In this document: positions 1 to 64,000 of the stretch, piece by piece | How the letters are laid out: each line of letters opens with the position of its first letter | Numbering within the stretch: position 1 is the stretch's first letter | From: a virus | Virus record (IMG/VR): IMGVR_UViG_3300033141_006329 | Location: 62,001 to 126,000 of that record | DNA: 64,000 nt | Direction: 5' to 3' (one strand) | The notes under the pieces: model-generated | What the model saw: the letters and a program-made list of their open reading frames with translations, nothing else | Told to the model about the DNA's origin: nothing | Databases searched by the model: none | Made by a program: the position numbers and the translations under genes

Positions 1-2992
1 TGATTCCAAAACCATGAGTCGAAGGTGTAGCGGCAGAACCATCAGAATCAACAGTCTTAACAACCGTATCCTCTAAACTAACTGCACCTGAAGAAACATC
101 AAAGTCAGCCGTTGCAAACGAAGCAACGCCCTTCTGTGAATCTGTAGCATCCTTAGCTGTAATTGTAACTGTAGTACCAGTGGCTGATGTATCAATACCT
201 TGTGCATCAGTACCTGCTATAGTTGCTTGATGTGATGAAAATGTAGCGGTTCCACTATCGCTAGCAATTGATTTGGCTACACTATTATCAAGACTAATAA
301 TACCAGTAGTATCATCAAAATCCTGAGATACAAATGTAGCAACACCCTTTGTAGAACCATCGGCTGCTGCATTATCGCCGGCAATACTAATATTATTATC
401 AGAAACTGTAGTTGTAATACCAGTTCCACCCGCAACAACAAGCGTTTCACCAAGAGAAACAGTATCATCATCACCGCTATCGCAATCTATTGTTATAACA
501 CTATTTGCAAGATTATCATTGGTAACACCACTAGATTTTATTCTAATGCCATCAGATCCATTAAACTCCAATCCATCAGCCGCATCTAATTTAACTTGTA
601 AATCATTACCATTTAAAGTAAGACCAGCATCTGCATCATAGTCGGCTTTAAATACATCACCGTCTCTCTGAACACCGTGACTACCAGATAAATCATCTAT
701 AGTATCTGTAGCAGCAATTGTTATCGTATCTGTATTAGGATCTGTTGTAATCACAATGTCATTACCTGCTGCAAATGTAAGTGTATCGGTTTCACCATCT
801 GCAACTACATTACTTTGTCCAGACACGGCAACGGTTTTAAATACATCTTTAGTAGCCTGAGTATCATAAATTTCCTCAAGGGCACCTTCCACTGTCGTAG
901 CAGTAAATTTAGCACTTGAATCTAATATTGGTATATCTTCAGCATTAACTTGATTTGCTCCTTCTCCCCAGTCGATTAAAGTATCATCAATACCATTTGC
1001 AACTAAAGAAACATTACCTGTAGTAACGGAGAAATGATTAGAATCAAACTTAGCAATACCTTTATTGCTATCACTTGCATCTTCACCTGCTATAGTAATA
1101 TCTGCACCAGCACCTGATGTGTCAATACCTTCTCCACCCTTAACACCAAAACCATGAGTTGAAGGTGTCGCAGCAGATCCGTCAGAAGCAACAGTTTTAA
1201 CAACCGTATCTTCTAAAGTTACTGCACCGGCTGCAACATCAAAATCACCACTATCAAATTGAGCTATACCCTTAACAGCAGTACTTGCATCAGAAGCTGT
1301 AATCGTAATTTTACCCGAAGAAGTTGTAGTTGCTATACCAGTTCCACCCTCTATATCAAGAGTTTCACCCAAACTTATATCATCTGTCCCTGCATCATCA
1401 GAAGTAACTGTGATGTGATCATTTGCCAATTCAGCATTAGCAACACCATCATCTTTTATAGTTACTACACCACCAGCAACACCAAAGTTATCACCGCTAA
1501 AACTAGCAATACCTTTATTAGATGTTGAAGCAGCTTCTCCCGAAACTGTGAGTGTATTTGCTTCATCGTCATAAGATATGTCTACACCATCACCTTCAAC
1601 CAATAATGATGATACTCTATCATCACATAACTCATCACTAAAGAATTTCTTAGTTCCTTCAGTTATGTCATCGGTTGTAGCATCGGCAGATATAACACCA
1701 GCAGTAACTTTAACAACACCAGTTCCTGATCCAATTGTAGCACCTGCAAATGTAGGACTCGATCCAGTAGCAATTGTTTGATCTAATCCATCCAGATTTC
1801 CAAATTCAGTAGTAGTAAGAGCATTTGCACCTATTGTAAATCCCGTAGCGGTCAAAACCTGTCCAGCATTCCAAGCTCCACTCAATCCTCTTGTACCATC
1901 TGCTCGTAAATATTGAGCATGATCATCATCAGCTAGTCCTTGTAATGAACCATGATCCTGCGTAGATCCAATATTAACCCAAGCTGTACCATTAAACTGA
2001 TAATTAGTATCTTCATCTTCTACCCAACAAGACATACCTTCCTCTACCGAATTAAAATTCCAAGTTCCATCATATATAGCTATATCATCTTCATGTCCAG
2101 CCCAATCGCCAGTAGCATTAGTCGAATCAACTATATATCTATCGCCTGTACTTTCTCCGCCTGGAGGGGTAGCCAAATCCTTATCCAAAACACTATCTTG
2201 CCAATCCAATCCATTCAACTGTGAAATAACATAACCTTTAGTAGCTACATCTGTATTATCATCAGGTGTTGCAACATTAGTTACTTTATTACCACTCATA
2301 GATTGATTACCAGAAAATGCTCTAGTACCGTCAACTAATATATATTGCGTATGGTCATCATCTCCTCTTCCAGTAAGAGTTCCATGATCCAACGAATAAT
2401 TTGCTTCTAAAAAAGTCCTATTAACAGCATCTCCACCATCTACTGGATTTGCTACGTTAGTAAGCTTTTTTGATCCCATTGACTGATCGCCAGTAAATGC
2501 TCTGGTTCCATCTGCCAATGTATATTGTGTATGGTCATCATCATCACGGCCAGTTAATGCGCCATGATCATCTGTACCTAGTAACTCACTTCTTCCTATT
2601 CTGCCTCTTGATACCTCTGCCCAATCTCCAACTGTATCCAGATATAAAAATCTTATTACATACCCTAATTTTAAATCAAACCCACCAGCTCCATTTATAC
2701 CATTTCCACTAGCAAGGGTAACATAATCTGTATCGCTACCACCCACTAAAGTAAGTTCTTGGCAATTTTCACCATCCGCAATTTGCGGGTTGCTGGTTAA
2801 TGTTATATTGCCACCATCAGTGGTGACTATAAGAGTATTACGATTTGGGATTATCTGGGCACTAGCTGCTGTTATTTGTAACGTATTGGGGTAACCCACA
2901 CTAGATTCTATCCAATCATAGAAATCTTGCTGGGTAGGTTTATCCCCCGCTTCAAATTTTGTTTTCAAATATGCAACATCTTTTACCGCCAT
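1..2992 (-). CDS. Large tail-fibre-like repeat protein (C-terminus beyond window)
   Basis: Open without a stop from an ATG at 2992 to the window edge, at least 997 residues; a strong GGGAGG site lies at about 3001-3006. The N-terminal part has three units of the fibre type DHGxLxGxxDDDHxQYxxxDGTR, which is common in phage tail fibres. The rest is low-complexity Ser/Thr/Asp/Gly beta sequence with units such as TPSTHGFG, KGIAxFxxxxF and [11 protein letters not shown] block of well over 150 residues is nearly the same as in the 11587-15282 fibre. The likely role is a trimeric host-contact or distal fibre; the receptor cannot be seen. The C-terminal tip, which normally decides specificity, is outside the window. 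Confidence 0.85.
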
Positions 2993-3013
2993 TTATTATA
3001 TTCCTCCCAAAGT

Positions 3014-3106
3014 TTACTGAATTATAAAATCATTTCCAATTATCCATGTTCCTATACCACCGGGTTGTGGATCATAGAAAAAATCATAATAATAAATATA
3101 TGCCAT
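3014..3106 (-). CDS. 30-residue aromatic small protein
   Basis: A short ORF that fills the gap between two fibre-like genes. It has an AGGAGA site 8 bases before its ATG and ends just before the ribosome site of the large fibre gene. The product begins MAYIYYYDFFYDPQPGG and is rich in Tyr, Phe and Ile, with no signal peptide. Function is unknown; it could be a small structural peptide or a translational coupler. Support comes only from the strong ribosome site and the fit to the gap. Confidence 0.5.
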   Translation of the reverse strand: MAYIYYYDFFYDPQPGGIGTWIIGNDFIIQ

Positions 3107-3118
3107 TGTTAGTTTCTC

Positions 3119-3598
3119 CTATGTTGAGGCGATGTAATTAACTCTTATCCTATCAGTTGTTTCGGGTGCCGCATTAAATGTGACATCAGCTCCACTAATA
3201 GTATAATCGTTAGATGCGCCAGGTTCTAATAAAACACCATTCTTAAACACTTGTTCACTATCTGTGACAGGAGTACCTGTAAGCGTGAATAGCGTTCTAT
3301 TCCCATCAGGAACATGCACAGTTTCATCTCTAGTAACAACAACTGCGGGTTGCATAAAATTATCATCCACATAATTTTTGTTAGCGGCATCTGTTCCAGA
3401 AGATGGTGTAAGTACACTCACTATCTTATGATTACCCAAATTTAAATTGGCGGTCATTACAACACTACCGCCTCTTTGGATAAAATCCGGACCATTTGCT
3501 AATTTTGTCGTTACTATAGCTGCATCTGTAGCTACTTGTGCATTTGCTATGGTAACTTCCATTATCTGTTTGTTACCGCGTATTTTAACTACAGCCAT
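3119..3598 (-). CDS. Mini-fibre protein sharing both ends with the 1231-aa fibre
   Basis: 159 residues. The N-terminus (MAVVKIRGNKQIMEVTIANAQ) matches that of the 11587-15282 product ([21 protein letters not shown]). The last 70 residues (SEQVFKNGVLLEPGASNDYT, then IRVNYIAST) match that protein's C-terminal module. The middle holds one fibre unit of the type NLGNHKIVSVLTPSSGTDAANKNYV. It reads as a fibre reduced to its attachment and tip modules, so it may be a short fibre, a connector, or a donor of the tip module. The family is inferred from this internal similarity. Confidence 0.75.
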   Translation of the reverse strand: MAVVKIRGNKQIMEVTIANAQVATDAAIVTTKLANGPDFIQRGGSVVMTANLNLGNHKIVSVLTPSSGTDAANKNYVDDNFMQPAVVVTRDETVHVPDGNRTLFTLTGTPVTDSEQVFKNGVLLEPGASNDYTISGADVTFNAAPETTDRIRVNYIAST

Positions 3599-3660
3599 AA
3601 TTTCTACCTTTCTTTATCAAAGGGTTTTCTCTATCTCGGCTATATCACAAAGCACTGACT

Positions 3661-4305
3661 CTAAATCAATTCTGCGAGTATATCTTCTTTACTCTTCGGC
3701 TTCTTATTTCCTCTATTCTTATTATTTAAAACTTCTTCCAACAAAGAAGAATTATAACTTTTATTCTCTATCTTTTTATCTTCAATAACATTCTCAGAAA
3801 TCTCCTCTTGATCGTTCTCTTGGGTCTCCTCTGAAGTATTTTCTTTAACAGTCTCCGCTTCTATCTTTTCTTCTATCTTTTCTTTCGTTTTATCTTCCTC
3901 TTCCTTCTCTTCTGAAATCGTACTTATAACATTCTTAGAATTCTGTTTAATTTCTTTCTTATTCTCTTTTTGTGTTGTCTCTGATACAAGCTTTGTACCA
4001 ACACATAAATCTGTTTCCAGTTTCAGTTCACCTTCCCATGTATTGATGAAATATTTTCCCTCACCAATAACTTCTAAATTTGCACTATATATCTTTGTGA
4101 GGTCTAAGTATTCCTTATTTATCATCTTGGTTATGGGAGGAACAACGACTTTTACTTTATTCTCACCCTCTAATAATTCACCCTTAAAACTATATACTAC
4201 ATCTTCGTGGTAAACTCTAAACCAAAACTCTAAATCGTTAAACCCTATACCCTCAGTAGATACATCAAATAGAAGTATTTTTTTATTCCTTCCAATCGTT
4301 ATCAT
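3661..4305 (-). CDS. Hypothetical protein with beta-type N-terminus and charged tail
   Basis: 214 residues, not recognised. Residues 1-100 look like a compact beta domain (FWFRVYHEDVVYSFKGELLEG). Residues 105-205 are a strongly charged Glu/Lys low-complexity stretch, probably disordered or coiled, ending KSKEDILAELI. It has a GAGGAGAT ribosome site and its own upstream GGACAAACTATA element. It lies beside fibre genes, so a virion or assembly role is possible, but nothing proves it. Confidence 0.7.
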   Translation of the reverse strand: MITIGRNKKILLFDVSTEGIGFNDLEFWFRVYHEDVVYSFKGELLEGENKVKVVVPPITKMINKEYLDLTKIYSANLEVIGEGKYFINTWEGELKLETDLCVGTKLVSETTQKENKKEIKQNSKNVISTISEEKEEEDKTKEKIEEKIEAETVKENTSEETQENDQEEISENVIEDKKIENKSYNSSLLEEVLNNKNRGNKKPKSKEDILAELI

Positions 4306-4320
4306 TATCTATCTCCTCTT

Positions 4321-4332
4321 TATAGTTTGTCC
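4321..4332 (-). promoter_or_regulatory. GGACAAA element
   Basis: GGACAAACTATA, 16 bases before the start of the gene ending at 3661. The preceding bases form the small palindrome GTCCGGAC. Confidence 0.5.
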
Positions 4333-4350
4333 GGACGAAAATAATAGTCT

Positions 4351-4557
4351 TTAGGTGATTGTTTCGATCAACGCTATTTTAACTTGAAAATCTTCTTTCT
4401 TTGTACTTATGATTTCTATAAGTTCTGCATCCACTTTTGGAAATTTGAATTTAGATGGTTTTCTATCACGATATACAACACCGCCACCACCAACTCCAAC
4501 TAATACATCTCTTCCTCTACAAATGACACCTTTAGTGGCTAACCCTATTCCACACAT
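4351..4557 (-). CDS. Small glycine-rich hypothetical protein
   Basis: 68 residues: an N-terminal Cys/Gly segment (MCGIGLATKGVICRGRDVL, then VGVGGGGVVYRDRKP) and a C-terminal segment predicted to be beta. The start overlaps the stop of the upstream gene as TAATG, so translation is probably coupled to it. The family is not recognised. Its place next to the Ig-like protein suggests a shared virion or assembly role. Confidence 0.7.
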   Translation of the reverse strand: MCGIGLATKGVICRGRDVLVGVGGGGVVYRDRKPSKFKFPKVDAELIEIISTKKEDFQVKIALIETIT

Positions 4558-5072
4558 TATATTTTAATAACCTTATAAGTTTTACATATCTTTTCTTCGT
4601 AGGTAGCTGTTATATGATATGTAGATATAACACCATCATCAGTTCCTACATCTGCTGCATCATCATAAATTCTAATCCTTCCACTAATAAGATTATCATA
4701 TGCATCATGCACAGCATTATCTATATAGAAATTCTCTTGAGTTAAACCTAATATTCTTATTATCAATTCTCGTAATGAATCAAAATCATTATTTTGAACC
4801 TTTATAGTATTCGCTTTACCCCAAGGAAAATAATCTTCATGATAAACAACCAAATACCAATTGCCAACATTGGGGGGAGTAAATGTAGCTCTATAATTTC
4901 CATGTCCTAATTCTGTAACAACAACAGTAATAGTCGAAGATACTTCATCACCATCTGGATCGTATAAAGTTCTGGTGAAATCATCATCCTCCAAATCTAT
5001 CACTGGATTATAATTCTCATCAGTAACTGTAAAATCTTCTTTTACAAGCTCTCCGGATCTAGCTAACAGCAT
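4557..5072 (-). CDS. Virion-type protein with Ig-like domain
   Basis: 171 residues. Residues 8-85 read as an Ig-like beta sandwich (DFTVTDENYNPV, LGHGNYRATFTPPNVGNWYL). Residues 95-171 form a second module (ILGLTQENFYIDNAVHDAYD, NLISGRIRIYDDA) that I associate with phage tail or baseplate accessory proteins. There is no signal peptide. It is likely surface-exposed on the particle; the exact role is unknown. Confidence 0.75.
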   Translation of the reverse strand: MLLARSGELVKEDFTVTDENYNPVIDLEDDDFTRTLYDPDGDEVSSTITVVVTELGHGNYRATFTPPNVGNWYLVVYHEDYFPWGKANTIKVQNNDFDSLRELIIRILGLTQENFYIDNAVHDAYDNLISGRIRIYDDAADVGTDDGVISTYHITATYEEKICKTYKVIKI

Positions 5073-5092
5073 CTATTTCTCTCCTCGGACTC

Positions 5093-5665
5093 TTAATGCT
5101 TAAATGTTATTACTCTGTTTATCTTGTCACTATTAAAAATAGCATCTGGGATCAATGCGGTTATACCCAATATCTTTGAATAATAACCTTTAAAAATTCC
5201 ATTGTAACAATCATCTATAAGTTCGGTGCAATATACTTCATCATCTCCTGATTCAAAATCAAAGTCATATTTCACTTTATTTCTTACCATTTCCTTTGCT
5301 GTAAATATAACATCTTGAATATCATTATTGGTAACTTTTCTAACCCTTACTATTGCAATATCATCGCACCTACAAAAATCTAATATATCCTCTTTCACAA
5401 CACCACAGCTAAGAGCATGAATAACTGTATCATTACCTATATATAATGCAGCATGACCCCAAAAACCTGGAGTTAATTTAGTATTAAGATAACCATGATA
5501 TCGTCTTAATAATATATCTCCCTTTTTCAGGGTATTCATTATAACTCTTATTTCATGTCCTTTAAGCTTGTGCAGTTCTGGTTTATACAGAAGGAATAAA
5601 GGTTTCTTAGATAAATATATATCTGCTGTGAGTTTAACGAAAAACTTTATAATTTTCTTAACCAT
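5093..5665 (-). CDS. Permuted papain-like amidase/peptidase (YaeF/YiiX type)
   Basis: 190 residues. It shows the permuted NlpC/P60-like arrangement: GDILLRR at 49-55, the catalytic His in GHAALYIGN (His71) and the catalytic Cys in VYCTELI (Cys146) near the C-terminus. Such enzymes cut amide, ester or peptide bonds. In a phage the substrate could be a cell-wall peptide or a lipid-linked amide. The N-terminal 20 residues are basic and hydrophobic and might touch membrane. A GGAGGAG site precedes the ATG, which overlaps the phosphatase gene by 8 bases. Substrate not known. Confidence 0.8.
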   Translation of the reverse strand: MVKKIIKFFVKLTADIYLSKKPLFLLYKPELHKLKGHEIRVIMNTLKKGDILLRRYHGYLNTKLTPGFWGHAALYIGNDTVIHALSCGVVKEDILDFCRCDDIAIVRVRKVTNNDIQDVIFTAKEMVRNKVKYDFDFESGDDEVYCTELIDDCYNGIFKGYYSKILGITALIPDAIFNSDKINRVITFKH

Positions 5666-6371
5666 GATTTATTACTCCTCCATCCACACTATATATTGTG
5701 AATTTGTTATTATCTGTATTATACTCAGCATATGTTCTATTGTGAATCCAATCTCCTGAATTTACATATATTATATCACGATAGTGGTCTACTAGCTTTG
5801 GTAAATGTGTATGACCCAAAACTATATTTCTAAAACCTCTTTCCATATTACTTACAGTCGCTTCTTTTTCTACTTTAAGCACAAGGTCATTATAATACTT
5901 TTTCTGTTTTTTCATAGCGATTGAATGTAAAGTATTTCTAAAACAAGCTTGTAAATTAATACCAACTCTTTCGAGTAACCACTGTATACAATATAGAAAT
6001 CTTGCCCAATTAGAATAATCTCTTATGAATTCATCATATATTTGTCCGTGCATGAAGACGGTTTTTTTATTAAATATATATTCCTCAACTACCTTTACAT
6101 TCGGAAACAATTCTGCTAAATCTTCCTTTGAGGGATCATGATTTCCTATAACATATGTTACATCCATTATTTCTGATAATCGATTTATCGACCAAATGAA
6201 TTCCTCATTCTCATCCACTATATCAAAAAGTGATTTCTCCCATACATCTAATATATCACCATTCAAAACTAAACTATCAAATTCTTCTGACTCTAATAAA
6301 TTATTAAGCCTGTGATAATCATTGAATAAAGGATTACCTAAATGTGTATCTGATATAATAAGAATTTTCAT
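5658..6371 (-). CDS. Calcineurin-like metallophosphatase (LpxH-like)
   Basis: 237 residues from the ATG at 6371; three codons further upstream is only a TTG, and the ATG forms the TAATG coupling used by neighbours. Metal-binding motifs are complete: DTH (near 8-10), NGDILD, GNHD, HGQ and GHTH. The layout resembles UDP-2,3-diacylglucosamine hydrolases and related phosphoesterases. It could act on a lipid A precursor, a nucleotide or DNA ends; the sequence does not decide. It is sandwiched between virion-like genes and the amidase. Confidence 0.85.
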   Translation of the reverse strand: MKILIISDTHLGNPLFNDYHRLNNLLESEEFDSLVLNGDILDVWEKSLFDIVDENEEFIWSINRLSEIMDVTYVIGNHDPSKEDLAELFPNVKVVEEYIFNKKTVFMHGQIYDEFIRDYSNWARFLYCIQWLLERVGINLQACFRNTLHSIAMKKQKKYYNDLVLKVEKEATVSNMERGFRNIVLGHTHLPKLVDHYRDIIYVNSGDWIHNRTYAEYNTDNNKFTIYSVDGGVINHG

Positions 6372-7264
6372 TATACACAATGCTCTCTATGAAATGTAAG
6401 CACACAAGCAACATGCCAATGATGATCATCATGATGATCACTTATATATGTTTTAATTATTGCTTTTAATCTCATTCCGTGTCCCAACTGATCCACATCT
6501 GAAGCTTGCAATCTTTTAAATCCATCCCCTAGTAATGGTATCCTATTTACAAAATTAGACAATGTAACTTCATATGCAAAAATATTATACCTACCATTCC
6601 CATAAGGTGCTGGAATTATATTCTCAAATTCTTTTGTAGTGGTATTCCAATCGGCATTCCAAAAAGCAACTGGTGCATTACCCGCATCATCATCTGGCAT
6701 ATAAACTAAACCACCTATAGATTCTGTCAAATCTCCTGTAATCTCTACTGTTCCATTCGTACCATCTGATGGAATTACTAAATATCCACCGTATAAATTA
6801 TAATCTGTTCCTGATCCAGATTGCCATTCTACAACTCTTGGTACAGCAATCATTGATATCTCATCAAATTCTGCATACTTCCAGATAATATACCCCTCAT
6901 GTAACCAAGTCTCGTTTTCAATACAATTAAAATCCAAATAGATAGAATCATTTGTAGAATCACCTATGATATGATCAAAATGAAAATCATGCCCACTTCC
7001 CACATCTGTAACATCGCTTGGATCATCGCCAGAACCTGTAAAATATGTTTTCATTCCTAATTGGCGAGATGTTTGATGTACCCTTGTTTTTCCCGATGCA
7101 TGATCTGTAACTGGTGCGCCTAAAATTGTATCTGTTATCCAAGTCTTATCTTCATTTATCGAATGCTCATTATTATTAGGGCATACAGTTGGTGCAGTTT
7201 GTCCCCACGTCTGAACATAAATTCCTTCTGTATTGCACCATACATTATACTTATATAAATCCAT
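6371..7264 (-). CDS. Probable virion structural protein, unknown family
   Basis: 297 residues. The N-terminus YKYNVWCNTEGIYVQTWG, followed by a Cys-Pro-Asn-Asn-Asn-Glu-His turn, resembles a small module seen at the start of particle proteins. The body is Asp/Gly/Thr-rich beta sequence. The C-terminus has a histidine cluster (DHHDDHHWH) that could bind metal, as fibre tips often do. The start follows the 7278 gene by 13 bases. No enzymatic motif. Confidence 0.65.
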   Translation of the reverse strand: MDLYKYNVWCNTEGIYVQTWGQTAPTVCPNNNEHSINEDKTWITDTILGAPVTDHASGKTRVHQTSRQLGMKTYFTGSGDDPSDVTDVGSGHDFHFDHIIGDSTNDSIYLDFNCIENETWLHEGYIIWKYAEFDEISMIAVPRVVEWQSGSGTDYNLYGGYLVIPSDGTNGTVEITGDLTESIGGLVYMPDDDAGNAPVAFWNADWNTTTKEFENIIPAPYGNGRYNIFAYEVTLSNFVNRIPLLGDGFKRLQASDVDQLGHGMRLKAIIKTYISDHHDDHHWHVACVLTFHREHCV

Positions 7265-7277
7265 TTTATCCCCTCTC

Positions 7278-8018
7278 CTATAAATAAAATTGCATCAGAA
7301 ATGAACTGATGTATATATCTTTGGTTCGAATACTACCTTTAACCCTAACATCAAATATGGCTTCTGCTGGTGGAACATTTGTCATAGTATCATCTGCAAG
7401 AACTACCCAGTCAGAACTAGATGTAGAAACTTCTGATATAACTGTATCGTGTGTAGTATCATACAATTGATAATATGCTATTAAACCAATTGCTGCTTTA
7501 ACTAAATATTTACAACCTGTAGGCACACCCACTATGGAAGATCCTCTATATATAAATTGTCTAACTGATATCCACGTAGTTGTCCTATATGTATTATGAT
7601 CCCTATCAGCAGCTCCCATATCTATAATAGTATCACCACCTCCATGAAAAACCGGAGATATTATCCAATGAAGATTGCCATCCTGACATTCCAATGTTTT
7701 GTGACCAGAAGTAGGTTTTGTGGGTACATCTGTATGTTCGTCTAATTCGTGATCAATAAATACACCATCTACATCTTCATACTCTGTTTCAAAATTAACG
7801 TGTCGTATACCATTTACTATTGATAAATCATTTGTTCCATCATTTATAGTTAACAAACCACCCAATACATAGGTATCTATATCTGTGGATGTGGATATAT
7901 CTATCTTGGTGAATAATTCAGTTAATTCGATCTGGGAAGAGGCCGGAATGCCAATCCCCAGATCGTTTATAAATAATTCGCTTGTCGTATCATTGATAGC
8001 AATTATTGTTGTTGCCAT
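7278..8018 (-). CDS. Fibre-associated protein sharing an N-terminal module with its neighbour
   Basis: 246 residues. The first 80 (TIIAINDTTSELFINDLGIG, LTINDGTNDLSIVNGIRHV) are clearly related to the N-terminus of the adjacent 475-aa protein (TVIAIKDSTASGIWVEDLGI). The C-terminal two thirds differ and look like a beta-rich binding domain. The shared N-terminus is probably a docking module to one particle site, with interchangeable outer domains. Confidence 0.7.
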   Translation of the reverse strand: MATTIIAINDTTSELFINDLGIGIPASSQIELTELFTKIDISTSTDIDTYVLGGLLTINDGTNDLSIVNGIRHVNFETEYEDVDGVFIDHELDEHTDVPTKPTSGHKTLECQDGNLHWIISPVFHGGGDTIIDMGAADRDHNTYRTTTWISVRQFIYRGSSIVGVPTGCKYLVKAAIGLIAYYQLYDTTHDTVISEVSTSSSDWVVLADDTMTNVPPAEAIFDVRVKGSIRTKDIYISSFLMQFYL

Positions 8019-8021
8019 ATA

Positions 8022-9449
8022 TTAGTCTTTTCTCCATGCAATTTCTATCAATAAAACAGGATCAGTTACAGCCGAACTACATTCAACAAAACTTTGCAGA
8101 AAATCCCCAGCTGCTAAATCAACATCTATAGTGGTATCACCTGACCCTATGGTAGCAGATAATGCTAATGTTGAAATATTAGATATAACATCATTCTTAC
8201 GAATATGAAAATCTGCTGTCCCAGATGAATCTACCTGTACAGAAAGACTCACTATCGTGGCTGTTCGGACCATTCTGAGGCCGGAATTATTGGATAATAA
8301 TTGGCCCCCATAAAAGCCTAAATATTGGTTCTTAGAAGCACCACGCTTACCAAAGCATAACATCATGCGGTCTACTGAGAGCCATTTTGAACGGCTATCG
8401 TCGTAAGTGTAAAGGATACCATCTGTCTGGCGGGATAATTGGCCGGGCTGAAGGTCGGATGTTGGAACAGAGGATTGTGGCGTAAGTTCGAGCGGTGCGT
8501 AAGTGGATGTAGCATCGAGGATTACGGCTTTTGCATCGACAATTATTTTTCGGCCGACTCCTGGTCCTCCTTGATCGTATGCGCTGTCAAGATCTGGATT
8601 TTGCGATAGCAATGCTATATCAATATCACCAAGAACAGTTTCTAAATCGTCTCCTGCCTCGTTTCCAATGTTTATGTAAGCATTCTCAACATCTATGTAA
8701 TTGGCAGGATGTCTATGTGGTCCACTAAAATCAACATCCGCCATTTTTGTCCAACCAACGGAACCATGTGCAGGATCTGAATTGTAAATATATTGAGCTT
8801 GTCCTCCGTCTCCGTCATCATTCACATTTACTGCTGCATTGTCCAATTCTTGAGCTTGTTCTGTAAATTCCCCGCTGGTGGAATCAAAAACATATACGTC
8901 TTCATTAACATTAGCAAGATTAATAACGCGATCACCTTCCTGTGCGGTACTCTGCGCTACCCATTCGCTCGTTGAGTCCACATACAAATAATAGTTATCA
9001 TCATCTGTATCAAAATATACATCACCAATTTCCGGAGATCCTGGTGGTGTATCAGTTATATCTTCTACTCTATATAATACTGGGTCTATCCAATACTGGG
9101 TTATGTTTGGCACATTTGTAATATTGTCCCAATGGACTTCGCTGTCGCCTCCTACATTTAATTCATTTTTACTATAATAATTATCCTCAAGATATTCACC
9201 TTGTATAAAGGTTAGGTATCTTACCCCTGCCTCGGCTGATAGATTTTCTACTCCGTTATTTATTATTACATCACCATCTTCAACTACTTGTCGTAAAGAG
9301 TCGCTGCCAGCGAGTTCATCATATGAGAACCACTCTGATAAACTTTGACCATTCGTAGAATCTAATATCTCTATCCCTAAATCCTCTACCCAGATTCCAC
9401 TAGCGGTAGAATCTTTTATAGCAATTACGGTATACATAGGTACGGACAT
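8022..9449 (-). CDS. Modular fibre-like protein
   Basis: 475 residues in three parts. Residues 1-85 are the docking module shared with the 7278 gene. The middle is a repeat-rich shaft with GDVYFDTDDDNYYLYVD and GPHRHPANYIDVEN segments. The last 120 residues (LCFGKRGASKNQYLGFYG, RMVRTATIVSLSVQVDSSGT, LLIEIAWRKD) match almost the whole 10376-10837 protein. The part near 8340-8580 is visibly richer in G+C than its surroundings, which hints at recombination. Probably a tail-fibre or head-decoration protein. Confidence 0.75.
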   Translation of the reverse strand: MSVPMYTVIAIKDSTASGIWVEDLGIEILDSTNGQSLSEWFSYDELAGSDSLRQVVEDGDVIINNGVENLSAEAGVRYLTFIQGEYLEDNYYSKNELNVGGDSEVHWDNITNVPNITQYWIDPVLYRVEDITDTPPGSPEIGDVYFDTDDDNYYLYVDSTSEWVAQSTAQEGDRVINLANVNEDVYVFDSTSGEFTEQAQELDNAAVNVNDDGDGGQAQYIYNSDPAHGSVGWTKMADVDFSGPHRHPANYIDVENAYINIGNEAGDDLETVLGDIDIALLSQNPDLDSAYDQGGPGVGRKIIVDAKAVILDATSTYAPLELTPQSSVPTSDLQPGQLSRQTDGILYTYDDSRSKWLSVDRMMLCFGKRGASKNQYLGFYGGQLLSNNSGLRMVRTATIVSLSVQVDSSGTADFHIRKNDVISNISTLALSATIGSGDTTIDVDLAAGDFLQSFVECSSAVTDPVLLIEIAWRKD

Positions 9450-9492
9450 CGTTAATACCTCCTAATCTTTCTTATTTTATACATCTCCATTT

Positions 9493-10386
9493 TTATTCAC
9501 CTACCTCGTTCTCTTTCTGCCTCGATCTCCATTCGTTTATTTCTTCTTCTGTTGCGTATTTATAATTTGGATATTCTTCAGATTTCAATCTATTCTTTAA
9601 TAGTTTTACTGATAATAACCCTTTAGATAAAAATTCTTTCATATAAGAATAGTATATACCATCAATAACTATAGCTTTGGCTTTCCCGTTCCTTCCACCT
9701 CTTCTAGTTTTTAGTATTTTATCTCTATATTCCTCAGATTCCCACATAACTTTTGTACATTTAGATCTGTTTTCCTTATATTCTTCTGTATTAAATACTA
9801 TTTTTCGAATTTCACTCATTCTAGACTTAAATTCTTCATCTTTCCACATATCTTGTAATTCTTTGGTTTTCTTTTCTCTGTATGTAGGATCTTCCCACAT
9901 ATCTGATAGAAGTTTACTTGCTCTCTTCTTGTGTTCACTTACAAATTCTGGATCTTCCCATAATATTTTAGCAGCTCTGCTATTTTGTCTTCTTCGTTTT
10001 TCAGTACAGATTGATCCAGAATTACCTTCTCCACCATCTGTTAGATTTAGAAGTGGTCCTTTACCTTGATCTTTTCTTCCTATTATTGCTATCATTGGTA
10101 TTTCGTAATCATCAAATGCTTCTCGTTCTGTTAAATTTTCTACATACTTAATCTGTATTGGTTCAAGTCCTAATCTCAAAAGTTTTTTAATCTTGGCATT
10201 CTTTGGGGTATTTTTCTCCAGTTTCTTTTTGTACATATGAGATTCTATTCTACAAGTACTACCCTTCCCTGCATAGAATGGTTCATAATCAAATTCGTAA
10301 GGCCCATACTTATACATACCTGGTTTCCTCGAATCCAAATATAAATAAATATAAAACCTACGTTCATCTTTGTTATTAGCTTGCAT
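9493..10386 (-). CDS. GIY-YIG homing endonuclease (free-standing)
   Basis: 297 residues. The GIY-YIG core is FYIYLYLD, then PFYAGKG with R and H downstream (about residues 11-50). The C-terminal half has repeated WEDPEFVSEHKKR, WEDPTYREKKT and WKDEEFKSRMS units, like the NUMOD3 DNA-binding repeats of intron and free-standing endonucleases. Two ATGs are adjacent; the second is better spaced from GGAG. It overlaps the end of the 10376 gene by 11 bases and sits between two related fibre genes, which fits a selfish insertion that spreads by cutting fibre loci lacking it. Confidence 0.88.
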   Translation of the reverse strand: MQANNKDERRFYIYLYLDSRKPGMYKYGPYEFDYEPFYAGKGSTCRIESHMYKKKLEKNTPKNAKIKKLLRLGLEPIQIKYVENLTEREAFDDYEIPMIAIIGRKDQGKGPLLNLTDGGEGNSGSICTEKRRRQNSRAAKILWEDPEFVSEHKKRASKLLSDMWEDPTYREKKTKELQDMWKDEEFKSRMSEIRKIVFNTEEYKENRSKCTKVMWESEEYRDKILKTRRGGRNGKAKAIVIDGIYYSYMKEFLSKGLLSVKLLKNRLKSEEYPNYKYATEEEINEWRSRQKENEVGE

Positions 10387-10837
10387 CATATCTCCATGCT
10401 ATTTCTACGCAAATTTCTGGAAAATTTGCTTTATCTCCAGTGTTATTAAAGTCTATCTCTGCTTGTATCCAATCACCTTTTTCTAATAATATACTCAGGT
10501 TATCTTCTACAGTTCCTGCTGCTCCTGTCAATTCCACAGTAGTCACATCTGTTCCTCCATTTTTCCTGATATTAAATTTGCAATTTGCAGTACCTTGCGT
10601 ATTTGCAGATACCGCTGTTATCATAGCATCTCTTATAAGTCTATACCCTGAGGTATTAGAAAAAACTTTTCCAGTCATAGCCATGTATCTCTTATAGGAT
10701 AAATTCTTATGATCTATCCCGAACGATATATTCTGCCTACCCACAGAGACCCAAGTATTTCTTGTTATATCCCAATAGTATAAATTACTATTATAAACTA
10801 AAGTTCTAGGCCCAATGTTTCTAGTATCTCGGAGCAT
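10376..10837 (-). CDS. Stand-alone copy of a fibre C-terminal domain
   Basis: 153 residues. From WVSVGRQNISFGIDHKNLSY to ICVEIAWRYDAS it follows the C-terminal 120 residues of the 475-aa protein at 8022-9449 (LSVDRMMLCFGKRGASKNQY to LLIEIAWRKD). It is either a separate small tip protein or the tail end of a fibre gene cut off when the endonuclease moved in. It has a usable start with GGGAAG six bases upstream. Confidence 0.7.
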   Translation of the reverse strand: MLRDTRNIGPRTLVYNSNLYYWDITRNTWVSVGRQNISFGIDHKNLSYKRYMAMTGKVFSNTSGYRLIRDAMITAVSANTQGTANCKFNIRKNGGTDVTTVELTGAAGTVEDNLSILLEKGDWIQAEIDFNNTGDKANFPEICVEIAWRYDAS

Positions 10838-10840
10838 TCC

Positions 10841-11521
10841 TTACTTCCCTGCCACATCTGTTGGTTTTCTATTAAAATCAAAAATATTCCCTAAAGTTTG
10901 TGAACCTTTCGCTGCCTCGTTCTCTTCATCATCTGGATCCAAATTGTAATCATACTCATAATCAGTTAACATCTCTATTATAAGTTTGTCCGTCTCGATT
11001 TGATACTGAGCTTGCTGCATATTAAACATTAGTTTGTTTATATTATTTTGAATACACATGGTTACAAAATCTCTGGATTTACCTTTGTATCTAAATCTCT
11101 TTATAACTTTTCTTAACTTCTTCATTCTTTTGGTGGTTAATTTTATTCGATGTCTACATTGATTTACATTGGATTTCGCCATAGCAATCAGTCTATCTAC
11201 AACGTTCGTTTTTAGTGCCTTATCGTCGTTTAAACAGTGTTCTAACCACCCCATAAGTATTTCTATTGCCACTTCTTTTTGATCGTGAATATTGTCTTTT
11301 ACATATCCTGTTTCATCGTATTCTTTTCTCTTCTCATCATCACTTAGAATTTTGTAGGCTTTTGTGATATCAATAAATTCAGGACTTTCTTTACCATCAT
11401 TATGATCTGGGTGATGTTCATTTGCAAGTTTTCTATATGCTTTCTTTATCTCTTCCTTTGTAGCATCTCGTTCAATACCGAGAATATCGTACAATGCCCT
11501 TACTTTTTTATTTGATTTCAT
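10841..11521 (-). CDS. J-domain (DnaJ-type) protein
   Basis: 226 residues. A complete J-domain occupies 8-75 with the HPD motif at 37-39 (ANEHHPDHND), which would stimulate host DnaK ATPase. The remainder has no Gly/Phe or zinc region: it is a basic helical stretch (about 100-190) and an acidic C-terminus, so it is a specialised co-chaperone. An AAAGGGG site precedes the ATG. It lies just after a terminator that closes the big fibre gene. A role in fibre folding or host takeover is plausible. Confidence 0.9.
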   Translation of the reverse strand: MKSNKKVRALYDILGIERDATKEEIKKAYRKLANEHHPDHNDGKESPEFIDITKAYKILSDDEKRKEYDETGYVKDNIHDQKEVAIEILMGWLEHCLNDDKALKTNVVDRLIAMAKSNVNQCRHRIKLTTKRMKKLRKVIKRFRYKGKSRDFVTMCIQNNINKLMFNMQQAQYQIETDKLIIEMLTDYEYDYNLDPDDEENEAAKGSQTLGNIFDFNRKPTDVAGK

Positions 11522-11530
11522 TTTGCCCCT

Positions 11531-11568
11531 TTATAAAAAAGTGGGAGAGCAGATAACCACTCTCCCAC
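11531..11568 (-). terminator. Rho-independent terminator
   Basis: On the minus strand GTGGGAGAG pairs with CTCTCCCAC around a 10-base loop (11541-11568), followed by a T-run (TTTTTTATAA). It ends the transcript of the large fibre gene 18 bases after its stop, just upstream of the J-domain gene. Confidence 0.9.
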
Positions 11569-11586
11569 AAACAATAAAAATAATGA

Positions 11587-14500
11587 TTAATTAGACGCCC
11601 AATAAGAAACGATAATTTGATCGCCTGTATCAGGAGCAGTAGCAAAAGTCATTGTGGACCCGGCCAATGTATAATCATTGCCTCCTCCGCTATTTTGGAG
11701 TAGTCCATTCAAATAAACTTGCTCAGATCCTGAGATCGGAGTGTAATCTACTGTGAAGTCAGTAATAATATCATTAGGTGACTCATTAACGCCTTCTCTA
11801 ATTACGAAACGTCTGACTAAGCCAGTTCCAGCACCTAGTCCGATGGTCAAAGTACCAGCAGAAACGTCTAAAGTTTTTGCAGCACCAACAGTAATATCAG
11901 AAGTCGCAATAGTACAACCATCAATTGTACCTGAGTCAATATCAACCTTAGTAATATTCACTTCACCAGTTCCATCAGGTGTTAAATTAATATCACCATT
12001 AGAATCTGTAGAAGTAATACTATTTCCATCTAATCCTAAATTATCAATAGCAACAACACCAGTACCCTTAGGAGTAATATTAATACTGATATTATCATCA
12101 GTACCGTCAGCTGATAAAGTCGTTCCAACTAAGGTCACACCAGCAGCTGTGACATTAGTATCAAATGTCGTAGATTTGCTTAATGTAGTCGTACATGTAG
12201 CAAATGCAGCAACGGTAGAATCTGTACTAAGATCCTGATTAATTATAGAATCATCTTCAACTGTTATAGTCTTAGCATCAGCAGAATATGTAATCGTACC
12301 AGAATAGCCATCACCAACTGTTAAACTTTCGTTCATAGTAAGTGTATTAGCTTGCGTAAGAGAAGTAATAGTAACATCTGTACCATCACCAATTGTAAGA
12401 TTCTCATTCAGTTCAAGAGTTCTCAAAGCATTTTGTGTATCAATTGCTAATTGAACTTTCTCTCCACCAGAACCCGTTAATTCTATATCCGTACCATCTA
12501 ATACTGCCAAATTTTCACTAAGATCTAAAGTCCTAGTTCCATCTTGTGTATCAATATTCAATGAGGCTGCTTCTCCGCCCGATGCGGTTAGTGTTAAATC
12601 CTGACCATCACCAAGAGTTAAATCTTCATTAAGGGTCAATATACGATCAACGCCACCAAGAGCAACTGTCATATCTTCGCCGTTAGAATCTGTAAGTTTA
12701 ACAACTTCATTACTTGATAACGAAGTATTTAAAACTCTACCATTTGTAGTACCATCAGGAACTTCGTCTAAATCAACTTGATTTTCACCTGAACCCCAAT
12801 CTATATGAGTAGTATCAATACCATCAGCTTTAAGTCTCAGAGTATCAGTATCGATTTCTATAGTATCATCATCAACAACGACTGCAAGTATTCCTGTAGT
12901 GTGACTAAGACCAGCACCCGCAACAGAAGCTTCTAATCTAATACCAGATGTGCCATTAAATTCTAAACCACCAGCAGCATCAAGATTAACTCCAATAGTA
13001 TCACTATTTAATGCAAGACCTGCAGATGTACTAAAATCTAATTGGAAATCATCTGTCACTCTCTTAACACCAAGACTGGCAGATAAACTAGAAGAACCAC
13101 TAGAAGACACTGTTACCGAGTCCCCGGCTGCACTAGTTGTAAGCGTAATATCAGTTCCCGCGACGAATGTTAATGTATCAGCTTCTGCATCAGCTACAAC
13201 ATTATCCTGTCCTGAAACTGCAACTGTTTTAAATGCAAATTTAGCTGCTTGTGTATCAAACAACTCTTCAAGAGCACCTTCGACTGTTGTAGCAGTAAAA
13301 TTATTAGTAGTATCTACAATAGGCATATCATCAGCGCCAACTTGTCCTGCACTAGTTCCCCAATCAATTAGTGTATCATCAATACCATCAGCTACCAATG
13401 AAATAGCACCACTTGTAGCTGAAAAATGATCAGAATTAAAAGATGCTACACCCTTAGCAGATGTACTAGCATCATCACCAGTAACTGTAATATCAGCACC
13501 AGCACCTGAAGTTGTTATACCAGTTCCACCCTTAATACCAAAACTATGAGTACTTGGAGTAGCCGTACCACTATCAGAAGCAACAGATTTTGTAACTGTA
13601 TCTTCCAAGCTAATAACACCAGAAGAATCATCAAAGTCAGCTGCTGTGAATGCAGCAACACCCTTTGTAGAACCATCGGCAGCAGCATTGTCACCAGTAA
13701 CGGTAATATCAGCACCAGCACCTGAAGTTGTTATACCCGTACCACCCTTAATACCAAAACTATGAGTACTAGGAGTTGCAGCATCACCATCAGAAGCAAC
13801 AGATTTTGCAACTGTGGTTTCAAGACTAACTTCACCAGAAGAAACATCAAAATCTTCAGCTAAGAACTTAGCAACACCCTTGTTAGCTGTACTTGCATCT
13901 TCACCAGCTATAGTAATTGCATCGCCAGAAACTGTAGTCGTTATTCCTTCACCTTCAGTAAATGTAAATGTATCACCCAAATCTACAGCTTGGCTTCCAC
14001 CACCTATAGCTCCACCAGCCATAGTAATAGTAGGAGTCAAGAGTTTAGCATTTGAAACACCATCATCAGCAAGAGTTACATCACCAGTTGTTACTACGAA
14101 ATGTGTAGAATCGAAAGTTGCAACACCCTTGTTGGTATCACTTGCATCTTCACCAGAAACAGTAATAGTATCAGCAGTAACAACAGTATTAATACCTTCA
14201 CCTGCTGCTATTGTAAGAGTATCTCCTAAATCTAAATCATTGGGAGTCCCACTCTCAGCATCTAAAGTAATATGATCATGAAGTATATGAGAGTTCAAAA
14301 TACCGTGAGGTTTTACAGCTAATTGATCACTAACAATACCTAACGTAGCATCATCATAATCAACACTTATAGTCTTATCAGGTGACGCACCAGAAAGAGT
14401 AAGACCATCGTTTGCAGTAAGATCAACTGAAAGAACACCAGTCGTAACCGACAAACCATCAGAAATCTTAACTTTTCCCCATTCAGATGTACTTGCATAA

Positions 14501-15282
14501 GGAATAGAAACAGCACCTGACATATTCCATACTTCGCCATCGCCATCCCATGTCCAAGATGCATCACATGCTCTACACATATGCGTTTCATTGTCCACCA
14601 AATCAGCAAATAATCTACTAAATCCAAAGTTAGTAGATCCTGGTAATGCCGTTGGGGGGGCTACCAGATCAGCTGCACTTGCTTCATACATATTTAAAAG
14701 AGTAGTAGGTGCAATTAAACATCTACCTGCCGTTTCAGCATCATCTACATAAATTTTTGTATCTTCAGCTATCGTATCTTGCCAAATAATTAAAACATTA
14801 TTAGTATCATCTATTGTACTGAGAGCACTCGTAGCAGCAGAAATTGCAATATCGCCTGCATCTATAGCAGTTTCTAAATTTGCTAAAGTAATATCAATAG
14901 TTCCACCAACTGCAACATTGCCATCCATTGTAAAAGTTTCAGTATTGGTTCCATCATTCAAATAAATAACATCACCTGCTACAAGATTACTTGAAAGTGT
15001 TAATACTTGAGCAGCATATATACCACCAGCTGCGCCACTTACTAACTGAGTTTCTGCAAAAACAACTTCTTTCCAAGCCTTACCCTGTGTTGCAAGATCC
15101 TGTAACTGCGAATAATTTATAGCATCGCCAGAATCTGTACCATTGGCAATATTTGTTATTTTATTACTATTGGCGTTTAAATCAGTTTTGGTAAGAGCAA
15201 TAGACGCACTATCATTAATCTGTGCATTTGTAATGGTACCTTCCATTATCTGGGTTGTACCGCGAATTTTTGTTACCGCCAT
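11587..15282 (-). CDS. Giant tail-fibre-like repeat protein, 1231 aa
   Basis: Starts with the [21 protein letters not shown] module shared with the 3119 gene and ends with the [20 protein letters not shown] module shared with the 3119 and 15520 genes. The shaft consists of degenerate units (KGVAxFxxxxFxxxSGxxSL, then [20 protein letters not shown]), including two adjacent near-identical 216-base copies around 13,480-13,890. The block [11 protein letters not shown] to [12 protein letters not shown] recurs in the 1-2992 fibre. The likely role is a long host-recognition fibre. It is not a complete copy of any fibre I can name. Confidence 0.85.
13480..13890 (-). repeat. Tandem 216-bp (72-aa) fibre repeat
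   Basis: The bases beginning agcacctgaagttgttatac at 13501 recur at 13717, so the period is 216 bases. Both copies encode the unit ending [19 protein letters not shown]. Further, more diverged copies of the unit lie in the 1-2992 gene near 1-120, 345-380 and 1120-1210. Confidence 0.8.
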
Positions 15283-15302
15283 TCTTTATTTCCTCCTTGG
15301 TT

Positions 15303-15515
15303 TTAGCGTTGTCTCGATATAAACTTCCTGAGCATCATCAGCTCGGTGTCATGTCTAAAACAACAACTATTAAAATATTTAATTCTCCACTCATCTTCTG
15401 ACAACTTCTCTTCCACAGACTCAAACTTAAATATTTTTCCTTCAACCTCTAATAACTTACATCCCTTCATTTTCATATATGCCGCCAAGCCAAGGTTATC
15501 TATCTCTAATTTCAT
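15303..15515 (-). CDS. Small DUF5659-like protein
   Basis: 70 residues from the ATG at 15515, nine bases after a GGAG that lies within the end of the preceding gene. LEIDNLGLAAYMKMKGCKLL followed by KIFKFES, then an acidic helix with a Phe-Asn turn, fits the pattern of the small DUF5659 family as I recall it. That family has no known function. In-frame starts upstream at 15530 and 15578 are possible but lack ribosome sites. Confidence 0.6.
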   Translation of the reverse strand: MKLEIDNLGLAAYMKMKGCKLLEVEGKIFKFESVEEKLSEDEWRIKYFNSCCFRHDTELMMLRKFISRQR

Positions 15516-15519
15516 AGTC

Positions 15520-15987
15520 TTAAACTCCATGTTTCTTAAAATAATTAACTGTAAGGTCATCTCCATTGAGAGGTGCACCGTTCAAAATAAATCCATTGTC
15601 GCCATCCAACAAATAATCACGACCAGCGCCCTGATCGAGTCTAAGACCATTTAAAAATACTTCTAATGATGTTTCCACAAAATTATATAATGTTGTGAAC
15701 GTTTTATTCACACCGTCTATATCTCCGCTAGGATTCTCGCCAAATATATATTTAACAATTCCTCCATACCCTAAAATCTCTGATATTATCTTCTCTGCAC
15801 TCCATACATTAACATCTGTATCACCACCATCATTTATTCCCCCAAATTTAATGAGGTTCCCTTCCATATCCTTAATGCAAATAGCCTTCTCAACATTTGA
15901 AAAAACTATTTCACGCTTTATAAGATCACTTGCAATGACCTCACTGGATATTTTAGTTCTTAATAGAATTTTCGAAAAAACTGGCAT
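15520..15987 (-). CDS. Short fibre-like protein with shared tip module
   Basis: 155 residues. The N-terminal half (PVFSKILLRTKISSEVIASD to GNLIKFGG) resembles the baseplate-docking start of some fibres. The C-terminal 75 residues (TSLEVFLNGLRLDQGAGRDY, LTVNYFKK) are the same module that closes the 3119 and 11587 genes. It thus appears to be a third user of one exchangeable tip. Confidence 0.7.
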   Translation of the reverse strand: MPVFSKILLRTKISSEVIASDLIKREIVFSNVEKAICIKDMEGNLIKFGGINDGGDTDVNVWSAEKIISEILGYGGIVKYIFGENPSGDIDGVNKTFTTLYNFVETSLEVFLNGLRLDQGAGRDYLLDGDNGFILNGAPLNGDDLTVNYFKKHGV

Positions 15988-16002
15988 TAGGTGGTCTCCT
16001 TT

Positions 16003-16188
16003 TTAGAATGTTCCACCGCCATCAAGACAGTCGTATCGTTTTTTTCTATTTCTTCCCAGACCCGAAAGTTCACACGTTGCATCTAAAAAACCATCTTTAG
16101 ATACAGGTGTCTTTGCCTTTTTAACTTTTGTTGATTTTAAATCTCGTCCTCCTATCATCTTACTCTTTTTACTCCTTGCTCGTCTCAT
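16003..16188 (-). CDS. Small basic hypothetical protein
   Basis: 61 residues, very rich in Lys and Arg (MRRARSKKSKMIGGRDLKST), with two Cys and a Gly-Gly-Gly end. It may bind nucleic acid or be an unfolded connector. The ribosome site is weak (GAAGAT), but it has its own upstream GGACAAACTAAAAAAG element. Confidence 0.6.
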   Translation of the reverse strand: MRRARSKKSKMIGGRDLKSTKVKKAKTPVSKDGFLDATCELSGLGRNRKKRYDCLDGGGTF

Positions 16189-16212
16189 TGTTTATCTTCG
16201 CGGACTCATATT

Positions 16213-16228
16213 CTTTTTTAGTTTGTCC
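16213..16228 (-). promoter_or_regulatory. GGACAAA element
   Basis: GGACAAACTAAAAAAG, ending 25 bases before the start codon of the 61-aa basic protein. Confidence 0.55.
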
Positions 16229-16230
16229 TT

Positions 16231-16524
16231 TTATTTCTTAGTTGACTTCTTCTTTTTTGGAACCTTGATCTTAACCGTTTGAACTTCTTCTATTTCTTCG
16301 AATTCATCTTCTTCTGGAACAGGTTCTCTGGTGTTTAATTCCGCCTCTAATACTTCTGTGGTCGCATTTGTTATCACTTCTCCATCAGTACGATCTTTCT
16401 GCGGACTATTAATGGCCTCAACTACTTGGTTATATGCTGCCACTTCTTCACCTGATAAACTTGTTCTTGCGAGAAAAATCTTCATGTTTGCTATTTGACC
16501 ATCTGTTAACATATACTTCTTCAT
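16231..16524 (-). CDS. Hypothetical phage protein with helical head and charged tail
   Basis: 97 residues. Residues 5-40 (LTDGQIANMKIFLARTSLSG, EEVAAYNQVVEAIN) form a helical domain of a type often seen in small phage proteins. The rest is acidic and ends in a Lys-rich tail (VPKKKKSTKK). Function unknown. Confidence 0.7.
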   Translation of the reverse strand: MKKYMLTDGQIANMKIFLARTSLSGEEVAAYNQVVEAINSPQKDRTDGEVITNATTEVLEAELNTREPVPEEDEFEEIEEVQTVKIKVPKKKKSTKK

Positions 16525-16550
16525 AATTATTCCCCTTCTTTTAAATTTGT

Positions 16551-16564
16551 TTTATAATTTGTCC
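16551..16564 (-). promoter_or_regulatory. GGACAAA element
   Basis: GGACAAATTATAAA, 26 bases before the start of the 97-aa gene, followed by an AGAAGGGG ribosome site. Confidence 0.55.
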
Positions 16565-16587
16565 TACCTAATTTTCGTTACTATTGG

Positions 16588-16779
16588 CTAATCCTTTATC
16601 TTATATGCTGTTACTTTTTGATACCCTTCAAAATCTAATCTTTTTCCCCTAATTACAGCCTCAATTATATATCCATTTTCTTTCCTGGTTGTAATTTCTT
16701 TTTCTGCACTCTCTTTATCTCTACAATCGGCTATATGAGATTCATCATAATAACTACTAATGATATAATACTTATCCAT
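16588..16779 (-). CDS. Small hypothetical protein
   Basis: 63 residues (MDKYYIISSYYDESHIADCR). The pattern of beta strand, a Lys/Glu helix and beta strand suggests a small alpha/beta domain. A GGAGAAAA site precedes the ATG. Not recognised. Confidence 0.65.
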   Translation of the reverse strand: MDKYYIISSYYDESHIADCRDKESAEKEITTRKENGYIIEAVIRGKRLDFEGYQKVTAYKIKD

Positions 16780-16794
16780 TTTTTCTCCTCTAAT

Positions 16795-17589
16795 TTATTT
16801 ACCCAACCTTGCTTTCACTACATCCAGCTGAAAATCATAACAATGCAATCCTTTACATGAAAATGATAAAGGTCCAGGCACAACATCTAATTGATCTGCC
16901 ACGTATTCATTCAAGAGTGTAAAACCTCCCATATTTGTAGGAAATCCTGAAAATAGATCCCAGCTACGATACACAACATGAGTAGTTAATTGCCCATCAA
17001 TAACTTTGAAATCTAGCAATCTTAGGCAGGGTGTTGTTCCTCTTCTTGATTCATCTGATTCCAATGCTGTCCCACATTTTGGACAGATTTTAATACCCTT
17101 TTTATAATGATTATTACACCGTACACATTTCATGAATGGCCAGTTGTAGGCCAAGCAACTATCAGAATCGCCTATAACAATAGTACAATGCTCCTGTGAC
17201 AACCCGTGAGATTTAAAATGATCTATCATCCATTCCAACTGATTAGTATGACATAACTCATTACCACCCACTATATACGATGCATATTTATAATGTTCAT
17301 TTGATGCAAGAGTTGGATTCATAAGATAATCAGCAAAATAATTATTAATTTCCTCATCAGTTGTTGGTCTGGGTAAATTACTACCTTCTGGCATTGTAGG
17401 TGCTAACGGTTTTCGATGTGGATCGTGTATAAATCCTGAAACAAAATCAAATGATAATCTTTCTGCCCCTGCAAAACTACCTGATGTAATTTTATATTTT
17501 CTTCCATTGTTCCAAACTTCCCACAATAATCTATGCCAGGTATCATTCAGATCTGTCCCCTCAATAAAAACTGGTTTAAATTTATTCAT
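16795..17589 (-). CDS. Thymidylate synthase-family protein (methanogen type) with zinc ribbon
   Basis: 264 residues from the ATG at 17589 (AGGAGA site). ThyA-fold landmarks are present: the nucleophile in TPCLRLLDF (Cys188), the nucleotide-binding VVYRSWDLFSGFPTNMGG (205-222) and HCYDF near the end. This most resembles the archaeal methanogen-type ThyA branch. An insertion carries a CxxC-x10-CxxC zinc ribbon (155-172). It would methylate dUMP to dTMP, or hydroxymethylate a pyrimidine nucleotide to make a modified base; sequence alone does not choose. The ribbon insertion is unusual for the family. Confidence 0.75.
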   Translation of the reverse strand: MNKFKPVFIEGTDLNDTWHRLLWEVWNNGRKYKITSGSFAGAERLSFDFVSGFIHDPHRKPLAPTMPEGSNLPRPTTDEEINNYFADYLMNPTLASNEHYKYASYIVGGNELCHTNQLEWMIDHFKSHGLSQEHCTIVIGDSDSCLAYNWPFMKCVRCNNHYKKGIKICPKCGTALESDESRRGTTPCLRLLDFKVIDGQLTTHVVYRSWDLFSGFPTNMGGFTLLNEYVADQLDVVPGPLSFSCKGLHCYDFQLDVVKARLGK

Positions 17590-17611
17590 ATTTTCTCCTA
17601 CTTTTAATGTT

Positions 17612-17824
17612 TTACCTATATGTAGCCCAATCGGGCTTTTCCATATCACCTGTATGTTCACCTTCTTGATGATTTTTACATTTCTTGTTTGAACAATACC
17701 ACCAATAATCACAGTCGGGATGTTTATCTATATCTGGCTGTGTTACAACTATATTATAACCACAATCTTTACAAACTCCTGTCATCCAAGATCTATTATC
17801 CTTTCGAATACTTGTACCCATCAT
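17612..17824 (-). CDS. Small zinc-binding protein
   Basis: About 70 residues from the ATG at 17824, which follows an AAGGAGC site. Two Cys pairs (VCKDCGYN and WYCSNKKCKNH) form a zinc-ribbon-like module. The 3' end of the next gene upstream overlaps its start. Function unknown; possibly DNA or RNA binding. Confidence 0.7.
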   Translation of the reverse strand: MMGTSIRKDNRSWMTGVCKDCGYNIVVTQPDIDKHPDCDYWWYCSNKKCKNHQEGEHTGDMEKPDWATYR

Positions 17825-18077
17825 TTTGCTCCTTATAATAATTCCTTCTATCATTGTTGACTACGTTTGATATAAATTCAAACGCTTTTTGCTTCTTCTC
17901 TTCATCTCTAACCCACTTCCTTAAATCAGTTGCCAACTCTTGATTTTCTTCCTCTATTGTTCTAGCATATTCTAACATAGCTTTTCTGGATGCTTCTGCA
18001 TATATATCGTCGTGGTATTTAGATTCTGGTCTCAGCGTAAAATACTTCATTTTTAATCCACATTGTCCTTTTGACAT
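17796..18077 (-). CDS. Hypothetical helical protein
   Basis: 93 residues from MSKGQCGL at 18077; the longer reading has no ribosome site. It is mostly helical and highly charged (EYARTIEEENQELATDLRKW), a probable coiled coil. It overlaps the zinc protein by 29 bases and is next to the 18080 gene. Not recognised. Confidence 0.65.
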   Translation of the reverse strand: MSKGQCGLKMKYFTLRPESKYHDDIYAEASRKAMLEYARTIEEENQELATDLRKWVRDEEKKQKAFEFISNVVNNDRRNYYKEQNDGYKYSKG

Positions 18078-18079
18078 TA

Positions 18080-18376
18080 TTACCATATTCCTTTCATCAT
18101 ATTTGTTCGATCCTGCTCTGTTACATCTCTGTAACACATATAGGTAAAAATTCTTTCGCCCTTATCTATTGATATAGTTACTCTTTTTCCTTTTTCCTCA
18201 TCTTTAACATTAACAAAATCTAATACAATGGTTTGAAATGGTTCTAATATATTTGGTAGTTCCACTTTAAGGTTATCTGTATTAACTTCTTCCACTTTAC
18301 ACTTACAAAGATGATTATATATATCTTTATAAGCTTTATCGTACTTATCTGAAAATCCTTGTACTCCTGCCATCAT
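18080..18376 (-). CDS. Hypothetical protein
   Basis: 98 residues with mixed helix and strand (NILEPFQTIVLDFVNVKDEE, GKRVTISIDKGERIF). A strong GGAGGGA site precedes two adjacent ATGs. It is the first gene after a complete hairpin plus GGACAAA element at 18392-18422. No family recognised. Confidence 0.65.
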   Translation of the reverse strand: MMAGVQGFSDKYDKAYKDIYNHLCKCKVEEVNTDNLKVELPNILEPFQTIVLDFVNVKDEEKGKRVTISIDKGERIFTYMCYRDVTEQDRTNMMKGIW

Positions 18377-18391
18377 GTTCCCTCCTATTTT

Positions 18392-18422
18392 ATATTTTTA
18401 GTTTGTCCAGTCATACTACTGG
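18392..18422 (-). promoter_or_regulatory. GGACAAA element with hairpin
   Basis: CCAGTAGTATGACTGG (a perfect 5-bp stem with a 6-base loop, 18407-18422) runs straight into ACAAACTAAAAATA on the minus strand. It begins 5 bases after the stop codon of the 18428 gene. Confidence 0.65.
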
Positions 18423-18427
18423 TTATT

Positions 18428-18799
18428 TCACTTTTTCCTTCTCTCCTCAATCTCTTTATCGATTTGTCTGATTTCTTCTCTGTATTTTTCTACACTTTTT
18501 CGGTATCTATCGCAATGTTCTCCTATGAATTTTACAGGGAAATCTGCATCATCTAATATAGCATCCTCTATACTATAGCCTTCTATTTTAATCTTCTGTC
18601 CTTTGCCTGTAATTATTCCACCACTCACATTATAATAAGGATCTTTGGAATGGTCTCTTTCTAATATTTCCAGATATCCATCATAATAAGCTGGCATTTC
18701 ATACACTGACATTATATCAATATTACCACCAATAGCACATTCTAATTCTCCAGAAGGATCGGCTTCCTGTAATTGTCGTATTAGTTCCTTAGTTTTCAT
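18428..18799 (-). CDS. Hypothetical protein, tandem duplicate A
   Basis: 123 residues from the ATG at 18799; two codons earlier is only a TTG. It is about half identical along its whole length to the neighbour at 18789-19160: both begin MKTKELIxQLQEADPxGExEC and share LEILERDHSKDPYYN and SIEDAI. The C-terminus is a Glu/Arg helix. Probably a recent tandem duplication; function unknown. Confidence 0.75.
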   Translation of the reverse strand: MKTKELIRQLQEADPSGELECAIGGNIDIMSVYEMPAYYDGYLEILERDHSKDPYYNVSGGIITGKGQKIKIEGYSIEDAILDDADFPVKFIGEHCDRYRKSVEKYREEIRQIDKEIEERRKK

Positions 18800-19160
18800 C
18801 TTCAATTTCCTTATTTATTTTTCTTATCTCTTCTCTCCAACATTCTACCTTCTTGTGATAATAATCATCATGGCTGAAATCACCTACAAATTTGACTGGT
18901 AAGTCGGGATTATTACATATGGCATCTTCTATTGAGAGTGGTCTTATTATAACTTTCATTCCCTCTTTTGTAATTATTCCGCCACATATGTTATAGTAAG
19001 GATCTTTGGAGTGGTCTCTTTCCAATATTTCAAGACAACCATCATGATACGCATCCTCTTTGTAAACATAATATATTGGAGTATTACAGCCTACAACACA
19101 TTCTGTCTCACCTTCAGGATCTGCTTCTTGTAATTGTTTTATTAATTCTTTTGTTTTCAT
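18789..19160 (-). CDS. Hypothetical protein, tandem duplicate B
   Basis: 123 residues, the same length as its downstream duplicate, with an 11-base overlap. The N-terminal KELIKQLQEADPEGETECVV resembles small phage proteins of the 'KELI.xLxxxPxDxEV' kind. Its leader (19161-19190) contains a G-rich GGAGGGG/CCCCTCC inverted repeat that could hide or present the ribosome site. Confidence 0.75.
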   Translation of the reverse strand: MKTKELIKQLQEADPEGETECVVGCNTPIYYVYKEDAYHDGCLEILERDHSKDPYYNICGGIITKEGMKVIIRPLSIEDAICNNPDLPVKFVGDFSHDDYYHKKVECWREEIRKINKEIEDEN

Positions 19161-19208
19161 CTATGATTCCCTGGAGGGGAATTAACCCCTCCCCTATTAA
19201 TTATTTTA

Positions 19209-19571
19209 TTACTTTGAATTACCTATGGAATATTTATCAAATGCAAATGGTAATACTTCCAACTTAACTTTAAGTTTCTCAACCTTCTCAATTGTTAGTT
19301 TGGGCAATTCGACAGATATTATTCTATTCGGATCTACACCATCCACTTTACAGTTGAAAAAACCGTTTAATAATATATCACCTTTTTTAGGCGTTTCTGC
19401 CATAGTATTTACTATATTGATTTTAAGGCATTCGCCACCATCTATCTTGATGTTTTCAAATTCCTCAAATATAGGTAATCTACTAGTTACCTCTAATATT
19501 TTCTGAATTGCCTCTTTATCAAAATCCTTTTCCTCTAATTTTTTTACATAAGTTTCCATATCAAATCTCAT
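19209..19571 (-). CDS. Hypothetical protein
   Basis: 120 residues. A helical N-terminus (METYVKKLEEKDFDKEAIQK) is followed by a beta-rich part (KKGDILLNGFFNCKVDGVDP). No motif recognised. It is three bases downstream of the 19575 gene, in the same tight run. Confidence 0.65.
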   Translation of the reverse strand: MRFDMETYVKKLEEKDFDKEAIQKILEVTSRLPIFEEFENIKIDGGECLKINIVNTMAETPKKGDILLNGFFNCKVDGVDPNRIISVELPKLTIEKVEKLKVKLEVLPFAFDKYSIGNSK

Positions 19572-19574
19572 AAT

Positions 19575-19895
19575 TTATTCTTCCTCTTCTTCGTCTGTAA
19601 GTGTTTCGCCTTCTGGTATATCTTCATCGGGTTCTACTTCAAATTGAACATCACCCTCAGTCTCTTTAACCTTAGCTATTAATTCTTCCTCACTTATTGT
19701 GATTCCTACTGCTGTTACAGAGTTATTCAGTTGGACTACAAATAATGATGCACCCTTATCATCTACAACAAGTGTACCATCCGGTTCAAACAGTTTGAAA
19801 ATATCATCTTTCTGTAATTGTCCTAACTCTACTGCTTTCCATGTGGCATCTTTCATTAGAACTTCTACTTTTCTTAATTTATCTTTTGATATCAT
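19575..19895 (-). CDS. Hypothetical phage protein with acidic tail
   Basis: 106 residues. Residues 1-70 (VEVLMKDATWKAVELGQLQK, DIFKLFEPDGTLVVDDKG) form an alpha/beta domain familiar from short phage proteins. The last 25 residues are almost all Asp and Glu. Function unknown; the tail may mimic DNA or bind a basic partner. Confidence 0.65.
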   Translation of the reverse strand: MISKDKLRKVEVLMKDATWKAVELGQLQKDDIFKLFEPDGTLVVDDKGASLFVVQLNNSVTAVGITISEEELIAKVKETEGDVQFEVEPDEDIPEGETLTDEEEEE

Positions 19896-19898
19896 TTA

Positions 19899-20078
19899 TT
19901 ATTCCTCTACTTTCATAAATTTTTCAATGACTTCTTTCGAAATTGGTTTAGGATACACACAATATTTTGTCGATCCTGGAATCATATTTCCTATATTCTT
20001 TTTATCCTGCTCTGTGAGTATTACCATTATAGGCTCCTGCTCGCCACTATATACTTTATCGCCTACTTTAATTTTCAT
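19899..20078 (-). CDS. 59-residue hypothetical protein
   Basis: Starts inside the last codons of groES (11-base overlap) with GGGGAGGT as ribosome site and ends four bases before the 19895 start. The product begins MKIKVGDKVYSGEQEPIMV and reads as a small beta-barrel-like domain. It is missed by length cut-offs, but its spacing and signals match its neighbours. Confidence 0.7.
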   Translation of the reverse strand: MKIKVGDKVYSGEQEPIMVILTEQDKKNIGNMIPGSTKYCVYPKPISKEVIEKFMKVEE

Positions 20079-20349
20079 CTACCTCCCCTAAAATTCCATA
20101 AACTTCATTCATTAATAAGACCTTATAAATTACTCTATCAAGAATCATATCCATCCCTGCACTCCGATGAAACATTATAGTATCACCAACTTTAATATTT
20201 TCCACTTCCTCTCCTATAGATGTGACTACACCATATCCTTGTGGATCTTTGTTCACACCAGATGGTAATATAAGACCTCCATCTGTTATAGATTCTGGTT
20301 CAAATAATTTAACTGCTAATTTGTCTTTAACTGTTTGAATTGTTTTCAT
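20068..20349 (-). CDS. groES: GroES-like co-chaperonin
   Basis: 93 residues. It follows the GroES fold from end to end: DKLAVKLFEPE, the mobile-loop region GGLILPSGVNKDPQ, GVVTSIG, VKVGD-type IKVGDTIMFHRSAG and the terminal YGILGE. It would cap host GroEL, as T4 gp31 does for capsid folding, although here the sequence is a canonical GroES rather than a gp31. No groEL is seen in the window. Together with the J-domain gene it indicates chaperone control. Confidence 0.88.
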   Translation of the reverse strand: MKTIQTVKDKLAVKLFEPESITDGGLILPSGVNKDPQGYGVVTSIGEEVENIKVGDTIMFHRSAGMDMILDRVIYKVLLMNEVYGILGEVDEN

Positions 20350-20369
20350 TTTTTTACCCCTCTTATTAA

Positions 20370-20636
20370 TTATTGTCGTCTATCAGAATAGTCCATATAA
20401 TCGTTTATTTCTTTTGCTTCATCTTCTGAGAATAATACCTTCCAACCATCACTAGATTTTGAACCTGAATATTCATTTAATCTGCCAAGTAATTTCGATA
20501 TTACTCCTACACTCTTACTGAGTCTATCTCTTCTACTAACAATGAATCCTCTCAATAGTTCCTTGTTAGCTAGGGTCCATTCTTCATCACCTTCCAATTT
20601 ACTTAAAATTTCTTCAAACTCTTGTTTCTCAATCAT
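20370..20636 (-). CDS. Hypothetical helical protein
   Basis: 88 residues, helical and charged (EEILSKLEGDEEWTLANKEL, LRGFIVSRRDRLSKS). Not recognised. Part of the run of small genes upstream of groES. Confidence 0.65.
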   Translation of the reverse strand: MIEKQEFEEILSKLEGDEEWTLANKELLRGFIVSRRDRLSKSVGVISKLLGRLNEYSGSKSSDGWKVLFSEDEAKEINDYMDYSDRRQ

Positions 20637-20654
20637 TTCTTTTCCTTTCTTGGA

Positions 20655-20936
20655 TTAACCTGCATCATACAATACGTCACCATTTTTATCTCTTGTTGGT
20701 TTAGCATCACTAGATAATGATTCATCCCATTCAAATTTTGGTCTAAAATCTCCGTCACCATCGGCATATAGTGCTACTTCTCTACTACTACCCATATTAC
20801 CCAAAGATTGCATATGTTCCAGCATTGCTAAAAAAGTAGGGACCCAACGATCTTTCATTGTGCATTCGATAGTAAACTTAGTATTACCATCCTCTTTTAA
20901 TTTTTCTACTATTTCTTCTATCTTTTTCTTCATCAT
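20655..20936 (-). CDS. Conserved-looking phage hypothetical protein
   Basis: 93 residues. FTIECTMKDRWVPTFLAMLE and GSSREVALYADGDGDFRPKF recall a small phage protein family with no assigned role. The DGDGDFRP turn could bind metal. AAAGGA lies before the first ATG. Confidence 0.7.
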   Translation of the reverse strand: MMKKKIEEIVEKLKEDGNTKFTIECTMKDRWVPTFLAMLEHMQSLGNMGSSREVALYADGDGDFRPKFEWDESLSSDAKPTRDKNGDVLYDAG

Positions 20937-20948
20937 TTCTTTTTTCCT

Positions 20949-21221
20949 TTAACCAAATAATTCTGTTCTTATTCCTTCTAATATTTTATATATCGAATCG
21001 CACCGTTCATTAATTGTATTTGGACCGTTGTTTAAAATATCAATCAGGCTGGATGTCGCTACTTCCTTACATTCCTCAATTGGTAATATCTCATTATGAA
21101 TATCAGCAGATAGTATTAAAACATATCTTTTCAACTCATCTAATCTATCAATTGCCTCTTCCAATTTCTCATGTTTGGCGGTCTTTTTTGCTTCAATTTT
21201 TTCCGGTATTGTGGTAGCCAT
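20949..21221 (-). CDS. Triplicated small helical protein, copy 1
   Basis: 90 residues. Shares with the next two genes the pattern KH-x2-L-x2-AI-x2-LD, a middle helix with an acidic spacer, then L-x2-GP, R-x2-SI-x-KI and a final IRTELFG. It is probably a helical bundle. Function unknown. Confidence 0.7.
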   Translation of the reverse strand: MATTIPEKIEAKKTAKHEKLEEAIDRLDELKRYVLILSADIHNEILPIEECKEVATSSLIDILNNGPNTINERCDSIYKILEGIRTELFG

Positions 21222-21239
21222 AATTTTATTTCTCCTTTC

Positions 21240-21506
21240 TTATCCAAACAATATTGTTCTTAATTCTTTAATCATTTTCAACATTTTACTTCTATGGGCG
21301 TCTAACTGCTCTGAACCTTTATCTAAAAAATCCATAAGATTTGACATTTTTTCTTCAACTACTTCATTCTCTAGTCTATCTTGACCTGTAATTTCTGCCA
21401 ATAACGAGTTTAATAGGTTTTCTGTCTCATCTAATCTGCAAATAGCAATGCTAATTGTCTCATGTTTTTTAGTATTATTGTCCTTCTTTACATCATTATC
21501 AATCAT
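21240..21506 (-). CDS. Triplicated small helical protein, copy 2
   Basis: 88 residues, the most diverged of the three (KKHETISIAICRLDETENLL to MIKELRTILFG). It keeps the terminal ELRTILFG signature. An AAGGAGAAAT ribosome site is present. Confidence 0.7.
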   Translation of the reverse strand: MIDNDVKKDNNTKKHETISIAICRLDETENLLNSLLAEITGQDRLENEVVEEKMSNLMDFLDKGSEQLDAHRSKMLKMIKELRTILFG

Positions 21507-21520
21507 TTATTTCTCCTTTC

Positions 21521-21841
21521 TTAATCTCCGAATAGTACTGTTCGCACTTCGTTTATGATTTTACATATTGAAACACATCTGTCTCTAATTCTAACTGGGC
21601 CACCGTCTAAAACTCCTCTTAGACTCGGTTTTAGTCTTTCTTCTGAACTATCTTCATCTGCTGCAGGATTACAACAAACATCATCTAACAATCTTGAAAT
21701 AGCTCTTTCTACGTCATCCAATTCACAAATGGCATTGTCTAATTCCACATGTTTTTCTATCTGTTTTTTCTTACAATCCAGACCTTCTACAATTTCACAA
21801 TGTTCGGTCCCTCTTGCTGTCTTCATATTATATCCTGACAT
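21521..21841 (-). CDS. Triplicated small helical protein, copy 3
   Basis: 106 residues. It has an N-terminal extension with extra Cys (HCEIVEGLDCKKK) and a CC pair in the middle, then GVLDGGPVRIRDRCVSICKI and the end EVRTVLFGD. It lies 3 bases from the GT9 gene upstream. Confidence 0.7.
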   Translation of the reverse strand: MSGYNMKTARGTEHCEIVEGLDCKKKQIEKHVELDNAICELDDVERAISRLLDDVCCNPAADEDSSEERLKPSLRGVLDGGPVRIRDRCVSICKIINEVRTVLFGD

Positions 21842-21844
21842 TTT

Positions 21845-23101
21845 TTATTTCTCCTTTTCATTGCAGGTATCTCTCCACATGTTGTTAATATTTTCCACCA
21901 TATCTATTACATTCAAACTATCATAACACGGCGAATGTCCTTCTACTGCATGAGGACATTCTGAATATTTATGTAAACAGCACGGTGCGCAATCTGCCTT
22001 AGCATCCGTCCATTCACATTTCTTATATGTCTCTAATCTTATATAGCCTGGAAATGGCCCGTATATCCCATAAGTAGGAATCCCTAATGCAGATGCTATA
22101 TGAATCAATCCTGTATCCACAGATACTACCATGTTAGATAAATATGTCATAGCAGCAGCATATCCCATATGTTTAGAATAAGGACTAAAATCAAAACACA
22201 TTTGAGGTTTATCTGACTTCCATATTAAATCAGCTATCTTAATCTTTTGATCTGGTGCATCAACAAATACTACTGGGATATCATGGGCAAGTATCTCATT
22301 CAAAACTTGTAATTGAAATTCTGGGCGAGGCGTTCTCATTATTGTATTTGCTCTCAATTGTAGGATCATAAACTTTTCTTTTAATTCCCACTTATTAAGA
22401 ATGCTCTGAACATATTGTAAATTGTTTTTATCTGGATTTTGTATTGGATATAGTTCATCTTCTGGTATATCTAAGTTCACCCATCGAGCCAATACTCTAT
22501 AAATATTTGTTGTTTCTGCTTCCTTACATTTTCCTATAATGCCATCAAAATGAATATGATAATCAGCTGAGATAAAAGGTATTTCAGTACATGGTGTAGG
22601 ATATAAATTATCTAAAAAATCCCAAGATTTAGAGAAGTGATGATGTCTTGCTGGATGTGCAAATGCTAATTTACAGTTAGGATAAAGTTTTTTGATGTAT
22701 CGAAGAATTGGTTGAACAAACATACTATCTCCCATTCCTCCTCCATATTGCCACATTAATAATCTCTTTCCATTGAGATCCTCACCATTCCAGGGTTTTA
22801 GATTTTTTGTAAATCTATTTGTTGCTTTAAATATCTTTGAATGATATCCGTCAATAAATGATAAAAGATCTATCATGTAGCGTCTATCTTTCTTTATCTT
22901 CAACGTGTAACCATCTGTAAATTCTAATACTCTTGTTTTTCTTGGTTGTGTTATAACCATTTCTGGTGGCCTATTCCTAAATTCATCTAGGGTATTTACC
23001 TGTACGTTTTTTATAATTTCTGTATCATCTAATTCGTACCCTAGTTCTCTTATAATATTATTAGGTAGTATTTTTGGCCCTGAATCTAATGGGGTTTTCA
23101 T
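21845..23101 (-). CDS. Glycosyltransferase family 9 (heptosyltransferase-like)
   Basis: 418 residues. Residues 1-110 form an N-terminal extension. The GT9 core starts at LLMWQYGGGMGDSMFVQPIL and has the donor-site segment VVSVDTGLIHIASALGIPTY followed by GIYGPFPGYIR. The C-terminal cysteines (CAPCCLHKYSEC) may bind metal. GT9 enzymes usually transfer heptose from ADP-heptose. A related protein of the same length lies at 45373-46635, and HldE at 48816 could supply the donor. The acceptor (LPS, phage particle or DNA) is unknown. Confidence 0.85.
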   Translation of the reverse strand: MKTPLDSGPKILPNNIIRELGYELDDTEIIKNVQVNTLDEFRNRPPEMVITQPRKTRVLEFTDGYTLKIKKDRRYMIDLLSFIDGYHSKIFKATNRFTKNLKPWNGEDLNGKRLLMWQYGGGMGDSMFVQPILRYIKKLYPNCKLAFAHPARHHHFSKSWDFLDNLYPTPCTEIPFISADYHIHFDGIIGKCKEAETTNIYRVLARWVNLDIPEDELYPIQNPDKNNLQYVQSILNKWELKEKFMILQLRANTIMRTPRPEFQLQVLNEILAHDIPVVFVDAPDQKIKIADLIWKSDKPQMCFDFSPYSKHMGYAAAMTYLSNMVVSVDTGLIHIASALGIPTYGIYGPFPGYIRLETYKKCEWTDAKADCAPCCLHKYSECPHAVEGHSPCYDSLNVIDMVENINNMWRDTCNEKEK

Positions 23102-23104
23102 TTT

Positions 23105-23281
23105 TTATTTTTTACTCCTTCTTCTATTATTCCTAAAACCACAATTTGGACATTTTTTATAATCTCCAACTAGCTGACAATCGCAACTCATGCACCAATA
23201 TTTATGAGGCCGCGGAGTCATAGTTACTTCTCTATTCGACTTTTTAAAATCTGTATCTTCTCTATATTTTTCTTTATACAT
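23105..23281 (-). CDS. 58-residue zinc-ribbon protein
   Basis: Begins MYKEKYREDTDFKKSN and carries CMSCDC with CPNCGF spaced as a zinc ribbon, then a Lys/Arg tail (FRNNRRRSKK). It starts two bases after the previous stop with no clear ribosome site, so translation is probably coupled. Probably binds nucleic acid. Confidence 0.7.
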   Translation of the reverse strand: MYKEKYREDTDFKKSNREVTMTPRPHKYWCMSCDCQLVGDYKKCPNCGFRNNRRRSKK

Positions 23282-23282
23282 A

Positions 23283-23522
23283 TTAATCGTCTGTCACATC
23301 AAACATACTTTTTATATCGTCAATATTTAGTTTATTTAGATCTTCCTCTTCTTCATTATCTACTGCATTGTTTAATACACCTATTGCCGTGTCGAATAAA
23401 TATATGGCTGCTTCAGGTTCAGAACAATCTAATTCTCTACTAAGTTCGACGATATAAGTATAAACATCCATAGGTATTCCTATTGTCATTTCCATTACTT
23501 GCTCGAATTTTTCCTTTAACAT
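23283..23522 (-). CDS. Hypothetical acidic helical protein
   Basis: 79 residues (IGIPMDVYTYIVELSRELDC, ending KSMFDVTDD). Helical, with no enzymatic motif. It is followed at once by the zinc-ribbon gene. Function unknown. Confidence 0.65.
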   Translation of the reverse strand: MLKEKFEQVMEMTIGIPMDVYTYIVELSRELDCSEPEAAIYLFDTAIGVLNNAVDNEEEEDLNKLNIDDIKSMFDVTDD

Positions 23523-23531
23523 ATCCTCTCC

Positions 23532-23921
23532 TTATAACATATCCGTTTCTCTTATTTTTTTAATTATTAGCAATGTTCCAATATTTTTATTATTACCTTC
23601 CACAAATCTATCAAAAAATATACTATCGAGAGGAACTAATAATTTCTCCATAGTTGCTGTGATGTCCATAACCATTTCAGATGCTGCACTGCTGCCTGCT
23701 TGTAGTCCAGGTAATTGCATTGTTATAAATATAATGATAGCATCAGATTTCTTAAATATTGTCTTATACATACAGATATATGTATCCTTCTTAAACTTGT
23801 GTAATACACCATCCTTCTCTGCTTGTCTGATAGCTTTTATTGGGCCAATATCGACATCAATATAATTACCACTAACTCTTGTTTGTACAAATAATTGCAG
23901 AATTTTATTCATTCCGGCCAT
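23532..23921 (-). CDS. Hypothetical protein next to primase
   Basis: 129 residues from MAGMNKIL at 23921, six bases after AAAGGAG. The middle (SDAIIIFITMQLPGLQAGSS) is hydrophobic and helical, and the C-terminus is mixed. It overlaps the primase gene by 17 bases, so a replication role is possible. No family recognised. Confidence 0.65.
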   Translation of the reverse strand: MAGMNKILQLFVQTRVSGNYIDVDIGPIKAIRQAEKDGVLHKFKKDTYICMYKTIFKKSDAIIIFITMQLPGLQAGSSAASEMVMDITATMEKLLVPLDSIFFDRFVEGNNKNIGTLLIIKKIRETDML

Positions 23922-24942
23922 GATTAGCTCCTTTCTCCATCCATTTTCCATAGGTGAAATTTGTCTGACTCAATGCTATAGGTAGTTTACCAAAATCCTC
24001 CCCATATTTATTTCTATATATTTTAAGATTTAGAACTGAGGGATTTCGTTTGAAATATATATAATCTGATTCCTTCTTATCGTTGTCAGATAGTATTATA
24101 AAATTAGCAGCTGTTAATCTACATTGATCTAATACTGACGGAACTATATTATAATAGTTACAACCCAATACTGCTGCCCATATACACGAGTTCATTTTTA
24201 AGTCCTGTAACTCATGTGAATTTATTGCCACTAACAAATCAAAAATACCCTCACACAATACTATAGTATTTGTATCGCTTCTTGTAACACAAGTTTGTAT
24301 GCTATACATATCCTTAAAGAAATTATTATTGCTGAGGTTTATTTTTACATATCTAAATGATGAACTCGAATCTGTATTCCTCAATACTAAGATAGAACCA
24401 TTATTGCTAATAAACCCTACATAATTGTTCTCATAAAACTCTAGGAATCTTTGTCTATTTCCTAAATCTATATTATTATCCATTATAAATTTTCTAATGT
24501 TAAGAATTAAGCCTGGTATTTTATCAATATCTGTATCAAACCCCAAACGCCCCTTGAGATACTGTCTCTTAATCATGTATTTGTCCGTTTGTATGTCTGG
24601 GATTATGAATTTATTTTTCCTGAAACTTTTCTTATAATAGGAGTATTCTTTTCCCGCTGGTCGAAATTTTAACATATCTTCTGATATATAATCTTTAGGG
24701 TCTTCTCCAAGGATTCGTAAGAGTTTTATAAGTGTACCCTTGCAATCATCTGTTTTAAAACAATTATAGACTGGTAATTCGTTTGGATGATCAGGTATCT
24801 TTATATATAGATGTCCATGATTTTTCCTGGCATCTTTTTCGCAGATAGGACATCTGCATATTAGCTCATCTTTAGAGGCATTGAAATATGCTAAACCTGT
24901 CTTTTCTTTTAGGAGATCTTGGAGATTATTATAGTCTATCAT
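23905..24942 (-). CDS. DNA primase (DnaG/gp61-like)
   Basis: 345 residues. An N-terminal zinc-binding module has Cys at 31, 34, 61 and 67 (CRCPIC, CFKTDDC). A Toprim-type catalytic half follows, with the metal-binding Glu in IVLCEGIFDLLVA and the acidic pair in FIILSDNDKK. It would make RNA primers for lagging-strand synthesis, together with the helicase at 58046. Length is close to T4 gp61 (about 340). The assignment rests on the order zinc module then Toprim. Confidence 0.85.
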   Translation of the reverse strand: MIDYNNLQDLLKEKTGLAYFNASKDELICRCPICEKDARKNHGHLYIKIPDHPNELPVYNCFKTDDCKGTLIKLLRILGEDPKDYISEDMLKFRPAGKEYSYYKKSFRKNKFIIPDIQTDKYMIKRQYLKGRLGFDTDIDKIPGLILNIRKFIMDNNIDLGNRQRFLEFYENNYVGFISNNGSILVLRNTDSSSSFRYVKINLSNNNFFKDMYSIQTCVTRSDTNTIVLCEGIFDLLVAINSHELQDLKMNSCIWAAVLGCNYYNIVPSVLDQCRLTAANFIILSDNDKKESDYIYFKRNPSVLNLKIYRNKYGEDFGKLPIALSQTNFTYGKWMEKGANHGRNE

Positions 24943-24945
24943 GAT

Positions 24946-25245
24946 TTAACCTATTGTGACCCTTGCACCACAAGTATAAAATCCCGCTTCATCTAGTTCC
25001 CCATACTGTAACAATACACTTATCCAGAAACTATCTTCATTTACATCTATTGGTCCAATAGAATAATCCATCAAATCGTTTTCTCCTAAATGTTTCTGCA
25101 ATTCTAAATCAACTTCGTCGGTAAGGGCCTCTAAGCACTCTTCGGTTGGTTGACTATTTTGAAATCCTCTAGCTATTTCTATGATGGTTTTTTCTATTTC
25201 GATTCCATCGTTTACACATCTACATAATATATCAAATACAGTCAT
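24946..25245 (-). CDS. Hypothetical protein between clamp loader and primase
   Basis: 99 residues (MTVFDILCRCVNDGIEIEKT to GFYTCGARVTIG), with an alpha-then-beta layout. In T4 the small clamp-loader subunit gp62 sits next to gp44, but this protein is only half that size and shows no likeness I can see. Three bases from primase. Confidence 0.6.
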   Translation of the reverse strand: MTVFDILCRCVNDGIEIEKTIIEIARGFQNSQPTEECLEALTDEVDLELQKHLGENDLMDYSIGPIDVNEDSFWISVLLQYGELDEAGFYTCGARVTIG

Positions 25246-25260
25246 CTTTTATTTCTCCTA

Positions 25261-26229
25261 TTATTTCTTAAGGGTTTGAAGTTGTCGTCCGAGTTTCACA
25301 GTCTTATACACCATTGCCATGAAGTGTACTGGGGGAATCATTGCTTCCATGTGTGAATTGGCATAATCATTAATTATAATTTTTGCCCAGACGGGAACAT
25401 TTGCATCGTAGAATAATTCCTGATATAAAGATCTATAATCTAACTCATTTGTCGTTAAATATTTTGTGAGATTGTTTATAGATTGGCTAACTATGGAGGC
25501 TTTGTTTTGAGTGATTCCTAAGAATGTTTCTGATAATAATGACCTGACGATCTTCTCTTTAGATTCTATATCTTTACCCTTTATTTGTAACTTTCCGCCT
25601 TCACTTCTTGACTGGAGCATGTTCACAATTTTTCTAATGTCAGGGTAGAGTGTAGAGATAACTCTGTCTAATGCAATTTTATCATACTCTATATTTTCCT
25701 TTTCTAATATGCCTATACACATCTTTTCTATATATTCTTTAGGAACTTTTTTAAACTCGAATCGCTGGCATCTTGACTGAAGAGGATCTAAGATTTTATA
25801 GAGATAGTTACAAGTGAGTATAAATCGACCATTGGCATGATAAGTCTCCATAATATTTCTCAGACAAGCCTGAGCAGCTTGGGACAAGTAATCTGCTTCA
25901 TCTATAAAAACTATTTTAGTACGAGATCCCCCGAATGTAGGAGTCTTTAGAAAATCTTCGATATGATTTCGAACCGCATCTATGCCTGTAGAAGATGAAC
26001 CATTCATATACATAACATCCATATTATCTGAAGTTAATTTTTTTATTAAAATTCTTGAAATAGCTGTCTTACCACTTCCCGGAGGCCCAAAAATTAGCAG
26101 ATGCGGAATCTCTTTTTCATTGATAAATTTCTCAAATATTTTTCTGTAATCATCGGGTAATACCATATTCTCTAATTTTGAGGGTCTATACTTCTCCACC
26201 CACAAGTAATTTTTTTCCATATTTTTCAT
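25261..26229 (-). CDS. Clamp loader ATPase (RFC small subunit/T4 gp44-like)
   Basis: 322 residues. AAA+ motifs are complete: the RFC box WVEKYRPSKLENMVLP, Walker A GPPGSGKT (48-55), Walker B FIDEAD (109-113) and SRC with the arginine finger (152-154). The C-terminal collar helices follow. It opens the sliding clamp for the polymerase. The ribosome site is a long G-run, GGGGAGGGG. The clamp itself and an identifiable second loader subunit are not seen in the window. Confidence 0.92.
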   Translation of the reverse strand: MKNMEKNYLWVEKYRPSKLENMVLPDDYRKIFEKFINEKEIPHLLIFGPPGSGKTAISRILIKKLTSDNMDVMYMNGSSSTGIDAVRNHIEDFLKTPTFGGSRTKIVFIDEADYLSQAAQACLRNIMETYHANGRFILTCNYLYKILDPLQSRCQRFEFKKVPKEYIEKMCIGILEKENIEYDKIALDRVISTLYPDIRKIVNMLQSRSEGGKLQIKGKDIESKEKIVRSLLSETFLGITQNKASIVSQSINNLTKYLTTNELDYRSLYQELFYDANVPVWAKIIINDYANSHMEAMIPPVHFMAMVYKTVKLGRQLQTLKK

Positions 26230-26250
26230 AGAACCCCTCCCCTATTAATT

Positions 26251-26312
26251 ATGCTTTAACGTTTTTAATTTGTCCAGTCGTATGTGTGGAGTTTTGATTT
26301 TAATATAATTTA
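26251..26312 (-). repeat. 62-bp intergenic cassette, copy 1, with GGACAAA element
   Basis: Identical base for base to 27941-28002. It contains ACTGGACAAATTAAAAAC (26261-26278), preceded by CTCCACACATACG. It lies upstream of the clamp loader gene. Confidence 0.85.
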
Positions 26313-26320
26313 TTCCTCCT

Positions 26321-26566
26321 TTAATATGGCATCCCTTCATTTGGATCTGTTTCTTGTATTGCATCATAATCTTCAAATGTTTCTTTTGTCTTACATTTTG
26401 GGCACCTATATGTAATCATCGGAATCCTACAATTCAAATCCCCTCGAAAACAATCATATTTTGTCCATTCTTTATAAATACGAGATTCTTCAGGTACTTT
26501 TATCTTACATTTTTTACAATAAACTTCTCCTGTAAAATACTCATCAAAAATGTAATCGAACTTCAT
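26321..26566 (-). CDS. Zinc-binding hypothetical protein
   Basis: 81 residues. Two Cys pairs (VYCKKCKIK and YRCPKCKTK) about 35 residues apart form a zinc finger or ribbon. The end is acidic (ETDPNEGMPY). Its GGAGG site lies inside a 19-codon leader ORF. Function unknown. Confidence 0.7.
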   Translation of the reverse strand: MKFDYIFDEYFTGEVYCKKCKIKVPEESRIYKEWTKYDCFRGDLNCRIPMITYRCPKCKTKETFEDYDAIQETDPNEGMPY

Positions 26567-26603
26567 TTTTTACTTCCTCCCATATTTTGTCCAACTCTTC
26601 CAT
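26544..26603 (-). CDS. 19-residue leader peptide ORF
   Basis: ATG at 26603 after a GGGGGG ribosome site; product MEELDKIWEEVKNEVRLHF. It overlaps the first 23 bases of the zinc-protein gene in another frame, so ribosomes reading it would uncover or re-initiate at the ATG at 26566. A candidate translational leader; no direct proof. Confidence 0.4.
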   Translation of the reverse strand: MEELDKIWEEVKNEVRLHF

Positions 26604-26633
26604 TCTAATTCCCCCCCTGGTTGTGATTTTATT

Positions 26634-26653
26634 CTTTTTAATTTGTCCAGTCA
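26634..26653 (-). promoter_or_regulatory. GGACAAA element
   Basis: ATGACTGGACAAATTAAAAA, with the upstream CTCCACACAT also conserved relative to the 62-bp cassette but diverging further upstream. It precedes the leader ORF and zinc protein. Confidence 0.6.
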
Positions 26654-26672
26654 TATGTGTGGAGTTTCAACT

Positions 26673-27920
26673 TTAATTTGCTCCAATATCCTTCCTGTAA
26701 TACATGCCCTCAAAATGTGTTTTTTCTATTGCTCTATTAGTTAATTCTGAGGCTAATTTTAAATTAGAAGCCTTAGCCACAACGCTATACACACGACCCC
26801 CATTTGTAATTATTTCTCCATCTACATATTTCGTACCAGCATGAAATATTTTTGCTTCGCTATCTTCTATTCCACTTATTTCAAATCCCTTCACACATTC
26901 TCCTGGATATCCGCTAGATACTGCTACTTGACAAATAGCACTTTCATCTGACCATTCAATATCTGTCCAACCTAACATCCGATTGGTACAATTATCCATT
27001 ACTCTAACTAAATCACTTTTCAGAAGCATTAAAATAACCTGCGCTTCAGGGTCTCCGAGCCTAACATTATATTCTAAAACATAAGGCTCATCATCTTTGA
27101 TCATCAGTCCTATATAAAGAACTCCTCTATAATCAATTTTGCTTTCTTTTAACCCTTTAATTGTTAGGTTTATTATATTCTTTTCAATTTTCTCAAATAG
27201 TTCAGGTGTAATTAAATCATGTGGACAATATGAACCCATTCCCCCAGTGTTCAATGCACCTTCATCGGAATTTAACTTTTTATAATCCTTGGCAATTGGC
27301 ATAATCTTTGCTGTCTGTCCATCAAAAAACATCATACATGACGCTTCAAATCCTTCTATAAAATCCTCTATTAGAATATTATCTCCAGCTTCTCCAAATC
27401 TTTTTTCTACCATTATTTCATTTAATGCATATATACCATCTGACTTATCATTGCATATATAAACACCTTTTCCTGCGGCTAATCCATCTGCTTTAATAAC
27501 ATACTTACCTGACTTATTTTCAATATATTTTTTAGCAGAGTTAATATTAGAAAAAGTCCTAAAACTAGATGTAGGGATTTCATTCTTACACATAAAAATC
27601 TTAGCAAATATCTTACTTGATTCCAACCGTGCAGCCTTCTTATTTGGTCCAAATATTTTTAAACCCCTTCTCTCAAACTCATCTACTATTCCTAGACTCA
27701 GAGGTAATTCGGGCCCAACTACAGTTAGATCTATTTTTTCTTCTAATGCGAATTCAGCAAGACTTCCTATATCTGAAATATCTCCTGGTACACATTTAGC
27801 ATGTTTACTTATTCCGGGGTTTCCAGGTATGCATATTATTTCTGGTTTTTGTGGACTCTGGGATAGTTTCCATGTAATAGCATGTTCTCGTCCTCCAGAT
27901 CCTATAACTAATATCTTCAT
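26673..27920 (-). CDS. purD: Phosphoribosylamine-glycine ligase
   Basis: 415 residues, full length for PurD. The N-terminal domain starts MKILVIGSGGREHAITWKLS and has VGPELPLSLGI. The ATP-grasp core has VIKADGLAAGKGVYI, the loop LNTGGMGSYCPHD and the metal-site segment VLEYNVRLGDPEAQ. It joins phosphoribosylamine and glycine with ATP in purine synthesis. No frameshift or lost motif is visible, so it is likely active. It has its own promoter-like cassette and is the only de novo purine gene in the window. It may raise purine supply for DNA and for GTP, the starting point of deazaguanines. Confidence 0.95.
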   Translation of the reverse strand: MKILVIGSGGREHAITWKLSQSPQKPEIICIPGNPGISKHAKCVPGDISDIGSLAEFALEEKIDLTVVGPELPLSLGIVDEFERRGLKIFGPNKKAARLESSKIFAKIFMCKNEIPTSSFRTFSNINSAKKYIENKSGKYVIKADGLAAGKGVYICNDKSDGIYALNEIMVEKRFGEAGDNILIEDFIEGFEASCMMFFDGQTAKIMPIAKDYKKLNSDEGALNTGGMGSYCPHDLITPELFEKIEKNIINLTIKGLKESKIDYRGVLYIGLMIKDDEPYVLEYNVRLGDPEAQVILMLLKSDLVRVMDNCTNRMLGWTDIEWSDESAICQVAVSSGYPGECVKGFEISGIEDSEAKIFHAGTKYVDGEIITNGGRVYSVVAKASNLKLASELTNRAIEKTHFEGMYYRKDIGAN

Positions 27921-27940
27921 ATATAATCCCCTTTATTATT

Positions 27941-28002
27941 ATGCTTTAACGTTTTTAATTTGTCCAGTCGTATGTGTGGAGTTTTGATTTTAATATAATT
28001 TA
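27941..28002 (-). repeat. 62-bp intergenic cassette, copy 2, with GGACAAA element
   Basis: Identical to 26251-26312. The element ACTGGACAAATTAAAAAC lies at 27951-27968, upstream of purD. Confidence 0.85.
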
Positions 28003-28016
28003 ATCCTCTTTCTCCT

Positions 28017-28838
28017 TTATAAATTTTCTATTACTTTTGTCACTCTTATTGCACTATCAATATTGGTCTCAGCGTCGCCATTAAGGATATGCTTAAATTT
28101 CTCTACTGAGTTTTTCAGATATTCTGACCCATCGCCAGACGGTGAATGACTCAACCCATTATACATTTCTATAGTAACAGAGTCAATGTACCCATGATTA
28201 TATGTTACTCTCCCTTTCTCAAAAAAGAAAACAAATTCGAATTTATATTCTTTCATAGCATTTACTATTATATTTCCCATATCACCAACTATAACATCAT
28301 TGAAATAATTTGTATCTTTATCTTTAACAGATTTAAAACTCATCTTATCTACATCTGAAACTAAATCTATGACACTTAATACGTGGGAAGTAAGCAACCA
28401 ATTGCAGGATTCTTGGGGGTTTTCTACTATTTTACAACGGTGACAGGTTGTATATTTGAGTGGTCCTATTACATGATTTGTTAACCTTACTTGTTTTAAT
28501 ATATTTAATATAGGGGATGATTGCATTTGGTAATCTACATATAACTTTAATCCTTTTCTATTTGCTATATCTCTAAGTTCTTCAGCTTCTGCTGTGGTTT
28601 TTGCTATTGGTTTTTCCAGGAATACATGCTTACCAGCTTCTAAAGCTTTTTTAGCTATTTTGAAATGAGTAGGTATCGGGGTTGCTATAAAAACTGCTTC
28701 TATATCCTCTCTCAATAATATATTATCTAATGACTCTTCTTTCGTAGTGGTAATCAACTCAAAGTTTTTCTCTATGTAAGGGGTGAGAATATTCCCCCAC
28801 CTACCTGTGCCTATTAATGCTACTTTTATTTTATTCAT
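28017..28838 (-). CDS. Gfo/Idh/MocA-type sugar dehydrogenase
   Basis: 273 residues. N-terminal Rossmann NAD(P) site VALIGTGRWGNIL, then VFIATPIPTHFKIAKKALEA and the family signature GKHVFLEKPIAKT. The substrate domain contains the HVLSVIDL segment with a conserved His. It is shorter than typical members (330-360), so the C-terminal domain is trimmed. It would oxidise or epimerise a sugar or nucleotide sugar. ATGA overlap with the transferase upstream places it in the glycan operon. Confidence 0.85.
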   Translation of the reverse strand: MNKIKVALIGTGRWGNILTPYIEKNFELITTTKEESLDNILLREDIEAVFIATPIPTHFKIAKKALEAGKHVFLEKPIAKTTAEAEELRDIANRKGLKLYVDYQMQSSPILNILKQVRLTNHVIGPLKYTTCHRCKIVENPQESCNWLLTSHVLSVIDLVSDVDKMSFKSVKDKDTNYFNDVIVGDMGNIIVNAMKEYKFEFVFFFEKGRVTYNHGYIDSVTIEMYNGLSHSPSGDGSEYLKNSVEKFKHILNGDAETNIDSAIRVTKVIENL

Positions 28839-29743
28839 AATGTCTCCTTTAATTTTTCTTTGAAAAGATCAAATCTATTTTTAATACTATGATTTTCTAA
28901 TATAAATCTCATGGCCGAATTTCTTATTTTATCAAAATCATTTGGATTTTTCAATACCTCATCTAATTTGGAAAATAAATTATGTTTAGAAATTTCTATA
29001 TAATGTATATTTTTTCGAAAGCCCAATTTATCAAGATCGGGAGTTTCATTAGCTAACAAAAGTGAACCAGTAGCAGGAATTTCAAAATATTTACGAACCA
29101 CATAATCAAATTTTGACGAGGTAGTCAGACAGCAAAAATAAGTCCTTAAAGTTTTATAATAATCTATCCCTACTTTACTCTTATTTATATCTATTTTTGT
29201 ATAACCGGGATGTTTTAGGAATTCAATATGTTTATTATTCTGACTCAACGCAAAGTGTCTTAATGGATAGAAATTTTTATCAATGCAACCAGAAACTAAA
29301 CATTTCATAATTGGATTTTTATTAATATCAGAAAAAGAATGAGGAACAACAAAATGTGGAAACCATTGGTATTTATGGATAAACTCCGAATAATCTTTTC
29401 TAAATGCATAGTCATATGGACATAATATTAGATCTGCCCTTCTCATCATATTTTTGTAATTATTTTTAGTCTCATTGTTACCATGTATATCAGTATTATA
29501 AATTATTAATTTTTTATTCTTTGGGAGATTTAATAATCCTTTCATCAAATTTATTGCTCTTTTTCCATGTGGACACTTATATGTTATTATAATATCCTCA
29601 TTGATATCATGTGGATCATAATTATCAGCATAGACAATATTAAAACCAAATTCTTTTTTCAGCATCTCAAAAAAACAAATATATCTGCCTACTACTATAG
29701 GATTATCTTTAAATGTATTTGGTATTATAATTAATCCCTTCAT
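28835..29743 (-). CDS. CgeB-like glycosyltransferase
   Basis: 302 residues. Paralogous to the 31631-32542 product over the whole length; both have the donor-site region VxKYFEIxAxGSLLLAxxTPDLD followed by HYIxI. This fits the C-terminal domain of CgeB/GT4-like transferases. Probably transfers a sugar to a cell-surface or phage target. The gene overlaps the dehydrogenase by 4 bases. Confidence 0.75.
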   Translation of the reverse strand: MKGLIIIPNTFKDNPIVVGRYICFFEMLKKEFGFNIVYADNYDPHDINEDIIITYKCPHGKRAINLMKGLLNLPKNKKLIIYNTDIHGNNETKNNYKNMMRRADLILCPYDYAFRKDYSEFIHKYQWFPHFVVPHSFSDINKNPIMKCLVSGCIDKNFYPLRHFALSQNNKHIEFLKHPGYTKIDINKSKVGIDYYKTLRTYFCCLTTSSKFDYVVRKYFEIPATGSLLLANETPDLDKLGFRKNIHYIEISKHNLFSKLDEVLKNPNDFDKIRNSAMRFILENHSIKNRFDLFKEKLKETL

Positions 29744-30883
29744 TTATTTCTTACCCTCGAAAATACTCTCATAAATAGTAGAAATTTCACAACCCATTCT
29801 ATTGCACCTTATACCCTTACTAAAGCATTTTTCATTACAACTAAATTCAGGATCATAATTTTTCATAATCATTTCTTTAAACTTCTCTAAATCGTCTGTA
29901 GCTTTTCCCAAACGACATTGGGGGGCTGTAGGTGTAGCTGCTGTTGAGCATTTGTATACATAACCATCAGCGCCATATGTGATCTGATAATAGCCGTAAG
30001 CGCATTTATTAAAGTTGAATTTGGTATCAATATCTGTAAACTCTGGTCCTGTATAGAATATGTACGGGCGCTCTTCTTTTGTCTCTGATAAATATTTCTT
30101 TAGTGCATCATAATATTGTTGAGAGCCTGTCACTTCTACTCTTTCTTTATATTCTCTTACTTCATCAAATGATTGATTGTAATTTGCAAATGGAATACTA
30201 AACCTGAGCGAGTCCACGCCTATATCTTTAGCAATTTTGACAATTTCTTGAAAATCCTCATGAGTACAACTGTGTGGTGAAATAAGATAACAAAGTCTGA
30301 TAGCATGTCCTTTATAGTTTTGAGACTTTCTTATGTATACAGCGTTCCTTATGCCTTTAACTATCTGATTAAATAATTCATAATTTTTTGAACCTTTAAC
30401 TTTGCACCATGATCTTGATGTTCCAGCATCTATACTTATAGATAAATAATCAGTAGGGTCAGAAATTCTATTCATTTCAGTAAGAACACCGTAATTATCC
30501 TCCAAATCTTTAAGCAAGATAGCATTGGTATGTATACCAAAATGATTATTATATTTTTTAGTCATTGCAAGAAAAGCCATAAAATAAGGATTTCCAAGTG
30601 GTTCTGTATAAGCGCCACCGTAGATATGATAAGGTATTTTGCCTTTTAATTTATCCATAAGCGATAGAGCATCTGCCTCCCAATGTCCCAACGCTTTATT
30701 GAATAATTTACCAGCACAATGACTACAATGCAACTGACAAGGCTGTTTATGATCGTTAGGCAAATGCACCTCCCATTGACGAGGCCAAACAAATTCTCCA
30801 GAGAACATTCTCTCAGGTTTATTATCTAAGTGTTTCATCAATTGTTTCCAGTAGAGGTATTCCTCAGGTCTCATATCAATCAT
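29744..30883 (-). CDS. Radical SAM enzyme
   Basis: 379 residues. The cluster motif CQLHCSHC (CxxxCxxC) is near residue 43 and is followed by YHIYGGAYTEPLGNPY and HTNAILL, the usual barrel elements. The C-terminal part has more Cys (CAYGYYQI, CSTAATPTAPQC, CNEKCFSKGIRCNRMGC), which look like a SPASM/twitch auxiliary cluster site. It could modify a peptide or a sugar; its place between transferases favours a glycan or glycopeptide substrate. AAGGAG lies 11 bases before the ATG. Confidence 0.85.
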   Translation of the reverse strand: MIDMRPEEYLYWKQLMKHLDNKPERMFSGEFVWPRQWEVHLPNDHKQPCQLHCSHCAGKLFNKALGHWEADALSLMDKLKGKIPYHIYGGAYTEPLGNPYFMAFLAMTKKYNNHFGIHTNAILLKDLEDNYGVLTEMNRISDPTDYLSISIDAGTSRSWCKVKGSKNYELFNQIVKGIRNAVYIRKSQNYKGHAIRLCYLISPHSCTHEDFQEIVKIAKDIGVDSLRFSIPFANYNQSFDEVREYKERVEVTGSQQYYDALKKYLSETKEERPYIFYTGPEFTDIDTKFNFNKCAYGYYQITYGADGYVYKCSTAATPTAPQCRLGKATDDLEKFKEMIMKNYDPEFSCNEKCFSKGIRCNRMGCEISTIYESIFEGKK

Positions 30884-30884
30884 T

Positions 30885-31634
30885 TTATTTATTCTCCTTT
30901 ATACAAAAATTATCTAATATCTGTTTATTAGCTGGTTTGCCTCTAAACGAATTGTTAAGATTTTTATCATGTATCATTTGTAACCAAAAAGGACTACCAT
31001 TTCTGATTTGTTCAACTGTGAATAATCCATTCATCTTCCAGTGAACTATTCTAAAACAAGTTTTTAGATAATTTTCTGTCAGTGGTTCTATGACTGTGAT
31101 GTAGGGGTTTGGAGGGCGGGGGTAATCCAAGGTTGTTATACCTTTATTTTTTATATTATATATAGTTCCATTTATAGGATTTAATAATCGCTCCTTTGGT
31201 GAAAATTCTTCTTGCATTATTTTTATATAATTTTTATTTAAAGCATCGTCGCAATCTAATCTGGAGGTTATAATCCAATTAGTTTCTGGATTTAATTGTT
31301 CTTTTATCTTATTTGAAAACCACTGATACATGGTGAATCTCTCATAGTTTTCATAATCTATGTATATAGGGATCATTCTATCATATTTTTCTAATAAATT
31401 TTTATTAGTATGATTCTCATCAAATAAAACCATCCATTTGAAATTTTTATTGGTCTGTCCTGCTATCGATGGATAACAATATTTATCGAAAAGCCTTAAT
31501 CGATGTTTAAACCATTCGTCTGTAGGCATATCTTCATGATTAGGTCTTTTAAGTTTTCTCCCTGTTATACATTTTGACCATTGCATGTAAACATTAAATT
31601 GCGTCAAAAGGAAATGTTCGAATTGTATACTCAT
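30885..31634 (-). CDS. Rhamnosyltransferase-like glycosyltransferase (PF11316 type)
   Basis: 249 residues. FEHFLLTQFNVYM at the start, then LRLFDKYCYPSIAGQTNKNF, WMVLFDE and the acidic donor site SRLDCDDALNKNYI. This order fits the putative rhamnosyl transferase family. Start codon overlaps the stop of the upstream gene as ATGA. Donor sugar not certain. Confidence 0.8.
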   Translation of the reverse strand: MSIQFEHFLLTQFNVYMQWSKCITGRKLKRPNHEDMPTDEWFKHRLRLFDKYCYPSIAGQTNKNFKWMVLFDENHTNKNLLEKYDRMIPIYIDYENYERFTMYQWFSNKIKEQLNPETNWIITSRLDCDDALNKNYIKIMQEEFSPKERLLNPINGTIYNIKNKGITTLDYPRPPNPYITVIEPLTENYLKTCFRIVHWKMNGLFTVEQIRNGSPFWLQMIHDKNLNNSFRGKPANKQILDNFCIKENK

Positions 31635-32542
31635 AGTGTCTCCATCATTTTATTAAATATTTTTAAATTATTTTTTTCAGTAGAGTTTTCCAATACAAAT
31701 CTTCTTCCTTCTCTTCTAATATCTTCATATCTTTCAGGGTTCTTTAATACAGTATCTAATGTCTCGAAGAAATTATTTTTAGTAATTTGAATATAATGAA
31801 CTTTATTTTTGATACAAAAAAAATCCAAATCCGGAGTATATGTAGCCAATAATAATGATCCAGAGGCCATTATTTCAAAATATTTGCCTACCACAAAGTC
31901 CATTATTGTCGCAGTAGTAACACTACAAAAATATTTATTTAATTCTTGAGCATATTTAAACCCTACAGTAGAGCCTGGATTATCTGTTCTCCATCCTGAA
32001 TGTGGCAACACGACTATATTTTCAGTCTTATGCTTATATATATATTTCCTAATAGGATATAACCTTTGATTATAACGACCTGTAAATAAACATTTCATTA
32101 TAGGTTCTTTGTTTAATTCTAATTTGGAGTAATATTCCGAACTTGCAAATTGTGGGCAATTAACATATTTATCTATATAATCTGGAAATATTTTTGTGAA
32201 TGCAAAATCGTGAGGGTTTAATATTACGTCAGCTCTATCCATTAATTTTTTCAATTTTTTTACAAATTCAACATCACCTGGCCGATTACAACCGTGCAAG
32301 TCGATCATATATAGTATAAGCTTTTTATCTTTAGAAAGATTAATAAGCCCCTTATATAAATGAATTTCATCTGCTCGTGGTGTCCTGAAAACTAAAATAA
32401 TATTTTCTTCTACCTTACTTACGTCCCAGGTTTTTGTATATCCTATTCTGTAATCTAATAAATTCAGAAATGCTAAATATTTTTTTACTATAGGAAAACT
32501 CTCTTTATCTCTTAGAGGAATTAATATTAAACCTTTAGACAT
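31631..32542 (-). CDS. CgeB-like glycosyltransferase
   Basis: 303 residues, first gene of the operon reaching to 28017. Paralogue of the 28835 product (VGKYFEIMASGSLLLATYTP, KVHYIQITKN). Retains the N-terminal start GLILIPLRDKESFPIVKKYL. The ribosome site is TGGAGGATATTCGT before the ATG. Likely donor: a nucleotide sugar. Confidence 0.75.
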   Translation of the reverse strand: MSKGLILIPLRDKESFPIVKKYLAFLNLLDYRIGYTKTWDVSKVEENIILVFRTPRADEIHLYKGLINLSKDKKLILYMIDLHGCNRPGDVEFVKKLKKLMDRADVILNPHDFAFTKIFPDYIDKYVNCPQFASSEYYSKLELNKEPIMKCLFTGRYNQRLYPIRKYIYKHKTENIVVLPHSGWRTDNPGSTVGFKYAQELNKYFCSVTTATIMDFVVGKYFEIMASGSLLLATYTPDLDFFCIKNKVHYIQITKNNFFETLDTVLKNPERYEDIRREGRRFVLENSTEKNNLKIFNKMMETL

Positions 32543-32628
32543 ACGAATATCCTCCAGGTATACATTTGCTCCACCTCATAAAAAATATTAAACTGGGCTA
32601 AGATAAAATGTTCGAAATTTAGATTCAT
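32527..32628 (-). pseudogene. N-terminal remnant of a rhamnosyltransferase-like gene
   Basis: A 33-codon ORF starting MNLNFEHFILAQFNIFYEVE matches the first 14 or so residues of the 30885-31634 product (FEHFLLTQFNVYMQ), then diverges and stops inside the start of the 32542 gene. It looks like the leftover 5' end of a duplicated or displaced transferase gene. It might still be translated as a leader. Confidence 0.55.
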
Positions 32629-32634
32629 GATAAG

Positions 32635-32853
32635 TTATCCTGCAACCTTCTCTGGGTTTCCCAATTGTGTTTTTATAAATTCATTTAAAAGAGTGTTATG
32701 ATGTTTACACAAATGAAATGTTCTAGCAAGATCCACATGCTCTGATTTATCATCCATATAACACGCTTCAGTTATAACTATTTTCTTATCTCCATTATAT
32801 ATATCTAATTCTTTCCCACATACATCACAAAAATATTTGACTTCTTTACTCAT
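32635..32853 (-). CDS. Small zinc-binding protein
   Basis: 72 residues: YFCDVCGKELDIYNGDKK, then HLCKHH about 35 residues later, a CxxC...CxxH zinc site. Ends NPEKVAG. Small single-domain protein, function unknown. Confidence 0.7.
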   Translation of the reverse strand: MSKEVKYFCDVCGKELDIYNGDKKIVITEACYMDDKSEHVDLARTFHLCKHHNTLLNEFIKTQLGNPEKVAG

Positions 32854-32875
32854 TTATATACCCTCTCTAATTCGT

Positions 32876-34063
32876 TCATCCGACTATTTCCTTATATTTG
32901 ACAATAGTAATAATATCTCCAGTTATTAACCCTTCTATAGAATCACCAATCAAAACTACATTGTGTCCGTCCTCCAACTCAAAATTATAACTTTCCTTTA
33001 ATATCCCGAATCGCCCATAAACTTTTATCAATTCTGACATATCCACAGAACTTCCTATGTCAATCACGATATCGTCACCATCCTCTAATCCATTTGCATC
33101 GTCCTCTGTCAGAACATAATTATAAGCATCCTCATAATTCGCATCCACTCTAGTTACTTCTCCTGAAGTACTATCCATAATACTTAACATCAATTCGTCT
33201 GGGGCCAAATCATCAGAAGCTGGAACATAGTTAAATCCCGATGTAATCTGAAATACAATGTTCTTAGCTCTTGCAGGTAATTTTTGAACATCAAAAATTA
33301 AATGGGTCGGAATGGCTGCTTCCCACTCCATTTCTAGCGTTAAACGTGATTCGGAAAGATCATCTCCTCCATATTTTTCGCTACCATCTGTGATCCCCGT
33401 GAGCTTCACCATCGGGTGTATACTGAAAGGCCAACATAGTTTGGTCTGATTTATATTCTTTATTAATTTATTTCCTGCGGTAGTTTTATTCGCCCAATCT
33501 AAATCATAGTTTTCACCCGTATATAAATTATCATAATTATACAATACGAGTTCCTCCGGCAATACAAAATATCCTTCTATATTTGCTGGTCTTAAATATC
33601 TATCCAATCCTCCAAAAAACTGATAGGAAAGTACCCTGTAGTCTATGGCCTCATAAACTGACGATGCCCAAATGATTAATTCAAATCTACCTTTATATCT
33701 ATTCAGGACTGGACTTATAGATATATTATCATCTTCGTATATCTTATTCCTATTTAAATCACGACCTATAGTTGTCTCAAATTGTGGGTATCCATGTAAG
33801 AACCTTCCACCTTGTGGATCAGGTTCGAAATCCAAAGAAGGGTCAAATGTTACGAATGGGTATTGAGGACTGTGCTGTTCTCCTAAATTTTTTATCCTAT
33901 TATGGTAATGTACGACAGCTTTCTCATACGTAGCCATAACCACTTCCGTAGTTCTCGGAAAGAATTCTGTTCTGAAGAAATCTGCCATTCCTCTAAAGAA
34001 TGAACCCATCACGCCATTTATGTATGTATGGTGATATAGTTTTCTCTCTACTGTAGGTGCCAT
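32876..34063 (-). CDS. Probable virion protein, unknown family
   Basis: 395 residues from MAPTVERK at 34063, directly after the stop of the 34065 gene; the upstream in-frame ATG at 34084 lies inside that gene. The sequence is beta-rich with Asp/Tyr/Gly turns (FVTFDPSLDFEPDPQGGRFL) and a GxxVxxxD-type barrel at the C-terminus. It looks like a tail or baseplate component, coexpressed with the 34065 and 34725 genes. No family recognised. Confidence 0.6.
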   Translation of the reverse strand: MAPTVERKLYHHTYINGVMGSFFRGMADFFRTEFFPRTTEVVMATYEKAVVHYHNRIKNLGEQHSPQYPFVTFDPSLDFEPDPQGGRFLHGYPQFETTIGRDLNRNKIYEDDNISISPVLNRYKGRFELIIWASSVYEAIDYRVLSYQFFGGLDRYLRPANIEGYFVLPEELVLYNYDNLYTGENYDLDWANKTTAGNKLIKNINQTKLCWPFSIHPMVKLTGITDGSEKYGGDDLSESRLTLEMEWEAAIPTHLIFDVQKLPARAKNIVFQITSGFNYVPASDDLAPDELMLSIMDSTSGEVTRVDANYEDAYNYVLTEDDANGLEDGDDIVIDIGSSVDMSELIKVYGRFGILKESYNFELEDGHNVVLIGDSIEGLITGDIITIVKYKEIVG

Positions 34064-34064
34064 T

Positions 34065-34709
34065 TTAATCACCCATCCCTTCAACGATACTCCTTTTCAT
34101 ATCCTCAGAGTCATGATCAAGAAAAGAAACCTCTTCCACTCTATGCATTCCTTCTTCAAAATCCTCATAATATCTATCCAACGTATCCAGCCCATGTTGT
34201 GTGGCAAATTGTAGACCCATTGTGCGCAGAATGTTCACTCTGGATATATTATTATAACATCTTCTCTGAACAAAATAGAAAATCAAGTCATCAGCCAAAT
34301 CATACAATTTCCAGCCTAATATCAATAGATAATTATTGGAAGATTTTTTCTGATCTGCTATATGCAAGTCTAATTTCTCCTTAGAAAACTTTAATATATC
34401 TCTCTCATATAATCGATTAGTTCCTGTAAATTTAAATCTATAATCAAAGTTATCATCTTTTGTAGATTCCAGATGAAAAAATGTTTTACAGAATTTACAA
34501 TCCGTCAAATTCCTAAACATAGAAACCTTAACATCCCCAGACCTAATTATATTATGCTGAGTATCCACACCGAACTGTAATGCCGATGTTTGTTTATTGA
34601 ACAGAATTGTGAATGGTACAGGTGTTCCAGTTGGAAACGCTGTATATATTAAACCCCTATTAAGTGTGGGTATTAATCTTACTTTTAAATTATTAGTTTC
34701 GTTGTTCAT
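34065..34709 (-). CDS. Hypothetical protein
   Basis: 214 residues. An N-terminal beta region (KVRLIPTLNRGLIYTAFPTG) carries a CxxC pair (TDCKFCKTFF). A helical middle (LILGWKLYDLADDLIFYFVQ) and an acidic C-terminus (EVSFLDHDSEDMKRS) follow. Not recognised. Middle gene of a three-gene unit. Confidence 0.6.
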   Translation of the reverse strand: MNNETNNLKVRLIPTLNRGLIYTAFPTGTPVPFTILFNKQTSALQFGVDTQHNIIRSGDVKVSMFRNLTDCKFCKTFFHLESTKDDNFDYRFKFTGTNRLYERDILKFSKEKLDLHIADQKKSSNNYLLILGWKLYDLADDLIFYFVQRRCYNNISRVNILRTMGLQFATQHGLDTLDRYYEDFEEGMHRVEEVSFLDHDSEDMKRSIVEGMGD

Positions 34710-34724
34710 CTTTTTTCCTCGACT

Positions 34725-36722
34725 TTAAAAATTATTTTCAATCACACTTTGAAGATCCACATCCTCAAAATTATTATCGCTTGGAATATCCTGCAATACT
34801 CTGGATTGACTTACGTCATCTTCCTCTTTAAGTAGTTTTGCTATCTTTAAAACTGACCTCCTATCCTTTAAAGTATTATCTATTTCCATTGCCCTTTTTA
34901 TTTTAAACATCTGGGCTGGGATATCTCTATGTTGCATAAATGCAGACACGTCCTCAAATTTTTTACAATTGTTCTTCAAATCACCCAATAAATATTCCTC
35001 AGCATATCCCTTTAAACATTCCAGAAATAATTTCATTTTCTCATCCATTTTTGTGACTGGCGCTTCCTTTATTACTTCTTTTTGTGTTTTCTGTTTGGGT
35101 TTACTTGGGGTTTTAGTTAATGCTGTCTTTATATCTTCTGGTAACAATATATCAGTATCTGGTTTATCTATTCCATGCTTTTCAAATATTGTATAAACCT
35201 CTTTAGTTGTAGTAAATTTCTTGGCTGGTGTACCTGTAATAATCTTAGCTATTCTATCATAGGAATTCTTAAACATCTTTAAATCTACTGCCAAGATACT
35301 ACCTAACGTTAGATCTGCATATTCTTTCTCTACTATATCAAGTACACCACAGGTTTTACATCTATTATATTCTATCTCTATTTCATCCTCAAATGATTTA
35401 TTTATATCCAACGAAAATAGGAAGGGTGCAAACAATATCCTCATCGTGTATAGTGTTCTTCTATATTCATCTACTACTTTCATATCAGCATCATTTGTAT
35501 CAATCCATGTAAAATATTTATTGACCAACATATCATATATAATATAGATAGATAATATTTCTTTGGATATCTCAAATAGTGGATCACCTTTACTTATAGA
35601 TTTATGAAATTTTATTATAGGTACTTTTTTGGCTGGGTATCCTTCACCTGTTACTAGAGCATGTTTTACACCATCTTTAATAGCCTTTATCATACCGTAT
35701 TGCATCAGATAATAACCCTCAGTATTACTATATTCCATCATGATATCATCGCTTATATTACAAGTTGAAGTTATCATATCTATAGGTGTAAATATTTTAA
35801 GATCTGATTTTTTATTTGAGGATATAAAAGAAGCTGACCATTCTCTCAGTCTGTTTATATCACAGTTAAGAAAATTATTAACAAAGGGTTTGGATGGATT
35901 GATTCTTTTTTCTTTTTTAGTACTATCACCAGAATCATCTGGAATATCAGGAAGTTCAATGTCCTCAAATGTATTACTGACTGTGCATAATTTATTGAAT
36001 TCAATCCCTGCATCTGCTGATTTATCATTTTCTACATCTTGTTCTTCTTCTATCTCATCCATAGAATTATCATATTCTTCTATCTCGAATTGTTCGGAAG
36101 AGGGTGGAGATTGTGAGATTGATAAGTTTCTCAGCTCTTTTGTTAACCTATCAAATCCGGCGGTTATATTGCTGTTAATCGTAGTTATTTTACCCATGAG
36201 CCTATTTAACGTTAGAATGGTTTTAGTACCCGTATCGACTGTTATGAAACTATTTGTATATTGTTTCATTAATTCAATCATTGTTTTAAAAGTTAGAAAA
36301 TCTACAGGTATAGTTAATTTTCCTACAGTAGAAACTGAATTAGTAACAATCATTGTAATAGCAGGTTTTCGATTCTCGTGATCATAGGCTAGATTGAATA
36401 ATAGTTCTGCCTTAGATTTCTTAAGGTATTTTACAACACTTACATTGCCACCTGTAATAAATGCTTGTTCTGGTCCTACCTTCATAAAATTTGTTACTTG
36501 ATTTATAAGATCATATATATGGTGTATACATAATGATGCTCTTATGGATTTATAACCCGTGCGAGGATCTAATATGGCTACAGTTAACATTGTAGGTTCA
36601 TAGCTTTCCCATTTATCATCTGATCGGATAACTGTACTAGTGCTCATTTTCATTGATATGGATGTTCGCGGATCAGTATACTCCATTAAATGATTTTGTA
36701 AAAACAAACTCTCTTTTTCCAA
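34725..36722 (-). CDS. Large hypothetical protein with internal acidic linker
   Basis: 665 residues, TTG start seven bases after AAGGAG; the next ATG (36686) has no ribosome site. Residues 1-190 form an alpha/beta domain, 200-270 an acidic disordered linker, and 280-480 a helical domain with a single CxxC (NRCKTCGVLD). The last 150 residues are Lys-rich and helical. The end DVDLQSVIENNF might be a docking peptide. It has its own GGACAAA element. Function unknown. Confidence 0.7.
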   Translation of the reverse strand: MEKESLFLQNHLMEYTDPRTSISMKMSTSTVIRSDDKWESYEPTMLTVAILDPRTGYKSIRASLCIHHIYDLINQVTNFMKVGPEQAFITGGNVSVVKYLKKSKAELLFNLAYDHENRKPAITMIVTNSVSTVGKLTIPVDFLTFKTMIELMKQYTNSFITVDTGTKTILTLNRLMGKITTINSNITAGFDRLTKELRNLSISQSPPSSEQFEIEEYDNSMDEIEEEQDVENDKSADAGIEFNKLCTVSNTFEDIELPDIPDDSGDSTKKEKRINPSKPFVNNFLNCDINRLREWSASFISSNKKSDLKIFTPIDMITSTCNISDDIMMEYSNTEGYYLMQYGMIKAIKDGVKHALVTGEGYPAKKVPIIKFHKSISKGDPLFEISKEILSIYIIYDMLVNKYFTWIDTNDADMKVVDEYRRTLYTMRILFAPFLFSLDINKSFEDEIEIEYNRCKTCGVLDIVEKEYADLTLGSILAVDLKMFKNSYDRIAKIITGTPAKKFTTTKEVYTIFEKHGIDKPDTDILLPEDIKTALTKTPSKPKQKTQKEVIKEAPVTKMDEKMKLFLECLKGYAEEYLLGDLKNNCKKFEDVSAFMQHRDIPAQMFKIKRAMEIDNTLKDRRSVLKIAKLLKEEDDVSQSRVLQDIPSDNNFEDVDLQSVIENNF

Positions 36723-36759
36723 AGTCCTTCTCCTTTTAATTTTTTAGTGATGCTTTTAT

Positions 36760-36776
36760 GTTTTTAGTTTGTCCAG
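36760..36776 (-). promoter_or_regulatory. GGACAAA element overlapping a stop codon
   Basis: ACTGGACAAACTAAAAAC. The bases TGGACAAACTAA are also the last codons (Trp-Thr-Asn-stop) of the DUF488 gene. It serves the 665-aa gene. Confidence 0.65.
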
Positions 36777-37117
36777 TTGTATGAACGGTTATTTTCTATT
36801 AGATTTTTTAATAATCTCCTATGACAATTTCTATCACTCTTTTCCCAACACAACAGAGTAATCAATTCTCCATCATCACTTCTCTTCTTTAATTCTTTGA
36901 TCAGATTCTTCCTACTCTCCATCTCTTTTAAGTATCTCGTTTCATAATCATCCCAATCAATAGTCTTTGCCCTATAATCATTCAACAGTTCTATAGACGG
37001 CGCTAATTTCTTTAACCACTCATCATAATCATAGAAATTTTTAATCCATCTCATCACACAAATTCTTGTGCCATCATCTTCATTTTTTTCACTCATAATA
37101 CTTTTTGTTTTAATCAT
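36764..37117 (-). CDS. DUF488 family protein (YeaO-like)
   Basis: 117 residues. RICVMRWIKNFYDYDEWLKK, DWDDYETRYLKEM, and ITLLCWEKSDRNCHRRLL with the conserved Cys and HRR are the DUF488 hallmarks. Function of the family is not established. A C-terminal NWTN is encoded by part of the next regulatory element. AAGGGG precedes the ATG. Confidence 0.85.
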   Translation of the reverse strand: MIKTKSIMSEKNEDDGTRICVMRWIKNFYDYDEWLKKLAPSIELLNDYRAKTIDWDDYETRYLKEMESRKNLIKELKKRSDDGELITLLCWEKSDRNCHRRLLKNLIENNRSYNWTN

Positions 37118-37137
37118 TGATTCCCCTTTGATTTTAT

Positions 37138-37167
37138 TCTTTTTAATTTGTCCAGTTGTTTGACTGG
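37138..37167 (-). promoter_or_regulatory. GGACAAA element with hairpin
   Basis: CCAGTCAAACAACTGG (37152-37167) starts at the base after the stop of the 37168 gene and runs into ACAAATTAAAAAGA. It serves the DUF488 gene. Confidence 0.65.
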
Positions 37168-37503
37168 TTATTCTTCTGTGGGTGGTAAGGGTCTTTTTAG
37201 TTTCACTTTATCGTCGATTACTTTGATAATTTTCCAGTTATCTTTAGTTTCTTGATATTGATCTTCCTCAATTCTACGTCGGATATTTTTCTCTGCTGTT
37301 TCCTGGTCCCAGTAGATTTCTATTTCTTCAGAGGAACCACCTAAATCACGATTCGATACATCCTCCCAATTAAGTATGGTAGCTTTATCATATTTCCATT
37401 TATAATTAAAATGGTACCATTTTCTAACCCATTTTAAAATTAGACCTGTTCCTTTTCTTTGTATTTTATAAAATCTTCCATTACTGACTATCTTATATAT
37501 CAT
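37168..37503 (-). CDS. Hypothetical basic protein
   Basis: 111 residues, rich in Trp, Tyr and Lys (GLILKWVRKWYHFNYKWKYD). The C-terminal part (WKIIKVIDDKVKLKRPLPPT) suggests a small beta domain. Strong AGGAGGACT site. Not recognised. Confidence 0.65.
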   Translation of the reverse strand: MIYKIVSNGRFYKIQRKGTGLILKWVRKWYHFNYKWKYDKATILNWEDVSNRDLGGSSEEIEIYWDQETAEKNIRRRIEEDQYQETKDNWKIIKVIDDKVKLKRPLPPTEE

Positions 37504-37527
37504 TTTTAGTCCTCCTATATGATTTAT

Positions 37528-37545
37528 GTTTTTAGTTTGTCCAGT
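37528..37545 (-). promoter_or_regulatory. GGACAAA element
   Basis: ACTGGACAAACTAAAAAC, then ATAAATCATATAGGAGG before the 37503 start. The last part is the same as at 51908-51924 on the other strand. Confidence 0.65.
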
Positions 37546-37606
37546 GTCGGAAGAGGTGTATTATTTTATGAGGGTAATGAAACGGATAAAATAACCACAC
37601 ATGTGA

Positions 37607-37621
37607 CCGGACAAACTATTG
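37607..37621 (+). promoter_or_regulatory. GGACAAA element, orphan variant
   Basis: CGGACAAACTATTG, read on the plus strand. It is preceded by the palindrome CACATGTG. No convincing gene follows it. Confidence 0.4.
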
Positions 37622-37703
37622 TGTTTATGATTTATCATGTTTGATTTTCTAAGTCCATAGTTACTCATCTTTTATCAACTTCGTCTATTGGGATGTGAAC
37701 TAT

Positions 37704-37795
37704 TGTTGAACGGATGATTATAACTGGTGGAGAAGAAAGGTCACTAACAATTCAGGTTTCCGTTGGAGGAAGGATCTTTGATCCTACGTTCAACA
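37704..37795. ncRNA. Candidate structured RNA
   Basis: TGTTGAACG (37704-37712) pairs perfectly with CGTTCAACA (37787-37795). Inside lies a second perfect hairpin, AGGATC-TTT-GATCCT (37771-37785). Such nested pairing in gene-free DNA suggests a folded RNA or a protein-binding dyad. Strand unknown. It does not fit a tRNA (no proper T arm). Confidence 0.4.
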
Positions 37796-37864
37796 GGACA
37801 GTTTGAACATCAATTGCGATAGCAAGCACAATAAGCAAAAAAGAAAAGTATCATTCTAATGAAG

Positions 37865-37883
37865 GACTGGATAATAACCAGTC
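37865..37883. repeat. Inverted repeat GACTGG/CCAGTC
   Basis: GACTGG-ataataa-CCAGTC, a perfect 6-bp stem. Its arms match the ACTGG/CCAGT arms found beside GGACAAA elements, but in the opposite order. Confidence 0.5.
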
Positions 37884-38079
37884 ATTTCAACATGGAAATA
37901 TACAGGGGTCATATTGTGAGGAGAAAATTTGAGGATAACTTATTGAAATATTTATCATTGATTATAAAAAAGATATAAATAATATACTCCAAATTTTTGG
38001 TAAGGAAAAATCTTTTTTCCAAAAAACAAACACTTACAATCAAACCCTGATAAAAAACACTGGGTTGAAAAAAATCATA

Positions 38080-38094
38080 CCGGACAAATTATTG
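38080..38094 (+). promoter_or_regulatory. GGACAAA element, orphan variant
   Basis: CCGGACAAATTATTG, the same TATTG ending as the copy at 37607. No gene follows within 100 bases. Confidence 0.4.
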
Positions 38095-38242
38095 AATTTG
38101 AATATAATAATTATGTCTCTTACGAGATTTACATGATTTGGATTTTCCCCATTCAAAATACTTTCAGTTTATTAGAATGGACTAAAAATTTAAAAGGTTA
38201 TTATATTTATCAAGTCCTTTTTTACCCGAGTTAGTTTGTATT

Positions 38243-38262
38243 CTCAAATATTCATATTTGAG
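38243..38262. repeat. Perfect inverted repeat
   Basis: CTCAAATATTCATATTTGAG: 8-bp arms around a 4-base loop. Could be an operator or a cruciform. Confidence 0.5.
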
Positions 38263-38354
38263 GATAAAACTAGCTGAATAAATAATTATTAAAATACTAT
38301 ACGAAGTATGAAGAATAGCAAAAAAGAAAAGAATATAACCACTGTGTTAAGGTA

Positions 38355-38379
38355 TTGACAAGGTGATATAACTTGTCAA
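38355..38379. repeat. Perfect inverted repeat
   Basis: TTGACAAG-gtgatataa-CTTGTCAA, with 8-bp arms. The left arm contains a TTGACA box; a TATAC lies further on, at a distance not ideal for a promoter. Confidence 0.5.
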
Positions 38380-38387
38380 ATCTTTAT

Positions 38388-38474
38388 ACATTCTTAAATT
38401 ATAATATCCGATCTGAATGATTAAAAATCCTTGAACATTCTTAATTTGTAATACCCGATCTGAATGGATAAAAC
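38388..38474. repeat. Direct repeat, two copies, 47-bp period
   Basis: ACATTCTTAAATTATAATA at 38388 and ACATTCTTAATTTGTAATA at 38435, each followed by yCCGATCTGAATG and an A-rich end. The arrangement is iteron-like. Confidence 0.6.
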
Positions 38475-38518
38475 TTCCCGCCATCACTTTTTCTTTTTTC
38501 TTTTTGATGGGTTATTCT

Positions 38519-38558
38519 GATTTGCTTTATCTGATTCACCTCGTCGCCGAGGCAAATC
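38519..38558. repeat. Nested hairpin
   Basis: GATTTGC and GCAAATC enclose a second stem CCTC-gtcgcc-GAGG; the two stems compete for one base. Could be a folded RNA element. Confidence 0.4.
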
Positions 38559-38755
38559 GATTCTCTTTTCATAGGAGGTCTATCTCCGCCCATAAATATA
38601 AAAATAAACCTTCCATAATATAATTATAAAAAGAAATTCACATCCTCATTAACCCTTTCCCTCAATACCCAAATCAAAAATATCTAGCGCAAAATTATAA
38701 TGTTTTATCCTCAACAATTTGGGTCAATTTACTTACGGTTTTTTCGCCACAGCTT

Positions 38756-38864
38756 CTCAGTATCCTGAGCTACTATTCCCGCCGCGAAGGTAGAATATAA
38801 AGTTATTCGCGCCCCGCAAAAATGATGTGGAACAAAGGGCATACGACAGATCGCATACCCTTTG
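38756..38864 (-). other. G+C-rich run of three hairpins after the 38883 gene
   Basis: Three stems in a row: CTCAG-tatc-CTGAG (38756-38769), CGCGAA/TTCGCG (38783-38811) and CAAAGGG/CCCTTTG (38833-38864). G+C is visibly higher than nearby. It lies right after the stop of the minus-strand gene, so it may be a 3' untranslated structure or a small RNA. No good T-run follows, so a simple terminator is unlikely. Confidence 0.4.
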
Positions 38865-38882
38865 CAACGAATTGAATATGTG

Positions 38883-39278
38883 TTATATTTCTTTTTGCAA
38901 GTCCTCAGAACCTTCCATTGGGACCTTACATTTAGAACACTTAGTTTCCATGCAGGGTTTTCCTTTTTCATGAGGGATTGTATTCCCACACTTAGGGCAA
39001 ACGCAAGAAACTATTTTCCCCTCACCTTTGGCAGGAAATCCTTGACCTTTCCCACCAGCTTCAACTAATGAACCTTCACTAATCCCTTTTAATTTTTTCA
39101 AAGTTTTTTTTGCAATATCTATTTTTCCTTGCCATCTTTGTCTACATCTCTCATGTCTACATTTAGATTTTTTCATAGTATACGTTGCTATCAGATTATT
39201 GACAGTTCTTATCTGGCTTTTAGTATAAATATCCTTAATACCTTCCTGTAAATTATCCAACCAATCTTTTGAAATCAT
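38883..39278 (-). CDS. Zinc-ribbon hypothetical protein
   Basis: 131 residues. A basic N-terminal half has its own CxHxxC ([11 protein letters not shown]). The C-terminal zinc module is [19 protein letters not shown], then CSKCKVPME. This PHxxGxPC type of module recurs in small proteins of unknown role. AAGGAG site present. Leftmost gene of the 45-38.9 kb minus-strand group. Confidence 0.75.
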
Positions 39279-39310
39279 TTTATCTCCTTATGTTATTCGA
39301 TTATATACTC

Positions 39311-39325
39311 TTTTATAATTTGTCC
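39311..39325 (-). promoter_or_regulatory. GGACAAA element
   Basis: GGACAAATTATAAAA, 32 bases before the zinc-ribbon gene start. Confidence 0.55.
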
Positions 39326-39327
39326 TC

Positions 39328-39576
39328 TTACTTATCTCCTACTTCTTTTTGTTTCCTCAATATTTCCCACTGCTTTAATGCGACTGGTTTCTTTGTCCAT
39401 TCATTAGGATTTCCTTCACTAGATGCTGCAAAAGTTATTTCCAATGTATGTTCCTCAATATTAACATTTGGTACACCAAATGCAGTATTATCATCAGTCT
39501 TGATATAGTTATCATCTAACCAATCCCATAAATCCTGTAGGGGAACTATTACCTTTCCTTCGTAGATTCTAGCCAT
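39328..39576 (-). CDS. Small hypothetical protein
   Basis: 82 residues from MARIYEGK at 39576, whose ATG overlaps the upstream stop as TAATG. It has VIVPLQDLWDWLDDNYIKTD and an ITFAASS strand. Small alpha/beta protein, not recognised. Confidence 0.65.
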   Translation of the reverse strand: MARIYEGKVIVPLQDLWDWLDDNYIKTDDNTAFGVPNVNIEEHTLEITFAASSEGNPNEWTKKPVALKQWEILRKQKEVGDK

Positions 39577-40652
39577 TAAATTGTTACCCAACCTCCCTTA
39601 ACTTTTCGTGTCTTCTTTAACTTTTTCTGTAGCCTTTGAAACTTCAAAGTATCATTGTTCCTAAGAGAATTACCTGGCTCTGTTGTTGCTATCTTTATAA
39701 TATCTTCAGAGGTATTAGTCCAGGTTCTATATTTTTTAACAAATTCTAAACCACTCCTTGCTATTGCTTCTCGTTCATCATCATGCTTCAAATAATATTC
39801 CACTGCATTATTTAGTGCTATTATATTCTTAAATTCTACAATGTCTCTTTTATCTTTCATGTCCATTAATTCTTCCATTTTTGGAATACGTTTGGTTAGA
39901 ACCATTGATCCACACGCCATGCAATTCCATAATCTCAAAGATGTATAACCAGGATAATTTCCTCTACTGATGTTTAATACCAATTTACTTTGTGAACATA
40001 TTTTTCTGAATTCATCGGGTTCGACAAAACTAGTATAGTGGGGTCCAAAGAATTTTACATTGTAGTTTTTCTTCCTTAAAAAATCATAAATAGTGGTCCT
40101 CTCAGGATCAGCTGCACCTATAAAAATTACATCATATTTCTTTTTAGTTAGTTCTGGATAATATTTATCAGGATCTGTTCCATCGAATACATGATAAACT
40201 GGCATTTGTGCACTATTGCTCCAGAGCAAAGCAGTTCCATACCCAGTAGCACTTCTATATGCACAAAATCTTGAAGACTCAAATAATGATTTATTTTTAA
40301 AATGGGAATATACATCAGGCATCCAAAAATATAATCTGCAATTCATTTTGGACATTTGAAAAGTATGTAAAGGTATACCATTACCCTTCATTATTATAAT
40401 TAGATCACAAGTTCTAGATAGTTCCATAACATTATTTATAACAGCACTAATATTCCTTTTAAGAGCAGTTCTATAATCTAATCTTATAACTTCACTTACT
40501 GAATCCAATCTTTCCATATGATTTGCAAATGGTATGGATGATGATGCTGGATTATTAAATACCCCTGCGAATCCTACTTTTAAGGGTAATTGTAAGGGAT
40601 TTTCTACCTCTATATCTCTACCTAAAATACTTGGAGTTACTTTCCTGATCAT
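39576..40652 (-). CDS. CgeB-like glycosyltransferase
   Basis: 358 residues. The order KKKYDVIFIGAADPERTTIY, LVLNISRGNYPGYTSLRLWN, CMACGSMVLT is the pattern of the CgeB-type GT family, where the acidic Glu of other GT4 enzymes is replaced by an RLWN-type motif. Basic C-terminus (LQKKLKKTRKVKGG). ATGA overlap with the gene upstream. Target unknown. Confidence 0.8.
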   Translation of the reverse strand: MIRKVTPSILGRDIEVENPLQLPLKVGFAGVFNNPASSSIPFANHMERLDSVSEVIRLDYRTALKRNISAVINNVMELSRTCDLIIIMKGNGIPLHTFQMSKMNCRLYFWMPDVYSHFKNKSLFESSRFCAYRSATGYGTALLWSNSAQMPVYHVFDGTDPDKYYPELTKKKYDVIFIGAADPERTTIYDFLRKKNYNVKFFGPHYTSFVEPDEFRKICSQSKLVLNISRGNYPGYTSLRLWNCMACGSMVLTKRIPKMEELMDMKDKRDIVEFKNIIALNNAVEYYLKHDDEREAIARSGLEFVKKYRTWTNTSEDIIKIATTEPGNSLRNNDTLKFQRLQKKLKKTRKVKGGWVTI

Positions 40653-41578
40653 ATTTCTAACTCCACAGTTGCACAGAGAGGAGCATCTTTTGAACCTGCT
40701 TTATCTTTATGTTTCCTTAAAAATCTAATCATCTTGTCAGGATCTTTTTTGGTAGCATAATATATTCTCCTGTTCTCTAATCTATATTGACCGTTTATCC
40801 ATTTGTCCTTTTTAACGTGGCTGACGGGATGATATAAGTGGTTAATAGTCCAGGGGAACATATCATAAGATTTAAACATATGAGATGCTCTAAGGGCCAT
40901 CTCGTTGTCTATACCTCCGAGTTCTTGGAACCCCTCATTGGCACCTCCCATCTCCCAATAAGCAGTTTTATTATAATACAAAATTCCCCCCTCAGCCATA
41001 CCCCGGGTAGGTTTAGATACTCGTATCTTCTTGCTGAATGTTTCATCCCAGTATACTATTTCAGACCAAGCAAAGAACCATCGTTTCACCTTATTCTTTG
41101 GTCGTTTTTTAGCAAATTTATATAGCTCAGTAAAGTAGTTTAAATCCACACAAATATCTCCTTCTCCCATCAACAAATGCCCAGTCTTAGCATTTCTTAC
41201 TCCTACATTGAAAAGCCACCCCTTATTAAAAATGGGATATCTGACTAATATTTTTGTTATGTTTTTATTTGCAGGAATTCTTATATTATTAGAATATAGA
41301 GGAAGTGTAGGATCTAGCATTTGTTCTACGATTATAAGATGTATATTTTGGGGTATTACTCGTACTATAGATTCTAAGTTCCTAAGTCGATATTCGAATC
41401 CGTCATTATTCATATTGCATACGGGTATAATGAAATCCATATTGAGATTAATTTTCCCCCCATATATTCTATTATATTCATCCACTGAGGGATGGTCGGT
41501 TTTCACGTTTATATGTTTTAGAAGCCCAAGTTCTGATACACAGACTTTTCCGCATACTTTACATTCTATTTTAGCCAT
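40649..41578 (-). CDS. Glycosyltransferase with N-terminal C2H2-like zinc finger
   Basis: 309 residues. Residues 5-28 are a C2H2-like finger: CKVCGKVCVSELGLLKHIN, then a second His. The GT-A part has FNKGWLFNVGVRNAKTGHLL, GEGDICVDL (acidic metal site) and GANEGFQELGGIDNEMALRA, as in the galactosyltransferase/GT7 C-terminal domain. A zinc finger on a glycosyltransferase is unusual and could mean it acts at DNA or at a host protein. Confidence 0.75.
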   Translation of the reverse strand: MAKIECKVCGKVCVSELGLLKHINVKTDHPSVDEYNRIYGGKINLNMDFIIPVCNMNNDGFEYRLRNLESIVRVIPQNIHLIIVEQMLDPTLPLYSNNIRIPANKNITKILVRYPIFNKGWLFNVGVRNAKTGHLLMGEGDICVDLNYFTELYKFAKKRPKNKVKRWFFAWSEIVYWDETFSKKIRVSKPTRGMAEGGILYYNKTAYWEMGGANEGFQELGGIDNEMALRASHMFKSYDMFPWTINHLYHPVSHVKKDKWINGQYRLENRRIYYATKKDPDKMIRFLRKHKDKAGSKDAPLCATVELEI

Positions 41579-42483
41579 TTTTTCTCCTCCAATATTTCAA
41601 ATACCTTTTTAGGTGTTGTTGTTTTATAATCCAGATCATCAAGAAATGTACACTTGGTCTTAAAAGGATTTTCTTTTACACGGTGTCTTATATTCTCATG
41701 TCCCCACAGAATTGTTGGAGTTCCCAGTAAATTTGATAAGATAGGTAATGAAGATTGACTCCCTATAGTAACCTTAGTCCGTCTCATAATTTCAATTGTT
41801 AAACCTATATCAGACAGATCATTTAGAGTTTCAACATATTTTTCTAATACTATAAAATTAGGATTTCTTGGAGGATGAACTATAGTCGGAGAAATGCCAG
41901 CTATAAATACTATATATTTTTCACTCTTACTAAACAAGTTGAATAAATCATACCAATATTCATCAGGCCAATTCCTATCAATATCTACACTCCTTAAATC
42001 CATTCTTTTTCTTGGGCATAATACTACAGGAATTTTATCCTTGTTTTTCTCTATAAATATATCTGCGAGTTTTTTATTAGCTGAGTGAGGTGTAAAATTG
42101 AAGTCCATTTTATCAAATGGAAAAATATTCCTTTTATTTCCTTTAGGTGGCTCGATTAATTTATGATGAGGAAATTCTTTTCTGATCTTGTCTATAATCA
42201 TCTGATACTTTTCATCAGGGAAAAAATCTAGACGATACATATTTGGTCTGTATATGTTATAGTCACCATTAATTGTAATAGTCATAATTCCATCTACAGC
42301 ACCATAATACAAATCACTACGTTCTTTCCTAGTAACAACAATAACATTTTTTTCAGGGTAGGTCTTTTTGAACCATCTCACATACCCACAAAATCGAATT
42401 AGTTCCCATCCCAATTCTCCAAAAAATGCGAATACTACTTTTTCTTGTTTTAATAACAATCTTAAATATTCTGATCTGATCAT
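41566..42483 (-). CDS. Glycosyltransferase-like protein (GT-B/GT9-like)
   Basis: 305 residues. VVFAFFGELGWELIRFCGYV at the start and VTIGSQSSLPILSNLLGTPT near the end match the two halves of GT9-like enzymes (G-x-G-E/D, then S-x-xPxL). It overlaps its neighbour by 13 bases. Probably a transferase; donor unknown. Confidence 0.65.
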   Translation of the reverse strand: MIRSEYLRLLLKQEKVVFAFFGELGWELIRFCGYVRWFKKTYPEKNVIVVTRKERSDLYYGAVDGIMTITINGDYNIYRPNMYRLDFFPDEKYQMIIDKIRKEFPHHKLIEPPKGNKRNIFPFDKMDFNFTPHSANKKLADIFIEKNKDKIPVVLCPRKRMDLRSVDIDRNWPDEYWYDLFNLFSKSEKYIVFIAGISPTIVHPPRNPNFIVLEKYVETLNDLSDIGLTIEIMRRTKVTIGSQSSLPILSNLLGTPTILWGHENIRHRVKENPFKTKCTFLDDLDYKTTTPKKVFEILEEKKWLK

Positions 42484-44258
42484 AATCGATTTATTAACTC
42501 CTCAAATATTTCCGGTATTGGTAGTTTGGGTTTTGTAGAATGCACAGCTACTCTAGCCATTGAATCCGACCGATTTATATCCAGAGAATTTGAACTATGA
42601 TCAATCACAATAGAATTCTTTTTCAAAGCCCAGCAGATATGAACAGCATCAGAATCAGATGGCACAATAACTAAACTACAAGTATTTAAAATACCAGCAG
42701 CTACAGGATCAGATACATTATTTATTATCTTAATATTTTTCCTAATTTTAAATCTCTCAATCTGGGCAGGGTCTAACCTAGTTGTCTCTCCACCCATAGA
42801 TAATAATAAAATAGTATTAGCTCGATCATTAGCTAATCTGGAACATACAATACTCAAATCTTTCCATATAGTATGTTTATCATTTTTACAAGTAGATATA
42901 ATTATGGCTGTAGTTTGAGGATGTATATATCCCTTATAAGGAGTAAAATTACAGTAGGGTTCAGGTACATGTTCAATACACGGATCTACAACTGAATAAT
43001 TTTTCTCTGCTGTGTATTTACTTAAGTTGAGAGGTTCTATAATATCTAAATCCTTAGGTAATTTTATATTATAACTACTGGTAGTTTTTATTATATTAGG
43101 ACCATACTTACAAAAATTTGTCATTCCGTTGTGAAAATCATCTATCTTATATACCTTATCCACCATAGAATTTCGTATCAAAGAAACCGCAGGATTTAAT
43201 ACATCATTTGTTACTATATCTACAGAACCATATTTTTTATATATCCCTTTTATAAGAGGAGTTATATTCAGTAATGCCTTTGTATCAGAATTAACAACCA
43301 ATAATATCCTAAAATTTTTATCGAATTCCAATTCTCCATTTTTAAATGTTATTTCAGTTATATCACCCATGTCTTCTTCTTCGGTTTCTATACTATCGAT
43401 ATCATCATCCATAGAATATAAATTTATCTTTGCCCGTCTTTTAAGTTTCCAATAAGGCAGTAAATCTTTACCTCTTCTCATACATCCTATTTTCGAAGCA
43501 TCACCCCACTCAACACTATAATTACTAGGTATGAATATGGAATGTTCTGTTTTCTTTTTAAACTGAGCAACATTTTTAAGATCTCTATCTTCTAGATTAT
43601 TTGTATCTCGCCTTTTTCTTAAACATAGACCTTTATTTTTTACTGAAATTCGTTCCTCAAGACCGGTGGCTTTTAATTGATTTATGAGATGTAGTCGTGA
43701 ATATTCTGAAAATAATTCCTCTTCCAACCCACATTCTAATTCCACTATATGTTTAACTTTTGCTATAACTATAGGACTGTATATGTTTTTCTTTTTTTGC
43801 CATTCTATTCTTTTAATCCTGGAAAAATAAGCACTATGAAATTTACTATCATTTTTTAAAATTTTAAGAGGATTACTTGAATCATCAAACATGGTGGGAA
43901 CAGTTATGAATTCCTTCTCCCAATCTATGCCTAAGAATTCCTTTGCTATAATTTGATGAGGGCTCATGATAGTCCAACCATCTGTTATGACGACTGTTGC
44001 AAAAGGATAATCTGTAGCTATTTGTTTAAGAAGTGTATTGATAGTTAAAGAATAATTATAGGCGGTGGATTGTATAGACATAATATTTTCAGATTCTTCA
44101 GGTATACAATGTTTTATTTTATTTGTGGATCTTCCCATCATACATACATGCATATCACATTCAATTAGTTTATGAGCAAAAACCGTAGGTAACATAGATA
44201 TAAAATCTGGCCTACATTCATCGCTATTAATACCTACGACGGCGTGGATAACTTCCAT
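42480..44258 (-). CDS. Two-domain glycosyltransferase-like protein
   Basis: 592 residues. The first 300 begin VVGINSDECRPDFISMLPTV and end in a charged linker; they may be a GT-A type domain, but with weak motifs. From FRILLVVNSDTKALLNITPL the C-terminal part resembles GT9: AIIISTCKNDKHTIWKDLSI and LVIVPSDSDAVHICWALKKN. Possibly a bifunctional transferase. The first domain is uncertain. Confidence 0.6.
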   Translation of the reverse strand: MEVIHAVVGINSDECRPDFISMLPTVFAHKLIECDMHVCMMGRSTNKIKHCIPEESENIMSIQSTAYNYSLTINTLLKQIATDYPFATVVITDGWTIMSPHQIIAKEFLGIDWEKEFITVPTMFDDSSNPLKILKNDSKFHSAYFSRIKRIEWQKKKNIYSPIVIAKVKHIVELECGLEEELFSEYSRLHLINQLKATGLEERISVKNKGLCLRKRRDTNNLEDRDLKNVAQFKKKTEHSIFIPSNYSVEWGDASKIGCMRRGKDLLPYWKLKRRAKINLYSMDDDIDSIETEEEDMGDITEITFKNGELEFDKNFRILLVVNSDTKALLNITPLIKGIYKKYGSVDIVTNDVLNPAVSLIRNSMVDKVYKIDDFHNGMTNFCKYGPNIIKTTSSYNIKLPKDLDIIEPLNLSKYTAEKNYSVVDPCIEHVPEPYCNFTPYKGYIHPQTTAIIISTCKNDKHTIWKDLSIVCSRLANDRANTILLLSMGGETTRLDPAQIERFKIRKNIKIINNVSDPVAAGILNTCSLVIVPSDSDAVHICWALKKNSIVIDHSSNSLDINRSDSMARVAVHSTKPKLPIPEIFEELINRL

Positions 44259-44267
44259 AATTTCTCC

Positions 44268-45182
44268 TTACCAAACTGTGGCGGCGGTTAAATGTTTATA
44301 TTTGTCATATATTTGCTTTGCGGATAAATTCCTAAGAGATAGTTCTTTATCTTCTAGGGTATGTTTTGTTCTTCTATATACGTCAGGACCTTGTCTTGTA
44401 AGAACATTACACATAGACGATTGTAGGACTTCCCCAACATGAAGGACGAGAGGATCATCATCTTTTGGGGGTTTGACCCCAGCTACGAAATTAATAATTC
44501 CCTTACGTCTTTTTATCATGAACCAGCTGGTTGAATCTTGTTTTTTGTAACAATTATAAGTTTTTACAAGCTCTTCAGATTCCCATTCTAACATCAGTAA
44601 CTGATTGTAATCAAAGAACCAAAAACAACTGCCCCCTCCCCAGGAACTGGAAATACAACCGAACTCTTCACCATCTACATTAAAGGTATAATTGTTGGTC
44701 ATTGGATTATCACGAGCTATTTTTGGTATACCCCCTGGTGCTTTTACAATATAATGGGTGTTAGGTTCTAAGGTTTTTAATTCTTGATGTGCATTCAGGA
44801 AATATTTATCCCAGCCCCTTCCAAGAATAACATCGTTATCTATAAGAACATAATAATCATTCATTGTTTCTGTCTTTGTGAGATGACGGACGTCGTGGGC
44901 GGTTTTCATCATTTGTGTCCACCTATGAAATGATGATGCTTTGCCAAAACAATTATTGAGAGAAGTAGAGGTATCATAGGAATAATATTTAATTTTTCCA
45001 TCCTTTAATAATTTTGCGAATATAGCAAATCTTTCAGGGGATGGTAAGGATAAGTTATCAAAAACGTAAATATCTATATCGCGGAATAATGAGGTTGTTG
45101 TGAGGATAGATTCTATAGTTTTTTGTGTTAATACTGATCTGTCTCTTGCTGTCAACATCACTGATAATCTGTTATTAATCAT
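44268..45182 (-). CDS. Family 2 glycosyltransferase
   Basis: 304 residues from MINNRLSVMLTARDRS at 45182 (GAGGGGGACT site). GT-A features: SVMLTARDR, ESILTTTSLFRDIDIYVFD and the DxD-type metal site VLIDNDVILG. The SSWGGGSCFWFFD segment is in the acceptor half. First gene of the minus-strand glycosyltransferase cluster. Confidence 0.8.
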   Translation of the reverse strand: MINNRLSVMLTARDRSVLTQKTIESILTTTSLFRDIDIYVFDNLSLPSPERFAIFAKLLKDGKIKYYSYDTSTSLNNCFGKASSFHRWTQMMKTAHDVRHLTKTETMNDYYVLIDNDVILGRGWDKYFLNAHQELKTLEPNTHYIVKAPGGIPKIARDNPMTNNYTFNVDGEEFGCISSSWGGGSCFWFFDYNQLLMLEWESEELVKTYNCYKKQDSTSWFMIKRRKGIINFVAGVKPPKDDDPLVLHVGEVLQSSMCNVLTRQGPDVYRRTKHTLEDKELSLRNLSAKQIYDKYKHLTAATVW

Positions 45183-45207
45183 ATAGTCCCCCTCGTTCAT
45201 TTTTAAT

Positions 45208-45222
45208 GTTTTTAGTTTGTCC
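45208..45222 (-). promoter_or_regulatory. GGACAAA element
   Basis: GGACAAACTAAAAAC, 25 bases before the GT2 start. With the plus-strand copies at 45266 and 45331 it marks the divergent switch point. Confidence 0.6.
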
Positions 45223-45265
45223 TTTATTCCATAAAAAGTTCCAGAGAAAACCCACACCATCAAGC

Positions 45266-45280
45266 GGACAAATTAAAAAC
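45266..45280 (+). promoter_or_regulatory. GGACAAA element
   Basis: GGACAAATTAAAAAC, preceded by CCACACCATCAAGC. First of two plus-strand copies before the GT9 gene. Confidence 0.55.
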
Positions 45281-45330
45281 GTGATAAATTAGAAATAATA
45301 TGTGGCATCTGGATTTTTTGATTACAAAGA

Positions 45331-45346
45331 GGACAAACATATAAAG
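45331..45346 (+). promoter_or_regulatory. GGACAAA element
   Basis: GGACAAACATATAAAG, 27 bases before the GTG start at 45373. Confidence 0.5.
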
Positions 45347-45372
45347 AAACATTTTAAAGAAAGGGGCAAAAT

Positions 45373-46635
45373 GTGAGGAAACCAAATAAATCTAGTATAA
45401 AAAATAAAATGGGGATTAACCCCAACGAACTACGAAAGGTAAACACAGTAAAAGAATTAATATCAAAGCCACCATTTTTTATTCTTGCCAAAGTAGTGAC
45501 GGGCTGTTCAATAGGCGGAGGCCCAAATGGGCGGGCAGTTAAATTAGAAAAGGGAAGTGTCGTAACAATGGCATTAGGAGCATTCTTCACAGCTTCTAGA
45601 TCAAAAGACCGCAGGGTCCTCTTGAAGCCATATAAGAGGAAATTCGCAGATGTATTCAAAAGATATTATGGTCAAAATCTCGATGGTAAAAATATATTGT
45701 TCCTGAGGGGCGGCGGCTTTGGAGATTTGTTATTTCTTCAACCCATAATGAAAGAACTAAAAAGATTATATCCTACCTGCACAATTACGGTAGCATGTTT
45801 TACAAGATTTATCGATATATTATCAAGTTTCCCAGAAGGTCTTATAGATTACGTTACGCCCGTACCTGTCAATTTAGAAGTCTTAAAATTCAATGATTAT
45901 CACTTTATTGTAGAGGGCATCATAGAACGATGTACAGCCGCTGAAAAAGAAGTTTGTTATGACTTAATGGCGCAAGCTTCAGGTTTAGATATAGATTTCT
46001 CTTCTATGGATCAGATAATAGAATTAGTTCCTGACAAAAAACTCGTGAAAGAACTATCTCCAATTCTTCCAGGTAATTTTGTAGTAGTTCAAGCCAGAGC
46101 ATCTTCACCGATACGCATGATGCCAGATTCCGCGTGGGCCTCTATTATCAAGAAGATAGGTGCCCTTGGGAAGAAAGTTGTATTGTTAGATAGACCTGAA
46201 AATGAGAAATTATATACAGACTTTATAGAGCATAATGATCTTAAAGATATTGCAATAAATTTAGCAAGTAAGTGCCTGACAATTAATCATGCGATAGCTA
46301 TTGCGAGTATGTCGGATGGAGTTGTGTGTATAGACAGTGCCTTTTCGCACATAGGAGCAGCACTAGGAAAGCCAGTATTAGGTCTTTACGGTGCATTTAA
46401 AGGTGAACTGCGTATGAAGTATTATAAGAATGCTGATTGGGTTCAAGGCGAACCTACATGTAAAAAAGGTAAACCTTGTGCAGCACATCATGAAAGAAAG
46501 TTCAAATGCGAATCCTTCAAAGCAAAAGGATATCCAGATTGTATGGCAAATATAGATGAGGACGAAGTCATGGAAAAATTCAAAAAATTATTTATAAAAG
46601 AAGAGGAGACAACTGATGGAAGAGACGACGTATAG
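45373..46635 (+). CDS. Glycosyltransferase family 9 (heptosyltransferase-like)
   Basis: 420 residues, GTG start after AAGGGG; a nearer ATG at 45371 is followed at once by TGA. GT9 core: ILFLRGGGFGDLLFLQPIMK, then VVVQARASSPIRMMPDSAWA, and VVCIDSAFSHIGAALGKPVL with GLYGAFKGE. The C-terminus has CKKGKPCAAHHERKFKC, a metal-binding-like cluster comparable to the 21845 paralogue. Close to hldE, so ADP-heptose is the likely donor. Confidence 0.87.
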   Translation: MRKPNKSSIKNKMGINPNELRKVNTVKELISKPPFFILAKVVTGCSIGGGPNGRAVKLEKGSVVTMALGAFFTASRSKDRRVLLKPYKRKFADVFKRYYGQNLDGKNILFLRGGGFGDLLFLQPIMKELKRLYPTCTITVACFTRFIDILSSFPEGLIDYVTPVPVNLEVLKFNDYHFIVEGIIERCTAAEKEVCYDLMAQASGLDIDFSSMDQIIELVPDKKLVKELSPILPGNFVVVQARASSPIRMMPDSAWASIIKKIGALGKKVVLLDRPENEKLYTDFIEHNDLKDIAINLASKCLTINHAIAIASMSDGVVCIDSAFSHIGAALGKPVLGLYGAFKGELRMKYYKNADWVQGEPTCKKGKPCAAHHERKFKCESFKAKGYPDCMANIDEDEVMEKFKKLFIKEEETTDGRDDV

Positions 46636-46855
46636 GGAATTTTTAGAAAGGTTTAAAATAGAGTTTGGGGATTTTATAAGACTCGCAGAGACAGGAAAAA
46701 CAGTTCGTTATTCTGCCCTGAAAGCTAGGAAAAAATCAATTCAACTAAGAAATATGTTAAAGGATTTTAGGGGCTATTCATTAACAAACGATAAGAGGAT
46801 ATCCGAAATATTATCCGAAGCCAAAATAAAGATTAGGTCGGAGGTAACAGGCTAA
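46616..46855 (+). CDS. Small basic helical protein (histone-like)
   Basis: 79 residues. RYSALKARKKSIQLRNMLKD and the Lys/Arg-rich C-terminus resemble small phage histone-like helical proteins. May bind DNA. It overlaps the GT9 end by 20 bases and the methyltransferase start by one base (TAATG). Confidence 0.65.
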   Translation: MEETTYREFLERFKIEFGDFIRLAETGKTVRYSALKARKKSIQLRNMLKDFRGYSLTNDKRISEILSEAKIKIRSEVTG

Positions 46856-47502
46856 TGAATAAATTAAATAACAACCTAGAATATTGGGAAGGCAGGCATC
46901 ACGATATGACTAATGAGCGTATAGTGGGCCGTATCGACTGGACCCGAGCAGAATATTATAAAGAGTTAGCTAGATGGTCATCCATAATAGAACCGCTCCT
47001 ATCACAAGTACAGCTCCCACGATCATCTAACAATAGTACCGTTCTCGACATTGGTTGTGGAGTAGGCAGATGGGTTCCGCTTCTATCAAAATATTTTACA
47101 GATTATTATGGGTGTGATATCACAGATAATGCTATAGAAAAAACACGAAAAGCCGTAGCTGATACAGGACTAAACTATGTAGTTGAGAAGATAGTAGATA
47201 ATGTGTTACCCTTTAAAAATATAAAATTCGATCTAGTATGGACATGTGTAGTCCTCCAGCACATTGTTGATAAAGAATTATTAGAATACTATGCACAACA
47301 GATATCCTATGCAGTAAAGCCAGAGGGTTATTTATTAATTACAGAAAATATAGCTGAATGTAAGGATAGTCATTATATGAATTTTCGATCAGAATCTTAT
47401 TACAAAGAATTATTTACAAGTGTAGGATTCAATATAATAGATACTAAATACATAGAAGAAAGAGAACAACATGCTTCGATGCTGTTCAGGAAGGAGGCAT
47501 AA
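46855..47502 (+). CDS. Class I SAM-dependent methyltransferase
   Basis: 215 residues. Motif I VLDIGCGVGRWVPLL, motif II FTDYYGCDITDNAI, and FDLVWTCVVLQHIVDKELLE as motifs III-IV; the fold is a small-molecule-type methyltransferase. No DNA recognition domain, so more likely a sugar, lipid or nucleotide methylase. GTCGGAGGT lies upstream. Confidence 0.85.
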   Translation: MNKLNNNLEYWEGRHHDMTNERIVGRIDWTRAEYYKELARWSSIIEPLLSQVQLPRSSNNSTVLDIGCGVGRWVPLLSKYFTDYYGCDITDNAIEKTRKAVADTGLNYVVEKIVDNVLPFKNIKFDLVWTCVVLQHIVDKELLEYYAQQISYAVKPEGYLLITENIAECKDSHYMNFRSESYYKELFTSVGFNIIDTKYIEEREQHASMLFRKEA

Positions 47503-47504
47503 TT

Positions 47505-48290
47505 ATGTCAAATATAGTAATATTGTTCAGTGCAGGTATTGACTCGTTTCTCACAGATGATCATTTTAAACAACGTAGAATTCCTGTTAAGAAGCTTTAT
47601 TTTGATTTGAACTCTGTTTACACATCACCAGAAAAATCTCTATTACAAAGTATATATGATGATGTAGAATACCATTCATTATTAAATGTTGCTAGTATTG
47701 AAGAAGAGAATATGAATGTACCAAATAGAAATATAATGTTAGCAACAATGGCCAAGTCTCTTTATCCTCAAACAGATGAAATATATCTAAATGAAATGAG
47801 AGACGATAGAGGGCTAGATAGTAATAAAGATTTATTCTCAATGTACTCTCATGTTCTAAGTATGAGTTCGGGTTATAAAGTAGAAATAAAAAGTCTGTTC
47901 TGGGATATTGAGAAGAGTGAGGCTATAAAACAGTATATGGAATATGGTAGAAGTAAGATATCATTGATCACACATACCTTTTCTTGTTTTGGAGATAATC
48001 TAACCCGCAGAGTTCCTGAAGTTTCTGTCTATGAATCAAGAGCAGATGATTTTGCATATGTATCAACTATACCTTTACAAGTACCAGTTTGTATGAAGTG
48101 TAAAGCCTGTTTTCGAAAAGCTTGTGCTCTGACGATGGGTAATATTTATATACCGTTTAAGAATATGAACATGGTTGACGAATATGAAGAGAATATAGGT
48201 TCTCTGGATAATTATCCTAATCGAAAAAAATCAGTGAGAAATTATATAAAATTTATGAGGCAATATGGAAAAGAAAATTTCACCCTATAG
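47505..48290 (+). CDS. QueC-like 7-cyano-7-deazaguanine synthase homologue
   Basis: 261 residues. The PP-loop appears as VILFSAGIDSFL (the usual SGGxDS has changed to SAGIDS). PNRNIMLATMAKSLYPQTDE is the QueC helix region. The C-terminal zinc site is CMKCKACFRKAC. It would turn carboxy-deazaguanine into preQ0 using ATP and ammonia. The altered loop could mean a different product or amide donor. With QueE and the DpdA-like enzyme it fits a DNA modification pathway. Confidence 0.8.
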   Translation: MSNIVILFSAGIDSFLTDDHFKQRRIPVKKLYFDLNSVYTSPEKSLLQSIYDDVEYHSLLNVASIEEENMNVPNRNIMLATMAKSLYPQTDEIYLNEMRDDRGLDSNKDLFSMYSHVLSMSSGYKVEIKSLFWDIEKSEAIKQYMEYGRSKISLITHTFSCFGDNLTRRVPEVSVYESRADDFAYVSTIPLQVPVCMKCKACFRKACALTMGNIYIPFKNMNMVDEYEENIGSLDNYPNRKKSVRNYIKFMRQYGKENFTL

Positions 48291-48804
48291 GATATTTACA
48301 GAATGGCTACTAAACCCTTGCCCAGATGCTGAATTATCTGGAGATGTGATTAAAGCTATTAATCCCAGGACAGTGATATGTATGTTTGGAAAAATTGGGG
48401 GCCTCACTATATTCTTGAATGATCACTTTAATAACTTTAGTGTTATGAACTTGGATCCTTTAGAGTTTTATCAATTCCTTAAGAGTCTCGTAAAAAAATA
48501 TAAAATTAAGAAATGGGACTTTTCATATTTTCCTACAATGAAGCGAGATAAAACCATATCAGAGATCCAAATGAAACTTCCTCATCTCAAGAAAAGTGAG
48601 ATCATCTATCTATTAGAACAATGTAAGAGTGATGAGGATTATGATTCCTTCTGTGAGAGTCTGGGAATTAGAAAGAACCCTAAAATAAAGAAAATTAAAA
48701 AGAAAGGTAAAAAAAATAAAAAGCTAATCGTGTCTACCTTCGGTGATAGTATGATAAAAAATATTAGAACTATGGATGATTGGATAGATTGCTTTGGTAT
48801 GTAA
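48265..48804 (+). CDS. Hypothetical protein, possible replication accessory
   Basis: 179 residues. FGKIGGLTIFLNDHFNNFSV and EFYQFLKSLVKKYKIKKWDF, then a Lys-rich linker. I am reminded of small proteins found beside polymerase genes in large phages, perhaps the second clamp-loader subunit, but that is a guess. It overlaps the QueC-like gene by 26 bases. Confidence 0.5.
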   Translation: MEKKISPYRIFTEWLLNPCPDAELSGDVIKAINPRTVICMFGKIGGLTIFLNDHFNNFSVMNLDPLEFYQFLKSLVKKYKIKKWDFSYFPTMKRDKTISEIQMKLPHLKKSEIIYLLEQCKSDEDYDSFCESLGIRKNPKIKKIKKKGKKNKKLIVSTFGDSMIKNIRTMDDWIDCFGM

Positions 48805-48815
48805 GGAGGAACAAT

Positions 48816-50261
48816 ATGAAAGACATAACTAAATATTTAGAACTATTCAAAAATAAAAGTATTCTTGTACTTGGGGATTTAATGGTTGATGAATATCAAT
48901 GGTGTAAGACTCGAAAAATTTCCCAAGAGGCTCCGGTTCCTGTTGTTAATTTATATAATACAGAATTAAGATTAGGTGGAGCAGGAAATGTCATTAATAA
49001 TATCAGAAGTTTAGGTGGGAATGTTACTGCTGTTGGTACAATTGGAAGCGATATAGAGGGCGATTGGATAATGGATGAGCTGGAAAGAATAGGGGCCGAT
49101 AGCATGGGAGTATTTGTGGATTATAATAAACCCACCATAAAGAAAACTCGAATAATTGCAGGAACCCAACAGATAGTTCGTATAGATAGAGAAGATACAA
49201 AATGCATATCTCCAGATTTAGTTGATGAAATGTTTAAGTTTATGACAGACAATATAGAAGAGTGGGATGCTATATTAATTTCAGATTATGCCAAAGGAAC
49301 TATACTTAATTACCTCGCGATAAATACAATAGGATGGGCAAATGCTAATAATAAATTGGTTATTGTAGATCCTAAAGGTAAAGATTTTTCCAGATATTTT
49401 AATGCTAGTGTTCTTACTCCTAATAGCGAGGAAGTAAAAGAGGCTTACGGGAGTGGCGATATATACAATCTTGGATATAAAATATTTAATGATTTGAAAT
49501 TGTCTCATGGATTACTTGTAACTTTGGGCAAGGATGGAGCCTGGGCATTCACTGAACATAATCAAAAAATAATAAAAACAGATGCTAAAAAAGTTGCAGA
49601 TGTTTCAGGGGCTGGTGATACAATGATAGCAGCATTAACATTAGCAATGTCTTGTGGTATGGATATTTACGATGCATCTAAATTTGCAAACATGGCTGCT
49701 GGAATTTCAGTGGGTAAATTGGGAACATCAACAGTTACTCCAGATGAAATACTAAGTAATGTAAATAGTCTTATAAGTAATGGTAAGCTGAGATCTAGAA
49801 AAGATATTATTAATACTGTTAAGGATCATAGAACAGTTGATAAAAAAATAGCTTTTACGAATGGTTGTTTCGATCTGCTACATGTGGGTCATATTAAGTT
49901 GTTAGAGGAAGCTAAATCATTCGCAGACATTCTGGTAGTGGGTATAAACTCAGATAAATCTATACGACGATTAAAGGGAAGGGATAGACCATTTGTAATA
50001 CAGGAAGAAAGAGCCAAAATTTTATCGGCATTAGAGTATGTGGATTATGTAGTAATTTTTGATGAGGATACACCATCATTATTAATAGAATCTATAAAAC
50101 CAGATATCCTAGTAAAGGGTTCTGATTATATAATAAGTGATATTGCAGGTTCCAATTTCGTAATAGAAAATGGAGGATCTGTTAAATTGGTAGAATTGTT
50201 AGAACATAAATCAACATCAAATATTATTAATTTGGTTAAGAAAGAAGGAGAAATAAGATGA
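48816..50261 (+). CDS. hldE: Bifunctional heptose-7-phosphate kinase/heptose-1-phosphate adenylyltransferase
   Basis: 481 residues from the ATG at 48816 (AAGGAGGAAC site). The N-terminal ribokinase-type domain has ILVLGDLMVDEYQWCKTRKI, GGAGNVINNI and the catalytic GAGD (Asp268). The C-terminal nucleotidyltransferase has FTNGCFDLLHVGH (HxGH 356-359) and GINSDKSIRRLKG. Both halves are complete and in the order of E. coli HldE (477 residues). It makes ADP-D-glycero-beta-D-manno-heptose if the phosphatase GmhB and isomerase GmhA are supplied by host or elsewhere. Donor for the GT9 proteins. Confidence 0.95.
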   Translation: MKDITKYLELFKNKSILVLGDLMVDEYQWCKTRKISQEAPVPVVNLYNTELRLGGAGNVINNIRSLGGNVTAVGTIGSDIEGDWIMDELERIGADSMGVFVDYNKPTIKKTRIIAGTQQIVRIDREDTKCISPDLVDEMFKFMTDNIEEWDAILISDYAKGTILNYLAINTIGWANANNKLVIVDPKGKDFSRYFNASVLTPNSEEVKEAYGSGDIYNLGYKIFNDLKLSHGLLVTLGKDGAWAFTEHNQKIIKTDAKKVADVSGAGDTMIAALTLAMSCGMDIYDASKFANMAAGISVGKLGTSTVTPDEILSNVNSLISNGKLRSRKDIINTVKDHRTVDKKIAFTNGCFDLLHVGHIKLLEEAKSFADILVVGINSDKSIRRLKGRDRPFVIQEERAKILSALEYVDYVVIFDEDTPSLLIESIKPDILVKGSDYIISDIAGSNFVIENGGSVKLVELLEHKSTSNIINLVKKEGEIR

Positions 50262-50563
50262 AAGTATTATATTTGGATTTATATTTCAAGTTGCCCGATG
50301 ATTTTAAGGGAGGCATTAATAATGCATTAAGAGAATTGATAAAATATAGAGAATCTAAAGGATTATCAGGAGCTTTTATAACTATTGATGATACAGATTC
50401 GCCCAAAGAAGAGAAGATTATCGAAGAAGCACATACAGACATATTGTGGGAGAAATTTTTAGAAAAAACAAAAGATGACAATATTAATATTATTGGGCGT
50501 GGTAGCTGTAATCATTGGGGTGGTAAAAAGTGGATAAATTTAGATGATGAAGGAGAGGATTAA
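50258..50563 (+). CDS. Hypothetical protein after hldE
   Basis: 101 residues (MKVLYLDLYFKLPDDFKGGI). Begins in the last bases of hldE (ATGA overlap). It ends IIGRGSCNHWGGKKWINLDD and may be a truncated sugar enzyme. Not recognised. Confidence 0.6.
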   Translation: MKVLYLDLYFKLPDDFKGGINNALRELIKYRESKGLSGAFITIDDTDSPKEEKIIEEAHTDILWEKFLEKTKDDNINIIGRGSCNHWGGKKWINLDDEGED

Positions 50564-50566
50564 AAA

Positions 50567-50983
50567 ATGAGAAAACAATTTTGTGTAATATGTATAATGT
50601 TAATATTATTAATAGTTACGTCGAGCATCAGTTGCGCCAAACTAAATGTAATTTCACCAGAAGTGCTAGTCAATGTATACCAAAAAAACCCTGTCAGAGG
50701 TGATTTAATTTACAGGGATAATCTTATTACTCTAAGGGCGGAGGTAGTAGGTATAAATAAACCTGCTAAAGATGTTATCTTTTTGGATATAGGTTATAGT
50801 ATATTATGTTTTTTTGATATTAAAGAAGAGTGGGCTGTATCACAATTAGAAATAGGAGATAAGATTTTGATTGAGGGATTTTTTATGGGTTGTTATAATG
50901 GTATGTTTGTCATCGAAAAATCAAAAATATTGGAAGAGGATAGTTATGAACCAGGACCAATATTAGAGAAAGAGGATTTATAG
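50567..50983 (+). CDS. Phage lipoprotein with OB-fold-like domain
   Basis: 138 residues. Signal peptide: two positive residues, a hydrophobic run (IMLILLIVTS), then the lipobox-like SISC (Cys23). The mature part (RAEVVGINKPAKDVIFLDIG to IEGFFMGCYNGMFVIEKSKI) matches the OB-fold tRNA_anti-like pattern found in small secreted proteins. It would be anchored in the membrane of the infected cell; superinfection exclusion is a reasonable guess. Confidence 0.75.
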   Translation: MRKQFCVICIMLILLIVTSSISCAKLNVISPEVLVNVYQKNPVRGDLIYRDNLITLRAEVVGINKPAKDVIFLDIGYSILCFFDIKEEWAVSQLEIGDKILIEGFFMGCYNGMFVIEKSKILEEDSYEPGPILEKEDL

Positions 50984-50985
50984 GT

Positions 50986-51612
50986 ATGAAATTGATGTCA
51001 TATGATATAGAAATTGCAAATGAGATAAAGGACGTTCCTGGGGGATGGGGGAATAATTGGGGCATGGGATTAGGGTCTGTAATAGTTTACTCTTACGATG
51101 AGGATAAGTATTACGAATACTTACACAACGCATCACGGGACGAGATAAAAGCAAAACTAAACGGCAACAGAGTTATAACTTTCAATGGCCTCAATTTTGA
51201 CTCAAAGGTACTTCTAGGAAACAAACGAATCCTAAGTCCAGGCCCTACAGAGTTCTCAGTTACTGTTACATCTGAGGACGGGGCAACATCATGGGTAGAA
51301 TTTGATATATTCACACATTGTCTAAAAGATATTAATAGATGTCAGACCCTTCTAGAATCCACCAGAAAAAGATCTAGAGGTGGGAATAAATTAGATGACT
51401 ATGCATTGAATACATTAGGAGAAGAATTTGGGAAAACAGGTCATGGTAAGGACGCACCAATTATGTATAAAAATGGAGAATATGAGAAACTCATAGAATA
51501 TAATCGACAAGATGTACTTATAACCAAACTATTATTTGACTTCGCTAGAAAGAATGGTTATCTTATTAATGGTTATGGTAAGAGAGTTAATATACAAATG
51601 AGGAGAAGTTAG
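50986..51612 (+). CDS. 3'-5' exonuclease (DEDDy, PolB-type)
   Basis: 208 residues. Exo I YDIEIAN, exo II ITFNGLNFDSK and exo III EYNRQDVLITKLLFD are all present, so the enzyme should be active on single-strand 3' ends. It lies near the split polymerase, whose N-terminal part also has an exonuclease domain. Proofreading help or repair is possible. Confidence 0.85.
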   Translation: MKLMSYDIEIANEIKDVPGGWGNNWGMGLGSVIVYSYDEDKYYEYLHNASRDEIKAKLNGNRVITFNGLNFDSKVLLGNKRILSPGPTEFSVTVTSEDGATSWVEFDIFTHCLKDINRCQTLLESTRKRSRGGNKLDDYALNTLGEEFGKTGHGKDAPIMYKNGEYEKLIEYNRQDVLITKLLFDFARKNGYLINGYGKRVNIQMRRS

Positions 51613-51640
51613 ATAGCATCATCAAAAACCCACCACAACA

Positions 51641-51658
51641 ACTGGACAAATTAAAAAC
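51641..51658 (+). promoter_or_regulatory. GGACAAA element
   Basis: ACTGGACAAATTAAAAAC, then AATTAAAGCATATAGGAGG before the 51686 gene. Confidence 0.65.
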
Positions 51659-51685
51659 AATTAAAGCATATAGGAGGACTAAATT

Positions 51686-51874
51686 ATGACAGTATATGAA
51701 GAAGCTATTGTTAAATCTCGGGTAGAAACTGCCGAAAATAGAATACGTGCTATTCATAATGAAAGGGAATCACAAAAGATTTTTGGTAAAAAGAATTATC
51801 TGTCTTATGATAGTAAAAATTTTATAAATATGATTAATTTGTTTAGAAATAAGTTTAAAGATATATCTATATAA
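51686..51874 (+). CDS. Small hypothetical protein
   Basis: 62 residues, helical and charged (KSRVETAENRIRAIHNERES). It sits alone between two GGACAAA elements with a clean TAGGAGG site. Not recognised. Confidence 0.65.
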   Translation: MTVYEEAIVKSRVETAENRIRAIHNERESQKIFGKKNYLSYDSKNFINMINLFRNKFKDISI

Positions 51875-51889
51875 AAATCCGGCCTAGTA

Positions 51890-51907
51890 ACTGGACAAAC
51901 TAAAAAC
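51890..51907 (+). promoter_or_regulatory. GGACAAA element
   Basis: ACTGGACAAACTAAAAAC, then ATAAATCATATAGGAGGGG before the ASCH gene. Confidence 0.65.
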
Positions 51908-51932
51908 ATAAATCATATAGGAGGGGATAAAA

Positions 51933-52250
51933 ATGAATAGAGCAATGCAAGCTATTTTAATAGCAGGAACAAAAATGAAAGAAGATGTTTTATATGGGAG
52001 AAAGAAAATAACCATTAGAGAAGGTCATAAAGACTATACTGGGGGCCCAGTACTGATAGGATGTGATTTACTAAATTGGGCTACGCGGAAAAAAATAATT
52101 AGTGTGAGATATACCACAGTAGGTGAAGTTACAAATAAGGAGTGCATGGATGATGGAATTGGTGCTAATTTAAATTTAATGATAGAGCTTCAAAAATATT
52201 ATCCAAATCTCACAATGGATTCACCTGTAACTGTAATTAGGTGGGAATAG
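51933..52250 (+). CDS. ASCH domain protein
   Basis: 105 residues. The order VLYGRKKITIREGHKDYTGG, PVLIGCDLLNW, ISVRYTTVGEVT and the closing SPVTVIRWE fits ASCH/PUA-type RNA-binding domains, some of which are acetylcytidine amidohydrolases. In a phage it may bind or edit RNA. The start is about 25 bases from the preceding element. Confidence 0.75.
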   Translation: MNRAMQAILIAGTKMKEDVLYGRKKITIREGHKDYTGGPVLIGCDLLNWATRKKIISVRYTTVGEVTNKECMDDGIGANLNLMIELQKYYPNLTMDSPVTVIRWE

Positions 52251-52254
52251 CCCA

Positions 52255-53040
52255 GTGAATGAAAAAGAATCCATAGATATTATCCTAGAAAAATCTAAAG
52301 TAATACAAGATGTCCTGAATAATGAATTAATAACCCAGTTTGCTAAGTTACATAATATACCAGACAAATATAATAAATTCTATATGAAGCAAGAGATTGT
52401 AGCGAAACGAGGATATTTTCTAGATGTTAAAAAGAAGTATGCACTATGGATAGTTAATAAGGAAGGAGTTCCTGTCAATGAATATGAAATAAAAGGACTA
52501 GTAACAAGACGTTCTGATTATCCAAGACTGACCAAAGAGAGACTAGTCACTATATTTGATCTATTATTAAAACATGATAAAATCTCATTCAAAAAAATAT
52601 CAGAGTATATAAAAGAGACCGAATTTGAAATAAGAGATCGTATAGCTAAAGGTGATAAATCAATAGCTAAACCTGTATCATATTCTAAAGATATTGCCCA
52701 ATATAAAAAATTACCAGAACAGATTATAGGTATGGAATTATGGAATACATTAGAGTACAAACACTTTGTTGTGGGCACTAAGGGTTATAGATTCAGAATT
52801 AAAGGTGTAGATACTTATACTGCACCAGAGAAAATCAAAAGAAAACTAAATAAAATAAAAGATGTTAAATGGATAGTATTACCTTATGACGAAGAGAAGC
52901 TGCCAGATTATTACGTTATAGATATCGATGCCATGTTGGAATTTGCTTGGACTAAAAGAGTAGATGAGTTACTCAAGCCTATAATTAGTAGGGTTAGTAA
53001 AAGAGAGAAATTTAAAAATAAAAAATTGACAACGTTTTAG
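52255..53040 (+). CDS. DNA polymerase B, C-terminal part (palm end and thumb)
   Basis: 261 residues, GTG start. FYMKQEIVAKRGYFLDVKKK, YALWIVNKEG, then EIKGLVTRRSDYPRLTKE correspond to the part of T4/RB69 polymerase after motif C (there KKRYAL and the GLE/TQxSSTP segment). The second half (FRIKGVDTYTAPEKI, WIVLPYDEEKLPDYYVID) corresponds to the thumb and the tail. The end KNKKLTTF may be a clamp-binding peptide. It ends 8 bases before the gene for the N-terminal part: order reversed. Confidence 0.8.
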   Translation: MNEKESIDIILEKSKVIQDVLNNELITQFAKLHNIPDKYNKFYMKQEIVAKRGYFLDVKKKYALWIVNKEGVPVNEYEIKGLVTRRSDYPRLTKERLVTIFDLLLKHDKISFKKISEYIKETEFEIRDRIAKGDKSIAKPVSYSKDIAQYKKLPEQIIGMELWNTLEYKHFVVGTKGYRFRIKGVDTYTAPEKIKRKLNKIKDVKWIVLPYDEEKLPDYYVIDIDAMLEFAWTKRVDELLKPIISRVSKREKFKNKKLTTF

Positions 53041-53048
53041 GGGGTTAT

Positions 53049-55577
53049 ATGAAGACATCAAAATTTAGCAACTGCACTAGTTGCCCACTACTAAATCAGA
53101 TTATGGTTCACGGCGAAACAAATGTACCACATGATCTAAGTTTAGTTAAATTATTGATATTAGCAGAAGCCCCTGCTACAAAGGAAGTTGAGTTAGGGTT
53201 ACCTTTAAAGGGTAAAGCCGGTAAAGGATTTCGCAGTAGATTTGAGTCGTCATGTTTGGATACCGTTCCTTATTTTATAAACAATGTAGTCATGTGTGCA
53301 AATCTATATAAAGATCCAGTAACAGGTCGAATTAAAACAGATAATCCACCCTCAGAAGCCGTTGATTGTTGTAAGCCGAATTGGGAAGCATTAGTTAAAA
53401 TTCTACAGCCAGAATATATATTGATAATGGGAGGAACAACTCAAGAAGTATTTGGTATAACAGGAACTATATCAGATTCGAGAGGAAAACTATACCCATA
53501 CCCTGGTGATACTTCAGGAATGAAAACCATACCAAAAGTTTTTCTAACATTCCATCCATCATATATAACTAGAGGAACTGCTCCTAAACATAAGATAGAA
53601 CAATTCAATGAAGATTTCGATACATTATATGAAATGATAACCGGAATCTCAGAGAAACAAGAAAAGAAAAAGACCCAGCGAGCAAAACTAAGTATGACTA
53701 AGCCCTATACATATTCACTACCAAAATGGATCAGAGAAGATGATGTATCTTTGATAGATATACAAAAACACCCAAAGTCAAACACCATTGTATATATATT
53801 CAGAGATAAAGATAATAATAGAAAATACCACACAGATAAATCGGGCGAATATTATTACTATAGAACTGAGGGTAAATTAGGAGATTCACCTGTACTAATA
53901 CCTGTATCTGAAACTGAACTCGTACTGAATAAACCTATATATAATAAACATGAAGCACGATATGAATCTGATAATAAACTGGCACATAAACACTCTATAG
54001 ACTATTACATACAAAGAAAAAATCCTGAAATAAATATACCACTGGTAAAACTATTTTTCGATATAGAAATATATAGTGGTGGATCTTTAGAATTTCCAGA
54101 TCCTAAAGTTGGACCGAAACCTATAAATGCTATATCATTTAAGATAGGAGAAAATCCTGTAAATGTATATTTAGTAAATCCTACAAACCTAATAAAAAAA
54201 GAAGACGTATATAATATAGAAGATAAATTAAAGGATATTAGAACAGATTTTGAAGTTAGTATATTTGATACGGAGAAAAAGTTATTAGAAGCATTTTGCA
54301 AATTAATAAAGACATCAGAACCAGACCTATTAATGACTTGGAATGGTACAGGATTTGATATTCCCTATATTTATAATAGATTAAAAAAGAATTCTATAGA
54401 TCCATCATCTATGTCGCCGTTAGGTTGTACACATATTAATGTACATAGATTTGGAGATATTACTATAATGGGTACCTACCATTTGGATATGTTAGAAGCA
54501 TATAAAGATTTGACAGAAAATAAAAAAGAAACCTATGCTTTGGGTGCAATAGCTGTTGATGAATTGGGAGAAGGAAAAGTAGAATTTGAAGGATCATTGG
54601 ATTTAATATATGAAAAAGATATAGAAAGATTTATCAAATATAGTGGACAAGATACTAATCTATTATATGAGTTAGATGTGAAGAAGGGACATGCCGATTT
54701 AAAAAATGAGTTAAGAAGGGTATGTTCTAGCAATTGGAAAGGAACGGAATCTACAACAGGATTATTGGATCCTTTAGTTATATCGTATGCAAAAAATAAA
54801 GGGATGGTTATTAGAAATTCTGAAATGCATAAATCAAATGAGAAACTTAAGGGTGCATATGTGAAAGTTCCGAACCCTGGTATATATAAATGGTTAGTAG
54901 ATTTTGATTATAGCTCCCTCTATCCTAGTACTATTATATCCTTAAATATAGGTCCAGATACACTCATAGGTAAAATAGATCCTGAGATTGCCAAACATTA
55001 TATATATGGTCGTAAAATTCCTGATAAAGTTGAAGTGAATATAACCCCTATGAATACCTATGATTCAAGGTTTAAAACTATGACTAAAGATGAATTTATA
55101 AAATGGGTAGAGTACAACAATGCTATAGTGAGTATAGTAGGTACAATATTTATGGGCCATGATAAGAAAATTTCATTTATGTCTGAGATTTGTTCATTGT
55201 TATTAGGTACTAGGGCAAAATTAAAAGATAAGATGAACAAAGCAAAGGAAGAGAATGATCCTATATGGAAATTGTTTTATAACCAGCAATGGGCGTATAA
55301 AATTCTTGCCAACTCTCTATATGGAGTTTTGGGTACCTTTTCATTCAGATTATTTAAGTTGGATTTAGCTAAAACTATTACAGGGACAGCACAAGAGGCT
55401 TTGAAGTTTGCTATGCACCATACATCAAAGTATATGAAGACAGGGGAGAAAACTGTAGATTTGGATTATATTGATGGGGATTTTGATAGGGATATACCTT
55501 ACGTAATATACGGAGATACAGATAGTAATTTTATAAATATTGCAGAATATCTTATTAATCAAAATATTAATATATAA
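53049..55577 (+). CDS. Uracil-DNA glycosylase/DNA polymerase B fusion, ending after motif C
   Basis: 842 residues. Residues 1-200: family 4-type uracil-DNA glycosylase with ILAEAPATKE (37-46), HPSYITR (169-175) and four probable iron-sulfur Cys (9, 12, 83 and 107 or 108). Residues 335-540: DEDDy exonuclease with FFDIE (Asp338), WNGTGFD (Asn432) and YSGQD (Asp535). Pol motifs: A DFDYSSLYPS (618-627), B KILANSLYG (751-759), C YGDTDS (821-826). The protein stops 17 residues later, so the rest of the palm and the thumb come from the 52255 gene upstream. No intein remnant is visible at the break. Confidence 0.88.
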   Translation: MKTSKFSNCTSCPLLNQIMVHGETNVPHDLSLVKLLILAEAPATKEVELGLPLKGKAGKGFRSRFESSCLDTVPYFINNVVMCANLYKDPVTGRIKTDNPPSEAVDCCKPNWEALVKILQPEYILIMGGTTQEVFGITGTISDSRGKLYPYPGDTSGMKTIPKVFLTFHPSYITRGTAPKHKIEQFNEDFDTLYEMITGISEKQEKKKTQRAKLSMTKPYTYSLPKWIREDDVSLIDIQKHPKSNTIVYIFRDKDNNRKYHTDKSGEYYYYRTEGKLGDSPVLIPVSETELVLNKPIYNKHEARYESDNKLAHKHSIDYYIQRKNPEINIPLVKLFFDIEIYSGGSLEFPDPKVGPKPINAISFKIGENPVNVYLVNPTNLIKKEDVYNIEDKLKDIRTDFEVSIFDTEKKLLEAFCKLIKTSEPDLLMTWNGTGFDIPYIYNRLKKNSIDPSSMSPLGCTHINVHRFGDITIMGTYHLDMLEAYKDLTENKKETYALGAIAVDELGEGKVEFEGSLDLIYEKDIERFIKYSGQDTNLLYELDVKKGHADLKNELRRVCSSNWKGTESTTGLLDPLVISYAKNKGMVIRNSEMHKSNEKLKGAYVKVPNPGIYKWLVDFDYSSLYPSTIISLNIGPDTLIGKIDPEIAKHYIYGRKIPDKVEVNITPMNTYDSRFKTMTKDEFIKWVEYNNAIVSIVGTIFMGHDKKISFMSEICSLLLGTRAKLKDKMNKAKEENDPIWKLFYNQQWAYKILANSLYGVLGTFSFRLFKLDLAKTITGTAQEALKFAMHHTSKYMKTGEKTVDLDYIDGDFDRDIPYVIYGDTDSNFINIAEYLINQNINI

Positions 55578-55603
55578 TCAATGAGAATAATCCACACGTG
55601 TGA

Positions 55604-55620
55604 GTGGACAAATTAGAAAC
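55604..55620 (+). promoter_or_regulatory. GGACAAA element
   Basis: GTGGACAAATTAGAAAC, with the hairpin CCAC-acgtgtga-GTGG formed upstream. It serves the 55640 gene. Confidence 0.6.
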
Positions 55621-55639
55621 AATAAGAGGAGGGAATATC

Positions 55640-55876
55640 ATGTTTAGGGTTATTTATGTTGATATGGACATGAGAGAAAAAACAGATTTAAACATGGCGG
55701 AATCAGAACAAGGCGAACATCATGTGCCACATGTACAAGACTATATTATATTGCAAAAATCTGACTATCATGTAAGATATATGGTTAGAGAAGTTGTACG
55801 TGTATATGAGGGGGTAAAACAAACAGTATATGTAAAATTAATAGATGACAAAGTACATCCTGGAAAATTTGAATAA
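55640..55876 (+). CDS. Small hypothetical protein upstream of queE
   Basis: 78 residues from the ATG at 55640 after AGAGGAGGG. MFRVIYVDMDMREKTDLNM, then HHVPHVQDYIILQKSDYHV and VYVKLIDD: a beta-rich small domain. Not recognised. First gene of the queE-dpdA-helicase run. Confidence 0.65.
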   Translation: MFRVIYVDMDMREKTDLNMAESEQGEHHVPHVQDYIILQKSDYHVRYMVREVVRVYEGVKQTVYVKLIDDKVHPGKFE

Positions 55877-55892
55877 TAAGGAGGGATTAACC

Positions 55893-56639
55893 ATGACTAG
55901 AGTAGTAGAACATTTTGAATCTATACAAGGAGAAGGACCATATGCAGGAACACCTTCTTACTTTATACGATTGTCTGGATGCATTTTAAAGTGTCCGTTC
56001 TGTGATTCAAAATTCGCATGGAGTAAAGACGCAGGCGAACCTTTAAAAGATATAAATATAAATATACCTGAACAGTATGAACATATTGTAGTATCTGGAG
56101 GAGAACCGTTTATACATATGGGTGATCCAGAGTTTATATCACTTATGCAAAAATATGGTAAAACAAAAAGAATATCATTTGAGACTACTGCTATACAATC
56201 CTTAGATCAATTTCCATCAAGTATCATTATTACTATATATAAATCATTGCGAAAACTCAAATTCCCTGTAGATTTTAAACACCCAGCATATATCATATCT
56301 CCAAAACTTGGAAAAGAATCGTATCCAAAAGGTATTAGCGAAAACGATATATTTATCCATTACCAATTAGAACAAGAATATTCAGATATAACCAAGAAAA
56401 ATGTATTTTATAAAATTATATTTGAGGAATCTAAATATAGTATAATAAAAGCATTTATCAACCAAATTCCATCATGGTTTTTAGACAATGTGTATATAAT
56501 GCCAATGACACCTATACCATACAATCATGATGAGTACATAAAAAATTGTAAATCAACAGTAGAATTTTGTAAAGAAATAGGAATTAGATATACGCCTAGA
56601 ATTCACATAGATATCTATGGTGTCAGACAAGGCGTTTAG
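55893..56639 (+). CDS. queE: 7-carboxy-7-deazaguanine synthase (radical SAM)
   Basis: 248 residues from the ATG at 55893 (AAGGAGGGAT site). N-terminal signature ESIQGEGPYAGTPSYFIRLS, then the cluster motif CILKCPFC (Cys30, 34, 37) and VVSGGEPFI, all typical of QueE. It converts carboxy-tetrahydropterin to carboxy-deazaguanine. The QueD and FolE steps are not in the window and may come from host genes. Confidence 0.92.
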   Translation: MTRVVEHFESIQGEGPYAGTPSYFIRLSGCILKCPFCDSKFAWSKDAGEPLKDININIPEQYEHIVVSGGEPFIHMGDPEFISLMQKYGKTKRISFETTAIQSLDQFPSSIIITIYKSLRKLKFPVDFKHPAYIISPKLGKESYPKGISENDIFIHYQLEQEYSDITKKNVFYKIIFEESKYSIIKAFINQIPSWFLDNVYIMPMTPIPYNHDEYIKNCKSTVEFCKEIGIRYTPRIHIDIYGVRQGV

Positions 56640-56648
56640 GAGGAAAAA

Positions 56649-58034
56649 TTGAAAAAATCAGGATTTGTAGCAGCCGGGCTACCCGCGTTACGGCAGCATT
56701 TAAATTGTATACTAAAGCATAACCCAGAGCATTTCACCGAGAAAGCTCTGAACGATTTCTTATTAGAGAATTGTAACAAATTTCTAACCAGCATCGGTAT
56801 AAGTATCGATAAAAAGAAGCCAGATGATATGGCAATATTTAAGAGGTATCAACGAAAATTTGATAGCTTTAAGAATACTGGATTTTTGAATAATTGTGAT
56901 ATAATGATTGATTCCGCAGGGTTTCAATTTCAAATTGGGGTATTGCCAAAAAGTTTTGTCCCTAAATTTATTGATGGTTATCACGATTTTCTTATAAATA
57001 ATTATGGGAGATATTCTCAAGCTTTTGTATTCGATCCAGTTCCAGGTGCTACTAAATCCATTATAGATTCCTACAAAGAAATGAAAGATTTAAATATGAT
57101 GTCTTATCAAAAAGCCGCCAATTTACCCGCCCATGTAAAGAGGTCTATGATGTATATACATCACTTCCGTACTCCAAAGATAAATAAATTATTTAAGGAA
57201 ATGTTATTTGAACATAATTTAGCAGATGGTTTTGGTAGCTTTGCAACAGGAGGATTGGTTTCCTTTCTATCTAGTTCTCAGGGAAATCCTCCCTGTAATA
57301 TGTATGTTATCCCACTCATAGATATATTAACATATGCTCTTAAAAATGGTCTAAAATCGCTCAGATTTCACGTTCTAGGCGATAGTGATTGGAAGTCGGT
57401 ATTATTCCATAAGTTCATAGAAAGACACGTTAAAGAAGTACATGACATCGATATAGAGGTGACATACGATAGTACAACAATACAAAAAACATTTATGATG
57501 GGTAGGTATTTATTTGTTCCATCTTATAAAGATAAATCTATATGGAAAATGTTTCTTAAATCAGATGGTCTACACATGAGATGGAAAGATGAGGGAAGTG
57601 TTTTAGATTATTACTATAAATTAATGGGAAATATATCTGATGAATATGGATTTAAAAAATTGAATCCACAAGATGATCCCATTTATATAAATAATGGTAT
57701 AAAGACTCATAGAGTAGCATATGCTTTTGCCATATTACATGTATTAAAATTGTTTAGAGTCTGTAGTGAATGGTGTGAGGATTATGTAGATCAATTATAT
57801 CCCCTCTATCAGAATGGACAAATTACAAAGTTTGATACTGAAGTAGAAAATATAATGTTAAAGTTTAACAATGGGAAGTTATCAAACGCCATAAGCGGTA
57901 GAACATCTGCGACATACAATTCATTAAAAATGATAGAAAATTTAGATATAGATTATTGTAATTATCTAGTGGATAGATATATGTCGATAGATGAGGCTGC
58001 GTCACTAAAAAATTATAAAGAGTCCACATTTTAG
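56649..58034 (+). CDS. dpdA: DpdA-like DNA 7-deazaguanine transglycosylase
   Basis: 461 residues, TTG start eight bases after TAGGAGG. The TGT-type active site appears as MIDSAGFQFQIG (Asp88; usual tRNA enzymes read DSGGFQ). It then has FVFDPVPGATKS, ATGGLVSFL and FHVLGDSDWKS, the barrel order of the queuine transglycosylase superfamily. There is no zinc-site CxC-x2-C near the C-terminus, which argues for a DNA rather than a tRNA enzyme. It would swap guanine for preQ0 or a relative in phage DNA to escape restriction. Confidence 0.82.
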   Translation: MKKSGFVAAGLPALRQHLNCILKHNPEHFTEKALNDFLLENCNKFLTSIGISIDKKKPDDMAIFKRYQRKFDSFKNTGFLNNCDIMIDSAGFQFQIGVLPKSFVPKFIDGYHDFLINNYGRYSQAFVFDPVPGATKSIIDSYKEMKDLNMMSYQKAANLPAHVKRSMMYIHHFRTPKINKLFKEMLFEHNLADGFGSFATGGLVSFLSSSQGNPPCNMYVIPLIDILTYALKNGLKSLRFHVLGDSDWKSVLFHKFIERHVKEVHDIDIEVTYDSTTIQKTFMMGRYLFVPSYKDKSIWKMFLKSDGLHMRWKDEGSVLDYYYKLMGNISDEYGFKKLNPQDDPIYINNGIKTHRVAYAFAILHVLKLFRVCSEWCEDYVDQLYPLYQNGQITKFDTEVENIMLKFNNGKLSNAISGRTSATYNSLKMIENLDIDYCNYLVDRYMSIDEAASLKNYKESTF

Positions 58035-58045
58035 GAGGTGATTTT

Positions 58046-59542
58046 TTGATCGGAGAGTTTTTTATAGATACTTGTATATCGTTAGGTTGTTCTGTAAACG
58101 ATGATGATGCTAAGTTACTAGAGGTTATACAATCCATATTATCCTGGCATAAGAAAGAAACACAAAAGGATGATGTGCCTATAGAATTTTTAGATAAGGT
58201 TGAATTGGCAAATTATCTAATAAACTACCGTATGAATAATAAACCATTTGATTTTAAAAGTATGGTTTACGGGTTGAAAAATGGAAAGTTAAAAAACCTT
58301 ATTCCTATAGTAGAGAATAGTAAGACAGAGATTGCAGAGGAAGAGTTGGAAAAGATCAGTAGTTTCATATATTCTAAGAAGAAATTATGCGATATGATCA
58401 CAGGCAGAAATAACATCCAAGAATTATTAACAGATGTAGAAACAGGGAATTATATAGATGATGATGAGATATGTGAAAGATGGGAACATCAAATAACGAA
58501 TAGTTATACTCAAATAACAGAGATAAATAGAATAGAGGCTGTTAAGGATGTTGCTTCTTTGGATTTATTAAACGATGAATACGATGAAGTTGAAAGATCA
58601 ATACGAGAGAGATATTCATCTAAGAATGTAATAAAAACAGGATATAAATCAGTGGATAATCTTTTACCAGCAAAGGGATTTGAGAGAGGTCGATTGTATG
58701 TTATTGGCGGTACTTCAGGTATAGGGAAATCTAACTTCATGATTAATCTAATTGTAAATGCAATAAGTCAAGGAGATCCAGATCCAGATGCTATTTATTT
58801 ATATTTAACAGGAGAGAATTTAATAGGAGAGTCCTTAGAGAGGACATATTGTTGTTTCACCAGAACTCCTCATAAAAATATGGTTGATAGTATTTTAAAT
58901 GATCCCACATTCTCACTAAAAAAAGAAATAACAAACATCCTGACAAGTAAATCCTCTAATATTCATATGAAATATATAAAGCCTGATATAACAACATCCT
59001 TTGATGTTGCAGCATTAATAGCCGATGTCAATTCAAAAGGAAATCTAAAAGCTGTATATTTAGACTATTTAGATCTGACATGTAGTGGTTATAAAATAGA
59101 TGATATTAGATTAGATATAGGTCGAGCATGTAGAGCATATAAAAACCTTGCAGTTGATTATAAAATACCATTCATAACAGCTACTCAGCTTAATAGAAGT
59201 GGGTATGATAAAGAGCTAGAACCTAGTCTGATATCTATGAGCGAATCTATGAAAAAAGTTCATGACTCTGATTTTGTATTATTCTTACAACCACCAACCG
59301 AGTCAGTAATGTCAATACCATTTAACGGATCTACAAAATCTTTTAAGAAGGTAAAAATGACAGTTTTAAAAAATCGCAACGGGGAAGTTGGTGCATCTAC
59401 TAATATAGTTAGTAACATACGACTGGGTGATAAGAAGATTTTTGATTATTCAATGGAAGAAGAACCTGAAACCAGAATTGATATTGTAGACACAAATATA
59501 GTGGACGAAAATTATGATGAATATACTAATAATGTTTGGTAA
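58046..59542 (+). CDS. Replicative DNA helicase (DnaB/gp41-like)
   Basis: 498 residues, TTG start eight bases after AGGAGGTG. Walker A GGTSGIGKSN (from 221), Walker B AVYLDYLDLT, sensor ITATQLNRSG, and the RecA-type core of DnaB. The N-terminal 200 residues are a family-poor helical domain. Acts with the primase (23905 gene) on the lagging strand. The TTG start follows the dpdA stop by 12 bases. Confidence 0.92.
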   Translation: MIGEFFIDTCISLGCSVNDDDAKLLEVIQSILSWHKKETQKDDVPIEFLDKVELANYLINYRMNNKPFDFKSMVYGLKNGKLKNLIPIVENSKTEIAEEELEKISSFIYSKKKLCDMITGRNNIQELLTDVETGNYIDDDEICERWEHQITNSYTQITEINRIEAVKDVASLDLLNDEYDEVERSIRERYSSKNVIKTGYKSVDNLLPAKGFERGRLYVIGGTSGIGKSNFMINLIVNAISQGDPDPDAIYLYLTGENLIGESLERTYCCFTRTPHKNMVDSILNDPTFSLKKEITNILTSKSSNIHMKYIKPDITTSFDVAALIADVNSKGNLKAVYLDYLDLTCSGYKIDDIRLDIGRACRAYKNLAVDYKIPFITATQLNRSGYDKELEPSLISMSESMKKVHDSDFVLFLQPPTESVMSIPFNGSTKSFKKVKMTVLKNRNGEVGASTNIVSNIRLGDKKIFDYSMEEEPETRIDIVDTNIVDENYDEYTNNVW

Positions 59543-59564
59543 TTTCTGTGATGAAAATTAGAAA

Positions 59565-59579
59565 GGACAAATTTAAAAG
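59565..59579 (+). promoter_or_regulatory. GGACAAA element
   Basis: GGACAAATTTAAAAG, 55 bases before the start of the 59635 gene; the farthest spacing seen. Confidence 0.5.
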
Positions 59580-59634
59580 AGAGCGATAATTAGGTAATTC
59601 CTAAAGGGTATATAAAAGAAAAAAGGAGAAAGAA

Positions 59635-60162
59635 ATGAGTAACGATAAGGATTATATTAAGTTTTTAGAAGAATCTGTTGCAGTACAGAAATATAAGGCA
59701 CCCTGTGATAAGGTAGTTAATTGGAAGGGTGAAGGAAAATTAAATTCAAGTCTCGATGGAGATATTGATTATTTAGTTAAGAAAATTACTAAGGGTGATA
59801 AACCCGAAGATAAAGCTATTCAATCAGAATCTAAAACTGGGAGTGATTCTCCCTTATCTATATTAGAGAAAGAATTAGATGAAGCAGATGAAGAATTAGA
59901 TGCTAAAGATATAGAAAAAGATCTCGAAAAAGATATGGAAGCTGATAAGGACATAGCTGAAGAAGGTTGTAAAGGCATAGACGAAACCATAGATTTATCC
60001 AATGTTGAGAGTGATATATTATCTAGGCTTATTTCTGAAATGGATGCTATGGATAGTTTTGAAGATGAAGACATGATTGATACAGGAATGGGTGATGATT
60101 ATGTTGACGATGAATTAGATACGGAGGCGTTACCCGCTGAGGATGATTATCTGGGTATCTAA
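59635..60162 (+). CDS. Acidic protein of unknown role
   Basis: 175 residues. A basic N-terminal 55 residues precede a long Asp/Glu-rich region (EKELDEADEELDAKDIEKDL) and the end EDDYLGI. Placed between helicase and head genes. It could be a scaffold-like or DNA-mimic protein; not recognised. Closed by a terminator. Confidence 0.65.
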   Translation: MSNDKDYIKFLEESVAVQKYKAPCDKVVNWKGEGKLNSSLDGDIDYLVKKITKGDKPEDKAIQSESKTGSDSPLSILEKELDEADEELDAKDIEKDLEKDMEADKDIAEEGCKGIDETIDLSNVESDILSRLISEMDAMDSFEDEDMIDTGMGDDYVDDELDTEALPAEDDYLGI

Positions 60163-60167
60163 TATAC

Positions 60168-60182
60168 GCCTCGTGCAGAGGC
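60168..60182 (+). other. Small hairpin after the acidic gene
   Basis: GCCTC-GTGCA-GAGGC, a perfect 5-bp stem, 5 bases after the stop codon and before the main terminator. Confidence 0.5.
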
Positions 60183-60194
60183 ATTTCGCTACCG

Positions 60195-60231
60195 AAAAGG
60201 GTTCGTCATTTTACAACGACGGGCCCTTTTT
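60195..60231 (+). terminator. Rho-independent terminator
   Basis: AAAAGGGTTCGTC and GACGGGCCCTTTT pair (two G-T wobbles) around an 11-base loop, followed by TTTTT. It separates the replication block from the head-gene block. Confidence 0.88.
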
Positions 60232-60261
60232 AATTATAATTCAACAGGAAGGGGCTAAAAA

Positions 60262-60519
60262 ATGTTAGAAGTATTTTTGAAGGATCCGGGAATAATTTTT
60301 ACGAAGAACAACGGAAAGGTTGTCAGAACACCGATCAAATTTTATATAAAGGAATCCGAGAAACTTTTATATGAATCAATGATAAGGGCAAGTTCCATAA
60401 ATAATTTTGAGATAACTGAGATAGATGAGGTTCCCAATAAATCAAAAGGGAATGTTCCAAATCTATCGAAAATTAAACCAAAATCAGACATCAATCTAGA
60501 ATTTAAAGTGAAGGGTTAA
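60262..60519 (+). CDS. Hypothetical protein, first of the head block
   Basis: 85 residues (MLEVFLKDPGIIFTKNNGKV to NLEFKVKG), beta-rich then a Lys/Pro tail. AGGAAGGGGC site. Unknown; probably structural by position. Confidence 0.65.
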   Translation: MLEVFLKDPGIIFTKNNGKVVRTPIKFYIKESEKLLYESMIRASSINNFEITEIDEVPNKSKGNVPNLSKIKPKSDINLEFKVKG

Positions 60520-60523
60520 TCAT

Positions 60524-60994
60524 ATGTATAAATTCATATTCTATTTGAAGGATAATAAAAACATTGTGATAACCTCTAAAACTAATAATACATCTATAAA
60601 AGATTATGTTGATAAAATAGCAGATATCATGGTAGGTACCGAGTTAACAAAGTTCGAAACAGAAACAGATGTCCTTATGTTAAAACCCTTAGATTTAATG
60701 GGTGTACATATAGTATTAGATACAAAGTCCGAATCATCTTTCACTCCTATTGATTATTCAGAGGGTATAATAGACGAACCAAATCTACAAGCCGTAATAC
60801 CTGATATAGACTTGAGTGATGTAGGTGTTGATGTGGAAAAAGAAGCAGAAGAAACTTTAGATGAGTTTGCCGACACTATAGACAAAATTGTAGAGACAAA
60901 AATAGAACCAGAAGTAGAAGTTGAAGCAAATGAAGAGGAAATAAAAGAAGATCCTGCAGAAGAGGAGGAGACAGATGATAATACTTCTGATTAA
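60524..60994 (+). CDS. Hypothetical protein with acidic tail
   Basis: 156 residues. Alpha/beta N-terminal half (FIFYLKDNKNIVITSKTNNT), then a long Glu/Asp tail (EVEVEANEEEIKEDPAEEEE). Overlaps the next start by 20 bases. Position before the portal suggests a head or neck assembly factor. Confidence 0.65.
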   Translation: MYKFIFYLKDNKNIVITSKTNNTSIKDYVDKIADIMVGTELTKFETETDVLMLKPLDLMGVHIVLDTKSESSFTPIDYSEGIIDEPNLQAVIPDIDLSDVGVDVEKEAEETLDEFADTIDKIVETKIEPEVEVEANEEEIKEDPAEEEETDDNTSD

Positions 60995-61421
60995 TGCCTG
61001 GTTACTTCTGTTCTTTATTATGTTATATACGGTATTGGATCGTAATATCAAATTAAAAAATAGGACGGATGTATTTGACCGATATGGAGAACTTTTGGTA
61101 ATAATGGATAGATCGAAAGAGTTAGCATATCAGAAAGTTTTTCAGGATCATGTATTGACCTATTCTTTTTCAGGATTTAAAGTGAACAAGGAAGAACTGG
61201 ATTTATTTCAATCAATATATATAAAGACTCTTTTTACATTCTGTGGTCCAAAGGTGATAGAAGATTTGAAAATATTACATGGGGATATAGATTCTGTTTG
61301 TGCAATACTTGTAAATGATTTTATTCAAAGGATAAAGCAAGATGAAACGAATATAACAGGCAGGATGTTAGAGGCTGAAAAAAATAAAGAAGAGGAAGGA
61401 GGCGTAACGAATAATGGCTAG
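60975..61421 (+). CDS. Membrane-anchored hypothetical protein before the portal gene
   Basis: 148 residues. A single N-terminal hydrophobic segment (IILLINAWLLLFFIMLYTVL) is followed by a helical soluble part. GGAGGAGAC site. A membrane anchor just before the portal gene could tether prohead assembly to the membrane; that is inference. Confidence 0.65.
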   Translation: MIILLINAWLLLFFIMLYTVLDRNIKLKNRTDVFDRYGELLVIMDRSKELAYQKVFQDHVLTYSFSGFKVNKEELDLFQSIYIKTLFTFCGPKVIEDLKILHGDIDSVCAILVNDFIQRIKQDETNITGRMLEAEKNKEEEGGVTNNG

Positions 61422-63387
61422 AAAAACTAAAGCTCCCAAGAAAATTAGGGCTAAGAAAACAGGTGCAATCAAGAAAGCGTTTGATACATTCAAAAATAAA
61501 GTACTGAAAACACCTGACAACAAATCCTTAGATAATGTTGATGTAGTATTATCAAGGGTATCTGATAGTATTGTCAATAAGGATTCTCTAAACCAAGCAG
61601 AATTAGTTAGGAAAGTTTTCTCTGATACTATAAATAGTGATGTGTTTAAAAACACTTCCTCAGATATGGTTTTTTCTCCAGAAACAATTGGTCGATTGAT
61701 GAGATATAGCAACGCAGAAGAAATATGTGATATGCTTCCATATTGTGCCAGGGCATTAAAAATAATAGCAAATGAAACTATAGCCCCAGATAAAGTAACT
61801 AAAGAAAGCCTACAATTTTTACAAACAAAAACCTTTGATGCTAGTGATCAAAAATCATTAACAAATGTCCGAGCTATAAATGAGGTTTTGAAAATTGAAG
61901 ATTATATGTATACCTTAATTTACGAAACCCTAAAACTCGGAGATCAATTTGTAGAGATATGTGATTATAAATCTAAAGAGGTTCCGATAACTCAATCCTT
62001 ACTCAGTGAAGAAACTAACCGAATGGAAGAATCCGTAGTGACAATGAGCGAAGTAGATGTAACTCTTAAGGGACATGCAATGAATGAGTTTGGAAAAGTT
62101 GTGGAAGAAAGTCAATCCATGAGAATAAGACCTACCATAATCGAAGATACAAATAGTGCAAGTACAATTCCCATAGAAAATGTAAGACTGATAATCCACG
62201 ATCCCAGATATATAATAAAGTTACAATCCAATAGGTTCAAAATGTGTTTAGGATATTTAGTATTACCTAGACCTAGTGATGGCGGCGGATCAAATGGTAT
62301 ACCAGGTGCAAGTTGCGGTAGTTCTACAGGATCTTCAGGGTTACAATTTTATGGATCACACAGTATGCGACCAATGACAGGTATAGATAGATTATATTCA
62401 GAAATAATAACATCTATAAAGAAAAAGTTAGGAACCAAAGAATTATCGATTCAGAAAAAAGAAATATTGGATATGTTAACCAGAGTTGTTAAGGAATATG
62501 ATGCTCAGGAAAATCTCCAATTTAATATAAGATATGTCCCACCAGAAAGAATGGAACATTTCAATATAGAAAGTAGAAGGTTTTTTCCATACGGTGAAGG
62601 AATATTTTATAAATCCTCATTCTCAGCTAAATTATTGGCAGTATTTGAAACGGCATTGGTAATAAAAAGAGTATCTGACTCTAGTGATAAAAGGGTAATA
62701 TATGTAGAATCCGGTTTACCCAGAAATGTAAGGAATCTGATCGAAGAACTTAAAGAGTCAATGCAGAAGAGGAAATTTAGTATGGATACTATGGGTAATA
62801 TAAGTAGTGTTGTATCAATGATTACAAGCTATGAAACCTATTATATTCCTCAAAAACAAGGCAAGCGATATGTAGAGTTTGATCAAATCCCATCCAATAT
62901 AAATATAAGAGATTTACATGACGAACTAAAAACCTTTAGAGATCAATTAATATCATCATTAGATGTACCACCTGCATTTGTTAATGTTGATGAAAATACA
63001 CCAAATAAGAATGCCCTATCACACGAGTCAATGTTATTCGCAAAAACTATTGTAGGATATCAAGATCAATTGTCAAGACCAGTGCAAGGCTTATTTTCAA
63101 AAATATATAAGCTGGTGCATGATCAGAAGATACCTTTAGGTATAAATATAACCTTCTTTCCTCCAAGGATGTTGGAAATAGAGAGGGATGCGGAACATAA
63201 TGAGACTGTAGTTAGATTAATCAATGCTTTAGCTGAAGTTGGTATTGATAAAGAATATCTCAAGAGGAAGTATTTATCTATTGACTGGGTCGAACATGAA
63301 GAATATAAGACTAAATCCGAATTAGAGAATAAAACAGAGGGTGAGAAGAAGGATGAAGAAGGTGGAGGTTTTGGTGGTGGATATTAA
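61414..63387 (+). CDS. Portal protein (T4 gp20-like)
   Basis: 657 residues. Basic N-terminal 20 residues. The core has the gp20-like order DMLPYCARALKIIANETIAP, YVPPERMEHFNIESRRFFPY, FETALVIKRVSDSS and YVESGLPRNVRNLIEELKES, with a clip/wing region and a Gly-rich C-terminus (GGGFGGGY). It forms the dodecameric DNA entry ring and marks the head-gene cluster. AGGAGGCG site; overlaps the upstream gene by 8 bases. Confidence 0.88.
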   Translation: MARKTKAPKKIRAKKTGAIKKAFDTFKNKVLKTPDNKSLDNVDVVLSRVSDSIVNKDSLNQAELVRKVFSDTINSDVFKNTSSDMVFSPETIGRLMRYSNAEEICDMLPYCARALKIIANETIAPDKVTKESLQFLQTKTFDASDQKSLTNVRAINEVLKIEDYMYTLIYETLKLGDQFVEICDYKSKEVPITQSLLSEETNRMEESVVTMSEVDVTLKGHAMNEFGKVVEESQSMRIRPTIIEDTNSASTIPIENVRLIIHDPRYIIKLQSNRFKMCLGYLVLPRPSDGGGSNGIPGASCGSSTGSSGLQFYGSHSMRPMTGIDRLYSEIITSIKKKLGTKELSIQKKEILDMLTRVVKEYDAQENLQFNIRYVPPERMEHFNIESRRFFPYGEGIFYKSSFSAKLLAVFETALVIKRVSDSSDKRVIYVESGLPRNVRNLIEELKESMQKRKFSMDTMGNISSVVSMITSYETYYIPQKQGKRYVEFDQIPSNINIRDLHDELKTFRDQLISSLDVPPAFVNVDENTPNKNALSHESMLFAKTIVGYQDQLSRPVQGLFSKIYKLVHDQKIPLGINITFFPPRMLEIERDAEHNETVVRLINALAEVGIDKEYLKRKYLSIDWVEHEEYKTKSELENKTEGEKKDEEGGGFGGGY

Positions 63388-63412
63388 CAGGAAACTACTG
63401 TTAAATAAGGCA

Positions 63413-63427
63413 GGACAAACTATAAAC
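63413..63427 (+). promoter_or_regulatory. GGACAAA element
   Basis: GGACAAACTATAAAC, 17 bases before the 63445 start, with CAGGAAACTACTGTT (partly self-complementary) upstream. Confidence 0.6.
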
Positions 63428-63444
63428 AATAGAAGGAGAAATAA

Positions 63445-63897
63445 ATGAGACTTTACGATCTGTTGGAAGATATCCTGCTTTACACTGAACAGGAACAAGA
63501 AGATCCACCCGAAGAACAAGAGGCTCCAGATGAGGAAGCTCAAGCGGAACCTCCTGCAGAGGAATATGAAGAAGAACCCGCAGCGGGTGGGGATGAATTT
63601 GGAGAACCAGAAGTATCTCCTGAAGAAACAATCACAATCATAGATAAGGCATATAGACTTAAGAAGATATATTCGCGGCTAATAGCCCTATCTCGTATAT
63701 TAGATTATGAAACAGATCCTAAATTAGAGGAAATTAGAGATAAGACCTTGGAAGCTATAGACCTCTTTCATATCATCGTTTCAAATTTCGATAGTTTTAA
63801 GGATAAGTTAGACAATATAATAGATGGATTTTATAAATTTTTAGAGAAAGCGACAGAAGAGCTGGATAAATTAACGAAGGAAACGAAGGAAGAATAG
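63445..63897 (+). CDS. Probable prohead core protein (gp67/gp68-like by position)
   Basis: 150 residues. The N-terminal 60 residues are Glu/Pro/Ala-rich (QEQEDPPEEQEAPDEEAQAE), then a helical bundle (IDKAYRLKKIYSRLIALSRI). In T4 the small acidic prohead core genes follow the portal gene in just this place. Assigned by position and composition, not by sequence motif. Confidence 0.6.
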   Translation: MRLYDLLEDILLYTEQEQEDPPEEQEAPDEEAQAEPPAEEYEEEPAAGGDEFGEPEVSPEETITIIDKAYRLKKIYSRLIALSRILDYETDPKLEEIRDKTLEAIDLFHIIVSNFDSFKDKLDNIIDGFYKFLEKATEELDKLTKETKEE

Positions 63898-63906
63898 GAG
63901 AGAGAT

Positions 63907-64000
63907 ATGTATATAATTTCTGAAGCATCAAGTGTAAGAACAATTCCTAAGAAATTAAAATCACTGAAAGAAGGTAGAATCCGATTGAAAGTTGGTCTTC
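63907..64000 (+). CDS. Start of next head-block gene (partial)
   Basis: ATG after AGGAGAGAG, product starting MYIISEASSVRTIPKKLKSL and open to the window edge. Position after the core protein suggests a prohead protease or another core protein, but 31 residues are not enough to tell. Confidence 0.6.
   Translation, partial: MYIISEASSVRTIPKKLKSLKEGRIRLKVGL

What the first reader, a model, noticed from the sequence alone, without database searches (positions are those of the whole stretch)
52255..55577. Family B DNA polymerase split at motif C with the two halves in reversed gene order
The 53049 gene carries exonuclease and polymerase motifs A, B and C (YGDTDS) and stops 17 residues later. The sequence that should follow, palm end and thumb, is encoded by the gene just upstream (52255-53040), in the same strand and 8 bases away. 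Split polymerases are known in some T4-like phages, with the parts in normal order. Here the C-terminal half comes first, so the locus is circularly permuted. No intein ends are visible, so the parts must assemble as separate chains or be joined by an unseen route.
Basis: partly seen in the sequence, partly recalled or inferred. Interest (0 to 1): 0.92.

Follow-up and report, generated by a model that had tools for sequence, protein, structure and literature searches.

The report
Two-piece phage DNA polymerase, genes swapped
This large phage makes its replicative DNA polymerase as two separate proteins, and the gene for the tail half sits in front of the gene for the head half; a second, distantly related phage has the same arrangement, so it is real and inherited rather than an assembly error.

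Summary
The 842-aa ORF (53049-55577) is a uracil-DNA-glycosylase (UDG) domain fused to a family B polymerase with exonuclease and motifs A, B and C (YGDTDS); it stops 16 residues after the motif. The 261-aa ORF (52255-53040) carries the rest of the palm and the thumb. Profiles, alignment with an unsplit ortholog and a fold search show that the pieces abut without gap or overlap. No other family A, B or C polymerase is in the 223-kb record. A second phage, 46-51% identical and assembled identically from two datasets, has the same reversed order; there an opposite-strand gene lies between the halves, so they must be separate chains. The closest unpermuted relative (L103) is one 1081-aa UDG-PolB ORF followed by queE, as in the window. 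Of 179 surveyed loci, 165 are fused, 11 split in normal order and 3 (window, L184, L185) reversed. More distant UDG-PolB kin carry a split intein at motif C in normal order; no intein or Rfam intron is detectable in the window. Best reading: a heterodimeric T4-type replicase that arose by gene fission plus relocation of the C-terminal half. Split PolB is known; reversed adjacent order without an intein looks new.

The parts
52255..53040 (+). C-terminal half of the family B DNA polymerase (palm end and thumb, 261 aa, GTG start)
   Evidence: phrog_262 604-767; 42% identical to the tail of the unsplit ortholog L103; 51% to the L184 C-half; Foldseek top hits RB69 gp43
53049..55577 (+). N-terminal half: UDG domain + 3'-5' exonuclease + palm/fingers with motifs A, B, C (842 aa)
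   Evidence: Pfam UDG, DNA_pol_B_exo1, DNA_pol_B; phrog_262 18-589; Foldseek RB69 gp43 E 1.7e-32
53145..53618 (+). UDG domain within the N-half (residues 33-190)
   Evidence: PF03167 E 1.2e-16; the same fusion is seen in L103, L183, L186 and L184
55509..55577 (+). Motif C YGDTDS (residues 821-826) followed by 16 residues and a TAA stop
   Evidence: Sequence; alignment
53041..53048 (+). 8-base gap between the halves, with a GGGGG ribosome-binding-site-like run before ATG 53049
51873..51924 (+). Copy of a genome-wide intergenic element (TGGACAAAYTARAAACA ... ATATAGGAGG) upstream of the ASCH gene - C-half - N-half unit
55586..55621 (+). Next copy of the same intergenic element, 8 bases after the stop of the N-half, closing the unit
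55845..56639 (+). queE-like radical SAM gene, also directly downstream of the unsplit ortholog (L103) and of the L184 N-half: the synteny anchor

Best explanation
The two genes encode the two chains of one T4 gp43-type replicative polymerase. The 842-aa chain brings UDG, proofreading exonuclease, fingers and the palm with the catalytic carboxylates of motifs A and C. The 261-aa chain brings the rest of the palm, including the KKKYA strand, and the thumb. The break falls in a loop between two helices just after motif C, so the chains can assemble without covalent joining (inferred). The order C-half then N-half is derived: an ancestor had one UDG-PolB gene followed by queE. A tandem duplication followed by loss of the first N-half and the second C-half, or a direct relocation, left C-half, N-half, queE (inferred).
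For: Both halves map to adjacent, non-overlapping parts of phrog_262, of T4-like polymerases and of the unsplit ortholog L103. Only one copy of each half and no family A or C polymerase in the record. The reversed order is shared by L184/L185, whose N-half is 46% and C-half 51% identical to the window's. In L184 a minus-strand gene lies between the halves and each half has its own Shine-Dalgarno-like site. Trees of the two halves agree: window + L184 100/100 (N) and 96 (C) within the UDG-PolB clade; in the N tree the fused L103 is their sister, 96/91. Models: the N-half ends in a short helix (832-837) and the C-half starts with a long helix (3-33), so the break is a loop; the KKKYA palm strand of the C-half is poorly predicted alone (pLDDT mostly <50), as expected if it needs the N-half. 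Split gp43 of phage 25 co-purifies and is active (PMC2988022).
Against: Complex formation was not modelled or measured. No trace of the proposed tandem duplication remains; a stretch after the N-half stop resembling the C-half start scored no better than chance (p 0.35). The records are metagenome contigs without read data here, possibly incomplete. The short repeats around the unit belong to a genome-wide element and do not prove a recombination event.
Confidence: 0.88

Rival explanations
1. The split descends from a split intein at motif C that later decayed, as proposed for the split PolB3 of Methanobacteriales; once trans-spliced, the halves were free to move, and then the intein was lost. 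(This rival concerns origin; the enzyme would still be a two-chain polymerase.)
For: UDG-PolB relatives L183, L186 and L187 carry a split intein at YGD|TDS in separate ORFs, normal order. PMC4104785 proposes erratic intein excision for archaeal split PolB3; phage MIJ3 has a similar split-intein PolB (PMC6892783).
Against: The window and L184 break 16-21 residues after motif C, not at the intein site. Their sister L103 is fused and intein-free, and the split-intein lineage branches outside both in the N tree. No intein residue is left in either half.
Confidence: 0.25
2. The halves are covalently joined after translation or at RNA level (trans-splicing) by an element not recognised here.
For: Related phages carry split inteins in the same gene.
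Against: Both halves align to the unsplit ortholog to the junction with no extra sequence. No Rfam intron in the window or L184 at gathering threshold. No RVT_1 reverse transcriptase in the records. The N-half ends in its own stop codon.
Confidence: 0.04
3. Assembly or chimera artefact.
For: Metagenome contigs; the window phage is a single assembly.
Against: A phage only 46-51% identical shows the same order, in two separate assemblies. Start and stop codons and RBS-like sites sit exactly at the new ends, and synteny with queE, the gene at 56649 and the exonuclease-like gene is kept.
Confidence: 0.02
4. The locus is a decaying polymerase and the host or another enzyme replicates the genome.
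For: None direct.
Against: Catalytic residues and both ORFs are intact across deep divergence; no other polymerase in three records; other T4-type replication genes (clamp loader, DnaB-like helicase) are present.
Confidence: 0.04

Closest known systems
Split gene 43 (43A/43B) of Aeromonas phages 25 and 44RR and of Acinetobacter phage ZZ1
   Same: T4-type family B replicative polymerase made as two chains; phage 25 parts co-purify and are active (PMC2988022)
   Different: Parts in normal order (ZZ1); ZZ1 is split well before motif C, so motif C lies in the second part; no UDG domain
Split-intein PolB of jumbo phage MIJ3 and of L183/L186/L187
   Same: PolB gene broken at motif C; L183/L186/L187 also have the N-terminal UDG domain
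   Different: Normal order in L183/L186/L187, intein halves present, break exactly at YGD|TDS (MIJ3 in PMC6892783)
Split PolB3 of Methanobacteriales
   Same: Family B polymerase in two genes with no intein reported to remain (PMC4104785, citing Kelman 1999)
   Different: Archaeal lineage; proposed origin is erratic intein excision; break site and gene order not compared here
Nanoarchaeum equitans split PolB
   Same: PolB halves in separate genes
   Different: Non-adjacent, associated with split intein parts (PMC4104785)
Permuted palm of birnavirus and permutotetravirus RNA polymerases
   Same: Natural reordering of palm segments in a viral polymerase (PMC4666646)
   Different: One chain, RNA polymerase, with the permutation inside the palm; here only the gene order is changed and the chains stay separate

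Membership tests
Family B DNA polymerase, T4 gp43 type | Exo motifs and polymerase motifs A (D..SLYPS), B (K...NSLYG), C (DTDS) | tested here: met
   D338/E340, D437, Y531/D535, D620-SLYP, K751-NSLYG and DTDS 823-826 conserved in alignments
Family B DNA polymerase, T4 gp43 type | Palm end and thumb after motif C | tested here: met
   Present, but in the separate 261-aa chain: KK.YA, P90, thumb and C-terminal region
Family B DNA polymerase, T4 gp43 type | DNA polymerase activity | not testable with these tools
   Needs expression of both chains
Split gp43 (two-gene T4-type polymerase) | Two ORFs that together cover one polymerase, each with its own start and stop | tested here: met
Split gp43 (two-gene T4-type polymerase) | Parts in normal order (as in all 11 other split relatives here) | tested here: not met
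   Reversed in window, L184, L185
Split-intein (fractured gene) polymerase | N- and C-intein segments at the break | tested here: not met
   No extra sequence against L103; contrast L183/L186
Circularly permuted protein | One chain with swapped segments | tested here: not met
   Separate ORFs out of frame; opposite-strand gene between them in L184
Family 4-like (Fe-S) UDG domain | UDG profile match and Fe-S cysteines | tested here: met
   PF03167 E 1.2e-16; C12, C83, C108 conserved in the aligned kin and C9 in L103 and L184; assignment to family 4 and the Fe-S role are from general knowledge
Family 4-like (Fe-S) UDG domain | Glycosylase activity | not testable with these tools
   Motif A reads AEAPATKE rather than the usual GEAPG (recalled)

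The most novel reading that the evidence does not exclude
The reversed order is selected, not neutral: making the thumb chain first, next to and possibly coupled with the catalytic chain, sets assembly order or stoichiometry, giving a replicase whose thumb subunit is a regulated or exchangeable partner of a UDG-proofreading-polymerase core.
Probability: 0.12. Interest if true: 0.75.

Novelty: new variant of a known kind. Interest (0 to 1): 0.58.

Why it matters
It shows that a replicative polymerase cut inside its palm, 16-21 residues after the catalytic aspartates, can persist through deep divergence without intein or fusion, and that gene fission can be followed by relocation of one half. 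The UDG-PolB clade gives fused, split-intein and swapped forms of one enzyme side by side, so the route from one chain to two can be tested, and the break point is a naturally occurring site for two-part polymerases.

Tried and rejected
Single-protein scans of IMG/VR found no close kin; alignment queries were needed. A YGDTDSNF pattern scan found other split or fused polymerases but no swapped one. A search for a leftover of the C-half after the N-half stop was no better than chance. PDB search by sequence with the 261-aa protein gave only noise. A first N-tree had one row out of frame and was redone. Inteins, Rfam introns, a second polymerase and an RVT_1 reverse transcriptase were looked for and not found. 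A last scan for further swapped relatives returned only the L184/L185 phage again. Dassa 2009 and Kelman 1999 were not held, so they are cited only through other papers.

Full report
Observation. ORFs 52255-53040 (261 aa, GTG) and 53049-55577 (842 aa, ATG) lie on the + strand, 8 bases apart. The window is positions 62001-126000 of a 223,370-base virus record. Pfam finds a UDG domain (33-190), the PolB exonuclease and the PolB polymerase domain in the 842-aa protein. PHROG 262 is matched at 18-589 by the 842-aa protein and at 604-767 by the 261-aa protein. Joining N-half and C-half in a script and aligning with KVP40, Mel-JY01, C48C1, 1.081.O and ZZ1 polymerases places the junction 16 residues after YGDTDS, with the post-motif-C landmarks (KKRYA as KKKYA, RSSTP as RSDYP) all in the 261-aa protein.

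Not an artefact. Scans of IMG/VR recovered L184 (201-kb contig) and L185 (183-kb contig), two assemblies of the same phage (18,750 bases compared, 100% identical). There the C-half (L184 7965-8780), a minus-strand gene (8777-9457), the UDG-PolB N-half (9539-12124) and queE (12121-12894) follow in that order. The C-halves are 51% and the N-halves 46% identical to the window's. The L184 N-half ends 21 residues after DTDS and its stop overlaps the queE start; the C-half starts with GTG after GGAGG. Two divergent phages with the same swapped order and clean gene ends make a misassembly very unlikely.

Ancestral state. L103 (IMGVR_UViG_3300001533_002366) encodes an unsplit 1081-aa UDG-PolB followed by queE. 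Its tail matches the 261-aa protein at 42% identity and its front matches the 842-aa protein at about 37%. L183 (a MAG contig), L186 and L187 have a UDG-PolB broken by a split intein at YGD|TDS in normal order. Trees of the N-part (UDG-PolB clade 100/99; window+L184 100/100; with L103 96/91) and of the C-part (clade 99; window+L184 96) agree, so the two halves share one history. Among 179 loci with both parts, 165 are fused, 11 are split in normal order and 3 are swapped. These counts are of loci, some of them near-copies of each other, and the sample was drawn by similarity, so they are not frequencies in nature.

No substitute enzyme. The window's record holds no other PolB, and neither it nor L184/L185 has a family A or C polymerase match. 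In the collection of 50,697 phage records no place covers 80% of the N-half or reaches 60% identity, so the lineage is new to that set.

Structure. The N-half model (mean pLDDT 84) and the C-half model (80) both have RB69 gp43 as best PDB matches. The break lies between a short helix at the end of the N-half and the long first helix of the C-half. Residues 46-76 of the C-half, which include the KKKYA strand, are poorly predicted alone, as expected for a strand that completes a sheet in the other chain (inference).

Mechanism. Shown: two separately encoded halves of one polymerase, swapped order, conserved. Inferred: non-covalent assembly, supported by the reported co-purification and activity of split gp43 of phage 25 (PMC2988022). 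Inferred: origin by duplication and complementary loss or by relocation. The sister being fused and the break being off the intein site argue against simple intein decay, although that is proposed for archaeal split PolB3 (PMC4104785). The swapped pair and an ASCH-domain gene lie between two copies of a genome-wide intergenic element, which suggests one transcription unit.

Novelty. Split PolB, split-intein PolB and permuted single-chain RNA polymerases are known. I found no report of adjacent, reversed, intein-free halves of a replicative DNA polymerase, within the limits of an open-access library. For separately translated chains gene order may have little functional meaning, which tempers the interest.

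Noticed in passing
window 51624-51659, 51873-51908, 55586-55621 and 16 further sites: A repeated intergenic element, TGGACAAAYTARAAACA, followed by ATATAGGAGG at two of the copies; 19 matches (up to 3 mismatches) in the window against 1.6 expected and 23 (up to 2 mismatches) in the 223-kb record; likely a phage promoter or leader element.
   Followed up: partly
L186 1414-2915: A HEARO RNA (Rfam 129 bits) with an IscB-like HNH ORF directly upstream of the split-intein UDG-PolB gene, possibly a homing element tied to the polymerase locus.
   Followed up: no
L002 859-8783 (LR756508.1, 484-kb phage): A polymerase split just before motif C in normal order, with intein-like inserts at both the motif B and motif C sites.
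   Followed up: partly
L008, L091, L122, L157: More normal-order splits between motif B and motif C in other lineages; this part of the palm is a recurrent break point.
   Followed up: partly
window 53049-53660; L100 (vir526), L102: UDG domains also match the front of annotated phage DNA polymerase genes in unrelated phages, so UDG-polymerase fusion may have arisen more than once.
   Followed up: no
window 55845-58034: queE-like radical SAM gene followed by a 461-aa protein without Pfam or PHROG match whose homolog in L184 keeps synteny; may belong to 7-deazaguanine DNA modification (recalled, not tested).
   Followed up: no
window 50986-51612: A 208-aa PolB-exonuclease-like protein (DNA_pol_B_exo2, phrog_403) upstream, with a homolog upstream of the swapped polymerase in L184.
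   Followed up: no
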